DNA of 64,000 bases from Hyaloperonospora brassicae. Lineage: Eukaryota; Oomycota; Peronosporomycetes; Peronosporales; Peronosporaceae. Position 1 is the stretch's first letter; the number at the start of each line of letters is the position of its first letter. Positions 1-64,000 of this stretch are shown in pieces. Both the position numbers and the translations under genes were made by a program. Location of the stretch: contig CANTFL010001181.1 of assembly GCA_947650285.1 (NCBI GenBank), positions 124,001-188,000 of the forward strand. Direction: 5' to 3'. The notes under the pieces are model-generated. The model was not told the DNA's origin, made no database searches, and saw nothing but the letters and a program-made list of their open reading frames with translations.

Positions 1-1
1 G

Positions 2-829
2 TTGCATTGTTTATCGAGTGAGGCAGGCATTCCTTGCCTCACATGGGGAGACCCTTGTGCGAGTTGTGTTGACAACTCGCAGCGTGCACATAGGGATGTG
101 TACTCCCTAAATTCGCCCTTGGGAAGGGCGCACATCTCGGCTGAGATGCGTGACGCGATTGCAAACTTGCAATCCGTCTACAAGCGCCTAGGGCGCGTGT
201 TTACCGATGGGCCACAGGACTCATCGGATGGGTCTCGTCATACTGGCGGACAAGACCTTCAACATCCATCAACAGCTGAGAGCGGGGCTCCCAGCTGTTC
301 AAAGAGGGTGGATACCCCCGCCACTGGACGAGGTAGCTCGTCCTTGATCCTGAATCGTCACGGTGATTCAAGATACGCTCCACTAGAAAGCGTTGATCAC
401 CGTGAGCATCCACCAAAGGATGTGGTAGAGGAGGAAAGACCTCCTCCAGATGATTCTGTTCACCATCTCGACCCTTACAAGATGGATCGCGCAATCGATG
501 AATTGCGCGATGACTTGAAGCACGAGCGCGTTCGGCGCTACGCTTTGACCGATACCGTGCGGAAGAACCGCAAGGGTCACGAGGCTGATCGGGCGAGGGA
601 TCGCGCCGGTTATGCCACGGCGCAGCTTCAGGTCGAGCGGGATGTCCGCTCCCTATTCGGCGAGCTGGCGACAGCTCGCGGGGAGATATCTCGGTTGAAT
701 ACCGAGGTATCATATCTGCGCGACCTGACGGATCGTCTGGAGCGCGAACGCAAGAACTTGATGGATGTTCTTGAACGTGGGGGCTGTCTTCATCGGAAGA
801 AGAAGGCTCGTACTGACAGTACGACCTAA
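2..829 (+). CDS. Long antisense frame with coiled-coil character, opposite the Pol linker and chromodomain
   Basis: An uninterrupted 276-codon plus-strand frame enters from the left edge (first codon TTG, so the true start is unknown) and runs antisense to the chromodomain part of pol. Its C-terminal 120 residues look like a coiled coil: heptad-like hydrophobics in a Glu/Arg/Lys/Leu-rich setting, ending in KKKAR. It has no similarity I recognise. The simplest explanation is chance openness: antisense of a low-complexity Arg-rich linker, helped by the dense inverted repeats that make the two strands resemble one another. A genuine antisense gene of the element is possible but unproven. Confidence 0.2.
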   Translation: MHCLSSEAGIPCLTWGDPCASCVDNSQRAHRDVYSLNSPLGRAHISAEMRDAIANLQSVYKRLGRVFTDGPQDSSDGSRHTGGQDLQHPSTAESGAPSCSKRVDTPATGRGSSSLILNRHGDSRYAPLESVDHREHPPKDVVEEERPPPDDSVHHLDPYKMDRAIDELRDDLKHERVRRYALTDTVRKNRKGHEADRARDRAGYATAQLQVERDVRSLFGELATARGEISRLNTEVSYLRDLTDRLERERKNLMDVLERGGCLHRKKKARTDSTT

Positions 830-1433
830 GCCTCCCCACGTAAAACGTAGGATGCGTGCGCATCCTACGTGGCAATTCGAGTGTGTATGCATTGCCCTTG
901 CGATGCAACACTCGAAATGGCCCAATGTATTTCGGCAGTTGTTTGCTACTGCCGACACTAGTGACTGCATGTCTAGGTAAGTTTACCGTTGACAGTAGTA
1001 CTAGGTCGTTAACCTTAAATGAAAGAACATTTGCTCTTCCATTCTTGTCTGCGTTCCGTTTCTGACGGTCCACCGCATTTGCGATGGAGTCCTGAACGAA
1101 ACGGACTACCGCTTCTCGAGTCAGCAGGAAGTTCTCTGCTGACTCTTTGTTTTGTCTGGCAGTGCGCTTCGTGCGCACTGCTAAGAGATTGCTCTCTTCT
1201 TCATCGAGGTTGTCTTCTTCCTCGCTGACATAATCGTTGACGATGCTGAATACACCAGCATCGTCATCATCATCCGAATCAATAATAGCGTCTTCGCTAT
1301 TATTGAGATGATCTTCTTCATCGATGTCGACTTGATCGACATCGGCATCATACGTGACGACGTTTGCGTCGACACGTGATGAGCAAGAGCCAAAACGGTT
1401 TTTGCTCGAGCGAGTCCCTCCCCCCTTATCCAA
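201..1433 (-). CDS. Integrase C-terminal region and chromodomain of Pol
   Basis: The frame begins with an acidic stretch and the conserved segment around residues 105-205 (REAVVRFVQDSIANAVDRQK, then YIGPFRVL and MRTHPTFYVGRL), the GPF/Y module of gypsy integrases. A 130-residue Arg/Ser/Pro-rich linker follows. A chromodomain at about 349-400 (FLVERILNHRDD, YLVQWRGYPP, SWEPRS) then ends the polyprotein. Chromodomains in this position bind methylated histone H3 and steer integration to heterochromatin; that role is inferred from the family. The linker is overlapped on the other strand by a long open frame (2-829). Confidence 0.87.
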   Translation of the reverse strand: MDKGGGTRSSKNRFGSCSSRVDANVVTYDADVDQVDIDEEDHLNNSEDAIIDSDDDDDAGVFSIVNDYVSEEEDNLDEEESNLLAVRTKRTARQNKESAENFLLTREAVVRFVQDSIANAVDRQKRNADKNGRANVLSFKVNDLVLLSTVNLPRHAVTSVGSSKQLPKYIGPFRVLHRKGNAYTLELPRRMRTHPTFYVGRLRSYCQYEPSSSDEDSPHVQEHPSSSCVRAPDDPSGRADMIPRYSTEISPRELSPARRIGSGHPARPEAAPWHNRRDPSPDQPRDPCGSSARYRSKRSAERARASSHRAIHRLRDPSCKGRDGEQNHLEEVFPPLPHPLVDAHGDQRFLVERILNHRDDSGSRTSYLVQWRGYPPSLNSWEPRSQLLMDVEGLVRQYDETHPMSPVAHR

Positions 1434-2527
1434 GAGTTACACTCTATAAGGGTGGGCACTCGTGGATGGCGTAGGCCATTCACGTAAAACGGTGTGTGCT
1501 GTGTTGAAGCATGCACCGAATTATTGATGGCGAATTCCACCATGGGTAGGAATTCGCTCCAACTCGGAAACGAGTGGACATATCCTCGAAGAATATCTTC
1601 GAGGACACGGTTCGCACGTTCCGTCTGACCATCTGTTTCTGGATGGTCAGAAGTGGACATCTTCAATCGTGTTCCGAGAGTACGGAACACGGTTTGCCAA
1701 AATTCCGCCGTGAACCGAGGGTCACGGTCGGATACGAGTTCACGGGGTAACCCGTGGAGTCTAAAGACCGTGTCTAGAAAGACACGAGCACAACCTTGAG
1801 CCTTGATTGACTCAGGGACAGCAGCAAGATGGACCATCTTGCTGAATCGGTCTACAAACACAAGAATACCATTATTCTTGTGAGCGTCTTCGGGAAACCC
1901 GAAGACGAAGTCCATTGAAACGGACTGCCAGCACTCTGTCGGAACAGGCAGAGGCTGCAATGGCGCACGGGATGAAGGACTAGGCTTCACCCGTTGACAA
2001 ACTTCGCAAGCACGTATGTACTTGCGAACAAACTGATACTGGCGGGGCCAGTAAAAGTCACGACTTACCGTGAGGTAAGTCTTTCCTCTTCCACGATGGC
2101 CGCTTGTTGGGGCATCGTGACACTCGTACATGATGCGCAACCGCAAATCATGATGAGCGGGTACGACGACACGAGGCGTGTCGTCGGCAACAGCTGTATA
2201 GTACAGCAATCCGTTGCGTTTACTATACCGATCCGATGAGGATCGGTACAAAGCCGTTAAATCCCTCATGGATTTACTGGATGGATTCACCAGATGATCC
2301 ATCGAACGCAGAAGATCCTTATCTTCCGCGTATGCCTTTCGTACGTCGTCAAGTAAACTTGACGACGGGACACTGACTGACAGTGTCGCAACAGTGGGCT
2401 TATCCTCACTGTTGGATTGTGCGTCCGGCTCGAAATCGGGCCGGCGCGAAAGAGCATCCGCGACGACATTGAGTCGTCCCGGTTTATACTCCACGGAGAA
2501 ATATACTCCGCGAAGAAAGACAGCCAC
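1181..2527 (-). CDS. Integrase domain of Pol
   Basis: The frame opens with the end of the RNase H connection (VEYKPGRLNVVADALSRR). It then shows the integrase zinc domain (H-x-H plus CEVC) and the core with catalytic Asp in SVSMDFVFGFP, Asp in VSDRDPRFTAEFW and Glu in HPETDGQTERANRVLED. This gives the complete D,D-35-E triad that joins element cDNA to the host genome. The frame breaks again near 1430, after the HTPFYVNGLRHPR motif, and the post-core region continues in the adjacent frame; the last roughly 80 residues here are out of register. Confidence 0.87.
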   Translation of the reverse strand: MAVFLRGVYFSVEYKPGRLNVVADALSRRPDFEPDAQSNSEDKPTVATLSVSVPSSSLLDDVRKAYAEDKDLLRSMDHLVNPSSKSMRDLTALYRSSSDRYSKRNGLLYYTAVADDTPRVVVPAHHDLRLRIMYECHDAPTSGHRGRGKTYLTVSRDFYWPRQYQFVRKYIRACEVCQRVKPSPSSRAPLQPLPVPTECWQSVSMDFVFGFPEDAHKNNGILVFVDRFSKMVHLAAVPESIKAQGCARVFLDTVFRLHGLPRELVSDRDPRFTAEFWQTVFRTLGTRLKMSTSDHPETDGQTERANRVLEDILRGYVHSFPSWSEFLPMVEFAINNSVHASTQHTPFYVNGLRHPRVPTLIECNSWIRGEGLARAKTVLALAHHVSTQTSSRMMPMSIKSTSMKKIISIIAKTLLLIRMMMTMLVYSASSTIMSARKKTTSMKKRAIS

Positions 2528-4236
2528 CTCGCCATTCTTTGCGAGAGGTGTGGGCTGTTTACGGCCGTGCGTAATGACGCATGGTCCGTGTAGACAACAA
2601 ACGGTCTATCTCCCAAGAGATAGACGCGAAACTTAGCCAGTGCGTATTTCATGGCAAGGAGTTCCTTGTCATGCACTGGGTAATTACGCTCAGCTGCTTG
2701 CAGCTGACGCGACTGATAACAGATGACGCGCTCCGCGCGATCTGCATCGAACTGCATTAACGCACAGCCGATTGCAAAATCGCTGGCGTCACAGACCACA
2801 TGAAATGGTCTGTCCTGATCTGCAATCGCCAAGATCGGCGATTGCATCAAGCTCCGCTTGATACCTTCAAAGGAACGCTGGCACTCAGCGTTCCATGACC
2901 ACTTGACATTTTTCTTGAGCAAGCAAGAAAGATAAACAGTCATCTCGGCGTAGTTGCGCGAGTACTTGTGCAAGTACGCCGCAAGACCAAGGAACTTCCT
3001 TAGTCCCTTGACATCGACTGGCACTGGCCAGTCGGTGATCGCCTTGATCTTTTCGGGATCAGGGCGTACGCCGTGTTTACCCACGATGCACCCAAGAAGT
3101 GGTATTTCGCTAGCCGCGAATATACACTTCTTGAGGTTAGCGTACAACTTATGCTTGCGCATAAGTTGAAGAACCTGACGAACGTGAGTTCTGTGAACTT
3201 CAACGTCCGTCTTTCCGTCCATAGCCCGGCTATGGACGAACACATCGTCGAAGTAACTCGGTGCGAGGTCTCGCACCGGTCTCAACAGATTTGTGGCACG
3301 TCTGTTGAATGTTGCAGGGGCATTGCTCAGCCCCTGTGGCATAACTAGCCACTCCCACAGCATCCCGCTGGGGGTACTCACTGCCGTGAACGGGATGTCC
3401 CGTTCACGCATGAGGATCTGATAGAACCCATCCATCGGATCCATGGACGAAAAGATGGTACTCTTTGACATACCATCTATGATTACGTCCTTCCTCTGTA
3501 TCGGCGTCTGAGCCGGTACCGTTGCAGCATTCAACTTGTTGAATGCGTGCACTATCCGCCACCCTCCTGTGGCCTTTCGCACACAGAAGGTCGGAGAGCT
3601 GTGAGGGGATGTTGATTCCCTCACATGGCCCGCGGCTAAGCGATCGGCAAAGAACTTGTCGATCGCTATCACTTGTTCACGAGGCAGTGGCCACTGCTTC
3701 ATGACACAGTATTTCGAGCCCGGTTTGAGCTCGATCTCGTGTCGAGTGCCTTTGTCCTTAGGCAACTCGCAAGGTACGGATTCAGGGAACACATCCCTGA
3801 ATTTGATCAAATCCTTATACAAAGGATTTGCCTGAAGTGATTCCCAGGATTGGGACGCGTATCGCTCAATCCGAGTCTTCTCATCGAGGACAATTTCGTC
3901 CATCGATGAGCTGCTGAGAACCCGTTCGTTCTCAGCAAATACTGTTGCCGACCGAATGTCGGTCACATACTCGTCCTCTGTGACGAGTATGCAGATCTGC
4001 TTGACTTTGCCATTACGCAGATCACGCAAGAACCGTTTCGGTTCTAGCGTTCGCAACTGAGTTATTTTCGAAGTCAACTTCGGAGGCACAATCAGATCAA
4101 GCGTATAAGCGCCTACGCTTGATCCGTCATTAACCAAGACGTTCAACGTCTCGGTTTCTTCCTGGGAACTTGCTTCCACAGGTTGCTGAGGGCCTAATCC
4201 CTCAGCAAGAAGACTCTTGAGGAATTCCTTCCTCAA
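2287..4236 (-). CDS. Reverse transcriptase and RNase H domains of Pol
   Basis: RT motifs are in order: a first catalytic Asp in SSMDPMDGFYQI (near residue 265), the block LVMPQGLSNAPATF, then the active site YFDD at about 328-331 followed by the thumb. RNase H follows with HVVCDASDFAIGCAL, where the first Asp is catalytic, and FVVYTDHASL near residue 560. The frame is lost just after the RNase H segment ending FFAEY near 2500. The normal continuation is found in the next frame, so the last roughly 60 residues of this frame are not genuine Pol sequence. One missing base would explain this. Confidence 0.88.
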   Translation of the reverse strand: MRKEFLKSLLAEGLGPQQPVEASSQEETETLNVLVNDGSSVGAYTLDLIVPPKLTSKITQLRTLEPKRFLRDLRNGKVKQICILVTEDEYVTDIRSATVFAENERVLSSSSMDEIVLDEKTRIERYASQSWESLQANPLYKDLIKFRDVFPESVPCELPKDKGTRHEIELKPGSKYCVMKQWPLPREQVIAIDKFFADRLAAGHVRESTSPHSSPTFCVRKATGGWRIVHAFNKLNAATVPAQTPIQRKDVIIDGMSKSTIFSSMDPMDGFYQILMRERDIPFTAVSTPSGMLWEWLVMPQGLSNAPATFNRRATNLLRPVRDLAPSYFDDVFVHSRAMDGKTDVEVHRTHVRQVLQLMRKHKLYANLKKCIFAASEIPLLGCIVGKHGVRPDPEKIKAITDWPVPVDVKGLRKFLGLAAYLHKYSRNYAEMTVYLSCLLKKNVKWSWNAECQRSFEGIKRSLMQSPILAIADQDRPFHVVCDASDFAIGCALMQFDADRAERVICYQSRQLQAAERNYPVHDKELLAMKYALAKFRVYLLGDRPFVVYTDHASLRTAVNSPHLSQRMARWLSFFAEYISPWSINRDDSMSSRMLFRAGPISSRTHNPTVRISPLLRHCQSVSRRQVYLTTYERHTRKIRIFCVRWIIW

Positions 4237-5044
4237 GTACGTGGGGACTTATTCCCTCGACGTCTTCCGACTGTGGCTGTGCAACCACAGTCAGGAACCG
4301 ATCCTTTACGGTCGACTCTCCAGTCGACCTAGGATTTTCATGTTGCCCCTTGGGGGCAACAGACTTCTTTCTTCTAAGATGCTGCCCGCTAGGCATGCAT
4401 CCATGTCCCGGTCCACTCGACTTATTCGAGTGGTGGACCTTCGGCGCAGCCTGTACTTCTGTACAGCCGCCGGGAGCTTGCTCCACAGTGTAGTGATCAA
4501 CTACACTGTGATCTTGTGCAGTCGTGCTAACGACCGTACCGCAAGTGAGGCCATCGCACTCACTCGCAGAACATCCACACGCTTGTGGACGCTCCAAGAT
4601 GTTCATCAGATGGCCATCTGATGAACAAGCAGCAGGCATCTTCACGGATCGATGCTGCCAGCTCACTCTTGGCTCGTACTTTCTGAGCCAAGGTAATCCC
4701 AGGATGACATCAAATTTGTCATCCAGATCTAGTACGATGAAGTCATCATCGTACTGTTCGCCCTCTAACGTGTAGTGGATTCCTACTACACGTTTCTCAA
4801 CGGTTATCGATGCGCCTGTTGCAAGGCGCACCGTCATCCTTGTGAGGGGAATGTCGCGCTCAACGAACTTGAGCCTACGACCCTCTAGTGACTGGCGACG
4901 AACAAAATTGTTCGACGCCCCACAGTCTACTAGGGCACGAAGTGACAAATCATTTGTCGCTTCCAACTTCAAGGTGATGAGCAAAACGTCATCACCAGGT
5001 GCAGAGACACACAATGATTGTGTATCTGGAGCAACTTTCGTCAA
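4202..5044 (-). CDS. Retropepsin-like aspartic protease domain of Pol
   Basis: This 280-aa frame carries the catalytic motif LVDCGASNNFV near residue 37 and the downstream hydrophobic ILGLPWL near residue 114, the two signatures of a gypsy-type aspartic protease. DCGAS replaces the more common DTGA/DSGA; this Cys variant is frequent in oomycete and plant gypsy elements. The C-terminal half is a low-complexity linker to reverse transcriptase. The frame is -1 relative to gag and does not join the RT frame; the two overlap by about 35 bases near 4202-4236. The domain cleaves the Gag-Pol precursor. Confidence 0.85.
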   Translation of the reverse strand: MTKVAPDTQSLCVSAPGDDVLLITLKLEATNDLSLRALVDCGASNNFVRRQSLEGRRLKFVERDIPLTRMTVRLATGASITVEKRVVGIHYTLEGEQYDDDFIVLDLDDKFDVILGLPWLRKYEPRVSWQHRSVKMPAACSSDGHLMNILERPQACGCSASECDGLTCGTVVSTTAQDHSVVDHYTVEQAPGGCTEVQAAPKVHHSNKSSGPGHGCMPSGQHLRRKKSVAPKGQHENPRSTGESTVKDRFLTVVAQPQSEDVEGISPHVLEEGIPQESSC

Positions 5045-5094
5045 GAGATTTGCAAATTCTCTTGAGGTTGCTGGATCAGTAGGGCGCTCCGCCC

Positions 5095-6249
5095 CTACTG
5101 ACCCCGACCATTTTTTGATGGTCCGTCTCGCTGTTGCGGCTTCGCAACAGCGCTGGACCCACGCCCATTGCCCTTTCTGGCAAAAGGTCGTCCATTTCGC
5201 TCAATATTGTTTGGTACTGGGCGTGGAGCACTACACTCGTATGCGTAGTGCCCTAACTTCTGACAGCGATTGCACCTCTGCAATCGCTTGTTGTTTGTAG
5301 AGCGAGGTCTCTCGCTCTCAACATAGCAGAGGTCCATTGGTTCTGGACCTCCGATCTCTTGTCGTCTCGGTGGACGGTAAGAGTTTGAGCTAGCATGAGC
5401 CTGTCTCATGCTAAAGTCTTCCTGTTCCGCGGCTGATATCGCTTCTTCAAGCGTATTCAGCTCAAGGCGGAACAGGTGGCTCCTGACAGGCCTTTCTGCG
5501 AGCCCTTGCATGAACACCGTAATCAACATGTGTTCATGTACTGGGTTGGCAGTTATACTACTCGCAAGGAGTCGTATATGTTGTGCGTAAGCGTGTACAT
5601 CACGCTTACCCTGCTTGAGTTTCAGGAGCTCTGAGCGAGCCCTGAACTCAGCACGTGGCGGCTCAAACGTTTGTCTGAGCCGGGCCTTGAAGTCATCTAG
5701 CGACCTAAACACATTGGGGTCGCTACTCTCGAGTCCCGGGGACCAAGTTTTGGCACGCCCTGCCAAGTGGGTCTGAGCAAATGTGAGTTTCATTTGCTCA
5801 TCTTCGACGCGACGAGCCCTTAAGGCTCTGTCAAGTTCGACAAGCCATAGTAACAGGGAGTCTTCCGGGACTCCTCTGTACTTGGAGATATCAACCTTCA
5901 TGACCTCGGGACGACGCGCATGTGCCGTCCCGCCCACAGCAGCATGGAATTGCTGATGTCTCAACAGATCTGTCTGTTGAGCACCGAGTTCTCTCAACTG
6001 CTCGGCCTGTTGAGAGCCTTGCTGGTGAAGCAAGGCTACTTTCTCCCTCTCGAGAGCAAGTTCATTCTGAATGAACTTGGCGATAGCGGCATGTTGTTGG
6101 TCTCTGTCTAGAGACTCCAACATGGTGCTGACGACGAGTTCGCCTACGGTAGAACTCATTCGTTCTACCGCACCCCATTCGATGTCACTCAAATGGGTAA
6201 ACCCTTCACGCGTGGCGTGAAAGGTGTCTTCTTCATCCAACATGAACAT
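5095..6249 (-). CDS. gag: Gag (capsid-nucleocapsid) of the Ty3/gypsy element
   Basis: The product is 384 aa and starts 45 bp inside the LTR. The N-terminal part is coiled-coil-like and Gln-rich (about residues 60-100). The middle matches the retrotransposon gag capsid fold, with the usual W-x-x-x-L-x-x-x-F pattern around residues 150-230. Near residue 330 there is one CCHC zinc knuckle, CNRCQKLGHYAYEC, followed by a basic tail for nucleic-acid binding. Gag packages the element RNA in cytoplasmic particles. The frame ends at 5095, and the protease continues in the -1 frame, as expected for frameshift expression. Confidence 0.88.
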   Translation of the reverse strand: MFMLDEEDTFHATREGFTHLSDIEWGAVERMSSTVGELVVSTMLESLDRDQQHAAIAKFIQNELALEREKVALLHQQGSQQAEQLRELGAQQTDLLRHQQFHAAVGGTAHARRPEVMKVDISKYRGVPEDSLLLWLVELDRALRARRVEDEQMKLTFAQTHLAGRAKTWSPGLESSDPNVFRSLDDFKARLRQTFEPPRAEFRARSELLKLKQGKRDVHAYAQHIRLLASSITANPVHEHMLITVFMQGLAERPVRSHLFRLELNTLEEAISAAEQEDFSMRQAHASSNSYRPPRRQEIGGPEPMDLCYVESERPRSTNNKRLQRCNRCQKLGHYAYECSAPRPVPNNIERNGRPFARKGNGRGSSAVAKPQQRDGPSKNGRGQ

Positions 6250-6273
6250 GTTGGATGATGTGGTCCTTGGAAG

Positions 6274-6291
6274 GACTACAAAGTGCTACCA
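6274..6291 (-). promoter_or_regulatory. Primer binding site for minus-strand DNA synthesis
   Basis: On the minus strand, two bases after the LTR ends, the sequence reads TGGTAGCACTTTGTAGTC. TGG pairs with the tRNA 3' CCA, and the next bases predict a tRNA 3' end of ...ACAAAGTGCTACCA. This is not the initiator-tRNA site (TGGTATCAGAGC) used by many plant elements. Which tRNA is used cannot be told without the genome's tRNA set. Confidence 0.7.
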
Positions 6292-6293
6292 GG

Positions 6294-6684
6294 TGTAACG
6301 GGGCACACCCTTGCGTAACTTAACGCAAGGGTTTTGAGTGCCCCGACAGACGTACACGTGGCAAGCGAGGAAGCGTAGGTAGGGTAAAAGTAGAACTGTT
6401 ATATTAATAAATTAAGTCTTTAAACTACTGTCTCTTCGTTTGACTTAATTCAATTATACTAATATAACTGCATGTATGGTGACGTCTCGTCACCACTCAT
6501 TGCGCGCGTCTTGCGGCGATTGGTGGGTTGATATCATCACGATATCAACCAATGAACAGACCCTTTGGTCGACCCTTCAATATCACCACTTTGGTGATAT
6601 TGTTTTAAAGAATATCCATCTTTATATTCTTTATTGTCACTTTCCTTAAAGTGACAATTTCATGTAACGTGCTGCCCCGTTACA
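6294..6684 (-). repeat. 5' LTR of the Ty3/gypsy element
   Basis: The 391-bp segment begins TGTAACGGGG and ends CCCCGTTACA, the TG...CA form with perfect 10-bp terminal inverted repeats. It sits directly upstream, on the minus strand, of the primer site and gag. It contains several perfect hairpins, for example arms 6634-6643 and 6648-6657. A diverged relative lies at 58785-59224. Sequence to the right (from 6685) loses the hairpin character at once, which supports the boundary. Confidence 0.9.
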
Positions 6685-8857
6685 AGTTGGCTATATTTGG
6701 CAAGTACGACGATGTAGTCACGCATAGATTGATCGATGCCTCCATCTTCTTCGTCACTGCACGTTATCGATATGTCACTTTCCAGCCGCAAGGGAGCAAA
6801 CATAAGAAAATATCAAAGTCTGTGACCCAAGTGCGCGACTTGGCTCTCCGGTGTCTCTCTGACGGTCAAGAAGATCACGGTGGACGAGAGTCAAACTGAG
6901 TTGATTGCTTGATTCGCATCATGGTGTACTCGTAGTACCATGCAACATGGATCGATGCTATGAAATGGCACAGACTTTACTCCTAAAGCGAAGCTCGCGA
7001 TCAGAAGAACAGAAAACAAGCTTGTCGATGTCCAGGATCGAGAAAAACATTACAACCCACCGACAATGAACGCCTGCCGGAAAAATGCGAATACGAAGGT
7101 AGGCTTTTGCTTGGTGGACGTTTCTTCAGTGGTAAGCGAGGATCATTGTTGGTGAAAGGGACGCTTTGTTCGTGCGATACAATGACTGGCGGCAGATAAC
7201 GGGTGAAGACACGTTTGAGCAACGATAACGAGGCATCAATATCGTGAACCGATTCAGAGCGCTTCTACTATTGTACGCAGGTTATATCAGTCATATGCTC
7301 GATGTTCGGTAGCCCGGGTACATTTAAAGATGGCGCTCATGCTTGTCACGATGTGAATGCATGCCCGTGCTTTTTCCAGTTGAAAAATGCAAGACTACTG
7401 CCGCGATCGTCTGTACCGCAACTCGATACGGCGAGTTGCCATCATGACAAGTTCGAGGTTTGTAGACATTTTGTGGTTTCTGATGCACTATCATCCACAT
7501 TGACACTCGTGTGTGATGTTTTGTGTCAGGCTGGAGCAAAAGGAAGGGACTAGGTTGTCAGATTACTACATCGAGCCCGAGCTACATCGCTACGGTTTGG
7601 CCTTATCCTGGTCAATCACACTGCGTCGGTGTGCACAAGGTGTCGGGAATGTCGGCAATGGGAAGGAAAGGACGGTACGGCACATGACTTTGCTCGCTCG
7701 GCCGAGTCTGTAGATTCTTCAAACACACACTAAGCGATGAAGCAAAAGCTGTCCAAGAAGACGCAATGTATCCACGGGACTCGAGCTCAGCGTGGACGGA
7801 CTATTCTACCGCTTTTAGAGCGAAGCTGTGCGTTTTTCATACCAGCTGTATGCGACTAACCCTTTTGCAAACAAGGCACTGTTGGAGATGCCTAAGAGCT
7901 GCATTGTTTGAAAGGTTGAGATTGGACCGCAGCAGCAAAGCACTTCGGTTAGTCTAACACCACTCGATCTTGTTTCATATCGAGCACGAATAGCAGCTAG
8001 GCAGTAGCCGTAACGACGACGATGAAATAAAGAACAGAGATGGGGCAATGGGGAATATGCGACCGCATGTCATCTCGAGATAATCTCGCCTGCACAATAT
8101 TACGCAAATACAAGCAACGACCTTGCGAGTAAAACGACGCTTAATTGACCAGGCAGAGTGTCACTAATGCGCTCACGACGCATATGTAGGCTACTGTTCA
8201 CATTGTTTTCTTGAATGAAGAAACGTTGATTGTCGATTCTTTTGAGTAAAGCACTTTACTTTGCGCGTTCGGATGTTTGAGTGCAAGTTGGGCTTGGGCA
8301 ACACGTAAAAAATAGCCAGTCACACAGCCTTGTCTAGCTTGATGTGCATCATGTGAATGGCAAGTAGGGTAGCTTTGATGCTCTTGCCAGACGAATAGGA
8401 ACGGGAAGACTGACTTTGCAGAGCAAGACTGACCTGTGGCAAATGGTATCAGTGAACCTGCTGGTGCTTACCCTGCGAGATAGGCGAAGCTTAGTTTAAC
8501 GGCAGATACAACTATGACTTTGTACACCAGGAAGATCATCAAAAGAGCACTCGTGCAAGCTCAGTGCCATGCCGGCGTGTTTTTACTACACTTTGAATTT
8601 AATGTAGAATTGCAAGTATATAACACAAAGGCTGGAAACAAATGTCGACAAGAGAGAGAGAGAAAGTTTGAGGTGTATTCGGGCACGCTTGCGACCCACT
8701 ATATCCGGCTTTGTTAGCCATACATCCGGCGATGTGTAATCGTACCACCCCTCGCGGGTATCAAGCCACGTGCCTCCCGGTTCCGGTGCCAGTGCTTATT
8801 CACCCGGCAACCGAGGTCAATTGACAAAGGTAGGTCAGAGCTTCAACGGGTGTTGTA
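6685..8857. other. Gene-poor spacer, no supported feature
   Basis: Only short frames without family resemblance are visible on either strand. The dense hairpin texture of the retroelement stops at 6684. No tRNA, rRNA or long repeat was recognised. Confidence 0.6.
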
Positions 8858-10648
8858 TTATCTGCGTTTCGAAGATGTTTGTCCTGCGTGTTCGGATTCT
8901 AGCTCCTTCCTCTCCAATTCCTTTAAGTAGTACTTGAACAAATACTCTACCTCATGCTTGTCTCTATGAACCGTCAGCACACGAACTATTTGGTCGACAC
9001 CAAATTTGATCTCGCCATAGTTGTAGAATTCAATATATCGTAGCCACTGCATAAAATCCATTCGGAAGTGGAACCAGGCTTCCTCGCCTACTCCGTCCGT
9101 TGGATCAACTCGTTTGTCTAATGCGAATGGCATCATGTGGTACACGTCTTCAGGGCTCAGTCCTGACGCCTTCCACGATTCAAATATAATTTTCTCCAAG
9201 TTACCTTGCGATCGTGTCAACATCCATTGCTGCATCGTGTCGACGCGCGACGTGTACTTGTCGAAGTTTCGAAGCCAATTGATAAAACCCGCTATATCGC
9301 GAATTCCTTGTCGTGCGCTCATCACCAGCTTAGCTATAGCCCTGTCCTTTAAATTTTTCGCTAAAGTCATGTCCGTCAGCAGCTGGCGTAGACCCACATC
9401 TTCCTCTAATCCCATTATACCAAAGGCATACAGTAGCCTCTGTACGGTCGTGTCCCTCCGTAGTTCATTCAGAACTTCCTCCCTCTTCGTCGCAGCTATG
9501 GCATCGTCACCAGGATTCGAAGCTATCGCATTTGCCATTTCCTCCCGCCGCTTGTCCATCCCGTCATCGCGAGAGAAAATAATCGAGCGATCCATGTACT
9601 CGTCAATGTAATCGAGCCACTCCTTAAATCTTCCGTAGAAAGTATCCAACGCCTCCTTACTTCGAGTGCCGGTCTCTCCAGGCACGACATCATCGTAAAT
9701 AGGCATCAGCTTGTAAACTTCCGCAGGGGACTTACCCGACTCTAGCCATACTTTGGTCACTTTCGGTCGAATCTTTGGGAAATCAGTGTACAAAAGTTTC
9801 TGCAATTTGTCAGCGCGTTCCGGCACAAGCGAAGTGGATACAAGCAATAGCTCTTCGGGGTCTCTGAACTCAAACAGCACCTTGGCTACCAAGTGGAATT
9901 GATTTGGTCCATGGACCATGTCAAAATACGCAATATACTCCACGATACTGTCATAAATTTTGGGCCACGACTTTGCCGCTCCGACATCACCGCTGAGCTT
10001 TTCCAATGTTCCGATTGGCATCATGTGGTAGGCCTTTTTAGGGCTTATCCACGCCTTCTTCCACAGAGGAAACATCACCTTCGAACCAAATCTATCGAAC
10101 ATCACTCTTTGCAGGTCGATGGCACGATCTTTCATACCTTCTTCGTCATGGAGCCAACGGAGAAATTTCACTAGCCGCTGTTTATCCCCGCCAACACTTT
10201 CCAGCAGATGCTCAATGACAACAGTGTCAACAAGACGGCTGGAGCGTTTATTATGCTCGTCAACAAACATGATCCAATACTTGAGCTTGTCGTTGACCAC
10301 TTTCGATTCCCGCGTCGCTTTTACCTCAATTTGCTCGAGGACTTTCAGTGGGTGCAAATTCGGCGGCAGATGCGGAAGCGCTGCGTCGATTTTACAGATC
10401 TCGTCGATTGCAGCTAGCACAGTGCTTTTCCACTCCGCCCTCTCCTCGTCCTTCCAGAGCTCGAGGTCGATCACTTTGTCCGTAACGTCGTGTGACTTCG
10501 GGAGGCTTTGCGCGGAGGATGCATTCGTCGTGTCACGAGAAGACACAGTGACTAAGTCAAGGGCAGGACCATAAGTGTGGGCGCTGGCAGCAGTGGTCGG
10601 GGCAACACTCCTCAATTGGAAGATGACGCAGACGGTGGCCAAGCGCAT
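8858..10648 (-). CDS. Secreted effector candidate with EER motif and LWY-type repeats
   Basis: The product is 596 aa from the ATG at 10648; upstream in-frame sequence has no ATG. The first roughly 23 residues (hydrophobic core LATVCVIFQL, then AASA) resemble a signal peptide. A DEER motif lies at 67-70, the position of EER in RXLR effectors, but no clear RXLR precedes it. Three modules carry SPxxxYxMP-like motifs: SPKKAYHMMP at 202-211, SPAEVYKLMP at 307-316 and SPEDVYHMMP at 498-507. Each is followed by a W-x-x-Y/W-x-x-Y/F segment, the layout of LWY repeats that build rod-like oomycete effectors. Such proteins are secreted and act inside host plant cells; the target here is unknown. The gene is isolated in repeat-rich DNA, as effectors often are. 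No introns. Confidence 0.62.
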   Translation of the reverse strand: MRLATVCVIFQLRSVAPTTAASAHTYGPALDLVTVSSRDTTNASSAQSLPKSHDVTDKVIDLELWKDEERAEWKSTVLAAIDEICKIDAALPHLPPNLHPLKVLEQIEVKATRESKVVNDKLKYWIMFVDEHNKRSSRLVDTVVIEHLLESVGGDKQRLVKFLRWLHDEEGMKDRAIDLQRVMFDRFGSKVMFPLWKKAWISPKKAYHMMPIGTLEKLSGDVGAAKSWPKIYDSIVEYIAYFDMVHGPNQFHLVAKVLFEFRDPEELLLVSTSLVPERADKLQKLLYTDFPKIRPKVTKVWLESGKSPAEVYKLMPIYDDVVPGETGTRSKEALDTFYGRFKEWLDYIDEYMDRSIIFSRDDGMDKRREEMANAIASNPGDDAIAATKREEVLNELRRDTTVQRLLYAFGIMGLEEDVGLRQLLTDMTLAKNLKDRAIAKLVMSARQGIRDIAGFINWLRNFDKYTSRVDTMQQWMLTRSQGNLEKIIFESWKASGLSPEDVYHMMPFALDKRVDPTDGVGEEAWFHFRMDFMQWLRYIEFYNYGEIKFGVDQIVRVLTVHRDKHEVEYLFKYYLKELERKELESEHAGQTSSKRR

Positions 10649-12989
10649 GATGACCACAGAGCACTTTGCGGAGTGAGAGAAGCCAGCTGCAAAACCTATT
10701 TGTCGGACCACGTGAGCCACCCAATCGTCGACCAGCTCTTGACCTTGCGAGACCTGGTCTCTGTGCAACTCGCCAGCACCCAGATCTGGTCTTGTACTAC
10801 TTCAAGTAGTCAGAGAATGGACATCGCCGTATTGTGTGAATAAAGCCAGGCCTCGACTCCAAGGTGCCCGCTATGTTGGCGTCGACTTTTGCTGCCAGTC
10901 ATGCCTGTGATCAGTGTATGCTTGTGTGATCAATATACCGGGACAAGCGCTTCTACCACTTCGGAGCGCATGAGCTCTTCGCCAAAAGCGACAATCTTGC
11001 GTACAACAGCGACAGAGCAGATCCACTGCACTGAACCCAACTATGCTTCCCACTTCAACAAAGGGCTGCACTTTCCCACTTCGATCGTTTTTTAGGCACA
11101 GCGCCACCATCCTGCGTTCAGAAGGCGGGCACGTGTAGCCAGCAAGACGAGCGAGGGAAGACTTGTCGAGATGCAAGCTAGAATGCACGCACAATGGGGG
11201 GCAAACGTGAATACAGTCAGCAAGGATCCACAGCTGTACTGCACAGAACAGGCGCAGGCTCGCATGGAGAGACCAATCCGAGGCAAAGTCTATCGTAGAA
11301 TTGCTGCGATGTTGCGTCCACCTAATTTCAGAGACGCCAAGTTTGATTGAAACGCTCTGAAGTCAAGCGAGTGCAATTGCGGAGCCGAAGACAATATGTC
11401 TTCTGCCGCTCGGAAAACAAATGTCACTGAGACAGATGATTCCCTCGGTTGATGGCCACTGATGGGTCCGATGACGCGCGAGCAGCAACTGTCTCACGAA
11501 AGCCAGCGGCGTTTCGGCACGACGAAAGCCTCGAGACGCTTGTGAACGCGACGTGGTCCAGGGGCACCTGTCAAAGAGGTACGAATGGCCCCCAAAGCTT
11601 TGATCGGTAAATGGCAGTGTCCAAATTTGCCACTTTCGCAGGAGTGGACAGTTCGCGCGTGCTGTTTGACCATTGCTCGTCGCGAAAAGATACGGTAGAA
11701 ACCTGGAGGAGTGTAAAGGAGCAGACCATTCATACAGGCCCTGCTACAGTCGTACAACCATGATCATGTAGTAAACGATGTCCCGAACCTCAAGTGTATC
11801 ACGCCGACAGAGCGAGAAGCTCACAGTAGTAGATCCTTACTACGTAAAGCAATCGCGTTCTATCTTCAGTTTCAATAGATTGAACACGCTTGCTTGGCGT
11901 AGCAAGGATGTGCATGGATCGCATCAAGTTCGCCACCCGCCTCGATCGAACATACTCACACGATCAATAGAATGTTCACGATGTAAGCGCGCCTCCATCG
12001 AGACGGACGAGACGGTGGTGAAAGTATCGCCTTTCGTAGCGCCAGCTGCTTCGTCGACAACGTGTTCAGATCCCCTTTGACGTTTGCGATCTTGCAACGA
12101 TCGACCCGATGATTAAACAGTACGTTACCAGCTGAAACGCGCCGCACTTTGCAATGCGTTCATAGCGTATACGATTCCGTCCAACTGATCCTGACATTGG
12201 AGTCAATATCGCTATGCTGAGCGACTGGTAGCGTCGTTGGAGGTGCAACAGCAATCTCCTTCGTTGCCATGGTCGATGAGCTTCGACTGGAAGCGAAAGC
12301 GATGGAGCTCGCTCGCTATAGGATAGAACGAGTGTATTGTGGTAGGACTGAGTAGATCATCCAGAACTCGCATGTGCACTGGAAGCAGTTGAGGGGAAGA
12401 GTTAACGCATCGAACACTTCTTCTAGCGCAGGTTTACTTACCTAGCAGCAAACACATTGAATCGACAGGGTTGGTGCACGGCTGACGAGATATATGCCTT
12501 TTGTATCGCATGCCGTAGCGGCGAAAGGTAGGGGTGATAGAGACGGGATACGACATGCACGTTTTCGCAAGAGAGGCGCGCGTTCATAGCAGCCACTTCC
12601 ACGGTGGTCGCAATAAGTATTCGCGTGCACTTTGTTGAGGCATATCAACCGTCGCACGGTATCCTACGCCACAACAACGAAGAGCAAGTGCATTGCATAG
12701 TAAGACATACGCAAGAATCGAGCAGAAGCAAAACGCGCTGTCATCCAGCGATATCGTTCGCAGGACAGATACACCAGCGTCTTCGTTTGTCATGATTATC
12801 TCGGCATCTTGCGATACGCGGTCCTCGGCGATCAGAGCCTTTATCTTTGACATGCAGCCTAGAATGGACTCAAGCACTTGTATGGCAAATGCGTGTGAAC
12901 ACGAGCCCAGCAACATCTCAATCCCGGCCGGTACCAACAACGCCTCCGTTTACTTGCCTTGCATCACCAGATGAAATGGCATACATATG
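10649..12989. other. Gene-poor spacer between effector candidate and housekeeping block
   Basis: About 2.3 kb with only short unconnected frames on both strands. I see no recognisable protein family, RNA gene or repeat. Confidence 0.6.
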
Positions 12990-14576
12990 TCAGGGGTGCA
13001 AATCGTCGACATGTGTGGCACATCTGCGCGACGCTTTGGAACTGAGCTGCCTCTTTGCACATTGTGCGATCGCGAGCATCTCAGTCACGGATGTGACCTT
13101 CTCGCGAGGCTTTCCAGCGACTTGACCGCGGCGGGTCTCTTCAGCGCAAAGACGTGCATAGTCAGCCCACCCGACGAGCTGCTTGTCCGGATCGCGCTGT
13201 GCAACGAGCATCTTAACAGCCTCTACTCCACCCAAATTGTCACCGGCGTTGTCGTCGCTATGAAGGAAGTTTCCAGCAGCAAAGTCTATCATCATGCACC
13301 CTACCGTCTCCCGTGCATCGACAATATTGCTGCCGATAATACCAGTGGGACCACGCTTCACCCAGCCGGCACAATACAAGCCCACAACAGGCTTCTTCTC
13401 GCCGCTGCTCAGTGTCGACACAACTCGGCCTCGCTCGTTCAAAACCACATGGCGACGGCTGTCAAATGGCACATCGGGCTCAATCGGCAGTGACTTGTAT
13501 CCGATACTGCGCAACACAAGACTGCATGGAATGTCTTCATAGGATCCTGTGCCTACGGCGCGCTGCTGGTTCGGCTCGCCCTCCAGCTTCGTGCTCTCCA
13601 AACGAATGGCTTTCACTCGTGACGGGTCGTGCTCGTCGGCAAGGATTTCTCGCGGCAAGCTCAAAAACTTGAGTTGCACAACACGCTTGGCGTCGCCCGT
13701 GCGCTCAAAGCGGTCTGCGGCCTTGCGCAGCAGGTCGTGCATGCGTTGGCGAGCGCGCTGGCCTTGGATTTCCTGCTGGGACGCAGGCGTCAGGCTGCGC
13801 TCGAGCTCCTTGGGGTCCACCACACACGCAACATTGTCCAGCTTGGTCAGCTCGCGGATCTCCTTGCTCGTGAACGCCGCCTGCGCGCTCCCTCGTCGTC
13901 CGACCACCACCACCTTCTTGATGCTGCTGTGGCCGAGCGCCCTCGCCGCGTGCGCTGCAATGTCCGTCGTCGCCAGTTCGTCGACGTTCTTTGTGAGGAG
14001 GCGGGCACAATCCAGCGCGACGTTGCCCTGGCCAATGATCACTGCTGTCTCCGTCTGCGCCAACGTCAGCGCCAGTTGCCCGCACGCGGGGTGGCCATTG
14101 TACCAGTTCACGAACGCACGCGCGGCCAGAACGCCCTGCAGCTGCTCCCCTGGTATGCCCAGCTCGACGTCTTGGGCCGCTCCGTAGGCCAGTACCACTG
14201 CGTGATAGTGGCGCTGCAGCTCCGCGAGCGTCACGTCTTTGCCCACGCACACGTTCCCCAGAAAGCAAACGCGGTCGTCGCCAGCCACGCGGTCGAAATC
14301 GGTCGTGACGCTCTTTACTTCCGGATGGTCCGGTGCAACGCCCGAGCGCACGAGCCCGAACGGCGTCGGCAACGCCTCGAGCATATCCACGCGCACGCCG
14401 GCGTGTTGCTTCAGCAGGTACTTCGTCACGTAGAAACCAGCGGGTCCTGACCCGACGACGCACACACGACGAAGAGGAGCGTCGGCCGCAGCGGCTGATT
14501 GGCAGAAGCGACGCGCGGGACGGGCGCCGGTCCTGGGCAGACGACGCACCGAGTGGTGCGCCCAGCGGCTCAGCAT
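12990..14576 (-). CDS. FDXR: Mitochondrial NADPH:adrenodoxin/ferredoxin oxidoreductase
   Basis: The 528-aa product starts at the ATG at 14576. Residues 1-30 are rich in Arg with no acids, a typical mitochondrial presequence. The FAD-binding motif VGSGPAGFY follows (about 39-47), then the NADP-binding stretch IGQGNVALDCAR and the C-terminal GWVKRGPTGIIGSNIVDARET-like signature, here at about 425-445, which completes the FAD site. The enzyme passes electrons from NADPH through FAD to mitochondrial ferredoxin for Fe-S cluster assembly and heme A synthesis. Length fits the family (about 490-530). No introns are needed. It diverges from the myosin gene 668 bp away. A broken partial copy of its first third lies at 58575-59533. 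Confidence 0.93.
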   Translation of the reverse strand: MLSRWAHHSVRRLPRTGARPARRFCQSAAAADAPLRRVCVVGSGPAGFYVTKYLLKQHAGVRVDMLEALPTPFGLVRSGVAPDHPEVKSVTTDFDRVAGDDRVCFLGNVCVGKDVTLAELQRHYHAVVLAYGAAQDVELGIPGEQLQGVLAARAFVNWYNGHPACGQLALTLAQTETAVIIGQGNVALDCARLLTKNVDELATTDIAAHAARALGHSSIKKVVVVGRRGSAQAAFTSKEIRELTKLDNVACVVDPKELERSLTPASQQEIQGQRARQRMHDLLRKAADRFERTGDAKRVVQLKFLSLPREILADEHDPSRVKAIRLESTKLEGEPNQQRAVGTGSYEDIPCSLVLRSIGYKSLPIEPDVPFDSRRHVVLNERGRVVSTLSSGEKKPVVGLYCAGWVKRGPTGIIGSNIVDARETVGCMMIDFAAGNFLHSDDNAGDNLGGVEAVKMLVAQRDPDKQLVGWADYARLCAEETRRGQVAGKPREKVTSVTEMLAIAQCAKRQLSSKASRRCATHVDDLHP

Positions 14577-15244
14577 GGTGTTGTGCGTGGCGGCGGGGGC
14601 GAGAGCACGTACCGGTAGGCTGTAGTGTAGTGGAGGGCCGGACCAGTATGTAATATGGCAGGTTCGCCGGCCTCCCAATAAATCATGTTCGTTGCAGAAA
14701 AAGAGCCGTGGTAAACAGGTTGCCTTTCACTGCATGTCGCAGCGCAATGGCCTCCATGGTCAAGCGCCACGTGCGGCAGCCGGATACGCGTCGCGCGCTT
14801 TCGCACGCACGGCACGCCATGTCAATGGACTAGCGACATGCGAGGCGTCTAGCCGATCCGATCAAAGAGCGAGCGCCGCCGGCTGTCGACGGCCGATCAA
14901 GCAGGTCTCTGCTTGAGGTTGGCGCTCTAATCCTCTCGCACGCAGCTGCGTGGCTCGGCTCTGGCCGCGCCAGCTGGTTGCTCGATCAGAGTCGGCAGCC
15001 AAACCTCCAGTGCACGCGTTGCCACTTGGCCGGTCACTTGATCTACCGGTATCAACGCGCCCGCACGGCCTTGGCATTCCGCATTCGTCGCGCGCGCGCA
15101 CTCGCTCGCCCCTCCCCCTCGTTTCCCTTTCCCTTTCCCTTTCCTTTTCCCTTTCCCTTTCCTTTTCCTTTTCCCCCTCTGCTTGCCCGACTGTGCGTTG
15201 CCTGGCCGAACCCCCCTCTGCGTTTTCGTGCGCCGAGACACACC
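14577..15244. promoter_or_regulatory. Divergent intergenic region with CCCTTT tract upstream of myosin
   Basis: 668 bp between the divergent reductase and myosin starts, probably carrying both promoters. A near-perfect (TTTCCC)n pyrimidine tract occupies about 15122-15177 and a C-rich stretch precedes the myosin ATG. The tract could be 5' UTR or promoter; no TATA-like element is obvious. Confidence 0.5.
15122..15177. repeat. TTTCCC-unit pyrimidine tract
   Basis: Tandem TTTCCC/CCTTTT units about 70-120 bp before the myosin start codon. Probably a 5' UTR or promoter pyrimidine tract; the strand and unit do not match an oomycete telomere repeat. Confidence 0.85.
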
Positions 15245-18200
15245 ATGAGCGACCTGCAGATGGTCACCGGGGCCAAGTGCTTTGTCCCCGACGAGACGCA
15301 CGTGTGGCTGGCCGCGCAAGTCCTGCGCGACGAGAACTCGGGCGACGGCAAGACGCGCAAGATCTACTGCACCGTGGAGCTCCCGGACGGCGGGACGGAA
15401 GAGCGCTGCGTGGACATGCTGGCCAAGAAGACCAAGGCGCTGCTGGCCGTGCACGAGCTCGAGACGCTGCCGTACCAGAACGAGCACGTGGGCCCCGAGG
15501 GCATTGAAGACATGATTACGCTCAATTACCTGCACGAGGCTGCGATTCTGTTTAACATTAAAAAGCGCTTTTTGTGCGAGCTCCCGTATACGTACACCGG
15601 CGACATTTGCATCGCCATTAACCCGTACAAGTGGCTCCCCGAGCTCTACGCCGAGGAGCAGCACCGACGGTACTTGCACCAGCCCAAGGAAGAGCTCCCG
15701 CCGCACGTGTACGCGACGTCGGTCGCGGCCTACGACAACATGCGGCGCTCGGAGTGGAACCAGTCGATCCTCGTGAGCGGCGAGTCGGGCGCGGGCAAGA
15801 CCGAGACGACCAAGATCCTCATGAACCACCTCGCGACGATCGCGGGCGGCATGAACAACTCGACGATCAAGCGCATCATCGAAGTGAACCCGCTACTCGA
15901 GTCGTTTGGCAACGCTAAGACCGTCCGGAACGACAACTCGAGTCGCTTTGGCAAGTTCACGCAGCTCCAGTTTGACCAGCAGGGCACGCTCGTGGGCGCC
16001 AAGTGCCGCACGTACCTCTTGGAGAAGACGCGCGTGATCCAGCACGAAGCGCCCGAGCGCAACTACCACATTTTTTACCAGCTCTTGGACTCGCCCGCCA
16101 TGGCGGCGGAGCTCCAGCTCGACGCGACCAAACACTATGTCTACACGGGCAACAACACGGCGCAAAAGATTGAGGGGCTGTCGGACGAAAAGCACTTTGG
16201 CAAGACGCGCGAAGCGCTGGCGCTCGTAGGGCTCTCGCACGAAGAGCAGCAGCCGCTGTTTGAAGTGCTGGCGGGAGTGCTGCACCTGGGCGAAGTACAG
16301 CTGCAGTCGGACGCGTCGGACGATGAGAAGTCGAACATCGCCGAAGGCGATCGCGGCGCGAGCTCGGCGACCGAGATGCTGGGCGTCACGTGGGCAGCAC
16401 TGGAGACTGCGCTGTGTTCGCGGACCATGCGCGCGGTGAACGACGTGTACAGTGTGCCGCTGAAGAAAGAGCTGGCGATGAACTGCCGTGACGCGCTGGC
16501 GAAGGCTATCTACTCGAACGTGTTTGACTGGCTCGTGACGACGATCAATCACTCGCTTGCGGACGATAAGAACATGGCGAACCACGTCGGTGTGCTGGAC
16601 ATTTTCGGGTTCGAGCACTTTAAGCACAACTCGTTCGAGCAGTTCTGCATCAATTATGCAAACGAGAAGCTCCAGCAGAAGTTTACGCAGGATGTGTTCA
16701 AGACTGTGCAGATTGAGTACGAGGAAGAAGGGATTGTGTGGGACCATATCGAGTACGCGGACAACCAGGACGTGTTGACCGTGATTGAGTCGCGCATGGG
16801 TATTATTTCCTTGTTGAACGAAGAGGTGATGCGACCGAAAGGTAGCGAGGAGTCGTTCATGTCCAAGGTGACATCGCTGCACAAGGATGACATGACGCAC
16901 GTCATTGAGTTCCCTCGCACGTCTCGTACCGAGTTCCTCATCAAGCACTATGCCGCGCCAGTCATGTATGATTCGGTGGGCTTTCTGGAGAAACACAAGG
17001 ACTCGCTGCTGCCTGACCTCTCTGAGCTCATGCGCGGTTCGTCAAAGCCATTCATCGCAGAGCTTTTCGAACCAAAGCCGGAGCCCACGTCCGCTGCTCC
17101 TGATGCGTCGGGCACTCGCCGAAAGCGCGGCGGTGCGTTGTCCATCACGACCGTCGGTACTCAGTTCAAAGAGAGTCTGACAGAGTTGATGGCGACGATC
17201 AACTCTACCCAAGTTCACTACGTGCGATGCATCAAGCCCAACCCGATCAAGAGCTCTTCTGTCATGGACCAGTCTATGGTGGTGTCCCAACTGCGATGCG
17301 CTGGTGTGATTGAAGCCATTCGTATCTCACGTGCAGCGTACCCGAATCGGTTGCAGCATACGGAGATTCTGGACAAGTTTTGGCTGTTTGTGCCAAGCGG
17401 CGGTAACACGCCGGTCGAAAAGTGTCAACTGCTCATGGACAAGCTGAAAATAGAGTCCCCAGTGCAGTATCAGATGGGTAAGACCCGGGTGTACTTCCAG
17501 TTGGGAGTGCTGGAAGAGCTCGAAGACCGTCGCAAGAAATTTCTGGATGCCAAGGCCACGTACCTGCAGACTGTCATGATTGGCTTCACGCAGCGCATCA
17601 AGTACCTTCGTCAACTGGCTGCGATCATCAAGCTCCAATCAGTAATCCGATGCGTGATTGCGATGCGAAGGTACAACACGTTTATGCATGGCCACATTCT
17701 GATGCAGGCTCACTGGCGAGGTTATCAAGGCCGAAAGATTGCGGCAGAAGTCAAGAGCAACCACTACGCTGTCATCATCCAGCGTTATGTGCGCGGCTTT
17801 GTGAAGCGTCACCGTTACGTCAACATGCGTATGATGGTTATTCGCGTTCAAGCCTTGGTTCGTATGATGATCCAGAGGCCGAAGTACCTTGCCGCGCTCG
17901 AGGAGAAACGTCGTGAGGCTGACATGGCGTATCAACTAAACAAGTTGAAGGCCGCTCTGCAAGAAGAGCAGGAAAGGAATGTCCAGTTGCAACGTCGCAG
18001 TAGTGTGACGACGGCGGACACGACTGCTGCCTCGAGCGTGGTGATGGCCGACGCCGGTGGCATGATCGAGACTCTGACGGATGAGAACAAGAAGTTGCGC
18101 GAAAAGAATGGAGAAATGAAGATTGCAATGAAGAGTCTGAAGGTCGAGATTGAGAAGTTCAAGAGCGACAAGGAGTTCTCGTCGGCTGGCAACCACGTGA

Positions 18201-19012
18201 AGCTTCGTCAACTGCAAGACACGGTGCGCGAGAAAGACAAGAAGATCCAAATGCTTGAGGCCGACAACAAGAAGCTGGTGGAGCAGCTCGCAAAGATCTA
18301 CGTGGACGGTGTGCCGGAGAAGAAGTCGACGCAGAAGAAGTCGATCTTCCGCACGCTAGGGTCCAAGAAGGAGAAGAAGCCTCGCGAGACCGTGCTTATG
18401 GACTCACTCACTGGGTCGGATGACCTGAACAGCCGTTCATCAGAGACGCGTCAGTCAGAGCGCCATTTCCCTCGCATGCCGACCATGAACGTCGGCACTC
18501 GCTTCTGGAACTCGAACAAGAAGGGTAGCAACAGCGACGGCTTTGACGTTTCAGAGGTCGATGGTGAGGACAGTCCGACGGACAGCTCTGCGCGCAACAC
18601 GATCGTCAAGAGCGTGGAGGTGGGCGTAACGGGGGCCATGTCGAGTCTGAAGGGTCGTATGTCGGTCGTGAAGGGCATGTACGATTCTCGAAGCAAGCGC
18701 ACGAACAGCAAGCCCGAGGAGACTGCGGGCACGAGTGAGAGCGTCCCGTCCGCGACGGTCAGTACCTCGAGTAGTGCGAAAGTGAAGCCGCCTCCGGCAA
18801 AGCCAGCCGATCGCCCTGTGCGCGAGTCGTTCAACCTGGACGCGCTGCCCGAGGTGTCGCTGCCCGTCGGCTGGGAGGCCAAGGTGTCCCGCTCAACGGG
18901 TCGCGTGTACTATGTGAACCGAAAGCTGGGCAAGTCGCAGTTCGAGCGCCCGACGCTCGCGTCGGTGAAGGCCCAGAAGCTGGCGCGCCAGAAGTCGGCA
19001 AGCGGACAGTAA
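15245..19012 (+). CDS. Unconventional myosin with IQ motifs, coiled coil and C-terminal WW domain
   Basis: The product is 1255 aa, uninterrupted by introns. The ATG at 15245 is preferred because the frame upstream only translates a CCCTTT repeat. The motor head has the P-loop GESGAGKT at 179-186, switch I NDNSSRFGKF at 229-238 and switch II DIFGFEHF from about 452. The actin-binding and converter regions end near 770. Four or five IQ-like motifs (about 785-885) would bind calmodulin-type light chains, then a coiled coil (about 890-1020) and a Ser-rich linker. A WW domain (about 1205-1238, GWEAKVSRSTGRVYYVN) closes the protein and should bind Pro-rich partners. The gene encodes an actin motor for intracellular transport; the class is uncertain, but WW-tailed myosins are known from oomycetes. 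Confidence 0.93.
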   Translation: MSDLQMVTGAKCFVPDETHVWLAAQVLRDENSGDGKTRKIYCTVELPDGGTEERCVDMLAKKTKALLAVHELETLPYQNEHVGPEGIEDMITLNYLHEAAILFNIKKRFLCELPYTYTGDICIAINPYKWLPELYAEEQHRRYLHQPKEELPPHVYATSVAAYDNMRRSEWNQSILVSGESGAGKTETTKILMNHLATIAGGMNNSTIKRIIEVNPLLESFGNAKTVRNDNSSRFGKFTQLQFDQQGTLVGAKCRTYLLEKTRVIQHEAPERNYHIFYQLLDSPAMAAELQLDATKHYVYTGNNTAQKIEGLSDEKHFGKTREALALVGLSHEEQQPLFEVLAGVLHLGEVQLQSDASDDEKSNIAEGDRGASSATEMLGVTWAALETALCSRTMRAVNDVYSVPLKKELAMNCRDALAKAIYSNVFDWLVTTINHSLADDKNMANHVGVLDIFGFEHFKHNSFEQFCINYANEKLQQKFTQDVFKTVQIEYEEEGIVWDHIEYADNQDVLTVIESRMGIISLLNEEVMRPKGSEESFMSKVTSLHKDDMTHVIEFPRTSRTEFLIKHYAAPVMYDSVGFLEKHKDSLLPDLSELMRGSSKPFIAELFEPKPEPTSAAPDASGTRRKRGGALSITTVGTQFKESLTELMATINSTQVHYVRCIKPNPIKSSSVMDQSMVVSQLRCAGVIEAIRISRAAYPNRLQHTEILDKFWLFVPSGGNTPVEKCQLLMDKLKIESPVQYQMGKTRVYFQLGVLEELEDRRKKFLDAKATYLQTVMIGFTQRIKYLRQLAAIIKLQSVIRCVIAMRRYNTFMHGHILMQAHWRGYQGRKIAAEVKSNHYAVIIQRYVRGFVKRHRYVNMRMMVIRVQALVRMMIQRPKYLAALEEKRREADMAYQLNKLKAALQEEQERNVQLQRRSSVTTADTTAASSVVMADAGGMIETLTDENKKLREKNGEMKIAMKSLKVEIEKFKSDKEFSSAGNHVKLRQLQDTVREKDKKIQMLEADNKKLVEQLAKIYVDGVPEKKSTQKKSIFRTLGSKKEKKPRETVLMDSLTGSDDLNSRSSETRQSERHFPRMPTMNVGTRFWNSNKKGSNSDGFDVSEVDGEDSPTDSSARNTIVKSVEVGVTGAMSSLKGRMSVVKGMYDSRSKRTNSKPEETAGTSESVPSATVSTSSSAKVKPPPAKPADRPVRESFNLDALPEVSLPVGWEAKVSRSTGRVYYVNRKLGKSQFERPTLASVKAQKLARQKSASGQ

Positions 19013-19399
19013 GTAGTAGACCAGGCGGCGATGCTGTGACGACAGCCCGACGTCAAACGTGGTGCCGCATAGACGCTTTGCAACGCGTGATATCCCTCTT
19101 TTAAAACTAGTGTTGTTGTCCTGGAGAATAAACATGTATCAACTTTGTGTAGACCCACTCGGCCGTATCCCGCGGCGCGAAGCTGTAGGCAGCGGGTCGA
19201 CGACCACTGACCGGCACGTCATGACGTGGAAGGTCCCGAACGGCGTGTCAACTGAACAAACGAGTGCAACGACAGTATCTATTGAGGGGACACGTATCGA
19301 CTATCGACTGCCTACGCGGCTTTGCCGACTGACTCGCTCTCGTCTTCTCACTCTTTGCCTTCCTATCTGTCGACAAAGCAGCGGTGGGTCGTATAGCAG

Positions 19400-19454
<55 letters not shown>

Positions 19455-19595
19455 AAGAGAGAGAGCGACGCAGCTCTCTCGACCACACGGGTCCTCTCGA
19501 CATGGCGTTAAATATTAGGTGCGCGTAGGTAGACTGGCCTTCCATCGGCGCCTCCTCGCGCTACGCTGTCACGTGAGCCTCTTGCGTTGCGTCTC
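19013..19595. other. Convergent intergenic region with GA microsatellite
   Basis: 583 bp between the 3' ends of the myosin and the coiled-coil gene. A (GA)n tract with GAAA interruptions spans about 19400-19467. No gene is seen. Confidence 0.6.
19400..19467. repeat. GA microsatellite
   Basis: (GA)n with GAAA interruptions in the region between the convergent myosin and coiled-coil genes. Confidence 0.9.
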
Positions 19596-20162
19596 TTAGA
19601 GCACAACAATGTCGCAGTGCTTGCGGGTGCTGTGTCGCCGGAAGTTGCCATAGTGCGAGTGGGTGGACGTGAGCAGCGTCTTCAGGACGCCAGACGCGGC
19701 CTTTGAGTACGACAGAATCGGAGGGCTGTCCTTGTTCATCTTTGCGCCGCTGAGCGTCCTCTTGTCGGCGGCCGAGGCCGTGAAACTCGCGGCTTTGGGC
19801 ATTTTGGGGCTGTTGCTGCCGTAGTAGACCGTCGTGGACGACCGCCGGTGCCGCGGCATTGTCATGCACCGAACGCGCTGAATCGTGTGGCGAATCACGG
19901 GCGACAGCTTCTCCCCCATCTCGTGCTCGAGGATCGCCGTAATGGACGCGCACTGCGAGTGGAGCAACGTGAGCTCTTTGGCCACCGTCTCGAGCTCGAG
20001 CTCCAGTGTCTCGACCGTCTCGCCGCCGCTCGACTCGAGCTCCTGACACTCGCTTCGGAGCTTCGCGGCCTCCAGCTCGAGCGCCGAGTTGAGGCTGCGT
20101 AACTCGTGGACCTCACGCTGCAAGCGCTCGTTCTGGGCACGGAAGTCCGCGGCCGATGTCAT
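19596..20162 (-). CDS. Small coiled-coil protein of unknown function
   Basis: The product is 188 aa from the ATG at 20162. Residues 5-90 form a strong predicted coiled coil (repeated L-x-x-E/L spacing, for example LNSALELEAAKLRSE). The C-terminal half is basic and Ser/Thr-rich (PRHRRSSTTVYYG), perhaps a phosphorylated tail. Codon use is GC-rich like the neighbouring myosin, which argues that the frame is real. I recognise no family. It converges on the myosin gene. Confidence 0.6.
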   Translation of the reverse strand: MTSAADFRAQNERLQREVHELRSLNSALELEAAKLRSECQELESSGGETVETLELELETVAKELTLLHSQCASITAILEHEMGEKLSPVIRHTIQRVRCMTMPRHRRSSTTVYYGSNSPKMPKAASFTASAADKRTLSGAKMNKDSPPILSYSKAASGVLKTLLTSTHSHYGNFRRHSTRKHCDIVVL

Positions 20163-20752
20163 GCTGCCAAGTCACGCGCGGGATAGAACGGGAATGACAG
20201 CTACGGCGCGACTGCTGCAAAAGGCGTGGGGGGGGAGGGGAGGGGACGGACGGACGGAGGAGCACACATGACGAAACGACGGAAAGGAGGGCCAGCGGCT
20301 GGGCACTTGTTTGGTGGCGCTCGAGCGCGAGCGCTCGCGTGCGGACAAACTCGGACGAGACGGCGTGTGAGAAACAGAAGGCGGTCATAACCAAAGCCCA
20401 GCGCCATGTCCACTGCGCTGCAGCACTTGAGTGCAGCCATGGATCCATATGGGCCATGTCAAGCTGTCGCCCAGGAACGGGACACTGGCAAACACACTCG
20501 GGGGAGAAGGACCCACACGAGTGCACTGGCGACTGCCTACTGCGGCTCAGCAATTCTGCGACGGTGATGTCGGAACGGCTCTACGTGTGGCTCTGTTGGC
20601 TATGAATGGGCCTCGAGCAGCCAAAGAGGATCGCGTCGACGTGACGTGCTGTCAACGCTGCATCAACTGTTTGCAGTGGCGGATCATTATCGTCAACAAC
20701 AACGTCGTTGTGCTCATCTTACGAGGCGAGCAAAGGGATAAACACAGAGAAG

Positions 20753-20788
<36 letters not shown>

Positions 20789-21640
20789 ACCGAACGCGCT
20801 GTACAGGTCGCTCGGCTTCGAGTCGCTGGTGCTTCAGAAGCAGAGCAAATCGCTCGTAGCGGAGCATTCTCCAGCTGTGAAACGACTGTCAACAGAGTGC
20901 ATCGACGACAACTTGTACCATGAGCTGGTGTTAATGAACGCTCACAGCGACTCTCACTGCGGGCGGTGTCAACGTGTGGTGTACGCGCTTCGGTGACGTA
21001 CCCCTATCGGCCATCAGAGATCTCGAGAAGCTTCTCTCGATGCTTCTCACCCCTCGCACACATTACCCGCTTCGATCGCGTCTGGTCAACATCAACACAT
21101 TGCAATAGCGGCAACTCGGCTGCGCCGTACCGCACGTGACTAATGGCATTGTTCAAGAACAGGTGTACCGCAAACTCATTTCTGGCACCTACGCGATCGC
21201 CAATGGCGGCGCCACTTTTGACACTATTGCAGACGTACAAAGGCGTAAAGACGTCACTGCAACTGCCGCAGAGAAAGAGAAACAGCAGTAACAGCACCAG
21301 CAGCAGCAGTTCGAAACCACAGCCACAAATCGCTCGATCATTCCTTGCGCTACAAAGCGGCCCCACGACTTACTACTACGGCAACAGTGCTACTACGACA
21401 ACAGCGACAGTGCTACTACGACAACAGCAACATTATTATTATTACTACTTCTACTACTACGACAACTACTACTTCTACTTCTACCACTACTACTACTACT
21501 TCTACTACTACTACTATTCACTCGTCGAGCTCGAAACGATCGCGTGCGTTCTTTTCGTTGCCCCTAATAAGGGGTGCGCTCCTCCGTCGCTCTTCCCTCT
21601 CCAAACCGATTCAGATCGACCGGCGCGAGCAGAGCGAGGC
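20163..21640. other. Divergent spacer with GA and TAC-type microsatellites
   Basis: About 1.5 kb between divergent starts. It contains a (GA)n tract at about 20756-20788 and a long trinucleotide region of TAC/TTC/ACA units at about 21370-21523. Frames through the latter give only Tyr or Thr runs and I do not treat them as genes. The repeat ends about 115 bp before the MED11 start codon and may lie in its promoter or 5' UTR. Confidence 0.6.
21370..21523. repeat. TAC/ACA/TTC trinucleotide repeat region
   Basis: Imperfect trinucleotide array upstream of MED11. Two frames through it give Tyr/Phe runs and Thr runs; neither looks like a protein. Confidence 0.85.
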
Positions 21641-22180
21641 ATGGAACACGAAGGCGACAGTCGCGTGCACTTCTCCGAGGTGAGCGAGCCGTGGTCGAGC
21701 TCCCGCCACGTAGCGGTGCTGCAGGCGCTGAATGCAGTCGAAAAGGTGCGGTGGCTCGTGCGCGTGGCTCGTGCGCGTGGCTGTGACCTATTGCAGCTGC
21801 TGACGTATTGCGGTTGTGCTTTGTGTGTGTGTGCGGTTGACGTGTGTCTGCGTCTGTGTGTGCTGCTATAGAAACTGGTGACGGCGCTGCGCACGGCGGC
21901 GACTGCCGTGTCGCTCCTGGCACCGCGAGTGTCGTCGGACGGCCACTCTTCGCTGGCGTTCAACGCCTCGTGCACCGAGTTCTTGCAGCTGGTCCAAGAG
22001 ATCCACGCCGAATTGGCGACGCATATCCATCTGGTGTCGGACTACCGCACGTTTGCACGCAGCACGTACGGCGCGGAGAAGGACGTGGAGATATGCCGTG
22101 CAAAGATCAAGGTTGTCTCCGAGCAGCTGCAGACGCTCTCGGGCTTCCTCGAAGACCACTATACGCCCGAAGAGAGCTAG
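21641..22180 (+). CDS. MED11: Mediator complex subunit 11
   Basis: Two exons: 21641-21745 and 21872-22180, with a 126-bp intron (GTGCGG...TATAG) rich in TG. The join is in phase 0 and gives 137 aa. The protein is mostly helical. Its central part resembles MED11, with the LQALNAVEKKL start (compare human RLRALEDIERE), the FNASCTEFLQLVQEIHAEL segment, and YGAEKDVEICRAKIKVVSEQL near the end. MED11 pairs with MED22 in the Mediator head and contacts general transcription factors at RNA polymerase II promoters. Length is slightly above the human protein (117 aa). The spliced form is needed: without the intron the second half has no start. Confidence 0.78.
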
Positions 22181-22712
22181 CGCGAGGTAGGCGTGTTGTG
22201 CTTGCGTTTACATAGAGAGCTGCTCGACGTGGGTTTGGTGTCTTGGCAGCTTCCTGGCGTCGAGATTTGCCTTGTCTGTTTGCTGCGCAGTGCGTCCCTC
22301 GTGCTGTTGCGGGTGGCGGCAGTGGAGACGTGGAAAACTCGTGCGAAGTGCGGTGGTAGCAGCTGGATGGACAGAAGCTGAGCGTAGTGCGCTATTCGAG
22401 TTCTCCCCGACGTTCTCACCTGCTTCTTGCACCTGTAGCTTTCGCTATGTACCGATCACGTGCTCTGGATGGATCGAGAACAGAGGCAGCGACAAGTTGT
22501 TATCTTGCAAAAAATGAAGTTCGGGAACGTACTCGAAATTGCACTGATGCCCGCAAGTCGATTGTTCATGCAAACGAGCGGTAGCCGTGCAGCACAAGAA
22601 ACGTTGAAACACCCATCGTCGTGTTTGTCGTCATAGCAGTCGCTTGTTTACGTTGTCGCCTTGGCTGTTCGATCGAGAATCACCGCACGTGCTCCATCAC
22701 TTCGGGTCGATT
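22181..22712. other. Convergent intergenic region, nothing recognised
   Basis: 532 bp between the 3' ends of MED11 and the SR-rich gene, with only short unsupported frames. Confidence 0.6.
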
Positions 22713-23610
22713 TCATTTCCGAGGCAAGTACACGCCACCTGCTCGCGACACCCACGCCTCGGGTTCTGGTCGATAGAACGGATCAGGCTCTCGCGGCGGA
22801 CTCGGACTGCGATCGTCAAAGGCATTGTGAGTCCACTTTCGCTCAACCGAGGCCGACGAGCGCCGTCGACTGGACCGGGTCGTCGACCGGCTTCTGCGAT
22901 GATGTCGTCCTCGTCCTCGTCCTTCTCCTCTACTTCTGCTACGACTCGGGGACACATCGCGACGACGAGATCGTCTACTGTGAGACTTTGTTTCATCGCG
23001 GCTTCGACGTTGCGAACGGCTTCTACTTCGACTTTGGTTCCTCCGCTTCAGCGAGTTGTCTCGACACGCGTCCAGCTGCCACGCATCCCAAGAGAGTAAG
23101 TCGCTGTTCTCTAGTAGCTACGAGAGATGTCCATTTGACTCAAGCAGCAAGTCAATCGTCAATCCACGGTACCTCTGGACGAAACGGGTCGGGCGGCGGT
23201 GGTGTGCTACCACGACGACGTCGACGACTCGAGGACCTCGACCTGTCCACGCTGCTTCGATCTCGTCCGCTTTTTCTGCCTCTCTTGTCGGAACGCTTGC
23301 GCTTGTGCTTACGTTCCTTGTCACGCTTGCACTTTTCCACAACGACCTGAACGTCACGACCAAACTCGTCCTTCTGCACTACAATTGTCGGCAGTGACCG
23401 CTGGTCCTCGACCGTCGACACTGTCTCATTTGCAACTGGTTGCGCTCCCTTTGAGGCCACGACGTTTCGCAACAAGTCCTCCGACGTCCCCCGAGTCCCG
23501 CATGCCACGCCAGACGGTGCAGCAGACGCAACCGACGGAATGATTTCGCCCCTGCACTTGACACCCAACCGACAAACAAACAGACAGACAGACAGACGGA
23601 CAAAGCAATA

Positions 23611-23646
<36 letters not shown>

Positions 23647-23813
23647 CACACACACATATAGTCACAACGAAAGATGCACAGACAGACACCAGTCGAGCAG
23701 ACGTGAGTTGCTGACGTGATACGCTTCCGACTCGGCTGACGCACGCGACGTGAGAGGCAAAAGCGCAGAAGCGGACCGTACCGCCAGTTGCGCAGCCCCG
23801 CGGCCCTCGACAT
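22713..23813 (-). CDS. Arg/Ser-rich nuclear protein, probably splicing or mRNP related
   Basis: Three exons on the minus strand: 23813-23782, 23551-23173 and 23075-22713, joined in phases 2 and 0, giving 257 aa. Introns begin GTACGG and GTACCG and end TGCAG and GGCAG. The N-terminus (MSRAAGLRNWRGE) leads to a motif PTIVVQKDEFGRDV near residue 75. A basic region and an RS-rich region (about 85-215) follow, then the C-terminal segment ERKWTHNAFDDRSPSPP and WVSRAGGVYLP. The KWTH-x-x-F-D motif resembles the eIF4A3-binding segment of Barentsz/CASC3-like proteins, but I would not assign it firmly. RS content argues for a nuclear speckle or spliceosome role. The first intron holds CA, GA and CAGA microsatellites. 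It diverges from the GYF gene with 186 bp between starts. Confidence 0.72.
23580..23658. repeat. CAGA, CA and GA microsatellites inside an intron
   Basis: A compound microsatellite within the 230-bp first intron of the SR-rich gene (23781-23552), close to its 3' splice site when read on the minus strand. Confidence 0.85.
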
Positions 23814-23999
23814 GCTCGCAGGGATCGAATTTGCGCCAATGAGACGACAGCGCACTTAGTCGGAGCCCCAAACCGCATCTACCGGCGCATTTGTCCGCCT
23901 GCCCCCCTCTTCCGCCCGCCGGACGCAGCCACTCGCTCCCTCCACACCGCTACCGCTACCGCTACCGACACGACACGACACTGAGCCCCACCCGCAGTC

Positions 24000-26900
24000 A
24001 TGAGCAGTCCCCGCGACGTCGACGCCGCGTTCGTCACGAAGACGACGGCCAAACACCGCAAGAAACCGCCGGCAGCAGCAGCCGCCGCCGCCGCTGGCCA
24101 AGACGACCAGCGCCACGTCGTCGCAACGGCTGCTGCGACTGCGACAGCCACTGCGCGCGCGAGTCGCACAAGTGACGTGGCGACTGCAGCTGCCGCCTCA
24201 CCCCACCGCACGATGCCGCCGCCGTCTGTGTCGACGACGCTGAGCGCCAGTCACGACAACGCGAGCATTTCGCTGCGGCCCCGCACGATGTTTGCGATGA
24301 AGGGCCGCGGCCGCACCGAGTCCGAAGGCGCCGCGTACCGCCCACAGTGGTCGAAAGACGGCGAAGGGTTTGTATCGTCCTCGACCGCGTCCACAGCTGC
24401 TGTAGCAGCTGCTGCAGGTACAGCGCTGTCCACGTCGGGCACTGGACCGCTGTCGATGAAAGACGCAGTTGTTGGCGGCAGCGACGACCACCGGACCGAT
24501 CGGCGCAAGACCAAAGTCGTGCGCTACAGCAAAGAAGAGCTCCTGGCGCTCCATTCGCCGACGAATGAGCTGCCGGCGTTTCTCGTCGAGACGTCCGTGG
24601 CGTCCGAGCACAGTCTCCCGCCCGTGGGGACGCTGCCGTTTGACTACGAAGAGATTTACAAACAGTGGTCGCTCAACCGCAATCGCGGACGTGGGCGCGG
24701 CCGCAGCAATGCAGCGTCGGGCGCTGCGCAAGGGACGCGCGGCCACCACGAACGCGGGGCACGGGGAGACGAGACGCTCGATGGGGCGATGCACCTGAAG
24801 GACGAGGGACTGGGCCGACCAGGACACAAAGAGCGAGACTCGATGTGGGAGCGAGGTGCAAAGATCACGGAAGGATCGTCTCGTGGCGACGGTATATGGG
24901 ACGATGTCTTGGAGCCTGGCACGGACAGCAATGAGATGGTGCGTGCTTGGCGCGTTGAGGGCGTCCGTGTGCTGGTGCTGACTGTTGCTGCGGTCGTTCT
25001 TGTGTCGTGGTTTTGCTGTCGACTGTAGGACTTGTCAAGTATGGCAGAAGCCGCGGAACTGTTTCGACGAGAGATGGACGCGATGCGAGACGAGCTGCAG
25101 GGGCCGAGGGTCGACCCAGTACGTCCTGCAGCACTGTAGAAAGGGACGTGCGTGCCGTGAAAAACTGATGTCGTGCTATGCGTTCTACAGAATGAGATTA
25201 AAGACGATTTGGACGCCTTTGATAAGAAACTGGAGGATGCGGCGGCGGCGGGGCAGTTTGACGACAGTGACAATGAAGAAGCTTCGTGGGGTGATCCTGC
25301 ACCAGGGGATCAGCACGCTGCTGATAGTGGCAACAATCTGTCGGATGTACACGCGGCAAACTCGTCCGAGCAGCAACCAAGCGACAGCCATTTATTCGAT
25401 GCGCTGGAACCTGCTGACGCGCCGCTTGTGCTCGAAGAGAAAGGTAGCTCTATGTTCTCACAAGCGTCTGCAGAGGCAAGCTCTGCCGGGCTGCCTTCGT
25501 CAGGCACCGGGACGGCCGACGAATGGTTTTACCTGGATCCGCAAGGGTTGCAGCGTGGACCGTTCAAAACTGCCGAGATGCGTGAGTGGTTTGAAGCAGG
25601 CTACTTCAAGCCGCACCTCCCGATTCGTTTCGGCCAGCACGGCATCTTTACGGCCTTGGCAAACCAGTTTGTGCCCGGGCAACTTCCATTTGCGACTCTG
25701 CCGACCCGCATGAGTAGTGTCGGAGGCATTCATCTGGACCCCATCCAGAGCGAGCAACAGCGTTTGCTGGAACTGCAACATGAGCAGCAGCGACAGCAAC
25801 AAATGCTGCAGCTTCAGCAACAGCAGCAGCAACAGCGCATGCTGCAGGTGGATCGAGAGGAGAAGATACGTATGGAGATGCAACGGCTTGAAATTGCGCG
25901 TCAGCAGCAGCAGACACAGTTGTATCAGCAGCAACAGATTCTGCACGATCAGCAAGAAAAGCAGCGGCAACAGCAGCAGCACCAGCAGCAACAACAACAA
26001 CAGTTTTTCTTGCAGCAGCAGCAAAATTCGTGGCAACTGAGCCAACGTGAAGGTATAATGAGTGCGCTGGGTATATTCGGCGGAAACCAAGACAATGTTG
26101 CACCGACCGACAGCTTCAGGACTGACGGCATGCAGAGTCAGTTTCGGTCTGACTACCATACACATCACCAGCTGAACATGTCGAATGTCCAACCCGTCGC
26201 TCAGAACGCGGCTTTTGTGAGCGATGAAGCACAGAGACGCACACAAGCGTTTTGGCCGAGCGCTGCTCCGGAGACACCTGGTCTGGAGAATGTCACGAGT
26301 TTGGGCATGCAATCAGTACAACCTGTAAGTCCAGCAGCAGCACACTCGGCTCAGCTTCCTGAGCCAAACAGATCAGCACCCGCCGCCATACCCGATGCAT
26401 GGGCACGTAGACAAAAGGTACCCGGGTATCCGTCACCAATGCTGCACGATATCCAGGTTGAAGAGGAGCATCGTGCTGCACAGGAGTCTCGCAATAACGA
26501 CAATCAAGCTACTGCACCACACGGACAGCCCGAAAATGCCTTGTCCGCTGGTAAATCGACGAAAATGAATGTAACGTCTGGCGGAGACAACGCAAGGGTG
26601 AGCTCGGGTTCATTTCCAAAGAACGGCAGTCATGCAGAAAACAGTACGACTGAAGCCGACGCGTGGGCTATCGGAACAGCGCCTACTGCAGCTTCGTCAA
26701 AGTCGGTGTCGCTGAAAGACATCCAGCAGGAAGAGCAACGCGAGTTGCTTGAAAAGAGGCACAGGGACAAGGGAGACACGGCGCATCTTGCGCAAATGGG
26801 GGCTCAGTTAAAGATGATGCTGGGTGTGGACTCAATGGCCGTTCCACCGAGCATTCCTTCAGCGTCTGTGCCACAAGCTACGGTGGCTAAGTCGACAGCA

Positions 26901-27620
26901 CCATCAACGTCAGCGCCGACATCGAGCTCCCCTTCGCCTGCACCGGGTCCATGGGGTCGGTCTCCCGCTGTCGTATCGAGCGACAAGTCGAAGTCGATGC
27001 GTGACATTTTGGCCGAAGAAGAGCGGTTGGCACAGGAGCGCGCTAAGGCAAACGTGAATGCGCCGGTGAGCTCGCAGTGGGTGAACATAGTGGCCGGCAA
27101 CAAGGCTGCTGCTGCAGCGATTCCGAAGCCGTCCCGATCCGTGTTGGGCCCTGTTCCCGCCTCCGTGCTGAAGAGCCGTCAGCAAGTCCGTGCTACCAAT
27201 GGCGCACTGAAGCCACCTCCGGCCAAGACTGGGAACGATGCGTCGTTTTGGAACTTTGGAGCAGCCACGCAGCCGACTGGCAAAGAGTCTGCAGTCAGCG
27301 TAGGTAGCTCGAACGCGTTTGGATCCAACAGCGTCTCGTCGGAGTTCATGGCTTGGGCTTCGAAGCAGTTGAAGACGATTGACGTGGACGCGAATGTGAC
27401 GTTGCTGGAATACTGTGCGTCAGTAGAAGACCCGGGCGAAGTCCGCGAGTACCTGGCAGCGTATTTGGGCTCGACGCCTCGTGTTTCGGCGTTTGCAACC
27501 GAGTTCATCCAGCGGAAAAAGTCACAAAGTAGCGGCAAGAAGTCACCAGGGCACCAAGATGCCCAGCAGCGTGCGTCGGAGATGGACTCGTCTACTAGAC
27601 GAGGCAAGCGTCGGTCCTGA
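24000..27620 (+). CDS. GIGYF: GYF-domain protein of the GIGYF type
   Basis: Three exons: 24000-24938, 25029-25118 and 25191-27620, all joined in phase 0, giving 1152 aa. An early segment has YSKEELLAL starting at Tyr176, matching the YxxxxL-phi motif by which GIGYF proteins bind the cap-binding protein 4EHP. A GYF domain (about 454-505, EWFYLDPQGLQRGPF and WFEAGYF) binds Pro-rich PPGL-type ligands. After it come long Gln-rich stretches (about 530-625, CAG/CAA repeats) and a C-terminal conserved block with repeated SLKDIQQEEQRE-like and SMRDILAEEERL motifs, then SEFMAWASKQLK. The family represses translation of selected mRNAs and takes part in ribosome-collision quality control. The 4EHP link is inferred from the motif. 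Confidence 0.85.
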
Positions 27621-28361
27621 AAGGCCATACTGTGGATCTGTTGCTGCGGAAGTCCGCCGTGGGCAATAAGGCGCAGTGCGACAGGACGCAGCGACAAGTG
27701 AAGCGCGTCGTAGGCACAGATCGACATGAAAGTGGAGAGCATAATAGTGGGAGAAGAAACAAGTTTTCTCGGCATCTCGTGTGTCGGGGATCGTTGCCGT
27801 CGCGACAGGCAGTGCACGTCGATAGTATTCAGAGGTTGAACATGCACAATGTGCGATACTGGGAGAGGCGTCGAAATGTTACAGCGGTGGTGGGCAGATT
27901 AGTGATGATAATGCTGTTTGTCGTTCGTACGTGTCGCACGGGCTGTACAGTATACTTGGTACGTGGTTGACCAGCTCTTGATTAGGAAAGCCGGATGTAC
28001 CTCGTAAAATAGACGGGGTCGCATCTGTCATCATCATGTGTAGTACTTCGATTTTTAGAAGCGTTGGTCATAATCACAACGGAACCAATCGAAACGAAGC
28101 TGGCGGACAGAGCAAAGTTATCGATCTGGACATTAAAACACACGCGCTCGGGATCTGAACGCATTCATTTTCACGATCTTTTTTGTCAGCAAGAATACCG
28201 AGCGGGCGGTATGATTTTGGTGAGGGTCCCCAACGAGCGGTACAGTGTACCGTGCTGCAGCTCCCTGAGGTTTTTCGATCGGCCTGCACCTTGCCAATAA
28301 ATACGGCGGGCATAGTACCCACCTACCCGTCTGTTCGACAGGAAGAGAGAGAGAGAGAGCA
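27621..28361. other. Intergenic region upstream of RBX1
   Basis: 741 bp between two genes on the same strand; only short unsupported frames are seen. A GA tract (about 28344-28359) ends two bases before the RBX1 start codon. Confidence 0.6.
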
Positions 28362-28975
28362 ATGGACGAAGAGATGAAGAGCGAAGTGGAGCCGACCGCC
28401 GCGCTGGCGACGCAGCCGAGTGAGGAAAAGCGCTTCGAGATCAAAAAGTGGAACGCAGTGGCTCTCTGGTCGTGGGGTACGTGTGTCGTTGTTGCTGCTG
28501 CTGTTGCTGCTGCGGGTGTACCCTTTCGGCCGTCGTCGACCGACCGGTCAGGATCGTTGCGATAGGGACTCACTTTTTGTATCTTGTGCTTTTTTTGTTT
28601 TTTTCCGCCTGCGACTCAGATATTGTGGTCGACAACTGCGCCATTTGCCGCAATCACATTATGGACCTGTGCATTGAGTGCCAGGCCAATCAGGCGTCGG
28701 CTACCAGTGAGGAGTGCACCGTGGCCTGGGGCGTCTGCAGTATGTCGAGCTCTTGTCGTGTATACAAGACGCTATGGGGTCTGTGTGTGCTGAATCTGAC
28801 TGTACGCGTGTATACACATATCTCTGTGTGTATACGCACTTTTGTGTGTGTGTGTGTGTGTATGGTGGTGACAGATCACGCCTTCCACTTCCACTGCATC
28901 TCCCGATGGCTCAAGACTCGCCAGGTGTGTCCACTGGACAACCGCGAGTGGGAGTTCCAGAAGTACGGCAGATAA
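28362..28975 (+). CDS. RBX1: RING-box protein 1, SCF/cullin E3 ligase subunit
   Basis: Three exons: 28362-28476, 28620-28739 and 28875-28975, joined in phase 1 both times, giving 111 aa. The N-terminal strand that inserts into cullin is present ([16 protein letters not shown]). The RING-H2 ligands follow: [12 protein letters not shown], the inserted CQANQ segment, then the HAFHFHCI and [14 protein letters not shown] blocks. This is the standard RBX1 pattern with three zinc sites, and human RBX1 is 108 aa. It recruits E2 enzymes to SCF and other cullin ligases, driving ubiquitin and NEDD8 transfer. Intron 2 contains a TG microsatellite just before its acceptor. Identification is very secure. 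Confidence 0.96.
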
Positions 28976-29427
28976 GCGCGAGCGGCAGTTGATCGAGTGA
29001 GCTTCCGCCATGTCAACGTGGCGAGTGAGTGGGTGTCGGCTGCAGTGACATTGTTGACGGGAGAAGGAGAAGCGGTGACGACTCTATTGATGCAGGCACA
29101 CACGACTTGGTGATGCTCATCCAGTGCCCAGGTCCATGGAGCTGAAGAGGGAGAGAGAGAGAGAGACGGAGACGTGATGGACGTGTTGGAATCAGGCGCC
29201 TGCGTCTAGCAGACTGCTTCAGTACGTTTTCATGCTCGCTCTCTTTCTCGTCTAAAGCACTATATATATATATCAACGAACTCGGTGCTCTTTGACACGG
29301 ACGCATGTTCGCCCGAGGCAAACCGCGCGCATTGTACGATCATTCGACGTCAAAACCACTTACTTCCTGTCTGTGCGAGAGAGAAAAACAATACATAAGC
29401 CACCGCATGTGTGTGGAGGTGTGGCTA
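28976..29427. other. Convergent intergenic region between RBX1 and ZIP transporter
   Basis: 452 bp with a short GA tract (about 29150-29166) and an AT-rich (TA)n stretch near 29263-29273. No gene is seen. Confidence 0.6.
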
Positions 29428-30531
29428 CTACGTCCAGAGCGAGAGCATGCCCATGACGCCGTATCCAGCGAGCAGCGCCGCGCACTTTTCCAGCTGGTAC
29501 CGCGGATCTTGCAGCTCTTGTGGGATGATCTCCATCATGGCCACAAACAGGAACGTCCCGCCCGCGAGCGCTGCGCAGACGCCGCCTGCAGGCGTCGCTT
29601 GCGTCGTGTCCACGAGCAGTCTTCCAAACAGAATGCCCATGGGCGTCATGAGCGAAAAGACGGCGATTGACGACAAGAGCTGCACGCGCGGGACATTGTG
29701 GTGCAGGAGCTCGAGCGCCAGCGCGAACGCAGCGAGGGACTTGTGGGCCAAGATGGCCACGAGGATGTCCCACGCAGGTGTGCTCGACGCGCCCATGCCC
29801 ATGCCCTCCATCACCGAGTGGAACGACAGCGCTACGAACACGACCAGCGCCAGGAGGAAGTTGCCCTTGACGATCCCGTGGATGTGCGCGTGGGGCTCGT
29901 CCAAGCGGCCGTCGGCACTGTCGACGCGCGTCACGCGGTGCGCTTTCGCACGAGCGCTCTGCGTGCCATAGTCGCCTCCAGTCTCCAGCACACCGGCCAA
30001 ACCACTGGAGCAATGCTGTCCATTCATTGCCACGATAGTGTCCCGAACAACAACAGCAGCAGCAGCAGTTCCAGCAGCTTCAGCTTCAGCTTCAGCAGTG
30101 CCAGCCACTAGCAGAGCGTTCCGCTCGTCGGCCGTCCCCTCGTCGTGCCGGTCGAGGCCCTTGTTGCAGCGCCGCTGCAGCGTGTGCGCCAGCACCTCGA
30201 GCAGCAGCACCATGAGGAAGCCGCAGCCGTAGAAGAAGTTGGCCCACTTGAAGCAGCGCGTCTCGTCGCCGTCGTAGCGCGTGCGCACGGCCAGAAACAC
30301 CTGCGCCGTGTGCGCGCAGCCCCACTCGGTGAGCGCCGCGTTGGACTGCGCGTCGGGCAGCAGGTGGAGGCACGAACTGGCCAGGAAGATGCCGGCGGCC
30401 ACCATGTTGAGCACACTGCTCGCGCGTGTGCTGACGCGGTGGCGGCTCAGGAGCGGTGCTGTGCCGCCCACGAGCGCCAGTAGCCAGATCCCGAGCGCGG
30501 CCAGCAGCTTGAACTTGTCCAGCGGCTCCAT
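29428..30531 (-). CDS. ZIP family zinc/iron transporter
   Basis: The 367-aa product starts at the ATG at 30531; the frame upstream is low complexity. Eight hydrophobic segments are visible, three before and five after a variable loop (about 135-235). The loop contains an Ala/Glu-rich run and a His motif HAHIH near its end. TM4 carries the metal-site motif HSVMEGMGMG and TM5 has HKSLAAFALALEL. A third conserved site, EIIPQEL, is near the C-terminus. These are hallmarks of ZIP (SLC39) carriers, which move Zn2+ or other divalent metals into the cytosol. Membrane location and metal specificity cannot be told from sequence. No introns. Confidence 0.92.
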   Translation of the reverse strand: MEPLDKFKLLAALGIWLLALVGGTAPLLSRHRVSTRASSVLNMVAAGIFLASSCLHLLPDAQSNAALTEWGCAHTAQVFLAVRTRYDGDETRCFKWANFFYGCGFLMVLLLEVLAHTLQRRCNKGLDRHDEGTADERNALLVAGTAEAEAEAAGTAAAAVVVRDTIVAMNGQHCSSGLAGVLETGGDYGTQSARAKAHRVTRVDSADGRLDEPHAHIHGIVKGNFLLALVVFVALSFHSVMEGMGMGASSTPAWDILVAILAHKSLAAFALALELLHHNVPRVQLLSSIAVFSLMTPMGILFGRLLVDTTQATPAGGVCAALAGGTFLFVAMMEIIPQELQDPRYQLEKCAALLAGYGVMGMLSLWT

Positions 30532-31354
30532 TGTGACGTGGGCACAATGGGATGGCTGGTCTGAATGGGGAGGGGGTGTGTTGTGTATGTATGTATGTAT
30601 GTATGTGGGTGGGTGGGGGTGTTGTGTTGTTATATTGTATTGTCTCGCGTTGTATTGTATGGGGTCGGAGGTGTTGTGGTTGTTATTGTGGTTGTATTGT
30701 AGTGGGTGGCAAGAGGGCACTTTGGCGCGGACGGGGAAATCGCGGACTGAGGGAGTGACTACGGTGCTGCGAGCGGGTCAAACGCGGGGCGACGGCTGCG
30801 CTTCACATCGCAGTTGTTTTCCGACTTGTCCGACGGCGGCCGCGGAAAGTCGAGGGGCCGCACGTTATGGGTGCTCGGGTGGACCCAGATCGAGTCTGGC
30901 GGGGTACCGTATTACCAAAAGGTAGCGTGCGAGCGGTGATCGGCTGCTAAGTACGCACGGAGAACGCGTTTAAACGCTTGTATGCGTTTCGACAATCGAC
31001 GGCTGCAGCGGCGCTCGTGGATAGGTCATCCAGCCATGACCGATCGTGGAATGGACCGCGACGACACTCGATGTGCTTTCCCTCAAGAAACACTCACACG
31101 GTCGACATTCGCGTGACATTACGCGGGCACCACATGTTTGTTGGAAGTTTGGTGGTTGGAACAGTCGCAGCTTGACGGAGTATCGCGCTCTGCACTTGGT
31201 GTAAGAAATGACGGAGCAGTACAGAGATGGCGCAGTTGACGATGCGGTGCGGTCTGCGGTGGCGGGACGCCGTAACATGATGGCCAGCGCAGACGCCAAC
31301 ATGTTCCGACTAGTGATCTCCGACGGATTGGCGTTAAATGCACCGCGAGAAAGG

Positions 31355-31409
<55 letters not shown>

Positions 31410-31831
31410 ACACACACACACACACAAACTCGCGCGTTCTTGCAAGACATACAGTCTGTGCTTTTTTCAGCTACTTGCCACAACACGCAATTACAATCTC
31501 TCTCTCTCTCTCTCTCTCTCTGTACTTCTTCATCGGTTGTCAAGAAGTTCCTCCAGCCACTGTGTCGACTCTGCGTTATTGCGTTAAAACCGGTTTCCAA
31601 CCGACCCATCCGAGCGACTCAACTGTCCGATCCATTGCGCTGCGTCCGCGCCCTCTGACTAATCATACACGACACCGCCCAGCCTCTATCCGTACTTACG
31701 CGAACCCCACACGACCTTCGGGTCTCCTCCAAACGGTCATATCCGCCCCCTCGAATAGAGCGCCCTCTTCGTACCCCCCACGACCATATCCCCCACCGCC
31801 CATCACACGGTCGGGCGACCCCACGCGCTGT
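30532..31831. other. Divergent spacer with many microsatellites
   Basis: 1.3 kb between the ZIP and taxilin starts. It contains a (TATG)n tract near 30585-30606, a (GA)n tract at about 31358-31404 followed directly by (CA)n to 31425, and a (CT)n tract near 31498-31521. Frames crossing these are repeat translations. No gene is seen. Confidence 0.6.
31358..31425. repeat. Compound GA then CA microsatellite
   Basis: About 47 bp of GA followed by CA repeats, between the divergent ZIP and taxilin genes. Confidence 0.9.
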
Positions 31832-33724
31832 ATGGAGACGGCGAATCTCGAGCTCCGACCGCTCGGACGCGACACAAAGAGCCTCAAGCACAAGCACAAG
31901 AGCACGAACAAGGGCGCGCCGCATCGTGAGCAGCTCCAGGAGACCTGTGGCGGCCGCCCGAGCGACGCCAGCCACAGCGCAGAGCCCAAGCGGTCGTCGA
32001 GTGCGGCGTCTTCGGGGCGCTGCTGCGCGCCCACGAACAAGCGCACTGCAGCGGCTGTGCATCGAGACGACACAGTGTGCGAGCTGCTGGCGGGAAAGAT
32101 TGCTGAGCTTGAAGTCGGAGGGGACGAGACGCTGGACGATCTCTCGGGTCGGTCGCAGTAGCCGTTTCCTCCCTGCGCTGCGTCGGTTGCAGCAGTTGTT
32201 GTGTGAGCGCTGTGACTGATGCCGTCCGCTGTTGCTGTTGTTTCGATGTGTATTTTTGTTGTGCTGTTTGTGCTGTTTTGGATAGGGCTGAGGTACATGG
32301 AGGAGTCGCTGTCGATGGAGATGAAAAACAAGGCAGCGAGTGTGAGCACGAGGGAAGAGATGGCGGCTGAGGAAAAGATTGAGGCGCTAGTGGACAGTCT
32401 GCATACAGCGGTATAGACTGTGTTTACTGTGTGGGTTTGTGTGTGTGTGTGTGTGTGTGTGTGGTGAAGTGGCTGGCGGGGCTGTCCTGTGCGTCGAGTG
32501 TTGACGGTTTGGGCTGTGCGGTTGTGTTTTTCTCGTAGAGTGAACGAGTGGCACTGATGCAGAAGAAGGTGAGCGAGTTGAATGCCAAGTGCATTCTGCT
32601 GAAGCAACGCAAAGGCACAGGTGCGTTCGTCTCGTGGGGTGCTTGTGCTTGTGGATACGTTGTTTGCTGATAAGTAGGGATCTGATGCAGTGAGCTCGGA
32701 GCTGGTGAAGTCGAACGCGTCAAGAACGAAGCTGGAACAGCTCTGTCGCGAGTTGCAAAAGCAGAATAAGCTTATCGTGGTCCGTGGGCTGTTGATGTAA
32801 CGAGTTGTACGTGTAGCGGTTCTGACCTGCCCGCGGCCTGCGTTGTACGTATATGCAGAGCGAAAGCCGTCGCATTGCTGACGAGGAAGATCAAAAGAGG
32901 TACGTACGCACCTTTGCGCGAGTAAATGGCCATGACGTGTTAGACACGTGTGTACTTGACGAGCGTGTCGTTCTGCGTAGACGCGACTTGTCAGCCCGAT
33001 TTCAGAAAACGATCGAAGAAGTGAGCACCAAGATGGATAAGCAGAGCCAAGACTACGTGGCGTCATTAAAAGAGAACGAAACGTATGTATGTGCGTTGAT
33101 CAGTTGTGCTGTCGACTGACGCGCACGCGAAAGTAGACGCAAGAACTCACGCTAGTATGTCGTCCTTGTAGTCTTCATCAGAAGCTAAAGACGTTTCTTG
33201 AGCAATACACGGCGCGCGAAGAGTACTTTCAGCGGCAGCTCGAAGCGAAGGATTTGGCTGTCCAGCTCGCCGAAACGAAACTGCGACATCAGGTCGAGCT
33301 GACGTCGCGCGAAGCAGAGAAGGTGAAAGGCACTCTTGACAAGGCAAAGGAGTTTTCTGACCGCGAAGTTCAGCTGCAAGCACAGCTCAACTCGTACTCG
33401 GAGAAGTTCGACGTGGTGCAGGAAACACTGGCAAAGAGCAATCAGATGTTTACTGCCTTCCGTGACGAAATGGAACGGATGTCAAAGACCACCAAAGTGC
33501 TGGAGAAGGAAAACCTGGCGCTGAAGAAGAAGTGTGCGGAGTATGACAGAGGTGCAATCGCCTCGATCCAAGGACAGGTGGCATCTACCGAGGAGACGCT
33601 GAAGCTGCACGAAAAGATCAAGAAGCTCGAGAGTCTCTGTCGCCACCTTCAAGCTGAGCGCAAGAGCGTTCAACAAGACCAGCCCGACCCGACTACTGCA
33701 GCTGTTGCACGAGAGTCGGCTTGA
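31832..33724 (+). CDS. Taxilin family coiled-coil protein
   Basis: Seven exons: 31832-32147, 32286-32410, 32539-32620, 32691-32779, 32859-32899, 32981-33082 and 33172-33724. They join in consistent phase to give 435 aa. The first 105 residues are variable and basic. From exon 4 the taxilin core is clear: KLEQLCRELQKQNK, then RRDLSARFQKTIEE, KENETLHQKLKTFLEQY, and YSEKFDVVQETLAKSNQMF followed by FRDEMERMSKTTKVLEKEN. The core is one long coiled coil. In animals taxilins bind syntaxins and act in vesicle traffic and with the translation factor NAC; that role is inferred here. The six introns are 71-138 bp, and the intron after exon 2 has a TG tract. Confidence 0.9.
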
Positions 33725-35361
33725 CGTGGAAGGAAGGACGGTGTCTGCTGCTGATGACGTGCAGCTCACGTTTGGCCTGCCCACTGGTAGCAGATTCGTC
33801 CCAGCATCGACTGTTCTTGCGCGTGACGATCTCGCCGTAGACGAAGTCGGTACGAGAGGAGTCACGGCGATTGTTACGGCGTCAGCAGCGACTTCTTTTC
33901 GGCAGACACAGTACGTACCTGACAAGACAGTGGCAAACCAGACAGTGGCAAAGTTAAGGTTGTGAAATGTCATCACCTCAGGGTTCGTGCCGAGTTGACC
34001 CCATGCATGGCAATAGGGAGGGGGTGCGCTGCTTGTGCTTTTGTGTGAGCCCGTCTCCGTTCTCATGCAGCGACTGCCTCCCGATGTCTGAGTGTCCGCC
34101 TTGGACAAGTTGGTGAGCACAGCGGAAGTCCACTGGGACATCGTGTGTCTCTCGAACACTATTCAGTTCCACTTGACTTTATGAGGTTGTGCAGATACAC
34201 ATCGAGCGTAGTATTGAGCACGCGCTTTTCCATTCGGGTTCGTCGTTCGAGGAGATATCGTTCCCCGTCGAAATATCGTTCCCAGAGACGTTCGTTGTTG
34301 CCGTTTTTCGGTGACTTCTGAAGACAGTTCTGGTGCTGTTCGGATCAGATCATTTACGCATGAGAGGTGCGTGGTGTCTTTTGTGGTTCGCATACTACGC
34401 CGCAAGAAACTTGTGGTGGGCACAGTTGGCACTGACTGGCATGCAATTACGTGGAAGCGACATCACCGCTTTATCAATTTTAATGTTGTTGACGCAGGCA
34501 AAGCCGCTGCTGAGCCAAAGCGAAACTAGCGTTCCATACCGTGGCTCATTCAGCATTCATTGCCCGTGATTTCCGTACAAATTTGATTCGCAACACGCCA
34601 ACCACAAGTTACACAATGCACTTGAATGTGACCACTGACAAGGTTAAGTATGTTGCGGGGTGTTCGGAAGAAGGAAGTGATGGGTGTCGATCAGCGTGTA
34701 CCCGAACTCATGGCAATGCCATTTTTACCCATTGCCTCCGCTGCTATTTTTTGCCATTCTGCTGCTAGTGTGACCTTTTTATCGGATCCATATCGAGCAG
34801 GGGACAACAGCGTCCGTAGCACGATCCTGAGTATGTATGCATTCGCTCGTCAGGCTCAGGTATGACGAAATATCAACAATCACTTCGTTCTGCAGTATGC
34901 ACATGTACCGTGTTCGATCGCGCACGAGCAACCCGCATAAAAGCGCAGCATGCGGTTTCACAATACATCATTCAGCTTGTACCGTGCAGGTACCGACTAC
35001 TTGTGAACCAGAACCATCGTACCATATTGCTTGTTTCATCCAATATTCGACATGGGATCTGCTCCAGCGGTATAAGTGACAGACGTGGTGCGCGTGCTGC
35101 ACATGTATGAATCATCAAGTCGCTGTTGCTTGACAGCGAAAGCAAAACAGGCTGTCGCATCATGATGCTGGATCAGAGACATTCCAAGTGAAGCGTAGAT
35201 GAAGACATGCCAGCGTGGCACACCATAGCAGAACGCGCGCTTGAATTTGTAGACATCACACTCCTTCGCCAGCACATCAGCAACAGGTGTATCCCAATGC
35301 AGTGAGAGAAGCATCGGGTCGACGTCTTTGTCAAGGCGCACACGCACTGCTGCCTTTCCAC
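33725..35361. other. Convergent intergenic region, nothing recognised
   Basis: About 1.6 kb between the 3' ends of taxilin and protoporphyrinogen oxidase. A frame at 33705-33965 overlaps the taxilin end but lacks recognisable features. Confidence 0.55.
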
Positions 35362-36831
35362 TCACGATGACACGCTCTTGGCATACTCGAGCGCGAGTCT
35401 TTTCGAGTGGGTCACGCAGTCAGCCAGCCCAATGCCGTAGAAGCTGTTACCACCCAGGTATAGACCTGGCGCAGATCGAGCAGCCTGCTTTTCAATACGC
35501 TGCAGCTTCTGGCCAAAGCCAACGTTGTACTGCGGTATCCCATTCGTCAGTACCATAGCACGCACGTAGTCGGGCTTGCGCGTGATACCTAGGTGCCGCT
35601 TCAGTGCGTCCAGGGCGTTGCGCTCCAATTCTCCTTCAGGCAGCGACGCCACATCGTGAAAACGTGCGCCGCCGCTCATGACGCTCAATCGCGTCTGCGT
35701 TTTCCCTGCACCGTTCTGCATGGGAAACGTGTTGGAGTCAAACACGACGCCAAGCACCTTCTCGCGCTCGACGCTCGGGATGAGGTACCCAAAGCCGTCC
35801 GTACGGAGCACCTTTTCGTTGTATCCAACATGCACCGTACCCATATCAACAAACTTGATCTCGCCCAGTGCCTCAGCCAAGCCAGGTGCCAAATCCTTCA
35901 CCACTGGGGCCAGGTAACATGAAGGCAGAGTAGAGAACACGTGAGTGGCCTTGATAGGCTCCCGGGTCTCACCAGATGTAGGATCTTTGCTCTCCACCAC
36001 AAAGCTCGGTCCTGCGCTGTTGTGACCATGGGCGGCTAGTCGCGTCACCCTCGTATTCAGTTGAAGGGTTGCCATTGGATCGGCACGGATCCTGTCTTCG
36101 AGCGCTTCCATGAGTGTGCTCATGCCATGGGTGAAGCTCACACTCACCGACTTCTCGTGTTTCTTGACAAACGCAGACTTCTTCGAGCCATCGAGCAGTG
36201 TGTCGCTTTGCCCGTATCTACCAAATAGCATGCCCTTCACCACCGATCCATGTTCTCGCTCCAAGTCGGTCAACATGGGAAAACACGCGTGTATGGAGAG
36301 TTTCCTGATATCGCCACCGAAAATCCCCGACGCCATGGGGTCAAGCAGCCGCTCCGCCACCAATGGACTGAACCGCCTCGTCATAAAGTCGTATATCGAC
36401 TCGTCGTCCATCGTACCGGGCGTTACAAACAGCTCACGCAGAGCGGCGCGAGCCACGGGAAGCGACAGCGGCCACCGCAGCGCGTCGAGCACCGAGTTCG
36501 GCAGCTTCTCGACGGTCCCATTGCGCAGAATGTACCGCGCTTGTGCTGCTGGGTCCACTGCCTGCATCTGCTCTTGTAGCTGCAGGTCTTCGACCAATCG
36601 CAACATCTCTGCGCCGTTACGGGACGGCCGAAAGCCTCGGGGGCCTTCTTCAAAGAGGAATCCCTTCTGTGTGGCCGTTTGTACCCATCCGCCCGAGACC
36701 GCACTGGCTTCGAGTACGTGGATCCGTGTCGCGCTCGTGGCTGCTGTCTTGGACAGCGCTTGGCGCAGGAAGTAGGCGAGCGTGAGGCCAGAGATGCCGC
36801 CGCCGAGCACGACCACGTCGCGAGGTGGCAT
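35362..36831 (-). CDS. PPOX: Protoporphyrinogen IX oxidase
   Basis: The 489-aa product starts at the ATG at 36831. The frame extends upstream but has no ATG there, and the start matches the family N-terminus. The FAD-binding motif VVLGGGISGLTLAYFL (residues 6-21) is followed by the second nucleotide-site region LEASAVSGGWVQT and EEGPRGFRP. The C-terminus has the family signature LYLGGNSFYGIGLADCV. The enzyme oxidises protoporphyrinogen IX to protoporphyrin IX, the penultimate step of heme synthesis, in mitochondria; oxygen-dependent HemY/PPOX type. No long cleavable presequence is evident, as in animal PPOX. No introns. It diverges from the MAPKK-like gene. Confidence 0.94.
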   Translation of the reverse strand: MPPRDVVVLGGGISGLTLAYFLRQALSKTAATSATRIHVLEASAVSGGWVQTATQKGFLFEEGPRGFRPSRNGAEMLRLVEDLQLQEQMQAVDPAAQARYILRNGTVEKLPNSVLDALRWPLSLPVARAALRELFVTPGTMDDESIYDFMTRRFSPLVAERLLDPMASGIFGGDIRKLSIHACFPMLTDLEREHGSVVKGMLFGRYGQSDTLLDGSKKSAFVKKHEKSVSVSFTHGMSTLMEALEDRIRADPMATLQLNTRVTRLAAHGHNSAGPSFVVESKDPTSGETREPIKATHVFSTLPSCYLAPVVKDLAPGLAEALGEIKFVDMGTVHVGYNEKVLRTDGFGYLIPSVEREKVLGVVFDSNTFPMQNGAGKTQTRLSVMSGGARFHDVASLPEGELERNALDALKRHLGITRKPDYVRAMVLTNGIPQYNVGFGQKLQRIEKQAARSAPGLYLGGNSFYGIGLADCVTHSKRLALEYAKSVSS

Positions 36832-37985
36832 GGCGAGGAGGTCCGCTGGTTGGGCTGCGTTCTGGTTGGTCGAAATGGGGTCGGGCGAGACAGTAGTAGT
36901 AGTATTGCTGTCCAGAGGGACAGCTGGTCTACATGTGGTAAACAGCTCGAGCTCGACCAATGGCAGGCAGGCAGGCAGGCAGCACGGACGAGACGAACGC
37001 GATAGGGCCTGTGAACAACATTCGGATGCGCGCTATTTATATCCGACTTTAAAATAGAGCGTCGTATCCGCGCAGGGCACGCTGTTCTTGTGCAGGAAAC
37101 AGCAGGCAGTTGTAGTGCACTATGCCGCTGCTTTCATGATCATTCTTGGCGTCCCGTGAACGGATCGTTCGGAGATATGCATTTCGTTTGGTGGACTTAC
37201 CTGTCTCTTTCTTTCTTTCTTTCTTCCTTCCTTTTCTACTACGAGGTTACCATGAGCCGAAGGTCGACTCAGATCGTCGGCGTGTTGCCGTCAAATGGAC
37301 ACTAGTGAGGTGAATAGGAGATATCAATCAGCCGTGTGCCACAACGGCCGTCGTCTACATCGGCTAAGCGTTGGAAGCCTTTCTTTCGTGCTCGAAACGA
37401 TTAGTGGAAGTATCTTGCAGCGGCACTTAAACGCTGGTACCATACCGTGGCCATGTGCCTTGCGAGCGATCGACGAATGCGCTCATTGTGTAGATGCATG
37501 CGACGACACATCCTCATGTAGCAACTCGCGACACCACATCGCTTCGATGGATGGCACATACATGCGGAAGCAAGTAAGCTCGGTTCACATGCACATACGC
37601 CCGATATCAAGTACTCGTAGCACGTACATTCATACAGTCGTCTTGGGCGTGCACATGTTCGGAATGATGACAAATGCGCTCTCGCGATCATCTCAAGCAG
37701 GCAGACGCAAAGTATATTTGTACTTCACAAAGCTGCCATTACTGCTAACACGCGCACATGCGCTTGTCAATGTCAATTGACTTTGCTCCTTTTATTTCGA
37801 CAACGACACACGACTCACGACTGCAGCATCAGACGCCATCTGATGCTTCATGCGCGAGCCATGCCTCAATGCGCTCTATCGATCCATTGCCGTATCTTTC
37901 GTTATGCACATGTCCAGTATCCCGATCGCCGCATGTTGAAGTGACATCTACTCCTACTGCAACTCCGACTCCGGCACCGACTCAG

Positions 37986-38025
<40 letters not shown>

Positions 38026-38469
38026 CTCCTACTACTACTACTACAACTCCTCCTCCTACTACTACTACTACTACAACTCCTCCTCCTACTACTACTACTA
38101 CTACCACTACTACCACTACTACTACGACCACTACTGCGACTACCACAACTGCGACTACGACTGCGACTACGACTACTACTACTACTACGGTCACTGCTAC
38201 TATCACCACTACATCTCCCAATCCGCAGGTCCGACTTTTGGCACCCGCTCTCTCCTGTCTTTCTTCATATCCCTCTCGAACTCGCTGCGAATTTCAGCAA
38301 GAGAGAGGTCTACATCTTTTCGCCTAACAGCGACGAGCGGAGCCCGCAGACGCAACCGCTGCAGCAATAGCGCGTGCCCGAGCGCACTACCGCCCGAGCG
38401 ACATCTCCGACTGCCTCTGCGGCTTTTCGCGGATCGTCTTGGGCCATCTTTAGCCACGTCTGCGATCTG
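36832..38469. other. Divergent spacer with CTTT, CAA and ACT repeats
   Basis: 1.6 kb between starts. A (CTTT)n stretch lies near 37202-37230. A long trinucleotide region, first CAA units (about 37985-38026), then ACT/CCT/CGA units, runs to about 38207. The antisense and sense frames through it encode only Val or Thr runs and are not treated as genes. Confidence 0.6.
37985..38207. repeat. CAA then ACT/CCT trinucleotide repeat region
   Basis: About 220 bp of trinucleotide repeats about 260 bp upstream of the kinase start codon, beginning with about fourteen CAA units. Confidence 0.9.
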
Positions 38470-41400
38470 ATGGACGACGCATCGTTCGAGGAGCTCTCGC
38501 CCAAGACGCTCATGGAGAGGTCCCGTAAGCGCGAGCGCGTGGAGAGCGCCACGTACGACCAACAGGCGCAGAGCATTCACGACAGCAGTGACGATAAACA
38601 CGGAGACAGGAAGCTTCGGCTCCACAGCTTGTTTTGTGCCAACACAGTGTGGGACAAGACCGCTCCTGTTGGAGCAGATCGAGCAGACCGGACGCTGTGT
38701 TCCTCGGCATTTGTGGTGCAACAGAAGGCTTTGCGTCGACCACGGTCGGCGCCGAATCTCACGGAACAGGTACAGAAAACGCAGGAGAGCGAGGGGACGT
38801 GGCAGAGGCTGAAGATGACGGGACTGTTGACGCTTGTTTGGTACTGCTGGTGCTGCTTTGTTTTCCTTTTGTTCTTCTTAGGCTGACAACCAAATGATCG
38901 CGCGTATCTTTCCAGACATATGTCCACGAGAGCTGCGTATCGCAGAGGTGAAGCTGTGGAAGTGTCCGTGGATGAGTAAAGACTGTTCGATATCGGAGAA
39001 GCTCGAGACAGCTCGAGAGATGTCGGAACAGCAACAAAAACAAGCAATGGATACGGAAAACGAAACGTCGACTGGCGTGGCAACGCAGTCATCGACTCAT
39101 GCAGAGTCTAGCGTTCCAGATACCGTACCGACGACAAGTATGGCGGATACATGTTGCTGCACTGATAATGACGATACGGCCGATCACGTGGATAGTACGG
39201 CAAAAACACTGGACAACGAAGTTGACGCAGTAGCGAGTCATTTGTTACTGGAAGAAAAGGAAGAGATACCGCCAGTCATACCAGAAGCAACAGATCTATT
39301 GCCATCCGCAGGCGTGCGGCCTCCAGTGCCTACCACGCGTAGTCCTGCGCCGCTGTGGAAAGCTGTCGAATCAGCAAGAGGAAACTCGCATTGTGGCGTC
39401 ACTAAGCGTCCCCAGCTGCGGCTTAAATTGGAAGACATGCCTACACCTCAACAAGCCGAAGAACGAGCTCAGCGAGCTGCAACTCGACTTATTGCGAAGC
39501 GAGATGCAATAGAGGCTGCGGCCATTGCAGCTGAAATTTCGTCGGGATCGACTGACTGTGCAAGTGGCCCCAGTGCCGCACAGCAGGCGATGATGAAACT
39601 GAATCTCAGCTCAGAGTCAGAGTCGGGCCTTCAATCACCAGACGGTGAGTTCCGCCACTATGTTATCTTCGGCTTTTGGGCAATTTAGTACTGACTCGTA
39701 TGTATGTGATGTTGAAATGGGCAGAGAGCGGGCGACATAGCGCAGGCAGTGCTTATTCTCCTAATCACGGCATGTTCACAACCAGAAATGTGGCAGTATC
39801 AGAAGCGGGTATTTCATCTCCCGATGCTGCATGCCTGCACTTACAAGAAAACCTTGAGCGCGTAAGAGAGGTTGGTCGGGGCGCATCAGGTGTCGTATAC
39901 AAGGCAATTCACATTCCAACGCTCAAAGTTGTCGCAGTCAAGGTCCGTGTGTGTGTTTGTTCATGAATCCGGTCAGTATTTTTCACTCACTGTGCAACTG
40001 TGCCCCTTGCGTAATGCAGGACGTACCCGTTTACGGGCGTGGTCAGCGCCGGCAAATGGTGCGTGAGCTTCATGCGCTGTATTCAAACCTCGTGCCCATG
40101 GCAGACAATGACAGCCCGAAACCTCAACGTTCTTCAACTGGAAAGAGCGCTGGTAAAGCGAAAGCAAAGTACGCAATTGCACACATGTGTTACGTGTGGA
40201 ATGCACAACTGAACAACTTGTGTTTGTGCTCGTGACAAGCAGGCCCAGTCCGTATATTGTATCCTTCTATGACGCATTTGTCGATCGTCCAAAAAACTCC
40301 ATTTGTATGGTCATGGAATATATGAGTACGGGATCGCTACAGGATATTGTTTTGCGTGGTGGCTGCCGAAATGAAAAGGTTCTAGCACGGATAGCAGCAG
40401 GTGTATTACGCGGCTTATCTCATATCCACAAGAAGCGAATGGTACACCGCGATATCAAGCCACATAACTTGCTCACGAATCGACAGGGCGAGGTCAAGAT
40501 TTCGGATTTTGGCTTAGCGCGTACTCTGAATGACAATTCTACCTCTACGAAAACGTTCGTGGGCACCCTGCTTTACATGGCTCCTGAACGGATAGGTGGT
40601 GGTGATTATTCTTATCCAGGTAAGCCAATTCATGTGCGGTTCTCCCGAGCAACCATCACAGCTGACCCATGCTTCTTTTTCGTAGCTGACGTCTGGTCTT
40701 TTGGACTTGCCATGATATCTGTTGCCTTGGGTCGCTACCCGCTGCCAACGCAAGATGGATTCTTCGGTTTGGTCGACTTCGTGAGTGCAGTTGATACGTT
40801 CATTGCGTTGCTCTTGGATGTGTTCACTTGACAGCAATGTTTTTATCGTAGGTTGCAAACGAGCAATGTCTCAAGCTGCCGGTCGACTTCTATTCTGACG
40901 AATGCCGTTCGTTCGTTGATCAGGTTCTGTGAATGTCCTGAGACTCCATTATATTGTGAGCCACACGTTCCTGACTGCTTGTGTGTGCAGTGCGTGACAT
41001 TTGACCCAGATGAGCGACCTTCGGCAGACACACTCCTTCAGCATCCTTTCATTCACAAGTACACGGCTGAGGAAACCCTTGCAGAGGTACATTGTTCCTC
41101 GACCGATTGCAGTTGCCAAAGCTTCTTAACAAGGTGCTTTGTTGTCGATAGTGGACATTGTTCATTGACCAGGCACACCTCTGCGAAGAACGTGGTAGTG
41201 AATTGGAATCCCTGAGTGATGCAGTCTATCGTCACATGTACGAACACTCGGTGAAGTTCGCACACACGCCGCAGGTAAGCACTGTCCGAGTTGCTTGTGT
41301 GCCATGATCATGTAACTGGTGCTCTCTGACCACACGTGTGGCTCTTGTACCATGCCCAGTCGGACTACGGGGTATCATTTGTGTCACAAGCAACCCCTAT

Positions 41401-41901
41401 GTTTTTGCGCCGACAAGTAATGCTTCGGCCAGTTCAAGTGAGGTACATACCAAGCGATAGCACAACGCCAGGCGAGAGGAAGACGGAGTTGCTGACGTAC
41501 AAACTTCTCCTGCGCTTGCTTTCGGACAGCTTACAACTCGGCCTCGCCAACTACTTGGATGTGCCCGTTCATTTGGTCTACGAGAATTTCGAAGAGGTGG
41601 GAACTTTTACGCGTCAAGTTGCTTGCCTGACCATATCTGACACGACTTGACTCGTGCAACGCAGAAACGTAGCTACTACAGCGACAAATTGCTGGAAAAC
41701 TATTGCTACTCTCCGCAAAGCTGGACGGCCTCGCCAGGAATTTCACGGCGCCAGCAATTCGGCATTGGTACTGACAGTCCACAATGCACACCGCGCGAGA
41801 AGGGTTCATTTTGGCGAAAGCTGCAGGAGGGCATGTCGAAACTTAGTCACAGCAAACGCAAGAAGGAGCGAGAACGACGACGCTCTTCCGCTGCGTCATA
41901 G
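38470..41901 (+). CDS. STE/MAP kinase kinase-like protein kinase with long N- and C-terminal extensions
   Basis: Eleven exons reconstructed: 38470-38769, 38882-39644, 39725-39942, 40020-40168, 40243-40619, 40686-40780, 40852-40923, 40991-41086, 41173-41274, 41360-41596, 41665-41901. They give 881 aa; the exon 9 start has an in-frame alternative at about 41152. About 395 residues of Ser/Glu-rich sequence precede the kinase. Catalytic features are the Gly loop GRGASGVV (405-412), Lys427 in VAVK, HRDIKPHN with Asp547, DFG at 565 and TLLYMAPERI after the activation loop. The HRDIKPHNLL and MAPERI motifs favour a MAPKK. After the kinase, about 180 residues have no family I recognise and end in a Lys/Arg-rich tail. 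It is expected to phosphorylate a MAP kinase. Its 3' end lies 76 bp from the CIBAR-like gene. Confidence 0.85.
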
Positions 41902-41977
41902 GTTACATAAATACGCGTGCGATGCCCAACATGCCAAACCGAAATTACGAACAATGTGTGACATGACGTCCCCTGCT

Positions 41978-42966
41978 TCAGCTGGGACTCGCTTGAGCTG
42001 TCGCGTTCGAAAGTCCTACATCTTCAGCATAAAGCTTCGCGATAGCTTGACATGGAACGGCAAAAAGTTCCAGGCCTTTTGCGTGGTAAAAGGCTTGCGA
42101 GCGCGTCAGCTCGCTGACAATTTTCTGCAGCAACCAAAGCTCATGTGAGTCCCCATGCTCGTCGACTGGTTCAACTAGCTCCACTACCATCCAACTGCTT
42201 TCACCTTCATCTTCTCGATTCTGTACCGTTCGAAGCTCTCCATGTGGATATCCAGCAACGCATTGACGTTCTCGACGCGACGTTTCTGGTCCGACAGCAT
42301 CCGCAGCTTCCTCTCCTTTTCCTTGGCCGCGCTCCCTCGCTGCAGCTAGTGGTCCAGGAAAAGCAGCAGAAAAAACAAACAAATGAGTCGACAACACGCC
42401 CACGCATCGTGCGTTAGTGAAACCTTCCTTGTCGCTTGCTTACGCATACCTTTATCTCTTCGAGCTCTCTCTGCAGCTTCACTTCAATCTTCACCGCCTT
42501 TTCCCGGTCTTCCAACAACCTCTACACAGCAACACACAGCACAGCACAACATCACACAGCACAGCACAGCAACACACAGCACAGCAACACACGGCTCAGC
42601 CTCAACCCAAGAGACAGTTCCGTCTCTCTCTCTCTCTCTATCTGCCTGTACCTTCATGGGAGTGACCGCCCAGTCGTTCATCTGCGCCACAACCTCCAGA
42701 ATCTCTGTCTCCGGTCTCGTCATCATCACGTCGTGACTCTCCCGCACCAGCGACTGTCCACACTCGCGCAGCGCTTCGAGACACTTTGCCAAAGGCGCAC
42801 ACGTCTCGTGCGCGGCGACGTCCTCGAGACTTGCAGCAAACGCGACCAGATACGTCTCCTGCTCCTCGTGCGCCTTCATCATCTTGACCACGAGCTCCTC
42901 GATCGCCTGTCCAGTGCGCTCCATGAACTCCACTTGCGCCTGTAGCGTCCGTCCGCGCCGCGCCAT
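41978..42966 (-). CDS. BAR-domain protein of the CIBAR (FAM92) type
   Basis: Four exons on the minus strand: 42966-42652, 42521-42450, 42345-42205 and 42124-41978, all in phase 0, giving 224 aa. The start is the ATG at 42966 (MARRGRTLQ). The whole protein is helical, as in a BAR dimer. The third-to-fourth exon join gives FERYRIEKMKKIVSELT, then AFYHAKGLELF, which aligns with human CIBAR1/FAM92A (NNFERQKMK and LFHGKALEVY). CIBAR proteins bend membrane at the base of cilia and in mitochondria; in an oomycete this would fit zoospore flagella, but that is inference. Intron 1 holds ACAC/CAGCA repeats and a CT tract. Confidence 0.72.
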
Positions 42967-43106
42967 GGGCAGGCAACGAAACTTCAACGCGAAAGATCTG
43001 CCACACTAAGTGTACACCAGTACAACACCTCCCCCGGCTGCGACCGTAAATGATGTGGTTGACGCTATTCTCGCACACGCACTGTCCTCCTTTCGCTCGC
43101 TCGCTT

Positions 43107-43108
43107 TG

Positions 43109-43147
<39 letters not shown>

Positions 43148-43171
43148 CTCTCTCTCTCTCTCTGTGTCTCT
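43107..43171. repeat. CT tract before the CDC5 start codon
   Basis: (CT)n with TGT interruptions ending in TCTAG 14 bp before the ATG; it may serve as the polypyrimidine tract of a 5' UTR intron. Confidence 0.85.
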
Positions 43172-43186
43172 AGGGCGGCGGTCGCC

Positions 43187-45496
43187 ATGCGGATCATGAT
43201 CAAGGGCGGCGTGTGGAAAAACACGGAAGATGAGATCCTCAAGGCGGCCGTGATGAAGTACGGCATGAACCAATGGGCGCGCGTCGCGTCTCTGCTGTCG
43301 CGCAAGTCGGCCAAGCAGTGCAAAGCGCGGTGGTACGAGTGGCTCGACCCGAGCATCAAGAAGACCGAGTGGAGCCGCGAGGAAGAGGAGAAGCTGCTGC
43401 ACCTCGCGAAGCTCATGCCCTCGCAGTGGCGCACGATCGCTCCCATCGTGGGTCGCACGGCAGCGCAGTGCATGGAGCACTACGAGCGGCTCCTGGACGC
43501 AGCGCAGCAGAAAGACGGCGTTGACGTGAGTGACGATCCGAGACGACTGCGTCCTGGCGAGATTGACCCGAACCCGGAGAACAAACCGGCGCGCCCGGAT
43601 CCCGTGGACATGGACGAAGACGAGAAGGAGATGCTGTCGGAAGCACGAGCTCGTTTGGCCAACACGAAGGGCAAAAAGGCCAAGCGAAAGGCCCGTGAGA
43701 AGCAGCTCGAAGAAGCACGACGACTCGCTGCGTTGCAAAAGAAACGAGAGCTTAAGATGGCGGGTATTTTGTCGTCGAAGCCGAGTGTGCACATGAAGAA
43801 ACGCAAGTACATTGACTACGCCACCGAGATCCCGTTTGAAAAGAAAGCACCGGCTGGGTTTTATGACGTGTCGGAGGAAAAACGCATTACGAGCAAAGGG
43901 CTGGACCCGAAGCGTGCAGCGCTGCAACTGGACAAGCTAGAAGGCGTCCGACGCGATGCCCAAGAGAAGAAGGAGCGCAAACAAGATGCGAAGCGGCAGA
44001 AATCGCTTGTGAAGTCCAACCTGCCGCAGATCATTGCTGCAGTCAACGCGAAGAACGATCCGATAAATGCCATCAAGCGCACAGCGTTGGAGCTGCCTGC
44101 TCCAGTGGTGTCCAACGACGAATTGAGCGATCTGGCCAAGTTGGGTATGCACGCCTCCCATGCAGCTGCGCTCGCTTTAGAGAACGAATCGGCACTCGAG
44201 ACGCGTGCTCTCATGGGCGATTATCTAGCCACGCCACTGCTTTCTGGAGCCCGAGGGAATGCGACGGCCACGCCGTCGATTCGTGATGTGCACGACAACA
44301 TAATGCAGGAAACGGCGAATCTACTAGCCATGCGCAACAGCGCGACTCCTCTTCTCGGTGGCGAGAATGTTGAGCTGTACGAGGGAACGGGTTACGCTGG
44401 TGCGACCCCACAGCGGACACCCTCGTCAGCTGTAGCTAGTTCGGCGGGGGACAACACACCTGGGCGAACGTCTCTACGCGACGAGTTGGGCATCAACCCA
44501 GTCCAGCTTTATGGCACAGAGGCTGAGAACGCCAGAGTGGAAAAGGCTCGGACCAAGCGATTAACGACCAGCCTTCGTCGAGATTTCGATAGTTTGCCCG
44601 CGCCACAAAATGAGTACGAGATCAATATTCCTGAGAAAGAGGAAGTGGATGACGAGCACGTCGCTGGTCTTCGGGAGATGGATGCTGGAGAACAAGAGGC
44701 TCGCGCGCAACAGCAGCGCGAGCTAGAACGAGAGCTCGAACTGAAACGGCGGTCCACTGCTGTGCAGAAGGGTCTTCCGCGTCCGTCGAAGGTAAAGAAA
44801 GTGCTGATCCATAGCGCAGTGAGGGAAGTTGCGGACGAGATGTACCGCATGCTCGAACACGATCTTGCTGCGTATCCCGTGAATGATAGCAAGTCGAAGA
44901 GAAGCAAGAAGCGCAAAAGCACATCCAGTGCTGCTGCTGCCCTCCCGCGTCTACAGCAGTTCTCCGATACTGAGATGGAGCGGGCGCGGCAGATGGTACA
45001 CATTGAGGCGAGTCTATGTGGCGCGGAGAACGTGTGGAAGTCCGTAGATGCTTCCGTTTTGAGTGCGAAGTGGAGTGAAGCGCAGGCTTGTTTTTTTGCC
45101 AAGGCGGAGAGTGAAGGAAAAAGCGACGGTGTGTTTTTTAAGTTTGCTTCATCGGAGAAGGACAAGTTGCGTGCTGTGCAAGCCCGCTTTGCTGAGCTAA
45201 AAGAGTCGAAGCAGCTTCTTGCTAAGCGTGCACAAAAGCTCGATGAGCGAGCGCGGGTTGTTAATGGTGGGTTTTACCGGCGCTTGCAACGGGGCCTGGA
45301 GGCACTGCACGATCATGTGACGGAGCTTCAGGACGCGACGGTCGAACAGGCATGTTTCGAGAATTTGGCAAGCCTCGAAAGCCAGGCTTTGCAGAGTCGC
45401 ATGGCACGACTGGCGACCGACTTGAATATGCAGCAGTTGTTTGAAGTCAAGTTACAGAAGCAGTACGCATCACTGCTGCAAGAGCAGCAACAGTGA
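43187..45496 (+). CDS. CDC5L: CDC5-like Myb protein, Prp19/NTC spliceosome subunit
   Basis: The 769-aa product starts at the ATG at 43187. Two Myb repeats occupy residues 5-105: the first contains GGVWKNTEDEILKAAVMKYG and WARVASLL, the second EWSREEEEKLLHLAKLMP and WRTIAPIVGRTA. The invariant linker QCKARWYEWLDP and the KKTEW segment are typical of CDC5. Downstream are the conserved EDEKEMLSEARARLANT region, repeated TP-rich motifs (around 350-440, candidate phosphorylation sites) and C-terminal coiled coils. CDC5 is a core subunit of the Prp19 complex that activates the spliceosome. No introns in the coding part. A CT tract and TCTAG just upstream (about 43107-43173) look like a 3' splice site, so a 5' UTR intron is possible. 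Confidence 0.95.
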   Translation: MRIMIKGGVWKNTEDEILKAAVMKYGMNQWARVASLLSRKSAKQCKARWYEWLDPSIKKTEWSREEEEKLLHLAKLMPSQWRTIAPIVGRTAAQCMEHYERLLDAAQQKDGVDVSDDPRRLRPGEIDPNPENKPARPDPVDMDEDEKEMLSEARARLANTKGKKAKRKAREKQLEEARRLAALQKKRELKMAGILSSKPSVHMKKRKYIDYATEIPFEKKAPAGFYDVSEEKRITSKGLDPKRAALQLDKLEGVRRDAQEKKERKQDAKRQKSLVKSNLPQIIAAVNAKNDPINAIKRTALELPAPVVSNDELSDLAKLGMHASHAAALALENESALETRALMGDYLATPLLSGARGNATATPSIRDVHDNIMQETANLLAMRNSATPLLGGENVELYEGTGYAGATPQRTPSSAVASSAGDNTPGRTSLRDELGINPVQLYGTEAENARVEKARTKRLTTSLRRDFDSLPAPQNEYEINIPEKEEVDDEHVAGLREMDAGEQEARAQQQRELERELELKRRSTAVQKGLPRPSKVKKVLIHSAVREVADEMYRMLEHDLAAYPVNDSKSKRSKKRKSTSSAAAALPRLQQFSDTEMERARQMVHIEASLCGAENVWKSVDASVLSAKWSEAQACFFAKAESEGKSDGVFFKFASSEKDKLRAVQARFAELKESKQLLAKRAQKLDERARVVNGGFYRRLQRGLEALHDHVTELQDATVEQACFENLASLESQALQSRMARLATDLNMQQLFEVKLQKQYASLLQEQQQ

Positions 45497-45611
45497 CGCA
45501 TGAAGGTATGTCGCGCTTACTCGCGCATAAGTCGCGGCTATGGCCAATGGCCGCACACGCCGGTGTGCCACGCTTCATTAACGCTCACTTATATTAAACT
45601 GTCTGTAGGAA

Positions 45612-46881
45612 TTACTTTTCGTCATTATCGTCACAAAACAGCACGGCTTTTGCAGATGGAGATACATTCCGGCCAATGCGCAAATTCTCGAGCGAGTATT
45701 TGCGATGCATGAGACTTACTAGCGTCTTGAGCTCATGCCATTTTGCTGACATGGTGGACCTGTGTGCGTCAGCCAGCTGGTCCAACTTGTTGAGCATGAC
45801 TTGCATCTCCTTTGGAGTAAGGATGTTGAGAAATGCCTGCAGTGCTAAATCCATTAATGCCACCTTCTTACACAGTAGATCAAAGGGCGGCGTCTTTTTC
45901 GATGCCTTGCCAGTCTTGCGTGTCTCCGCGTACTTGAGTGTCAAGTCTTCGACAATCCCGGCCACAATGTCAACGACGAGACCGCTCTGTATCGGGAACT
46001 TCAGAGGTCTCTCGGAAGTTGCCTGCATGGCAGAACGCATCGTAACAACGGCATTAGTAGGATGGGCAACAGGGTAGCGACATAATCATTTGCTCGGCTT
46101 ACTCCTTGTGCTTTCTTGTCGATTCGGTGTTGCAGCACGTAGATCGCCAATCCAGTGGTAAGCTGCGTACCACGCATCGTGCGTGGAATGCGACGAGCGA
46201 CGGCAAGCCATCCTGCTGCCGAGTCAAATAAACCCTCCGCTGCTCCAGCGATCCGAAGAACAAGCTGCGGTGCCCATTCTCTCCGCCACTCCGTGCGTGG
46301 AAACACGTCGAGCAGCTCTTCGATACAGAGGGTGGCCACATCGACGATGCTGGCATGAATGGCGTCCTCGAATTGCATGCGCAAGAAAAACATGGTAAAG
46401 CTGAACGCGTCGTAACCTTCCAACGTTAGCGTTTTCGTGCGCAAACAAAGCACGAGGTACATCAGCACGTAGTGCATGTTGAGAGTCGGAAACGGCACCA
46501 CGCGTGCTTTCGTCGCAGACGGCGGTGTCACTGGAATCTTGCTCTTTACACTCATGGACCGCTTGCTATCCTGGAAACCGTACGCGCGGAAGGCGTTGAG
46601 GAAATCGTAAATGGACGGTTTCCATTCCATTTCGATAGGAGGGGCCTGCGCACCAAACGCTGAGCGATAGTCCTCGATCGAGTGAGAGAAACACGCCACA
46701 GGAAGTCCCTGGCTCAACTGTTGGACCAACGAGTTCACAGTTGAGCTCTGGATCAGAAAGAGGTTGCTGAAACATCCTCCCACCACGTGGCTTTCGCTAT
46801 GAGCTGACACTGCAGACAACAGCGCAGAACCCACACATGCACCGCACAGCAAAGCACACACAACGCGTTATACACAGTGAT

Positions 46882-46913
<32 letters not shown>

Positions 46914-47747
46914 GAAAACAAACTTCGCATCGACAGAAAAACAGCAACGTACTGGTCATGAATAGCCACGACCCGATCTTCAAAGGCAAGACAATCGGTG
47001 TCCTGTCCGAGTCGCTAGGTGCAGTCGCTGTGCGCTGGCACTGGAGCCTGCAGTAAAGCAGGATCGCTTTGGACCACAGCAACCCGCCCAGCTCAACACT
47101 GTCCGTCGACTGCATGGCCTCGTACACGAGCTTCATCTCGCTCTGCAGCTCCATCTCTGTCGCCTTATACGTGCGGTACGGCAGCGGCTGCATCATCCAC
47201 ACAAAGCACCACATCACCACATCATCAATCCGTCCGTCCGTCCGTCCGTCTCGCTCACGTGCACGCTCCACAATCCCCAAAGAGCCATACAAAAAACACA
47301 CACATCAAGCAGTACCTCTCTCATGGGCGTAAACACATAGCCAAACTTCTCCGTAACCGTTACTTCAGACGTCGCAAAGAGGTCACTGTCCCCCGAGAGC
47401 GTCGACATGTTGACGGCCATGTGCGTCATCACTTGGCCCAGCGGCGACGAGCCACCAACTGCTGCGGCGCTCTTCTCGCTCTCGTCGCGCATCTGCTTCA
47501 GCTTTTGCTCGCGGTGCTCGCGCTTGCGTCGCTCGGCCAAGTCGTCGTGAAGTAACGCGTCGAGACTCGTGAACTGCGACAGAATCGCACTGGGCTTGTG
47601 GCGCTTCCCGCGGCGGCGACGCGCGTCGGTCACGAGCTCCTGATCGTCCTCGGACGACGGCGAAGAGAGCGACGACTCGGACACTGCCACGCGGCGGTGC
47701 GGTCGAGCGCCTCGCGCGGCGGCGGTCGATCGCCGGGCGCGCGTCAT
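45612..47747 (-). CDS. SLF2/FAM178-like protein, possible SMC5/6 loader
   Basis: Four exons on the minus strand: 47747-47316, 47187-46953, 46809-46103 and 46022-45612, with consistent phases, giving 594 aa. The N-terminus is basic and disordered (residues 1-65). From about 130 on the protein is helical. Residues about 330-440 share a layout with the C-terminal domain of human SLF2: an FTMFFLRMQFED-like helix, then GWLAVARRIPRTMRGTQLTT followed by AIYVLQ. SLF2 with SLF1 recruits the SMC5/6 complex to damaged DNA. The similarity was judged by eye from remembered family features and could be misleading; otherwise it is an uncharacterised conserved oomycete protein. Its 3' end is 115 bp from the CDC5 gene. 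Confidence 0.5.
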
Positions 47748-48604
47748 GAAGTAGTCCGTCGCGGATGCGTGCAGCGTTTCGCTTGAGTGCCTCCTGCCCC
47801 TCGCTTTAGTGGACGCCGCCGTGGCGATGCGGTGCGACCAAACGACAGGAGGCAGTGTCCCTTGCGTTAGTGACTACTTCGTGGCCCTGACCAGCACTTG
47901 TCGCGCGTGGTGTTCGCAACAAGATCGGCCGTGTTCTGCACACCGACTGACGCAAGGGATGTTCGAATTCTGCTCGTGACTGCCGATTGGTGCAAACACA
48001 GCACTCGGAGACGCTGTGAGTGGTCGAAAGTCACAGTGGTCCGCCACCCACCGGCTGATTGAAGATCGCAATGCGTCCCAGCAGCCACGTCTGAGCAGCC
48101 CGCCCGCCCGCCACGCGAAGCTCTGCGACGACGCAGCCACAGCAAAAGACACCACAACGAGCGCAAGACGTGCGTATCCTTCTTGACACACGCCATCCGC
48201 CGCAGCGCAACGCAAAGAGAAACAGCCGCTGCTGTCGCCGTTCCACTCCTCTCTCTCTCTCTAGAGCCTCTTGTCCCACTGCTCAGTCGCCAAGCAATCA
48301 GTCTGTGGCGTCCAGCAGTGTGGATCCGCTGGATATTGGCTTCAACAACAGCAGCCACAATTGACAATTGAGCGCGATCTTCGGCTGCAGTGCGACTCGA
48401 TAGGATTTCTCAGTGGGAACGTCGCAGCGGAGGGAGCACTTTGCATCGGCTACGGCGCGACCAGAGAAGCAAAGCAGCTGCGCGTGTTCGATATCGTGGG
48501 AAGGCAGCAAGAAAAGCTTTGTATCGGATTGGATCTTTCTGCTCTTTGTTCGCTCCGTCGTGCATTCTCCGTCGCTCTCTGGTTTGTGGCAAGAGCTTGT
48601 TCAC
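47748..48604. promoter_or_regulatory. Divergent intergenic region between SLF2-like and PP2A-B55 genes
   Basis: 857 bp. A short CT run ending TCTCTAG (about 48248-48264) could be a 3' splice site of a 5' UTR intron for the PP2A gene. No further gene is recognised. Confidence 0.45.
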
Positions 48605-50512
48605 ATGATGCGAGACATTTTACGAGAAGATATTGGAGGAGACGTCCGAACAGATGCGTTGTCAAGACTCAAGCACAATGGCGGCGGCGGCTTGGAAGTC
48701 ACAATGGAAGAACCGACGTGCGAAGACGATGTAGAGTGGGGCCAAGTGTTCTCCACGGGGGACAGCGCTCGGGGCTTTGTCGAAGGTTTGTTGTCGTGCA
48801 TTGCACGGGCTTTCAATTCGTGTGTACATGCGTATAGGCTCATTTATGTGTAGATGGCCGGAACTAATACGCATCCTTGTCACCCGATTTACCGCTCCCT
48901 GCCCTTGCTGCCAACTTGTTTGCAGCCGAGGTGATATCCGCTATCGAGTACGACCGGTCAGGAGACTTTTTAGCGACAGGAAACAAAGGCGGACGAGTGT
49001 CCATTTATTGTCGCAACGGGAACCCGGCATCGGTGAGCAACGAAACACTCTTGTATTGAACTCGCGGTATCTGATTGTATGCTTTTGGAATGACGTTGAC
49101 GATCTAGAATCACAACATGTACGGCGGAACGACGGACCCGCAATATCAGCTGTACACTGAGTTCCAGAGCCACAATGCCGAGTTTGACTACCTGAAAAGT
49201 CTGGAAATCGAGGAAAAGATCAACCAGATCAAGTGGTGCCAACCGTCCAATGGGTCGCAGCGGTTGCTATCCACCAACGACAAGACCATTAAACTATGGA
49301 AAGTGCACGAGCGTAGCGTGTGTGAAATCACGACGTACAATGGACAGGGCCTTGCCTACGTACCACGAGCGCAAATATCCCCGGGGCTTATTCGACTGCC
49401 ACAGACCCATGTTTGCGGATACGTTACAGCATCTACCGCTAAGCGGGTCTATGCAAATGCACACACGTACCACATCAACTCAATTGCCATCAATAGCGAC
49501 GGAGAAACGTTCATGTCCGCAGACGATCTTCGCGTGAATCTGTGGAGCCTGGGCATTTCCGATCAAAGTTTCAGTAAGTTTGACATGTCGTTGGTAGTCA
49601 ATGCGTTCTCAGGGAACATCTTATGATCTCTAACAACTATTTTTGTAAAGATATCGTAGACATCAAGCCGACAAACATGGAGGAACTTACTGAGGTTATT
49701 ACAGCTGCAGATTTCCACCCGACACAATGCAGCATGATGATGTATAGCACCAGTCGGGGTGCCATCAAGTTGGGGGATATGCGGCAGGCAGCGTTGTGCG
49801 ACTCGTACTCCCAAGGTTTGTCAGCTTGCTTGTTTCGATTGTTTCGTGTCTGCGCAAAGATGATCACATGTCGCCTTCTTTGTTTCTATGGGACGCAACG
49901 GTAGTGTTCGAAGAGCCGGAAGACCCTGAAGCGCGGAGTTTTTTCTCAGAGATTATTGCGTCGATTTCAGACGTCAAATTCTCTCCCGACGGCCGCTATA
50001 TTATCGCACGTGATTTCCTCACGCTGAAGGTCTGGGACATCAACATGAACTCGCGCCCAGTTCAAACGATCAATGTAAGCATCCATGTGGTTTGCTTCAA
50101 AGCTTTGTGTGTAGGTTTGGACTGTATTGCTAATGTTGTCGACGAGCAGATTCACGAGCACCTACGTCCACGGTTGGGCGATCTATACGAGAGCGACTGC
50201 ATCTTTGATAAGTTCGAGTGCGCGGTCAGCGGGGACGGCAACAACTACATCACGGGCTCGTATAACAGCGAGTTTCATATTTATGACCGCCGTGGACGCG
50301 CCAATATCTCGATCACACCGCGCACCGCGCGAGTGAGTCGCCGTCACTCGATGCCCCAGCGAGGCCTTGCGCAGCAGATTGCTGCCTTGCCAGCTCCCGG
50401 TGATCCCCACGCACTGGACTTTTCGAAGAAGATCTTGCAGACTAGCTGGCACCCTTCATTGAACGAACTCGCTGTATCTATTCGCAACAGCCTCTTCGTG
50501 TATGCTGCCTAG
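48605..50512 (+). CDS. PPP2R2: Protein phosphatase 2A regulatory subunit B (B55, WD40)
   Basis: Six exons: 48605-48785, 48926-49032, 49108-49573, 49651-49815, 49905-50074 and 50150-50512, in consistent phase, giving 483 aa. The start is the first in-frame ATG. Diagnostic segments include [81 protein letters not shown] and [16 protein letters not shown]. Together they form the seven-blade propeller of B55. The subunit targets PP2A to substrates, including mitotic phosphoproteins. Introns are short (75-140 bp). The N-terminal 55 residues before the first blade are longer than in animals and acidic. Confidence 0.95.
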
Positions 50513-53500
50513 CATCATTGGCGCACAAAGTACCGTGGCAGCCAACATTTATTAACGGTCGGATGCACACCAGCAAAAAGGGGACACAAAGCATCTGAAG
50601 TACCGATCTGCCGGTGGTGACTGCGACATCGCAAGGACGACGTGCATGATGCAATAACGACTCGGCCTCTGTTGCAAGCTATATCGAGGGAAATATCACG
50701 AACAAGTACATCAAAGAGAAACACGAATCGTTTTTCCACTGTACGATACGAATAGCTTCAAATTGATTTTGATGGCCCAAGGAGCCGAATGGTCAGGAGA
50801 CGAGGTCAGAAGCACAGTGTCGTGATCCGATCTAGACTCGGCTTGGAAGTCTTGCGTGCACCGCAATGTATCTGACAAAGACTACGTCATTGTGTGTAAC
50901 ATACGAGGTCTAGGATCAAGCGAGGTAGTTCTAGTATTGGAATTGCTTTTGCTTCGTTCAATATAACTTATTTTTGCTACACGAATGATAACATTTGAAA
51001 TCGACTGACGCTGAAGTTCCCGTTGTTAGTTTGATGCATGTATGTCGTTTCCTACCACAGACAAGCATGACGATGCAAGTACTCGAGTTGGACACCATTT
51101 GGTCGCCACATGGACTTTTTTGTACTACGTGTCCCGCTTCACCCTTTCTTTCTTACTGAATACCGACGATTCGCGGTCAATAGTCGACACCAGTCGATAT
51201 GGTATGAAGGAAGATGTGAGCAAAAGGACGCTGTTGTTGATGCGGGCACCGACAACGACTATCAAGTTCGTCACGATGCCGTAGGAGACACAGAGTAAAA
51301 CACCCCTTTTGACCACCCGTCGCTCACAACTAGATCATATGGTCTCTCTCCATGTAGATTGCATTGACCTGCCATCCGATTCCGTTGCTCTTTTATAATT
51401 TTCAGCCATTGGATCAGTTGCGGGAGCACTGGACCTGTACTGGTCTTGCAGCTGAGGTGTTACCCATACGACTCACTGATCCAGTTTACCACTTCTTGCG
51501 CGTAAACTACAAAGACAAAGCACAAGTGCCAGTGCAAGTGTCTAGTTTTGTGCGCCAGTGACGTGAGGCAGGAAATGAAGCAAGAAATGGCAAGGCAGAT
51601 CGTATGCTCCGGACTATGCGAATACAGACGATGCGACTTGTTTGGTTTTTTGACGACTAGGTGTTAAATGAGTGTAATTCAACACACTGAATGTGCATGA
51701 AACCGTTTGCCTATGAATGCAAATACGTGATGCATACCTTGAGTCAAGACACTCACTAATGCGACACCTCGCCTGGAGAAACATGCGTTGTTCAGTTACC
51801 CGCGCTCAACTGAAGTGATTCGTAGCAGAGACATTCTACGAGATGCGCACAACGCGGTATATCATTGGACCTAGTGGTTCTCTTCCTATCTCGTAGCCAT
51901 CAATGCTATAGTTAACACCACGCAACATGTTCGCGACATCGAAACGCGTGCAAAGAGCACCGAGGCTTACCGCAACGTCAATACACCAAGTGACATGATG
52001 ATACTTGCGAAGGGGGGATATCTGCGAGGGGATTGAGAGACTCTTTATAATAAGGATGCGTTGACCGAAGACTTCGGACAAATAAAGCTGTTGCGGACAA
52101 GTGATCGTTTACATTGATCAAACCGATGCAGATTGAAAGAGCTGAAACGCAAGAGTTCATCACGTGGCGGTGAAATATGACCAAGTGACTGATAGCGTGC
52201 GCAAGATGCAGACCGTCGAATTGTCGAGAAGCTACGAAGGGCGTAAACGAGTCTGAATGGGATGTGGAGATGCAATCATAAAATAATGAGTTAGAATACA
52301 GCTAAGTGCGGAAGATGGTCGTGGCACCGTTTGATGCGCAATGCCGGCCATGCAAGTGGTACGTAGGGCGAATGGTGATGCAGAATATAATTTGGAGCAG
52401 TACAATGCTCGTTCGATTGCGTGTGAAAATGAACAAGTGTTTGGTCGCGACTACACTGTCACTTTTGCAGATGTAGTGAAGGCGTCAAGCGTGATCTTAC
52501 TTTCGTGGATTTGGCGAGGGTCGGGCCTGCCCACGTCATATCTGAAAAGATAAACAAGCACAAAACTTGACAGGATATTGACAAGATATCGAAACTCAGC
52601 ATCTTACGTGAATGTCGCAACAATCGGGCGTTCCAGGTCTATTTGCTTTGGTCCCGTGGGATGACTCAAGCCTGAATTGATGCCACAACCGGCATCTCGT
52701 GAAGAGCCGCATAAGTCGGGACTCATTGCTGTACTCCGTTCCACTTCGTGCTCACTCGAGATCCTAACACTCGATTCCTCCGCTCCTGGTCGAAAATATC
52801 ACCCAGTAGCGGCTCCATGGCATAAGAAGCGTCGCTCAATGGAGTACGTGATGCTATACTTACAGTCGCACAAGCACCTGTTTCGTGACAACACCAGGGC
52901 CACCCATGTACATAATTACTATGACTTACGCGGACAGCAAATGCTGTTACGGGCCGTTCTACTGTCTCCTCGATACAAGGGCCAAAGTAAACTGTAACTT
53001 TTGACCACCAAGTCGGAATATAAAAGAAAAAAAACTGCCATATTCGCCGTTTAAAGGGCCATCTGTTGTCATAGCTGTTGTCCTTAAACTCGACTTGCTC
53101 TCCTCAAAAAAGAAAAATTGTAAAATATCGGTGGCAATATCATTCCTGTCCGCACTGTGCGCTGGTGTTCGAATGATGGCGACATAGAAGCGTACAGGTA
53201 GCGCCATGCATCTTGTTATCGATACATTCCGGTATGAGCTACCCGGGCAATGAGTAGTTGGCAAAAATGAACGAGAATGCCACCACTTTACTCATCAGCC
53301 AGAGAAAATGCTCTATACTGTTGCACAACAATTCGCTGACGAAGTGTAGCTATCTTCTCTGTCACAGCGTGTACAGCTCCACATCCTTCGAACTCACTAA
53401 GTGGCGACGAAGCCTCAGTAAAATCGTGAAAGTCTTCATTGCCACCATACACCATCAAAACTCCATCGCATCGATGTTGTACGTTATGTTTAGCTCAAAC

Positions 53501-54249
53501 AGCAAAATGTACTCTGCAGAGCCTACTCCGACGATCGAAAACATTACCAGCCTACAGCATGAAGCTCGTCGATAGCAGCAGGAGGCACCCGTGGCTGTGT
53601 CATATACGTTACAGCCAGAACTAGCAGCCGCTCCTTCTCGTCAATTTGCTTGCGTATGCCTATCGTGCATCCACTTTATTTGACGAAGTGTACGTGACCT
53701 ATCACCGTGGACACATCAAGTCGGAGGAAGCTCCCTCTCTCGATCTGGACTTGCACGCCAAGCGAAAGAAAACACCGCTGTTCCCGCAGTGGCCTAGGCA
53801 CCTAGCTCCAATTGAAACCCTTTCCTGCGGCACCAGCGGATGCACTCGCAATAGCGTCGCGGTAAATGGATCCGTAACATAAGGTCACGATAAAGGCTTT
53901 AGAAATTTAATCCTCGCTCAACCTCTTCCGTCGGTCATCTTATCGCAGCATGCATCGTTTAGCCCCTTGTTTTTCACACCACACACACACAAAAAACTCA
54001 ATAAAAAGGCGCTACTCGGTCTCTGTTATCCTGTATCCACTCCTCCACACGGTCGCTTCAGCCCCTCGCAAAGAATACTCCGCTCCTTGTGCACACCCGA
54101 CCAGAAGCGCGCACAAATGTGCGCCTGACATATACCTATTGTCAAAACGCAAACGCTCAGGTCCGTAGAATTGGATGCTACGCAGCGGCATCAGGTACTT
54201 TGGCGCTTCTCCAGGCGCGGCGCAGCGCGGCCGAAGCCATCGCTCGCGC
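50513..54249. other. Long gene-poor interval inside the gene block
   Basis: 3.7 kb between PP2A-B55 and the FAM210-like gene. Only short frames are present, all below about 120 codons. The frame at 51364-51561 is open across LTDPVYHFLRVNYKDKAQ, and that at 52677-52997 is open across EYVMLYLQSHKHLF. Both read like protein, but neither connects to a gene I can name; degraded genes or transposon remnants are possible. Confidence 0.5.
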
Positions 54250-55089
54250 ATGCGCTGCAACGTATCCCGACCGCTGCCTTTGCTGTCTTCTGCTCGCGGT
54301 GGAAGCAACGGCGTCTCTGTTGGTTTGCTTCCGTTCCGAGCTCCACGATCAGGCGCCACTGCTGTGCCGCGCTGTCTGCCTCACCCGCTGTTGCCGCACG
54401 TTGTGGGTCCTGGCTCTAACTATGGCCTGTTTGCTCGCTCCTGGTCAAGTGGCAGGATGTCGGCGGACGTGGAGAAGCAGACGGAATCGCTCGCCGATGG
54501 AGACGTTACGACTGTATCTCCGCCAAAGGTGAGGACTATGGCCAAAAGAGTCGGTGGCGAAGGCACTGAAGTCGGCACATTGGCCGGCGTCAACGGATTC
54601 CCTGTGCAGCTTTTTTGCTGTTGTTGATGACGATGAGATGACGTCAATGTCGTTGTTGGTGGTGCTGGTTGATCGTAGAAGGAAGAAGCTGCGTCGCGTG
54701 AGTGCGAGCCACTGATTCCGGAAGCCCTTCCGCAACAGCCGTGGCGTCAACGAGTCAAGACGTTTGCCATTGAGTACGGGCGCGTCGGCATCTGCACACA
54801 TATGGTGCTGTCTATGCTGTCATTGTCCATCATCTACGCGGGAGTCTCGAGTGGGGTAGACGTCAAGGCCATTCTCGATTGGCTGGGCTTCTCCACATCA
54901 GCAAGTGACTCGACTGCGAACACGGCTGGAACGTTCATCATTGCCTACACGTTCTACAAGGTGCTCACGCCTGTCCGATGGCCTCTCACGTTTGCTGTTA
55001 CGCCAGTGGTCTTGCGTGCGTTGAGACGCAGAGGTTACATGCTGGAGTCGAACACTCCACCATCGAGTCCGACACCGCCCCCTCCGTAA
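54250..55089 (+). CDS. FAM210-like (DUF1279) mitochondrial membrane protein
   Basis: Two exons: 54250-54528 and 54679-55089, joined in phase 0, giving 229 aa. The ATG at 54250 gives a 70-residue N-terminus with many Arg and Ser and no acids, up to SWSSGR, which looks like a mitochondrial presequence. A later ATG at 54457 would omit it. The mature part has the DUF1279 pattern: RVKTFAIEYGRVGICTHMVL starts the domain, followed by a hydrophobic segment and an Ala/Tyr-rich helix (TFIIAYTFYKVLTPVRWPLT). It ends in a Pro-rich tail. FAM210A/B proteins sit in the mitochondrial inner membrane; the function here is unknown. Converges on the RagA gene, 181 bp away. Confidence 0.75.
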
Positions 55090-55270
55090 CGTCGTGAGCA
55101 GACTGTCCCGGCCGTAAGACTAAGATGCGGGTATACAAAAAAGGTGTATTGAGATCACTTAGACTGACGCTTGCTGCTTTTCATACAACTGAATGCGTTC
55201 ACTCGTTGCGCAGCATTCTGTCACGTGCTACTGCAAAAACGCGGGACACTGGGATCGCGAACTGGTCTGC

Positions 55271-56853
55271 TCAGCTCGTCTGCTGCACGTGTTCCTCGAA
55301 CACGGGGCGGGCTGCCTTGATATTAAGTTGGATCGTTGCCGGTTCTATTTGACGAAAGAGATGGTGTGTCAGTTGCTGCAAAAACCATTCAGCTCACAAG
55401 CAGGCCGTGTAGGCCACACACAACATGAAGAAACGCGTGTACGTACGGATTGAGTCGTCGGACATGATGATCATGATGTACGTGTTCGCGGTAAAAAAGT
55501 CAATGAAGGCCGTAAAATTTGAGTTCCGGACCTCCATTCCCTGGAACTGCGCCTGAGTCTTGCTGCAGCTCAGCTTAAACTGCTTGATAATGTTGCTGAT
55601 CTTCTCGAAGCGGTGGATGTCGCGATGATTGGTATGCGTGGCATGCGAAATCACGAGGAACGTTGCACGTTCGAACAGCACCACTTCGTCAGCACTGCAG
55701 ATCGAGCAAAAGTTGTTTAGGTGCCTTTCTAGATCCTGCATGTTCGGGATCAGCGAGTACACGATAGACGACCACGCGCGGTACAGGGTTTCATCCCAAA
55801 TGGATGTGCCAAAGCACACCGTCGGAAGCTGACCGGTCCGTTCCAAGATCACTTGCTTTTTTTGATCAAACACCTGAACGTACGTACCATCCGGCGCACA
55901 CATGCTCGTTAGTCCACACGCACAGACAACCATCTTACGGTATCCTGCGAACATGGCCACATACCCGCTCCCGCTGGTCTTCTGGCACGAGATCCATCTT
56001 GTGGATCAGAACGAACACCTTTGCGTTGCTGGAATTCTGGTCAATGGCTTCCAGACAGCCGTCAAAGTGAGCCATGTCTTTCTGTGCAGAGGCAATAACC
56101 AAATGAACGCCAGCACCACCCTGGTCAGCGCACAACAAGCTCGTCACGTGCAAAGCGCTGCTCTCGTACGTCAATTTCGCGGCTTTCAATGTCAAACACG
56201 TAGATCAGCAGCTCGACGCTTCGAAAAATGTGGTCGCGTTGGCTCTCAAAGTAGTTTTCGTAAAACGCGTCTTGGCTGCAGCATATGGACAGCAATACAA
56301 CGGCGACGTTAGCGCGCAAACGAGACTTGTAGCGCGTACAGAAAAAGAAAGCGTAAGTGTTTGCGGTACACGTACCCGCCGCAGTCCCACAAGTTCAGCA
56401 CCAAATTGCCCAGAAAGCGCACGTGCGAGTGCTCCACGTCCACTATGAGCATATGAAACAAATAGACATCCATCCGATACACATCATCAGCGTCCGATCA
56501 AGGGGTGGGTCCTTGACGGCCAACTCCTTGGAGACAGTGTCGCGTACAAGTAGGACCCAGACGCATCGTATCGCGCGCTGTGTGAAACGGGCAACAGAGA
56601 CACAACAGCATTGCACGAGTCAGCCCCTTCCAGCTGCGTCTTGCCCTACACGAAGGAATCCGATATCGCTGCGATTGGCGCACCCAAATAATTGGCAAAG
56701 ATGATCGAGCGCATGGACGTCTTGCCCGAGCCAGACTTGCCCATCAATAGCACCTGCACGTCACAGGGTGAGAAGCGCTCTTCAAGAAGCGATCGACCTG
56801 TTGCATTGCCGCTGCTGGTACGACGGGCGAGAGGGACTCACTTTCTTCTTCAT
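55271..56853 (-). CDS. RRAGA: Rag GTPase of the RagA/Gtr1 type
   Basis: Eight exons on the minus strand: 56853-56842, 56753-56684, 56577-56548, 56442-56376, 56275-56170, 56081-55965, 55873-55447 and 55344-55271. They give 300 aa. The first exon is 12 nt (MKKK). G-domain motifs are [35 protein letters not shown] with GGQ across an intron, and HKMDLV. The C-terminal roadblock region ([39 protein letters not shown]) is very like human RagA. The last intron was placed so that the end, [17 protein letters not shown], matches the family; a stronger-looking acceptor upstream (about 55373) would give another tail. Rag heterodimers recruit TORC1 to lysosome/vacuole membranes when amino acids are plentiful. 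Confidence 0.9.
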
Positions 56854-58574
56854 GGCGGCGACGTGGCGTGCGGGTCGATGGACTGTGCTGCGACTGAGAC
56901 CAATCGCAAGGGGTCGTCCGTCGTCTGGATGCGAAAAAGACCACGCGGGGACTTACCAAACCTTCCGTCGAGCATAATCGCAGGGCTCAGCGCTGTGTGT
57001 ATACTGAGTGTGCGGTCGTACGAATGTCGTGGCAAAGCAGCGCAAATCGGCGAGGCGACGACGGTGTATACTGTTACTTTGTTGCATGTACTACGCAGCG
57101 CATTCGATTGTGACTACTCAGGTGGGTGGGTACCCGTCAAGGCGGCGTTGCTCCGTTCATTCTTGATCGAATGGAAGCAAGTGATGAACCGTTTGAACGA
57201 TGATTTGGCCCGGAATCGAGCAGCTAAAGACTAGATCAAAGCACGTCCGGACAACATCGCTACACGATAGAGCTGGCACATGTTGACTTGCTGTTCGTCT
57301 AGTGGGTGTGCGCGACTTTGCCCGGTCCGGCCGTTGAACGCTGTACTACGAGATGTTGCGTCCTGGCCGGTCAATGCTGTCTGGTATTACCGTCTCGGTC
57401 GCTAGGACGGTCAACTTCGCCTTGTCTATTGCGTCTCTGATGCAAAGCAGATTCGTCAAGGATGTCGTCGCCGATTACAATGTATGGTTGCAAGTGGGGT
57501 AGTCCTGTGCATATGGTGGGCGCACTGTTGTCCCAAGTAGTGTCTTTGGCACTGGTATGATGCTTTCTCGACAGTGTCGATCGTCTAAGTGTCGTGGAAA
57601 AAGACTTTACGCGCTCAGTGCTGTTCCACAGACATTTTTCTATCACGCCTCTTTTACAATGTGTGTGCTTTTTGCAAACTAAGCTAGTGCTAGTGCTTCC
57701 AGATACCGATGCCACAGCTTTTTGTACTCGTTGGACCTCTTTACAGCGCATCATACACTGGCTCATTCGTCGCATCGATTGTCTCGACTCCAGTATTGCC
57801 CGCCATCCCGAAACGAATGGATTCAAGCCTCGGTATCTTGCGAAGGGTACAATATTCACACACTATTCTCCAACGACCAAAGGTAAGAAGGCCCTGCTTA
57901 CAGCACGACTGTTCTGCTATAAAGAGAGCTGGTCGATGATAATGGTGAAGAAAAACGGTGTTTCGCATCAGTTGATCATAGATATAACCGGTAAAGTCTG
58001 CTGAGTTGTGCTAGTTGAGTCTGCAGGTGAGGTCATCATAGATTGTTCTACGCATAGGTAACATGTGGCTGCTGCACAGGCCGCAGCATTAAAATGGAGC
58101 ACTTTTCGACCGGTAAGCCACTGGAAAGGCGTAATGGGGTTACACAACATGTGTGGTTTACACCAGGGACGAAGTCCCATTGAATATGATATTAGAACAC
58201 CATCGCAGTTGTTGAGGGCTGACGTGTGCCAGCCACCAAAAACACGAGATCTTGTAAGAGGTACATTATAACATTAGTGTCTAGCTGAAGCACGTTCGTC
58301 TGTAGGGTTCTTTCGATAAAAGAAGAAATAAAGTTCAGTTCTCATTTTGATCTGTAAAGACAAGTGTCTCCCTGAGGCGTCTTGTGATCGTAGAAGAGTT
58401 TATCAACGCCTCGTCAAGGCAGCTACTCCTGAGCACTCTGTATTGTAATTCTTTTGAATCATTGGTTTCCTTGAACAGGGACCGTAAGCTCATCGGGTTT
58501 GTTGACTATCGGAGTCGGGTTCTTTAAATCTAAAGTTTCTCGTAGAGCGTTGTAGTCTTCCTCTGAATAAAGTA
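56854..58574. other. Decayed gene-poor region, nothing recognised
   Basis: 1.7 kb. Frames at 57594-58004 and, on the other strand, 57371-57859 overlap each other, share no features with any family I know, and are more likely chance. Composition turns more AT-rich toward the right. Confidence 0.5.
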
Positions 58575-59533
58575 TCGGTGCAGGTCTGCTACAATTGTAC
58601 TAGTCCACGAATGTACATGCTGCAAGGAAGCTACTCAGATGCTATAAAAATTTCCCGATCAAGGTCATCTCTCACCCAAAGGCCATCATTATAGCGTGAT
58701 AGCGGTGCTGCAGCACAGCAAGCGTCACGTCTTTTTCCACGCAAAAGTTTAATAGAAGACAAAATCGGTCGTCGACAGCCTTGGTGTAATGGGGCAGCCT
58801 GTTGGATATAATTACCATTGTGAGGAATGGTAATAAAGAAAAACAAGTTGAATATTCTTTGAACAATATCACTGAATACAGTGAAATTGTTATAATGATC
58901 CAAAGGTCTACTCATTGTTTGATATTGTGTCTATATCAACCGACCAATCGCTGCTAGACGCGCTCAATGGGTGGTGAGTAGACTTCATCATACGTTTAAA
59001 TAAACCAATATAATTAAGTTAGGTCAAAACAGAGAACACGAGACATTGGACTTAATTGTATAAAACAGCAGTTTTAATATTTCTACAACTAAAGTCTTTG
59101 CCTTAGTCATTTGCCCTTCCTCTGTATAGTGCATATACATAGCAGGGCACTGACCGTCACGGTTGTCAGAGAGAATTGACTCCTTACTTGTATTTCAATA
59201 CGAAGCAAATAACGCCCCGTTACACTCGAGGTCAGACCGCTCACGACGCTCTTCATTTTCAGCTAATTCGGCGCGACATTTTAGTGCATGAAATCGAATG
59301 ACGTCAGTAGCGCTTCTAAATACACTTATGCGTACGCCTCGACCAGACGATGGGTACGCCCGCGTGCTGCTTCAGCAGGTACTCGGCGACGGATACGCCT
59401 GTAGATCCTAGTACCGCCAGCCCATTCACGAGGAAGAGGAGCATCAGTAGAGATTGAATAGATAGGGATGTGCACTTGACGAGCGCTCGTCCGGTGCAGA
59501 CGACTCAACGAGTGTCGAGCCCAGCGCGCAGCA
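58575..59533 (-). pseudogene. Broken partial copy of the ferredoxin reductase gene
   Basis: Two segments match the first third of the gene at 12990-14576, in the same order and strand. Segment 59533-59225 covers the start codon, the presequence and the FAD motif region (for example RWARHSLSRLHRTSAR against RWAHHSVRRLPRTGAR). Segment 58784-58575 covers the following part (EKDVTLAVLQHRYHAIMMAF against GKDVTLAELQRHYHAVVLAY) up to about the point matching 14090 in the intact gene. The copy has frameshifts and substitutions, and a solo LTR splits it exactly between neighbouring codons of the parent. It cannot encode an enzyme. Further 3' sequence was not recognised. Confidence 0.88.
58785..59224 (+). 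repeat. Solo LTR of the Ty3/gypsy family, inserted in the reductase pseudogene
   Basis: The 440-bp segment starts TGTAATGGGG and ends CCCCGTTACA. It aligns along its length with the LTR at 6294-6684 read in reverse complement; shared stretches include ATATTCTTT, AACAATATCAC and ACCAATCGC. No internal element sequence is present, so it is a recombination remnant. Flanks CTTGG and CTCGA are only partly alike, so the target duplication has decayed. Several LTR hairpins keep pairing despite changed sequence (see findings). Confidence 0.88.
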
Positions 59534-62500
59534 TGTAAGTGATATTGATGTAAGGTGTTTGGCACGCCTCGAGATTAGACACGATAGTGTTTCGGTCCTT
59601 CGCTTCAGACTTTGGTAAGACACTGCAATTTTAGTCCAACACAGTGTTTTTTGGTCTGTGCACCATGGATTTGGACTACGTTTTTAATCAGATCCGAGGA
59701 TTTATGTCCAGACTCCTTAGTATTCGGCTTGGACCTCGTTGTAATTGGCCAGATTACCGACTTCCTTTATTCGACAGCAAATCGTACTTATCTAGCGAAA
59801 TGGACATGTTGCATTTTTGGTCAATGTAACTTTTGGAAAACGAGATACAGCAGGGTGGGCTTAAATTGCAGCCCTTCGCTCCCACTTTCCCATAAGAGTG
59901 GCAGATATAAATCTAGTGTTCTCGTCACACAGTGATAAAGAGTCAGCTTTTCCACAGACCTCATAAACAGGAGCGTTAAAAAGTGCAGACCAAGTAAGTG
60001 ATAGACGATCCGAACCTTTACGTTACAACTTGTTCGTTTCTTGTGGAAGCGAGTATTGGCACTCGATGTTTATAGGCAGAGGCCGAATCCCTGTCTGGTG
60101 CAAGATCTTTAAAGTATAACGGACAATCTTTGTTGGTGCTGTACAAGGTACTGCTGAACCTACACTAATGCAGCGTAGGTAGGTAGTTGTCTGAAGCGTC
60201 GCTACATAGTCTCTAAGGCATCTTACATAATTAAACAGACACGCCTAGCTGCACGAAATAGAAACAATTTTGATAGAATAATGCTACCAAATAGATATAT
60301 TTCTAACCTACATTACATTTATTCAAGACGAAATATGTAGGACGGCTATTTGCTCGCCGCACAATGTGCGCGTTCCGCATTACAAGGTGCCTTGTTAGAT
60401 GCTACAGCCTCGTCAGCCATTAACACATGCGTACGGGTTACTGTCGGATTCGACAATCGCGTAATTCGCATTTCATGTAATGCTAATTTGTATATGGCGG
60501 GCCCGCCTCGTTTCAACAGACTCTTTAGTTACCAATATTCGCATTATTGACCACGATGCGAAAGTAACTGCGTCGGGGCGCTTCTCGAAAAGTGATTACT
60601 TGATAGACGAACCGACACGTAATTATTTTACTCGCACCAAGAAAAGTCCGAGCGGTGCGCTCCTACACGATTAGATACAACCACAACAATCGGGTCCTCC
60701 ATCGAAGAAAGTAGTGCAAATCAGTAAATATGATAGCCACTCTCTTTCGAAAGCTTAAACGGTCCTTCATATGGTGAGTCTAGCTTTACAATGTTGTTAA
60801 GTTTTTTGTCTAATCTAGGCGGTAGGGCAGATTAAGCAGACCTAAATTGGCAACATGGATGAAGCGGAATACCAAGACAGTTTGGAGTCATCGAAAACGC
60901 TTAACGTGTCACGCTTTTGTTTCCGTAAGACTTAGATCAACTCCTTTTCTAAGTCTTACGGAAACAAAAGCGTGACAAGAATAAAAACGCGTTGTCTAAG
61001 ACCAACGTAATGGCTTACAGGACGCTGTTTTGTGAATCAGTGGTAAAAGTGGTCCTTTTTCTTGCAAATATTGTATCATGTGTCATGTTAAATGTCGCAC
61101 AGGAAGTCAATAATACCAGTATGCGTCGCTTCGTCGAACAAGCCGTACATTCATACCGGTATATAAATCTGATGTCTTGTCTCATAAAGACCAGAGATGT
61201 TGATTGAAACGACAAAATATAGCTTTATGTATTACTTTATTTATATTTGATAAGCGTAAACTACATTCGCACTGCATCAAAGCTTCACATTGATGTCATC
61301 GATATACATTTTATGTATAGCGGCAAGTATAGTTGGAATATCACCCCGGTGGTACATACCTGTGTTACAGTGCAGCACCAACTAGTGACTGCGACAAGTG
61401 CACATCAATGACGTTAAAGGAAGTAGGCATCGAGGAGTTTAAGGTAGCTGAAATCTTGAAGTTTAAGGCACTTAATTTGACACCCAAGAAATCAGGAATT
61501 AAGCTCAGTGTCAAATTTGCCGAGAAAAATGAAATTGACAAAAACTCAGCGGGGCCTAACGCAGTAGTAGCAAGGATCTTACCAAGTATTTCATATTACT
61601 CGAGCCGCTAGATCTCGAAATCTAGTAACCTGATTAGCATGGATTGACAATCCAAACGACCTCTAAATCCAGTCTCAGATTAGCATTTTTAATGTATTTG
61701 CAACTCGTATAGTATCGTAAGCCTACCGATGTTCTATTTGGGTAGGACCGATTCGTCGCAAATGACTTGCTTGTCATGTCTCTCTTCAAGTCATCTTTGC
61801 CAAAATAGCATGCACGCCTCTGATTGCGCCTCTAAGAAGGCATTCTCCCTACTTATCTCTCTTGCAGGGCTCACTTTCTTTTTAAGATGTGTGAATGCAT
61901 CGCTAGTTTTTATTCTTTATGCGAGCGCGGTAGTCTACGATTTTATTTACGATGCGCATACGTCTCTGTTGTGCAGGCCTCGTTGTACGGCTATAGGAGG
62001 TAAATTACAATCACCGGAGGTAACGTTTTTGCTGTTCGCCAAGAACGCTAAGTCCCCTCCTCTCGAAGCCGATCTTATGAAGACTCCTTGCACTGTAAAG
62101 GTTCCGCTATCACTCTACAAGAAACTCAGCGCCGCGTTATTTTACTATCCAATGAGGTACAACTGCTTATATCCATCTAATAGGAGATTAAATTTGTAGA
62201 AATGGCGGGTGCGCGTCACCACTTGACCTAGACTGGAAATCAAATTGTGGATACCATATAAGGAAATTATCGAATTTTGTCTTTACAACGGGGGACAAGT
62301 AAACTCACCGACCTGTAGACGACGATCCAGCAGCAGCATGTTGAGAAATACCATAATATGGTAGTGATTAATCGCAAAAACCCATCGTCGCAAAACTGGG
62401 GATCCATAAAACTCCATCTAGATTTTTTAACGTGTACGTGTCGTGGTAGTTAGATGAAGCCTCAAATGGCTCTCTAAATCAAGCATATGATCTGTGTATA

Positions 62501-63268
62501 TTGTACGTTATTTGGATCAATCGTAGTTGCGTTGCTCAGAAAATGTACCACACGAGAATGTCCGTTAGACCTCATCATTAGATCACATCTTAACCCTTCA
62601 TTTAATAGGTGTGCAGGCCGATTTGCTGTTGACAATCAACCAATTTACATTTACACTTATATAGAAAGAAATTTCTTCTTTAGATCTTTTTTCATCCAGC
62701 ACCTCTGACTCAGCCGACTGTCTCGAAAGCACCGCTGCTTCTTGAACCAGTAAAGTTTCTCTAGATTGATTGTTGCTATCGTGTCTAATTTTCTCTGCAA
62801 TTATTACTCGTCACGTGTGCGTTTGGTAGAAACGATGACGTTCTAACTGATCATACCTTGTACGATGATAATATCTTCAGTAGCGTCATCCGTGAGAGCT
62901 TTACAGAATCTATCACTGTCATCTATCTAGTTAGTAAAAAAAGAAGATCATCATTTACATCGGTCGACCTGACACCAACACATACGCGCGATATGTGACG
63001 TCCTTTTAGCCAGTAGGTGCAAGCTGGAGCACAGTCACTCGTCTCTCCATATAAGAACCTCTATAGAGGGTTAAATTTCTGTTTAAGGAATTTCGTGTCC
63101 CGCACCAAGCTGCGCCACTTGGTTTTCGTATGATGACTCTATGCAATAGACTTAAGAAATAGGGTAATAAAACAACGCGCACCAGCCACCAGTTTCCCTC
63201 TATATTGTAATTGCCACAGCCTCGCATTGCCTGCCACTTTGCACATGTTCTTCCGTTCCACCTTAAAC
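59534..63268. other. Decayed AT-rich repeat region
   Basis: 3.7 kb with no gene I can support. Frames such as 61333-61611 and 61729-62199 are open over 90-150 codons but have no recognised domain and sit in DNA with the look of old transposon debris. One perfect long inverted repeat is listed separately. Confidence 0.5.
60908..60976. repeat. Perfect 28-bp inverted repeat with 13-nt loop
   Basis: Arm 60908-60935 (starting GTCACGCTTTTG) is the exact reverse complement of arm 60949-60976. The loop is 60936-60948, ATCAACTCCTTTT. No coding frame is attached. It could be the core of a foldback transposon remnant or encode a hairpin RNA. Confidence 0.9.
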
Positions 63269-64000
63269 ATGCTGTCAAAGCGAACGATTCTGACGATGGA
63301 GCAAAAGAGTCGTGTGCAGGTGCACATCACACGCACAAGGGGCATAGAAATATTCCAAATAAAAGACTGGGTCAGGGATCTCGGCCTTCGGATCTCCACA
63401 ACGGCAGCAGAACGGATTCGTCAGGCACCAGCCCACTCGTTCCTTACCACGGACAGGATTCGAAATCGAAAGGTGCTGTTTCCAGCGTTTATGGCTGCGT
63501 TCATTGCATTCTATCGTCTCAATGACGGCAACGTGATTCTCCCAGACGATCTACGACTAGAAGAAGGTCGCTCAACCCGAGCCGCTCAAGGGATAAGCGA
63601 GAATGACCTGCGGCTTTCGAATGGGTGGCTGCACAAATTTAAGACTAGACACGGCATCCATCAGCATGTGCTTCACGGCAAGGCAGACTCAGTTGATTGC
63701 GCTCAACTCGCCGTGAATCTAATGGAGCTTAAAGAGCTTATTGGACAAAATTCACCACGGTATGTATTCAAGTTTGACGAATCAGCTCTCTTCAATCGCC
63801 TACCTCCAAACAAGGATACTGGAAACGGCCAAGCGCAACGTGAAGAAGTCAGAGAAGGATCGTATCACAGTCGCAATGTGCTGCAACATGACCGGGACCG
63901 AGAAGATGGATCTCGTTGTCATAGGCAAGTCGAAGCAACCACGAGCATTTCGCAAATCCAACACCAGGCATATGAAGTTTTTGTACTTCAACAGCCAGAC
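63269..64000 (+). pseudogene. pogo/Tigger-type (CENP-B) DDE transposase, frameshifted and cut by the window edge
   Basis: The frame opens at the ATG at 63269. The N-terminal part has a helix-turn-helix-like region (DRIRNRKVLFPAFMAAFIAF). A CENPB-like DNA-binding segment follows (LRLSNGWLHKFKTRHGI), then the start of the DDE domain with the first catalytic Asp in FKFDESALFNRLPPN (about Asp170). Near 63815 the family sequence switches to another frame, where EKDRITVAMCCNMTG and LVVIGKSKQPR follow. An indel has therefore broken the gene, and the rest lies beyond position 64000. Transposases of this family move Tc1/mariner-type DNA elements by cut and paste. No terminal inverted repeat was found upstream. 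Confidence 0.8.

Follow-up and report, generated by a model that had tools for sequence, protein, structure and literature searches.

Short perfect hairpins throughout the coding and noncoding sequence of a Ty3/gypsy chromovirus of Hyaloperonospora brassicae

Results

In a retrotransposon of Hyaloperonospora brassicae, silent changes have turned the LTRs, gag, pol and an antisense open reading frame into short, perfect hairpins, with the proteins kept, and the pattern suggests copying or selection at work on both strands instead of ordinary RNA folding. The analyzed DNA, referred to here as the window, comprises 64,000 nt (assembly GCA_947650285.1, contig CANTFL010001181.1, positions 124,001 to 188,000, forward strand). 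Taking as a hairpin any perfect inverted repeat with arms of at least 8 bp and a loop of at most 20 nt, we counted 85 in positions 1 to 6684, among them 35 with arms of at least 10 bp, and 16 in the remaining 57.3 kb (6685 to 64,000). Altogether, 31% of the sequence lies inside such hairpins. All ten arm pairs quoted in an earlier note on this DNA were found to be exact. The loop-free palindrome among them, placed at 4601-4626, is 2 bp longer than described (Table 1). The note's spacing of one repeat every 25 to 35 nt was too dense: there are 146 non-overlapping repeats with arms of at least 6 bp over the 6,684 bases, a mean spacing of about 46 nt.

The element is a young, high-copy Ty3/gypsy chromovirus, in agreement with the earlier identification as a retrotransposon: gag, PR-RT-RH-IN, a chromodomain and LTRs with a target duplication are all present. 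It had been placed within 1-6684; its length is 7,986 bp, and its left part extends 1.3 kb outside the window, to window coordinate -1299. The two LTRs show one mismatch in a 392-base BLAST alignment, the LTR ends form a 12-bp inverted repeat, and the 5-bp target duplication AGTTG is found on both flanks of the element. A TGG near the 5' LTR and a G-rich purine tract before the 3' LTR were read directly from the edges. The gag profile matches (Retrotrans_gag and Ty3 capsid, 59.1 and 36.1 bits) exceed the cut-offs, and those to zinc knuckles fall below them. The pol domains of copy L050 follow the order RVP_2, RVT_1, RT_RNaseH, Integrase_H2C2, rve, and the chromodomain (PF00385) was detected at 52 bits in the window ORF 204-1433. 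The antisense ORF, which overlaps the C-terminus of pol at 204-826, is kept across the family and has no Pfam match at E <= 0.01.

Table 1. Features of the element in window coordinates. Hairpins have arms of at least 8 bp; the last column gives the mean (maximum) in codon shuffles.
Feature	Position	Strand	Basis or remark	Hairpins	Shuffles
5' LTR, 390 bp, TG...CA	6295..6684	-	BLAST comparison with the other LTR, printed edges
Other LTR	-1299..-910 (outside the window)		BLAST alignment with the first LTR
gag ORF	5095..6249	-	Retrotrans_gag, Ty3_capsid	14	0.57 (3)
N-terminal pol ORF, protease part	4202..5044	-	RVP_2 called on copy L050	12	0.65 (3)
RT and RNase H ORF	2287..4236	-	domains called on copy L050	25	0.72 (4)
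Integrase ORF	1181..2527	-	domains called on copy L050	17	0.38 (3)
C-terminal pol ORF	204..1433	-	SH3_Tf2-1 and chromodomain (about 234-386)	11	0.76 (4)
Antisense ORF, 540 aa, stop to stop	-793..826 (in the window 1..826)	+
Longest hairpin	4600..4627		14-bp arms, loop-free, 28-bp palindrome
Hairpin	845..870		12-bp arms
Hairpin	1279..1306		12-bp arms
Hairpin in RT	3385..3408		11-bp arms
Four successive hairpins in the noncoding LTR	6526..6658		10-11-bp arms
Hairpin with the clearest one-arm rewriting	2196..2228		copies L021, L045 and L046 differ in the sense 5' arm

As the earlier note had supposed, the hairpins are in excess of chance and lie inside conserved domains by choice of codon: shuffles leaving the protein and its codon usage unchanged (200 per ORF) gave means of 0.4 to 0.8 hairpins per ORF, against 11 to 25 observed. 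The neighboring genes lack the pattern, since six of their ORFs hold 0 or 1 hairpin, without excess over shuffle means of 0.5 to 1.6. A general excess of repeats was considered and rejected, because neither direct repeats (2 observed, 2.4 expected) nor mirror repeats (5 observed, 2.3 expected) show a surplus of the size seen for hairpins.

The pattern stops, as had been claimed, at the edge of the right LTR. Hairpins with arms of at least 7 bp occur at 15.4 per kb in the left LTR and at 21.1 per kb in the part of the antisense ORF outside the dual-coding overlap, and once in the 116 bases between the two; the noncoding LTR is not denser in hairpins than the coding parts, nor are its arms longer. 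In the dual-coding overlap, 6.4 hairpins per kb were counted against 13.7 (arm at least 8; difference not significant, p = 0.19). The arms end abruptly, pairing being continued past one mismatch in 4 of 100 hairpins against a chance expectation of 6.25, and their lengths drop off sharply above 11 bp. Loops of 3-5 nt are most frequent, no excess is seen above about 16 nt, and the sense-strand loops are rich in A and poor in C in every region (A 0.337, against 0.251 outside). Spans of about 23-26 nt were found in 58 of 100 hairpins (42 expected with codon phase kept). A fixed span was rejected; there is a genuine trade-off between arm and loop, arms being shorter where loops are longer (rho -0.40). 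It is seen mainly in pol and gag, and in the LTR and antisense ORF together (n = 26) it does not reach significance. The arms carry no surplus of lineage-specific amino-acid change over the rest of the proteins (3 L050-specific changes at 252 arm sites, 12 at 496 sites outside).

The arms show no preference for G-U pairing. Allowing G-U pairs on the sense strand adds 120 repeats with arms of at least 7 bp and allowing their mirror, A-C, adds 125; one-sided changes among copies comprise 165 G-U and 163 A-C, and a further count gave 15 and 24. Folding energy likewise shows no strand preference against synonymous shuffles, with z -33.2 for the sense and z -30.6 for the antisense strand and a gap between strands of -31.9 (-30.0 +/- 15.5 in shuffles). 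When random ORFs were selected in simulation to the same energy, sense-strand selection gave 7 perfect stems of at least 8 bp in 3.6 kb and both-strand selection gave 2 in 2.4 kb, compared with 59 in 4.2 kb of the element (loop bins 0-20 summed). One-strand selection also left G-U above A-C (64 vs 43 for arms of at least 8 bp, 15 vs 5 for arms of at least 10 bp).

The check on other copies proposed in the earlier note showed hairpins in 60 of 60 family loci fetched, and the pattern was absent from the sampled LINE-like loci (8 of 8), other gypsy types and host genes. Two sister-family fragments carry an intermediate load of repeats with arms of at least 6 bp and loops of at most 12 nt (16 against 4.1 expected in L070, 10 against 3.4 in L072), those of L070 at sites other than in the studied element. 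Among the loci sampled, hairpin conversion is graded in strength across related families. Most hairpins are older than the radiation of the family. Comparison with the fragments L070, L072 and L074, at about 60% identity, revealed no clear asymmetry of wear between arms.

At 3385-3408, 16 of 36 aligned rows have a loop-free 24-bp palindrome with 12-bp arms. The most informative variation is at 2196-2228, where L021 reads TACACGACT and 28 of 36 rows read TATAGTACA; the latter pairs with the 3' arm, which L021 shares, and pairing is also missing in L045 and L046. Through up to four close changes, the sense 5' arm of most copies has become fully complementary to the 3' arm. At the altered residue, L045 and L046 have a T, as does the nearest relative, Peronospora effusa; among more distant relatives this residue is variable. 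A single four-base event is not secure: one of the four changes is missing from L047, and L048 carries just one of them, so that the two adjacent changes from ACG/ACA to AGT are the only ones that invariably co-occur.

Stems longer than those of L050 exceed the random mean in all 10 copies compared (6 against 1.2 in L021, for example), although this comparison rests on one reference copy and may reflect losses in L050 itself. New hairpins in diverged copies (arm at least 8; 0-3, random 0.7-2.5) are not clearly above random. Losses are clearly below the random mean in 9 of 10 diverged copies and about equal to it in L048 (24 vs 25.3), in a comparison that ignores clustering of substitutions and uses a single reference copy. 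Covariation is nearly absent: 2 pairs have two Watson-Crick states, 66-91 pair states, depending on labeling, are mismatched, and 5 of 74 shared stem alleles restore pairing. Shared silent diversity at third positions was 34/447 in stems defined in L050 and 152/938 elsewhere; an unbiased labeling gave 52/495 and 134/890, a weak effect (p = 0.017). Strong purifying selection acting on the stems at present was therefore rejected, the odds ratio of 0.43 being inflated by defining the stems in one copy.

Discussion

The explanation that we favor, tentatively, is that template switching, filtered by protein constraint and probably helped by selection, turned imperfect repeats into palindromes. The hairpins would most likely have been built at the cDNA stage, when nascent minus-strand DNA made by reverse transcriptase turns back at an imperfect inverted repeat and serves as its own template, so that one arm is rewritten to complement the other exactly; protein-damaging events would be purged and silent ones would pile up, and most hairpins may have arisen in this way. 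Template switching had been among the causes listed in the earlier note, and part of the evidence fits it: the arms are Watson-Crick only, with G-U no better than A-C, and one clustered change was found, though with partial states in two copies. It is further favored by folding energies equally extreme on the two strands, the abrupt ends of the arms, the short loops, the lack of excess direct repeats, the absence of extra amino-acid change in arms, the few perfect stems that energy selection yields on random ORFs, the lengthened stems and the repeats of L070 and L072. Against it stands the density, as a crude neutral fold-back model under strict protein constraint, which excludes every amino-acid replacement and may underestimate copying, reached 0.4-6.2 hairpins per kb against about 14 in the element; selection for hairpins was therefore probably added to copying. 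The noncoding LTR is no richer in hairpins despite its freedom from coding limits, new hairpins are not clearly above random, the site 2196-2228 shows partial states, and the predicted multi-base compensatory changes are nearly absent. Ongoing maintenance by copying would make covarying Watson-Crick pairs common, and only the two were seen. The composition of the sense loops is a hint that selection acted on a single strand.

It is also quite possible, if doubtful, that the hairpins were selected on both strands from variation supplied by silent point mutations, the element gaining whenever its RNA and the opposite strand (minus-strand cDNA, or transcripts from the antisense ORF) both self-fold, for example through slower sense-antisense annealing and hence escape from small-RNA silencing. 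Such selection accounts for equal G-U and A-C counts without a copying mechanism and for a density above the neutral model. The lower shared silent diversity in stems, the reduced losses of hairpins, the similar density in coding and noncoding parts and the A-rich sense loops agree with it; the conserved antisense ORF makes two-strand transcription plausible, and the partial states at 2196-2228 suit stepwise change. On the other hand, both-strand energy selection on random ORFs produced few long perfect stems in simulation, the signal of conservation becomes smaller when ascertainment is corrected for, and 55% of 25-mers do not fold to -4 kcal/mol.

In genome-scale ordered RNA structure, base order promotes folding beyond composition, as a mean-energy effect. 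Selection favoring a compact, folded genomic RNA, serving stability, packaging or hiding from RNase and RNAi, is an unlikely origin here: folding of the sense strand far exceeds sequence-order controls and its loops are A-rich, but the antisense strand is equally extreme, and neither a G-U preference, in sequence or polymorphism, nor strand-specific stability was found. Moreover, simulated one-strand selection keeps G-U above A-C with few perfect stems, and the arm-loop trade-off runs opposite to what saturation of stability predicts. For the same reasons, the folded RNA resistant to silencing proposed in the earlier note is not supported in that form; the A-rich sense loops were the sole point in its favor.

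We consider it similarly improbable that the element is a self-complementary genome acting as counter-defense, its evasion of RNA silencing being written in synonymous codons. Much of either strand would self-fold in units of about 23-26 nt, and the small RNAs and the sense and antisense transcripts of the element would conceal the guide sequence they carry. This reading is suggested by the closeness of the hairpin span to the 25/26-nt small RNAs that predominate for Phytophthora retrotransposons (PMC3804510). Finally, chance, codon bias, composition or assembly artifact is refuted, as nothing was found in its favor and it is contradicted by synonymous and dinucleotide shuffles, by the presence of the pattern in every family locus across many contigs, by its lack in LINE-like loci and host ORFs, and by the direct and mirror repeats.

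The element resembles other oomycete Ty3/gypsy chromoviruses in gag, PR-RT-RH-IN order, chromodomain and LTR structure. The closest named protein is from Peronospora effusa, with 88% identity across the searched part of pol; proteins P0003 and P0004, encoded on ENA contigs, reach 80-82%, and Globisporangium and Phytophthora proteins among the 120 matches listed stand at about 60-69%. The conserved antisense ORF over the pol C-terminus sets the element apart, and so may its whole-element hairpin conversion, the relatives having been compared as proteins. Searches of viral_contigs and genome_contigs gave no DNA of relatives from other genomes.

Template switching creates and mends hairpins in RNA genes (Monttinen and Loytynoja 2022, PMC8794818) and likewise at yeast quasi-palindromes, where mutations linked to RNA-DNA hybrids lengthen the identity shared by the arms of imperfect inverted repeats (Kim et al. 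2013, PMC3820800). The former system similarly shows perfect stems made by copying one arm from the other, with clustered changes, but it concerns RNA genes and DNA replication, whereas here about a hundred stems lie inside retroelement protein genes, with little maintenance by covariation; the yeast sites are chromosomal reporters, not a whole element. FORS-D, a measure of the stem-loop potential of retroviral genomes applied to HIV-1 (PMC1274309), also reveals base order favoring folding beyond composition, as a mean-energy effect, in contrast to the discrete, Watson-Crick, strand-symmetric hairpins described here. Among the matches listed by full-text searches of open-licence papers, no description of such an element was found.

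The family would be a natural, high-copy example of a coding sequence much of which has been pushed into perfect hairpins with its proteins unchanged. If the hairpins were built by reverse transcriptase, template switching can remodel a whole element, beyond single RNA genes; if they were selected, a cost or defense acting on single-stranded retroelement DNA or RNA dictates about a third of the sequence. Either way, graded families within one genome make the origin of perfect stems directly testable.

Identity of the element and neighbouring features

The element is encoded on the minus strand and extends past the window edge; its second LTR starts 1,300 bases ahead of the window, within the locus (L069) that holds this DNA. 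The two LTRs differ at one site, begin with TG and end with CA, and are flanked on both sides by AGTTG, which indicates that the 7,986-bp element inserted recently. At the LTR ends there is also a terminal inverted repeat of 12 bp, TGTAACGGGGCA...TGCCCCGTTACA. Pfam domains identify the element as a Ty3/gypsy chromovirus: the window copy yields gag/Ty3 capsid and chromodomain matches, and L050, the copy used as reference, supplies protease, RT, RNase H and integrase. The pol of the window copy is broken across several frames and is a single long frame in other copies, including L050. Among named proteins the closest comes from Peronospora effusa (88%). A nearby host gene shows 71-82% identity to Phytophthora-named proteins and 76-78% to those of Peronospora, so the host probably belongs to the Peronosporaceae.

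An antisense ORF of 540 aa, about 620 nt of which are shared with pol, had no match in Pfam. For its C-terminal 274 aa, 141 matches were scored among 2,847 candidates, each at least 93% identical and the majority stop-free. Separately, eight outside homologues (36-86% identity) are listed, from ENA contigs, Hyaloperonospora arabidopsidis and Peronospora matthiolae; the 36% homologue has the source label "RxLR effector candidate".

Coordinates of the features in the window (negative positions precede the window start)
Feature	Position	Strand	Remark
Element, part within the window	1-6684	minus	
LTR	6295-6684		
Antisense ORF	-793..826	plus	1-826 within the window
Opposite-strand frame overlap	204-826		
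Hairpin with paired and unpaired versions	2196-2228		
ORF leaving the window	63227-64000	plus	presumably resembles a DNA-transposon transposase with HTH domain

Hairpin excess and protein silence

Hairpins were counted as maximal perfect arms of at least 8 with a loop of at most 20, the counts for gag, LTR and antisense ORF referring to the window copy only. All ten hairpins quoted in the earlier note have exact arm pairs, and the fixed rule detected 85 hairpins in the element part of the window vs 16 in the other 57.3 kb, a density about 45 times higher. The pattern is not reproduced by protein-preserving shuffles, a comparison called for in the earlier note: the five element ORFs contain 11-25 hairpins each vs means of 0.38-0.76 and maxima of 3-4 in 200 synonymous shuffles; 100 dinucleotide shuffles gave means of 0.25-0.53 and maxima of 2-4. 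Its reported absence from neighbouring genes was likewise seen, with 0-1 hairpins in each of six adjacent ORFs. With loops of at most 12, the excess over dinucleotide shuffles was 22-46 per length class for arms 4 through 10, and 12.9, 3, 0 and 1 at arms of 11, 12, 13 and 14, respectively. In the pol ORF of L050, loop length has its maximum at 3-5 nt, with no excess of loops beyond about 16 nt or of direct repeats (2 vs 2.4). The loops of the element are C-poor on the sense strand in all regions, the antisense ORF stretch included.

The arms are silent to the element's proteins: residues unique to L050 occur in 1/159 conserved columns in arms vs 1/351 outside, and changes specific to L050 in a comparison with the P. 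effusa protein in 3/252 arm sites and 12/496 outside. The register in which third codon positions pair only with each other was found in 13/74 hairpins vs 30% in synonymous shuffles, and hairpin spans prefer (53/100) the phase predicted if stems end where neither side can change silently. In the opposite-strand frame overlap the density was 6.4 vs 13.7 per kb, a drop that is not significant.

Family copies and relatives

As the earlier note required of other family copies, the pattern was present in 60/60 fetched loci, which come from two overlapping searches that each include the window copy. Densities per kb were 11.5-14.9 in L009-L038 and 6.3-14.2 in L039-L068, with the minimum in L046, the most diverged copy. 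Eight loci labelled LINE-like from their ORFs alone had 0-2 hairpins in 3.7 kb, and three fragments of another gypsy type had zero. Among three short fragments of sister families from this one genome, whose kinship was read from identity rather than from a tree, L070 (63-65% amino-acid identity) has 6 hairpins in 1.3 kb, at sites differing from those of the element, and a fold z of about -5. L074 has 2 in 467 bases, its fold-energy excess not being significant (z -1.2 and -1.1). L072 (60-62%) has zero hairpins at arms of at least 8, and 10 vs 3.4 repeats at arms of at least 6 and loops of at most 12 (z from -3.9 to -6.5). At a protein site common to L070 and L074, KDMVL, one fragment has a hairpin with 7-bp arms and the other a hairpin with 9-bp arms around a loop of 5 nt. 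Among the sampled loci, the property is thus confined to one gypsy group, with graded strength and without site-by-site inheritance.

Origin of the hairpins

Almost all hairpins are older than the family, whose copies are too alike to reveal most origins. At 2196-2228, the sense 5' arm is unpaired in the copies L021, L045 and L046. L021 differs from 28/36 rows at four positions within seven bases of this arm, and the arm of those 28 rows exactly complements the 3' arm, which L021 also has. The residue encoded there is T in the three unpaired copies and in P. effusa, and S in the paired version; the paired state is therefore probably derived, although this residue is variable among more distant relatives. 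One of the four changes is missing from L047, and L048 shows a single one of them, so the rewriting may not have been a single step; two adjacent changes were never observed apart.

Such a rewriting of the sense 5' arm would result if the nascent minus-strand cDNA folded back and copied the 3' arm. Template switching of this kind has been reported for RNA genes (PMC8794818) and for yeast quasi-palindromes (PMC3820800). In favour of ongoing repair by copying, the number of stems longer than those of L050 was above the random mean in 10/10 copies, with the caveat that all were compared with this single reference; against it, two Watson-Crick states were found in only two pairs. Selection is favoured by a crude model of neutral fold-back under strict protein constraint, which produced just 0.4-6.2 hairpins per kb, by a density no higher in the noncoding LTR, by a somewhat lower shared silent diversity in stems (52/495 vs 134/890, p=0.017), and by sense-strand loops rich in A in gag, pol, antisense ORF and LTR. 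On balance, we tentatively consider template copying the likelier builder of the hairpins and two-strand selection a near rival; both may have acted.

Selection for folding of the genomic RNA, proposed in the earlier note, should leave a strand bias, since that strand tolerates G-U and not A-C. Relaxing the pairing rule gained 120 pairs with G-U vs 125 with A-C; one-sided changes among copies numbered 165 and 163, and shared alleles 15 vs 24 (25 vs 34 with the other labelling). Fold energy was indeed extreme against shuffles, but this held for both strands, and the sense-antisense gap matched that of shuffles; no such excess was found in a LINE-like locus or three host ORFs, one of which has its own sense-antisense gap. 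When random ORFs were put under simulated RNA-energy selection up to the element's level, the final G-U count exceeded A-C and 7 perfect stems of at least 8 arose in 3.6 kb; selection on both strands gave 2 in 2.4 kb, and the real element has 59 perfect stems in 4.2 kb. Equal G-U and A-C, both-strand fold energy and the few perfect stems under simulated selection argue against an RNA-only structure. The product of the process seems to be contiguous perfect complementarity more than energy.

Hairpin span and small RNAs

Arm and loop length are inversely related (rho -0.40, n=100), and owing to this trade-off the full lengths of the hairpins concentrate at 23-26 nt (58 hairpins vs 42.2 expected, p=0.0002, permutation with codon phase kept), strongly in pol and gag and not significantly in LTR plus antisense ORF. 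Phytophthora small RNAs have been described with peaks at 21 and 25 nt, retrotransposons bearing chiefly the longer class (PMC3804510). Among 25-mers of the L050 ORF, 45% on the sense and 44% on the antisense strand reach -4 kcal/mol or better, vs 28% and 26% in shuffled sequences. The span and 25-mer data are compatible with a role of the hairpins against small-RNA silencing.
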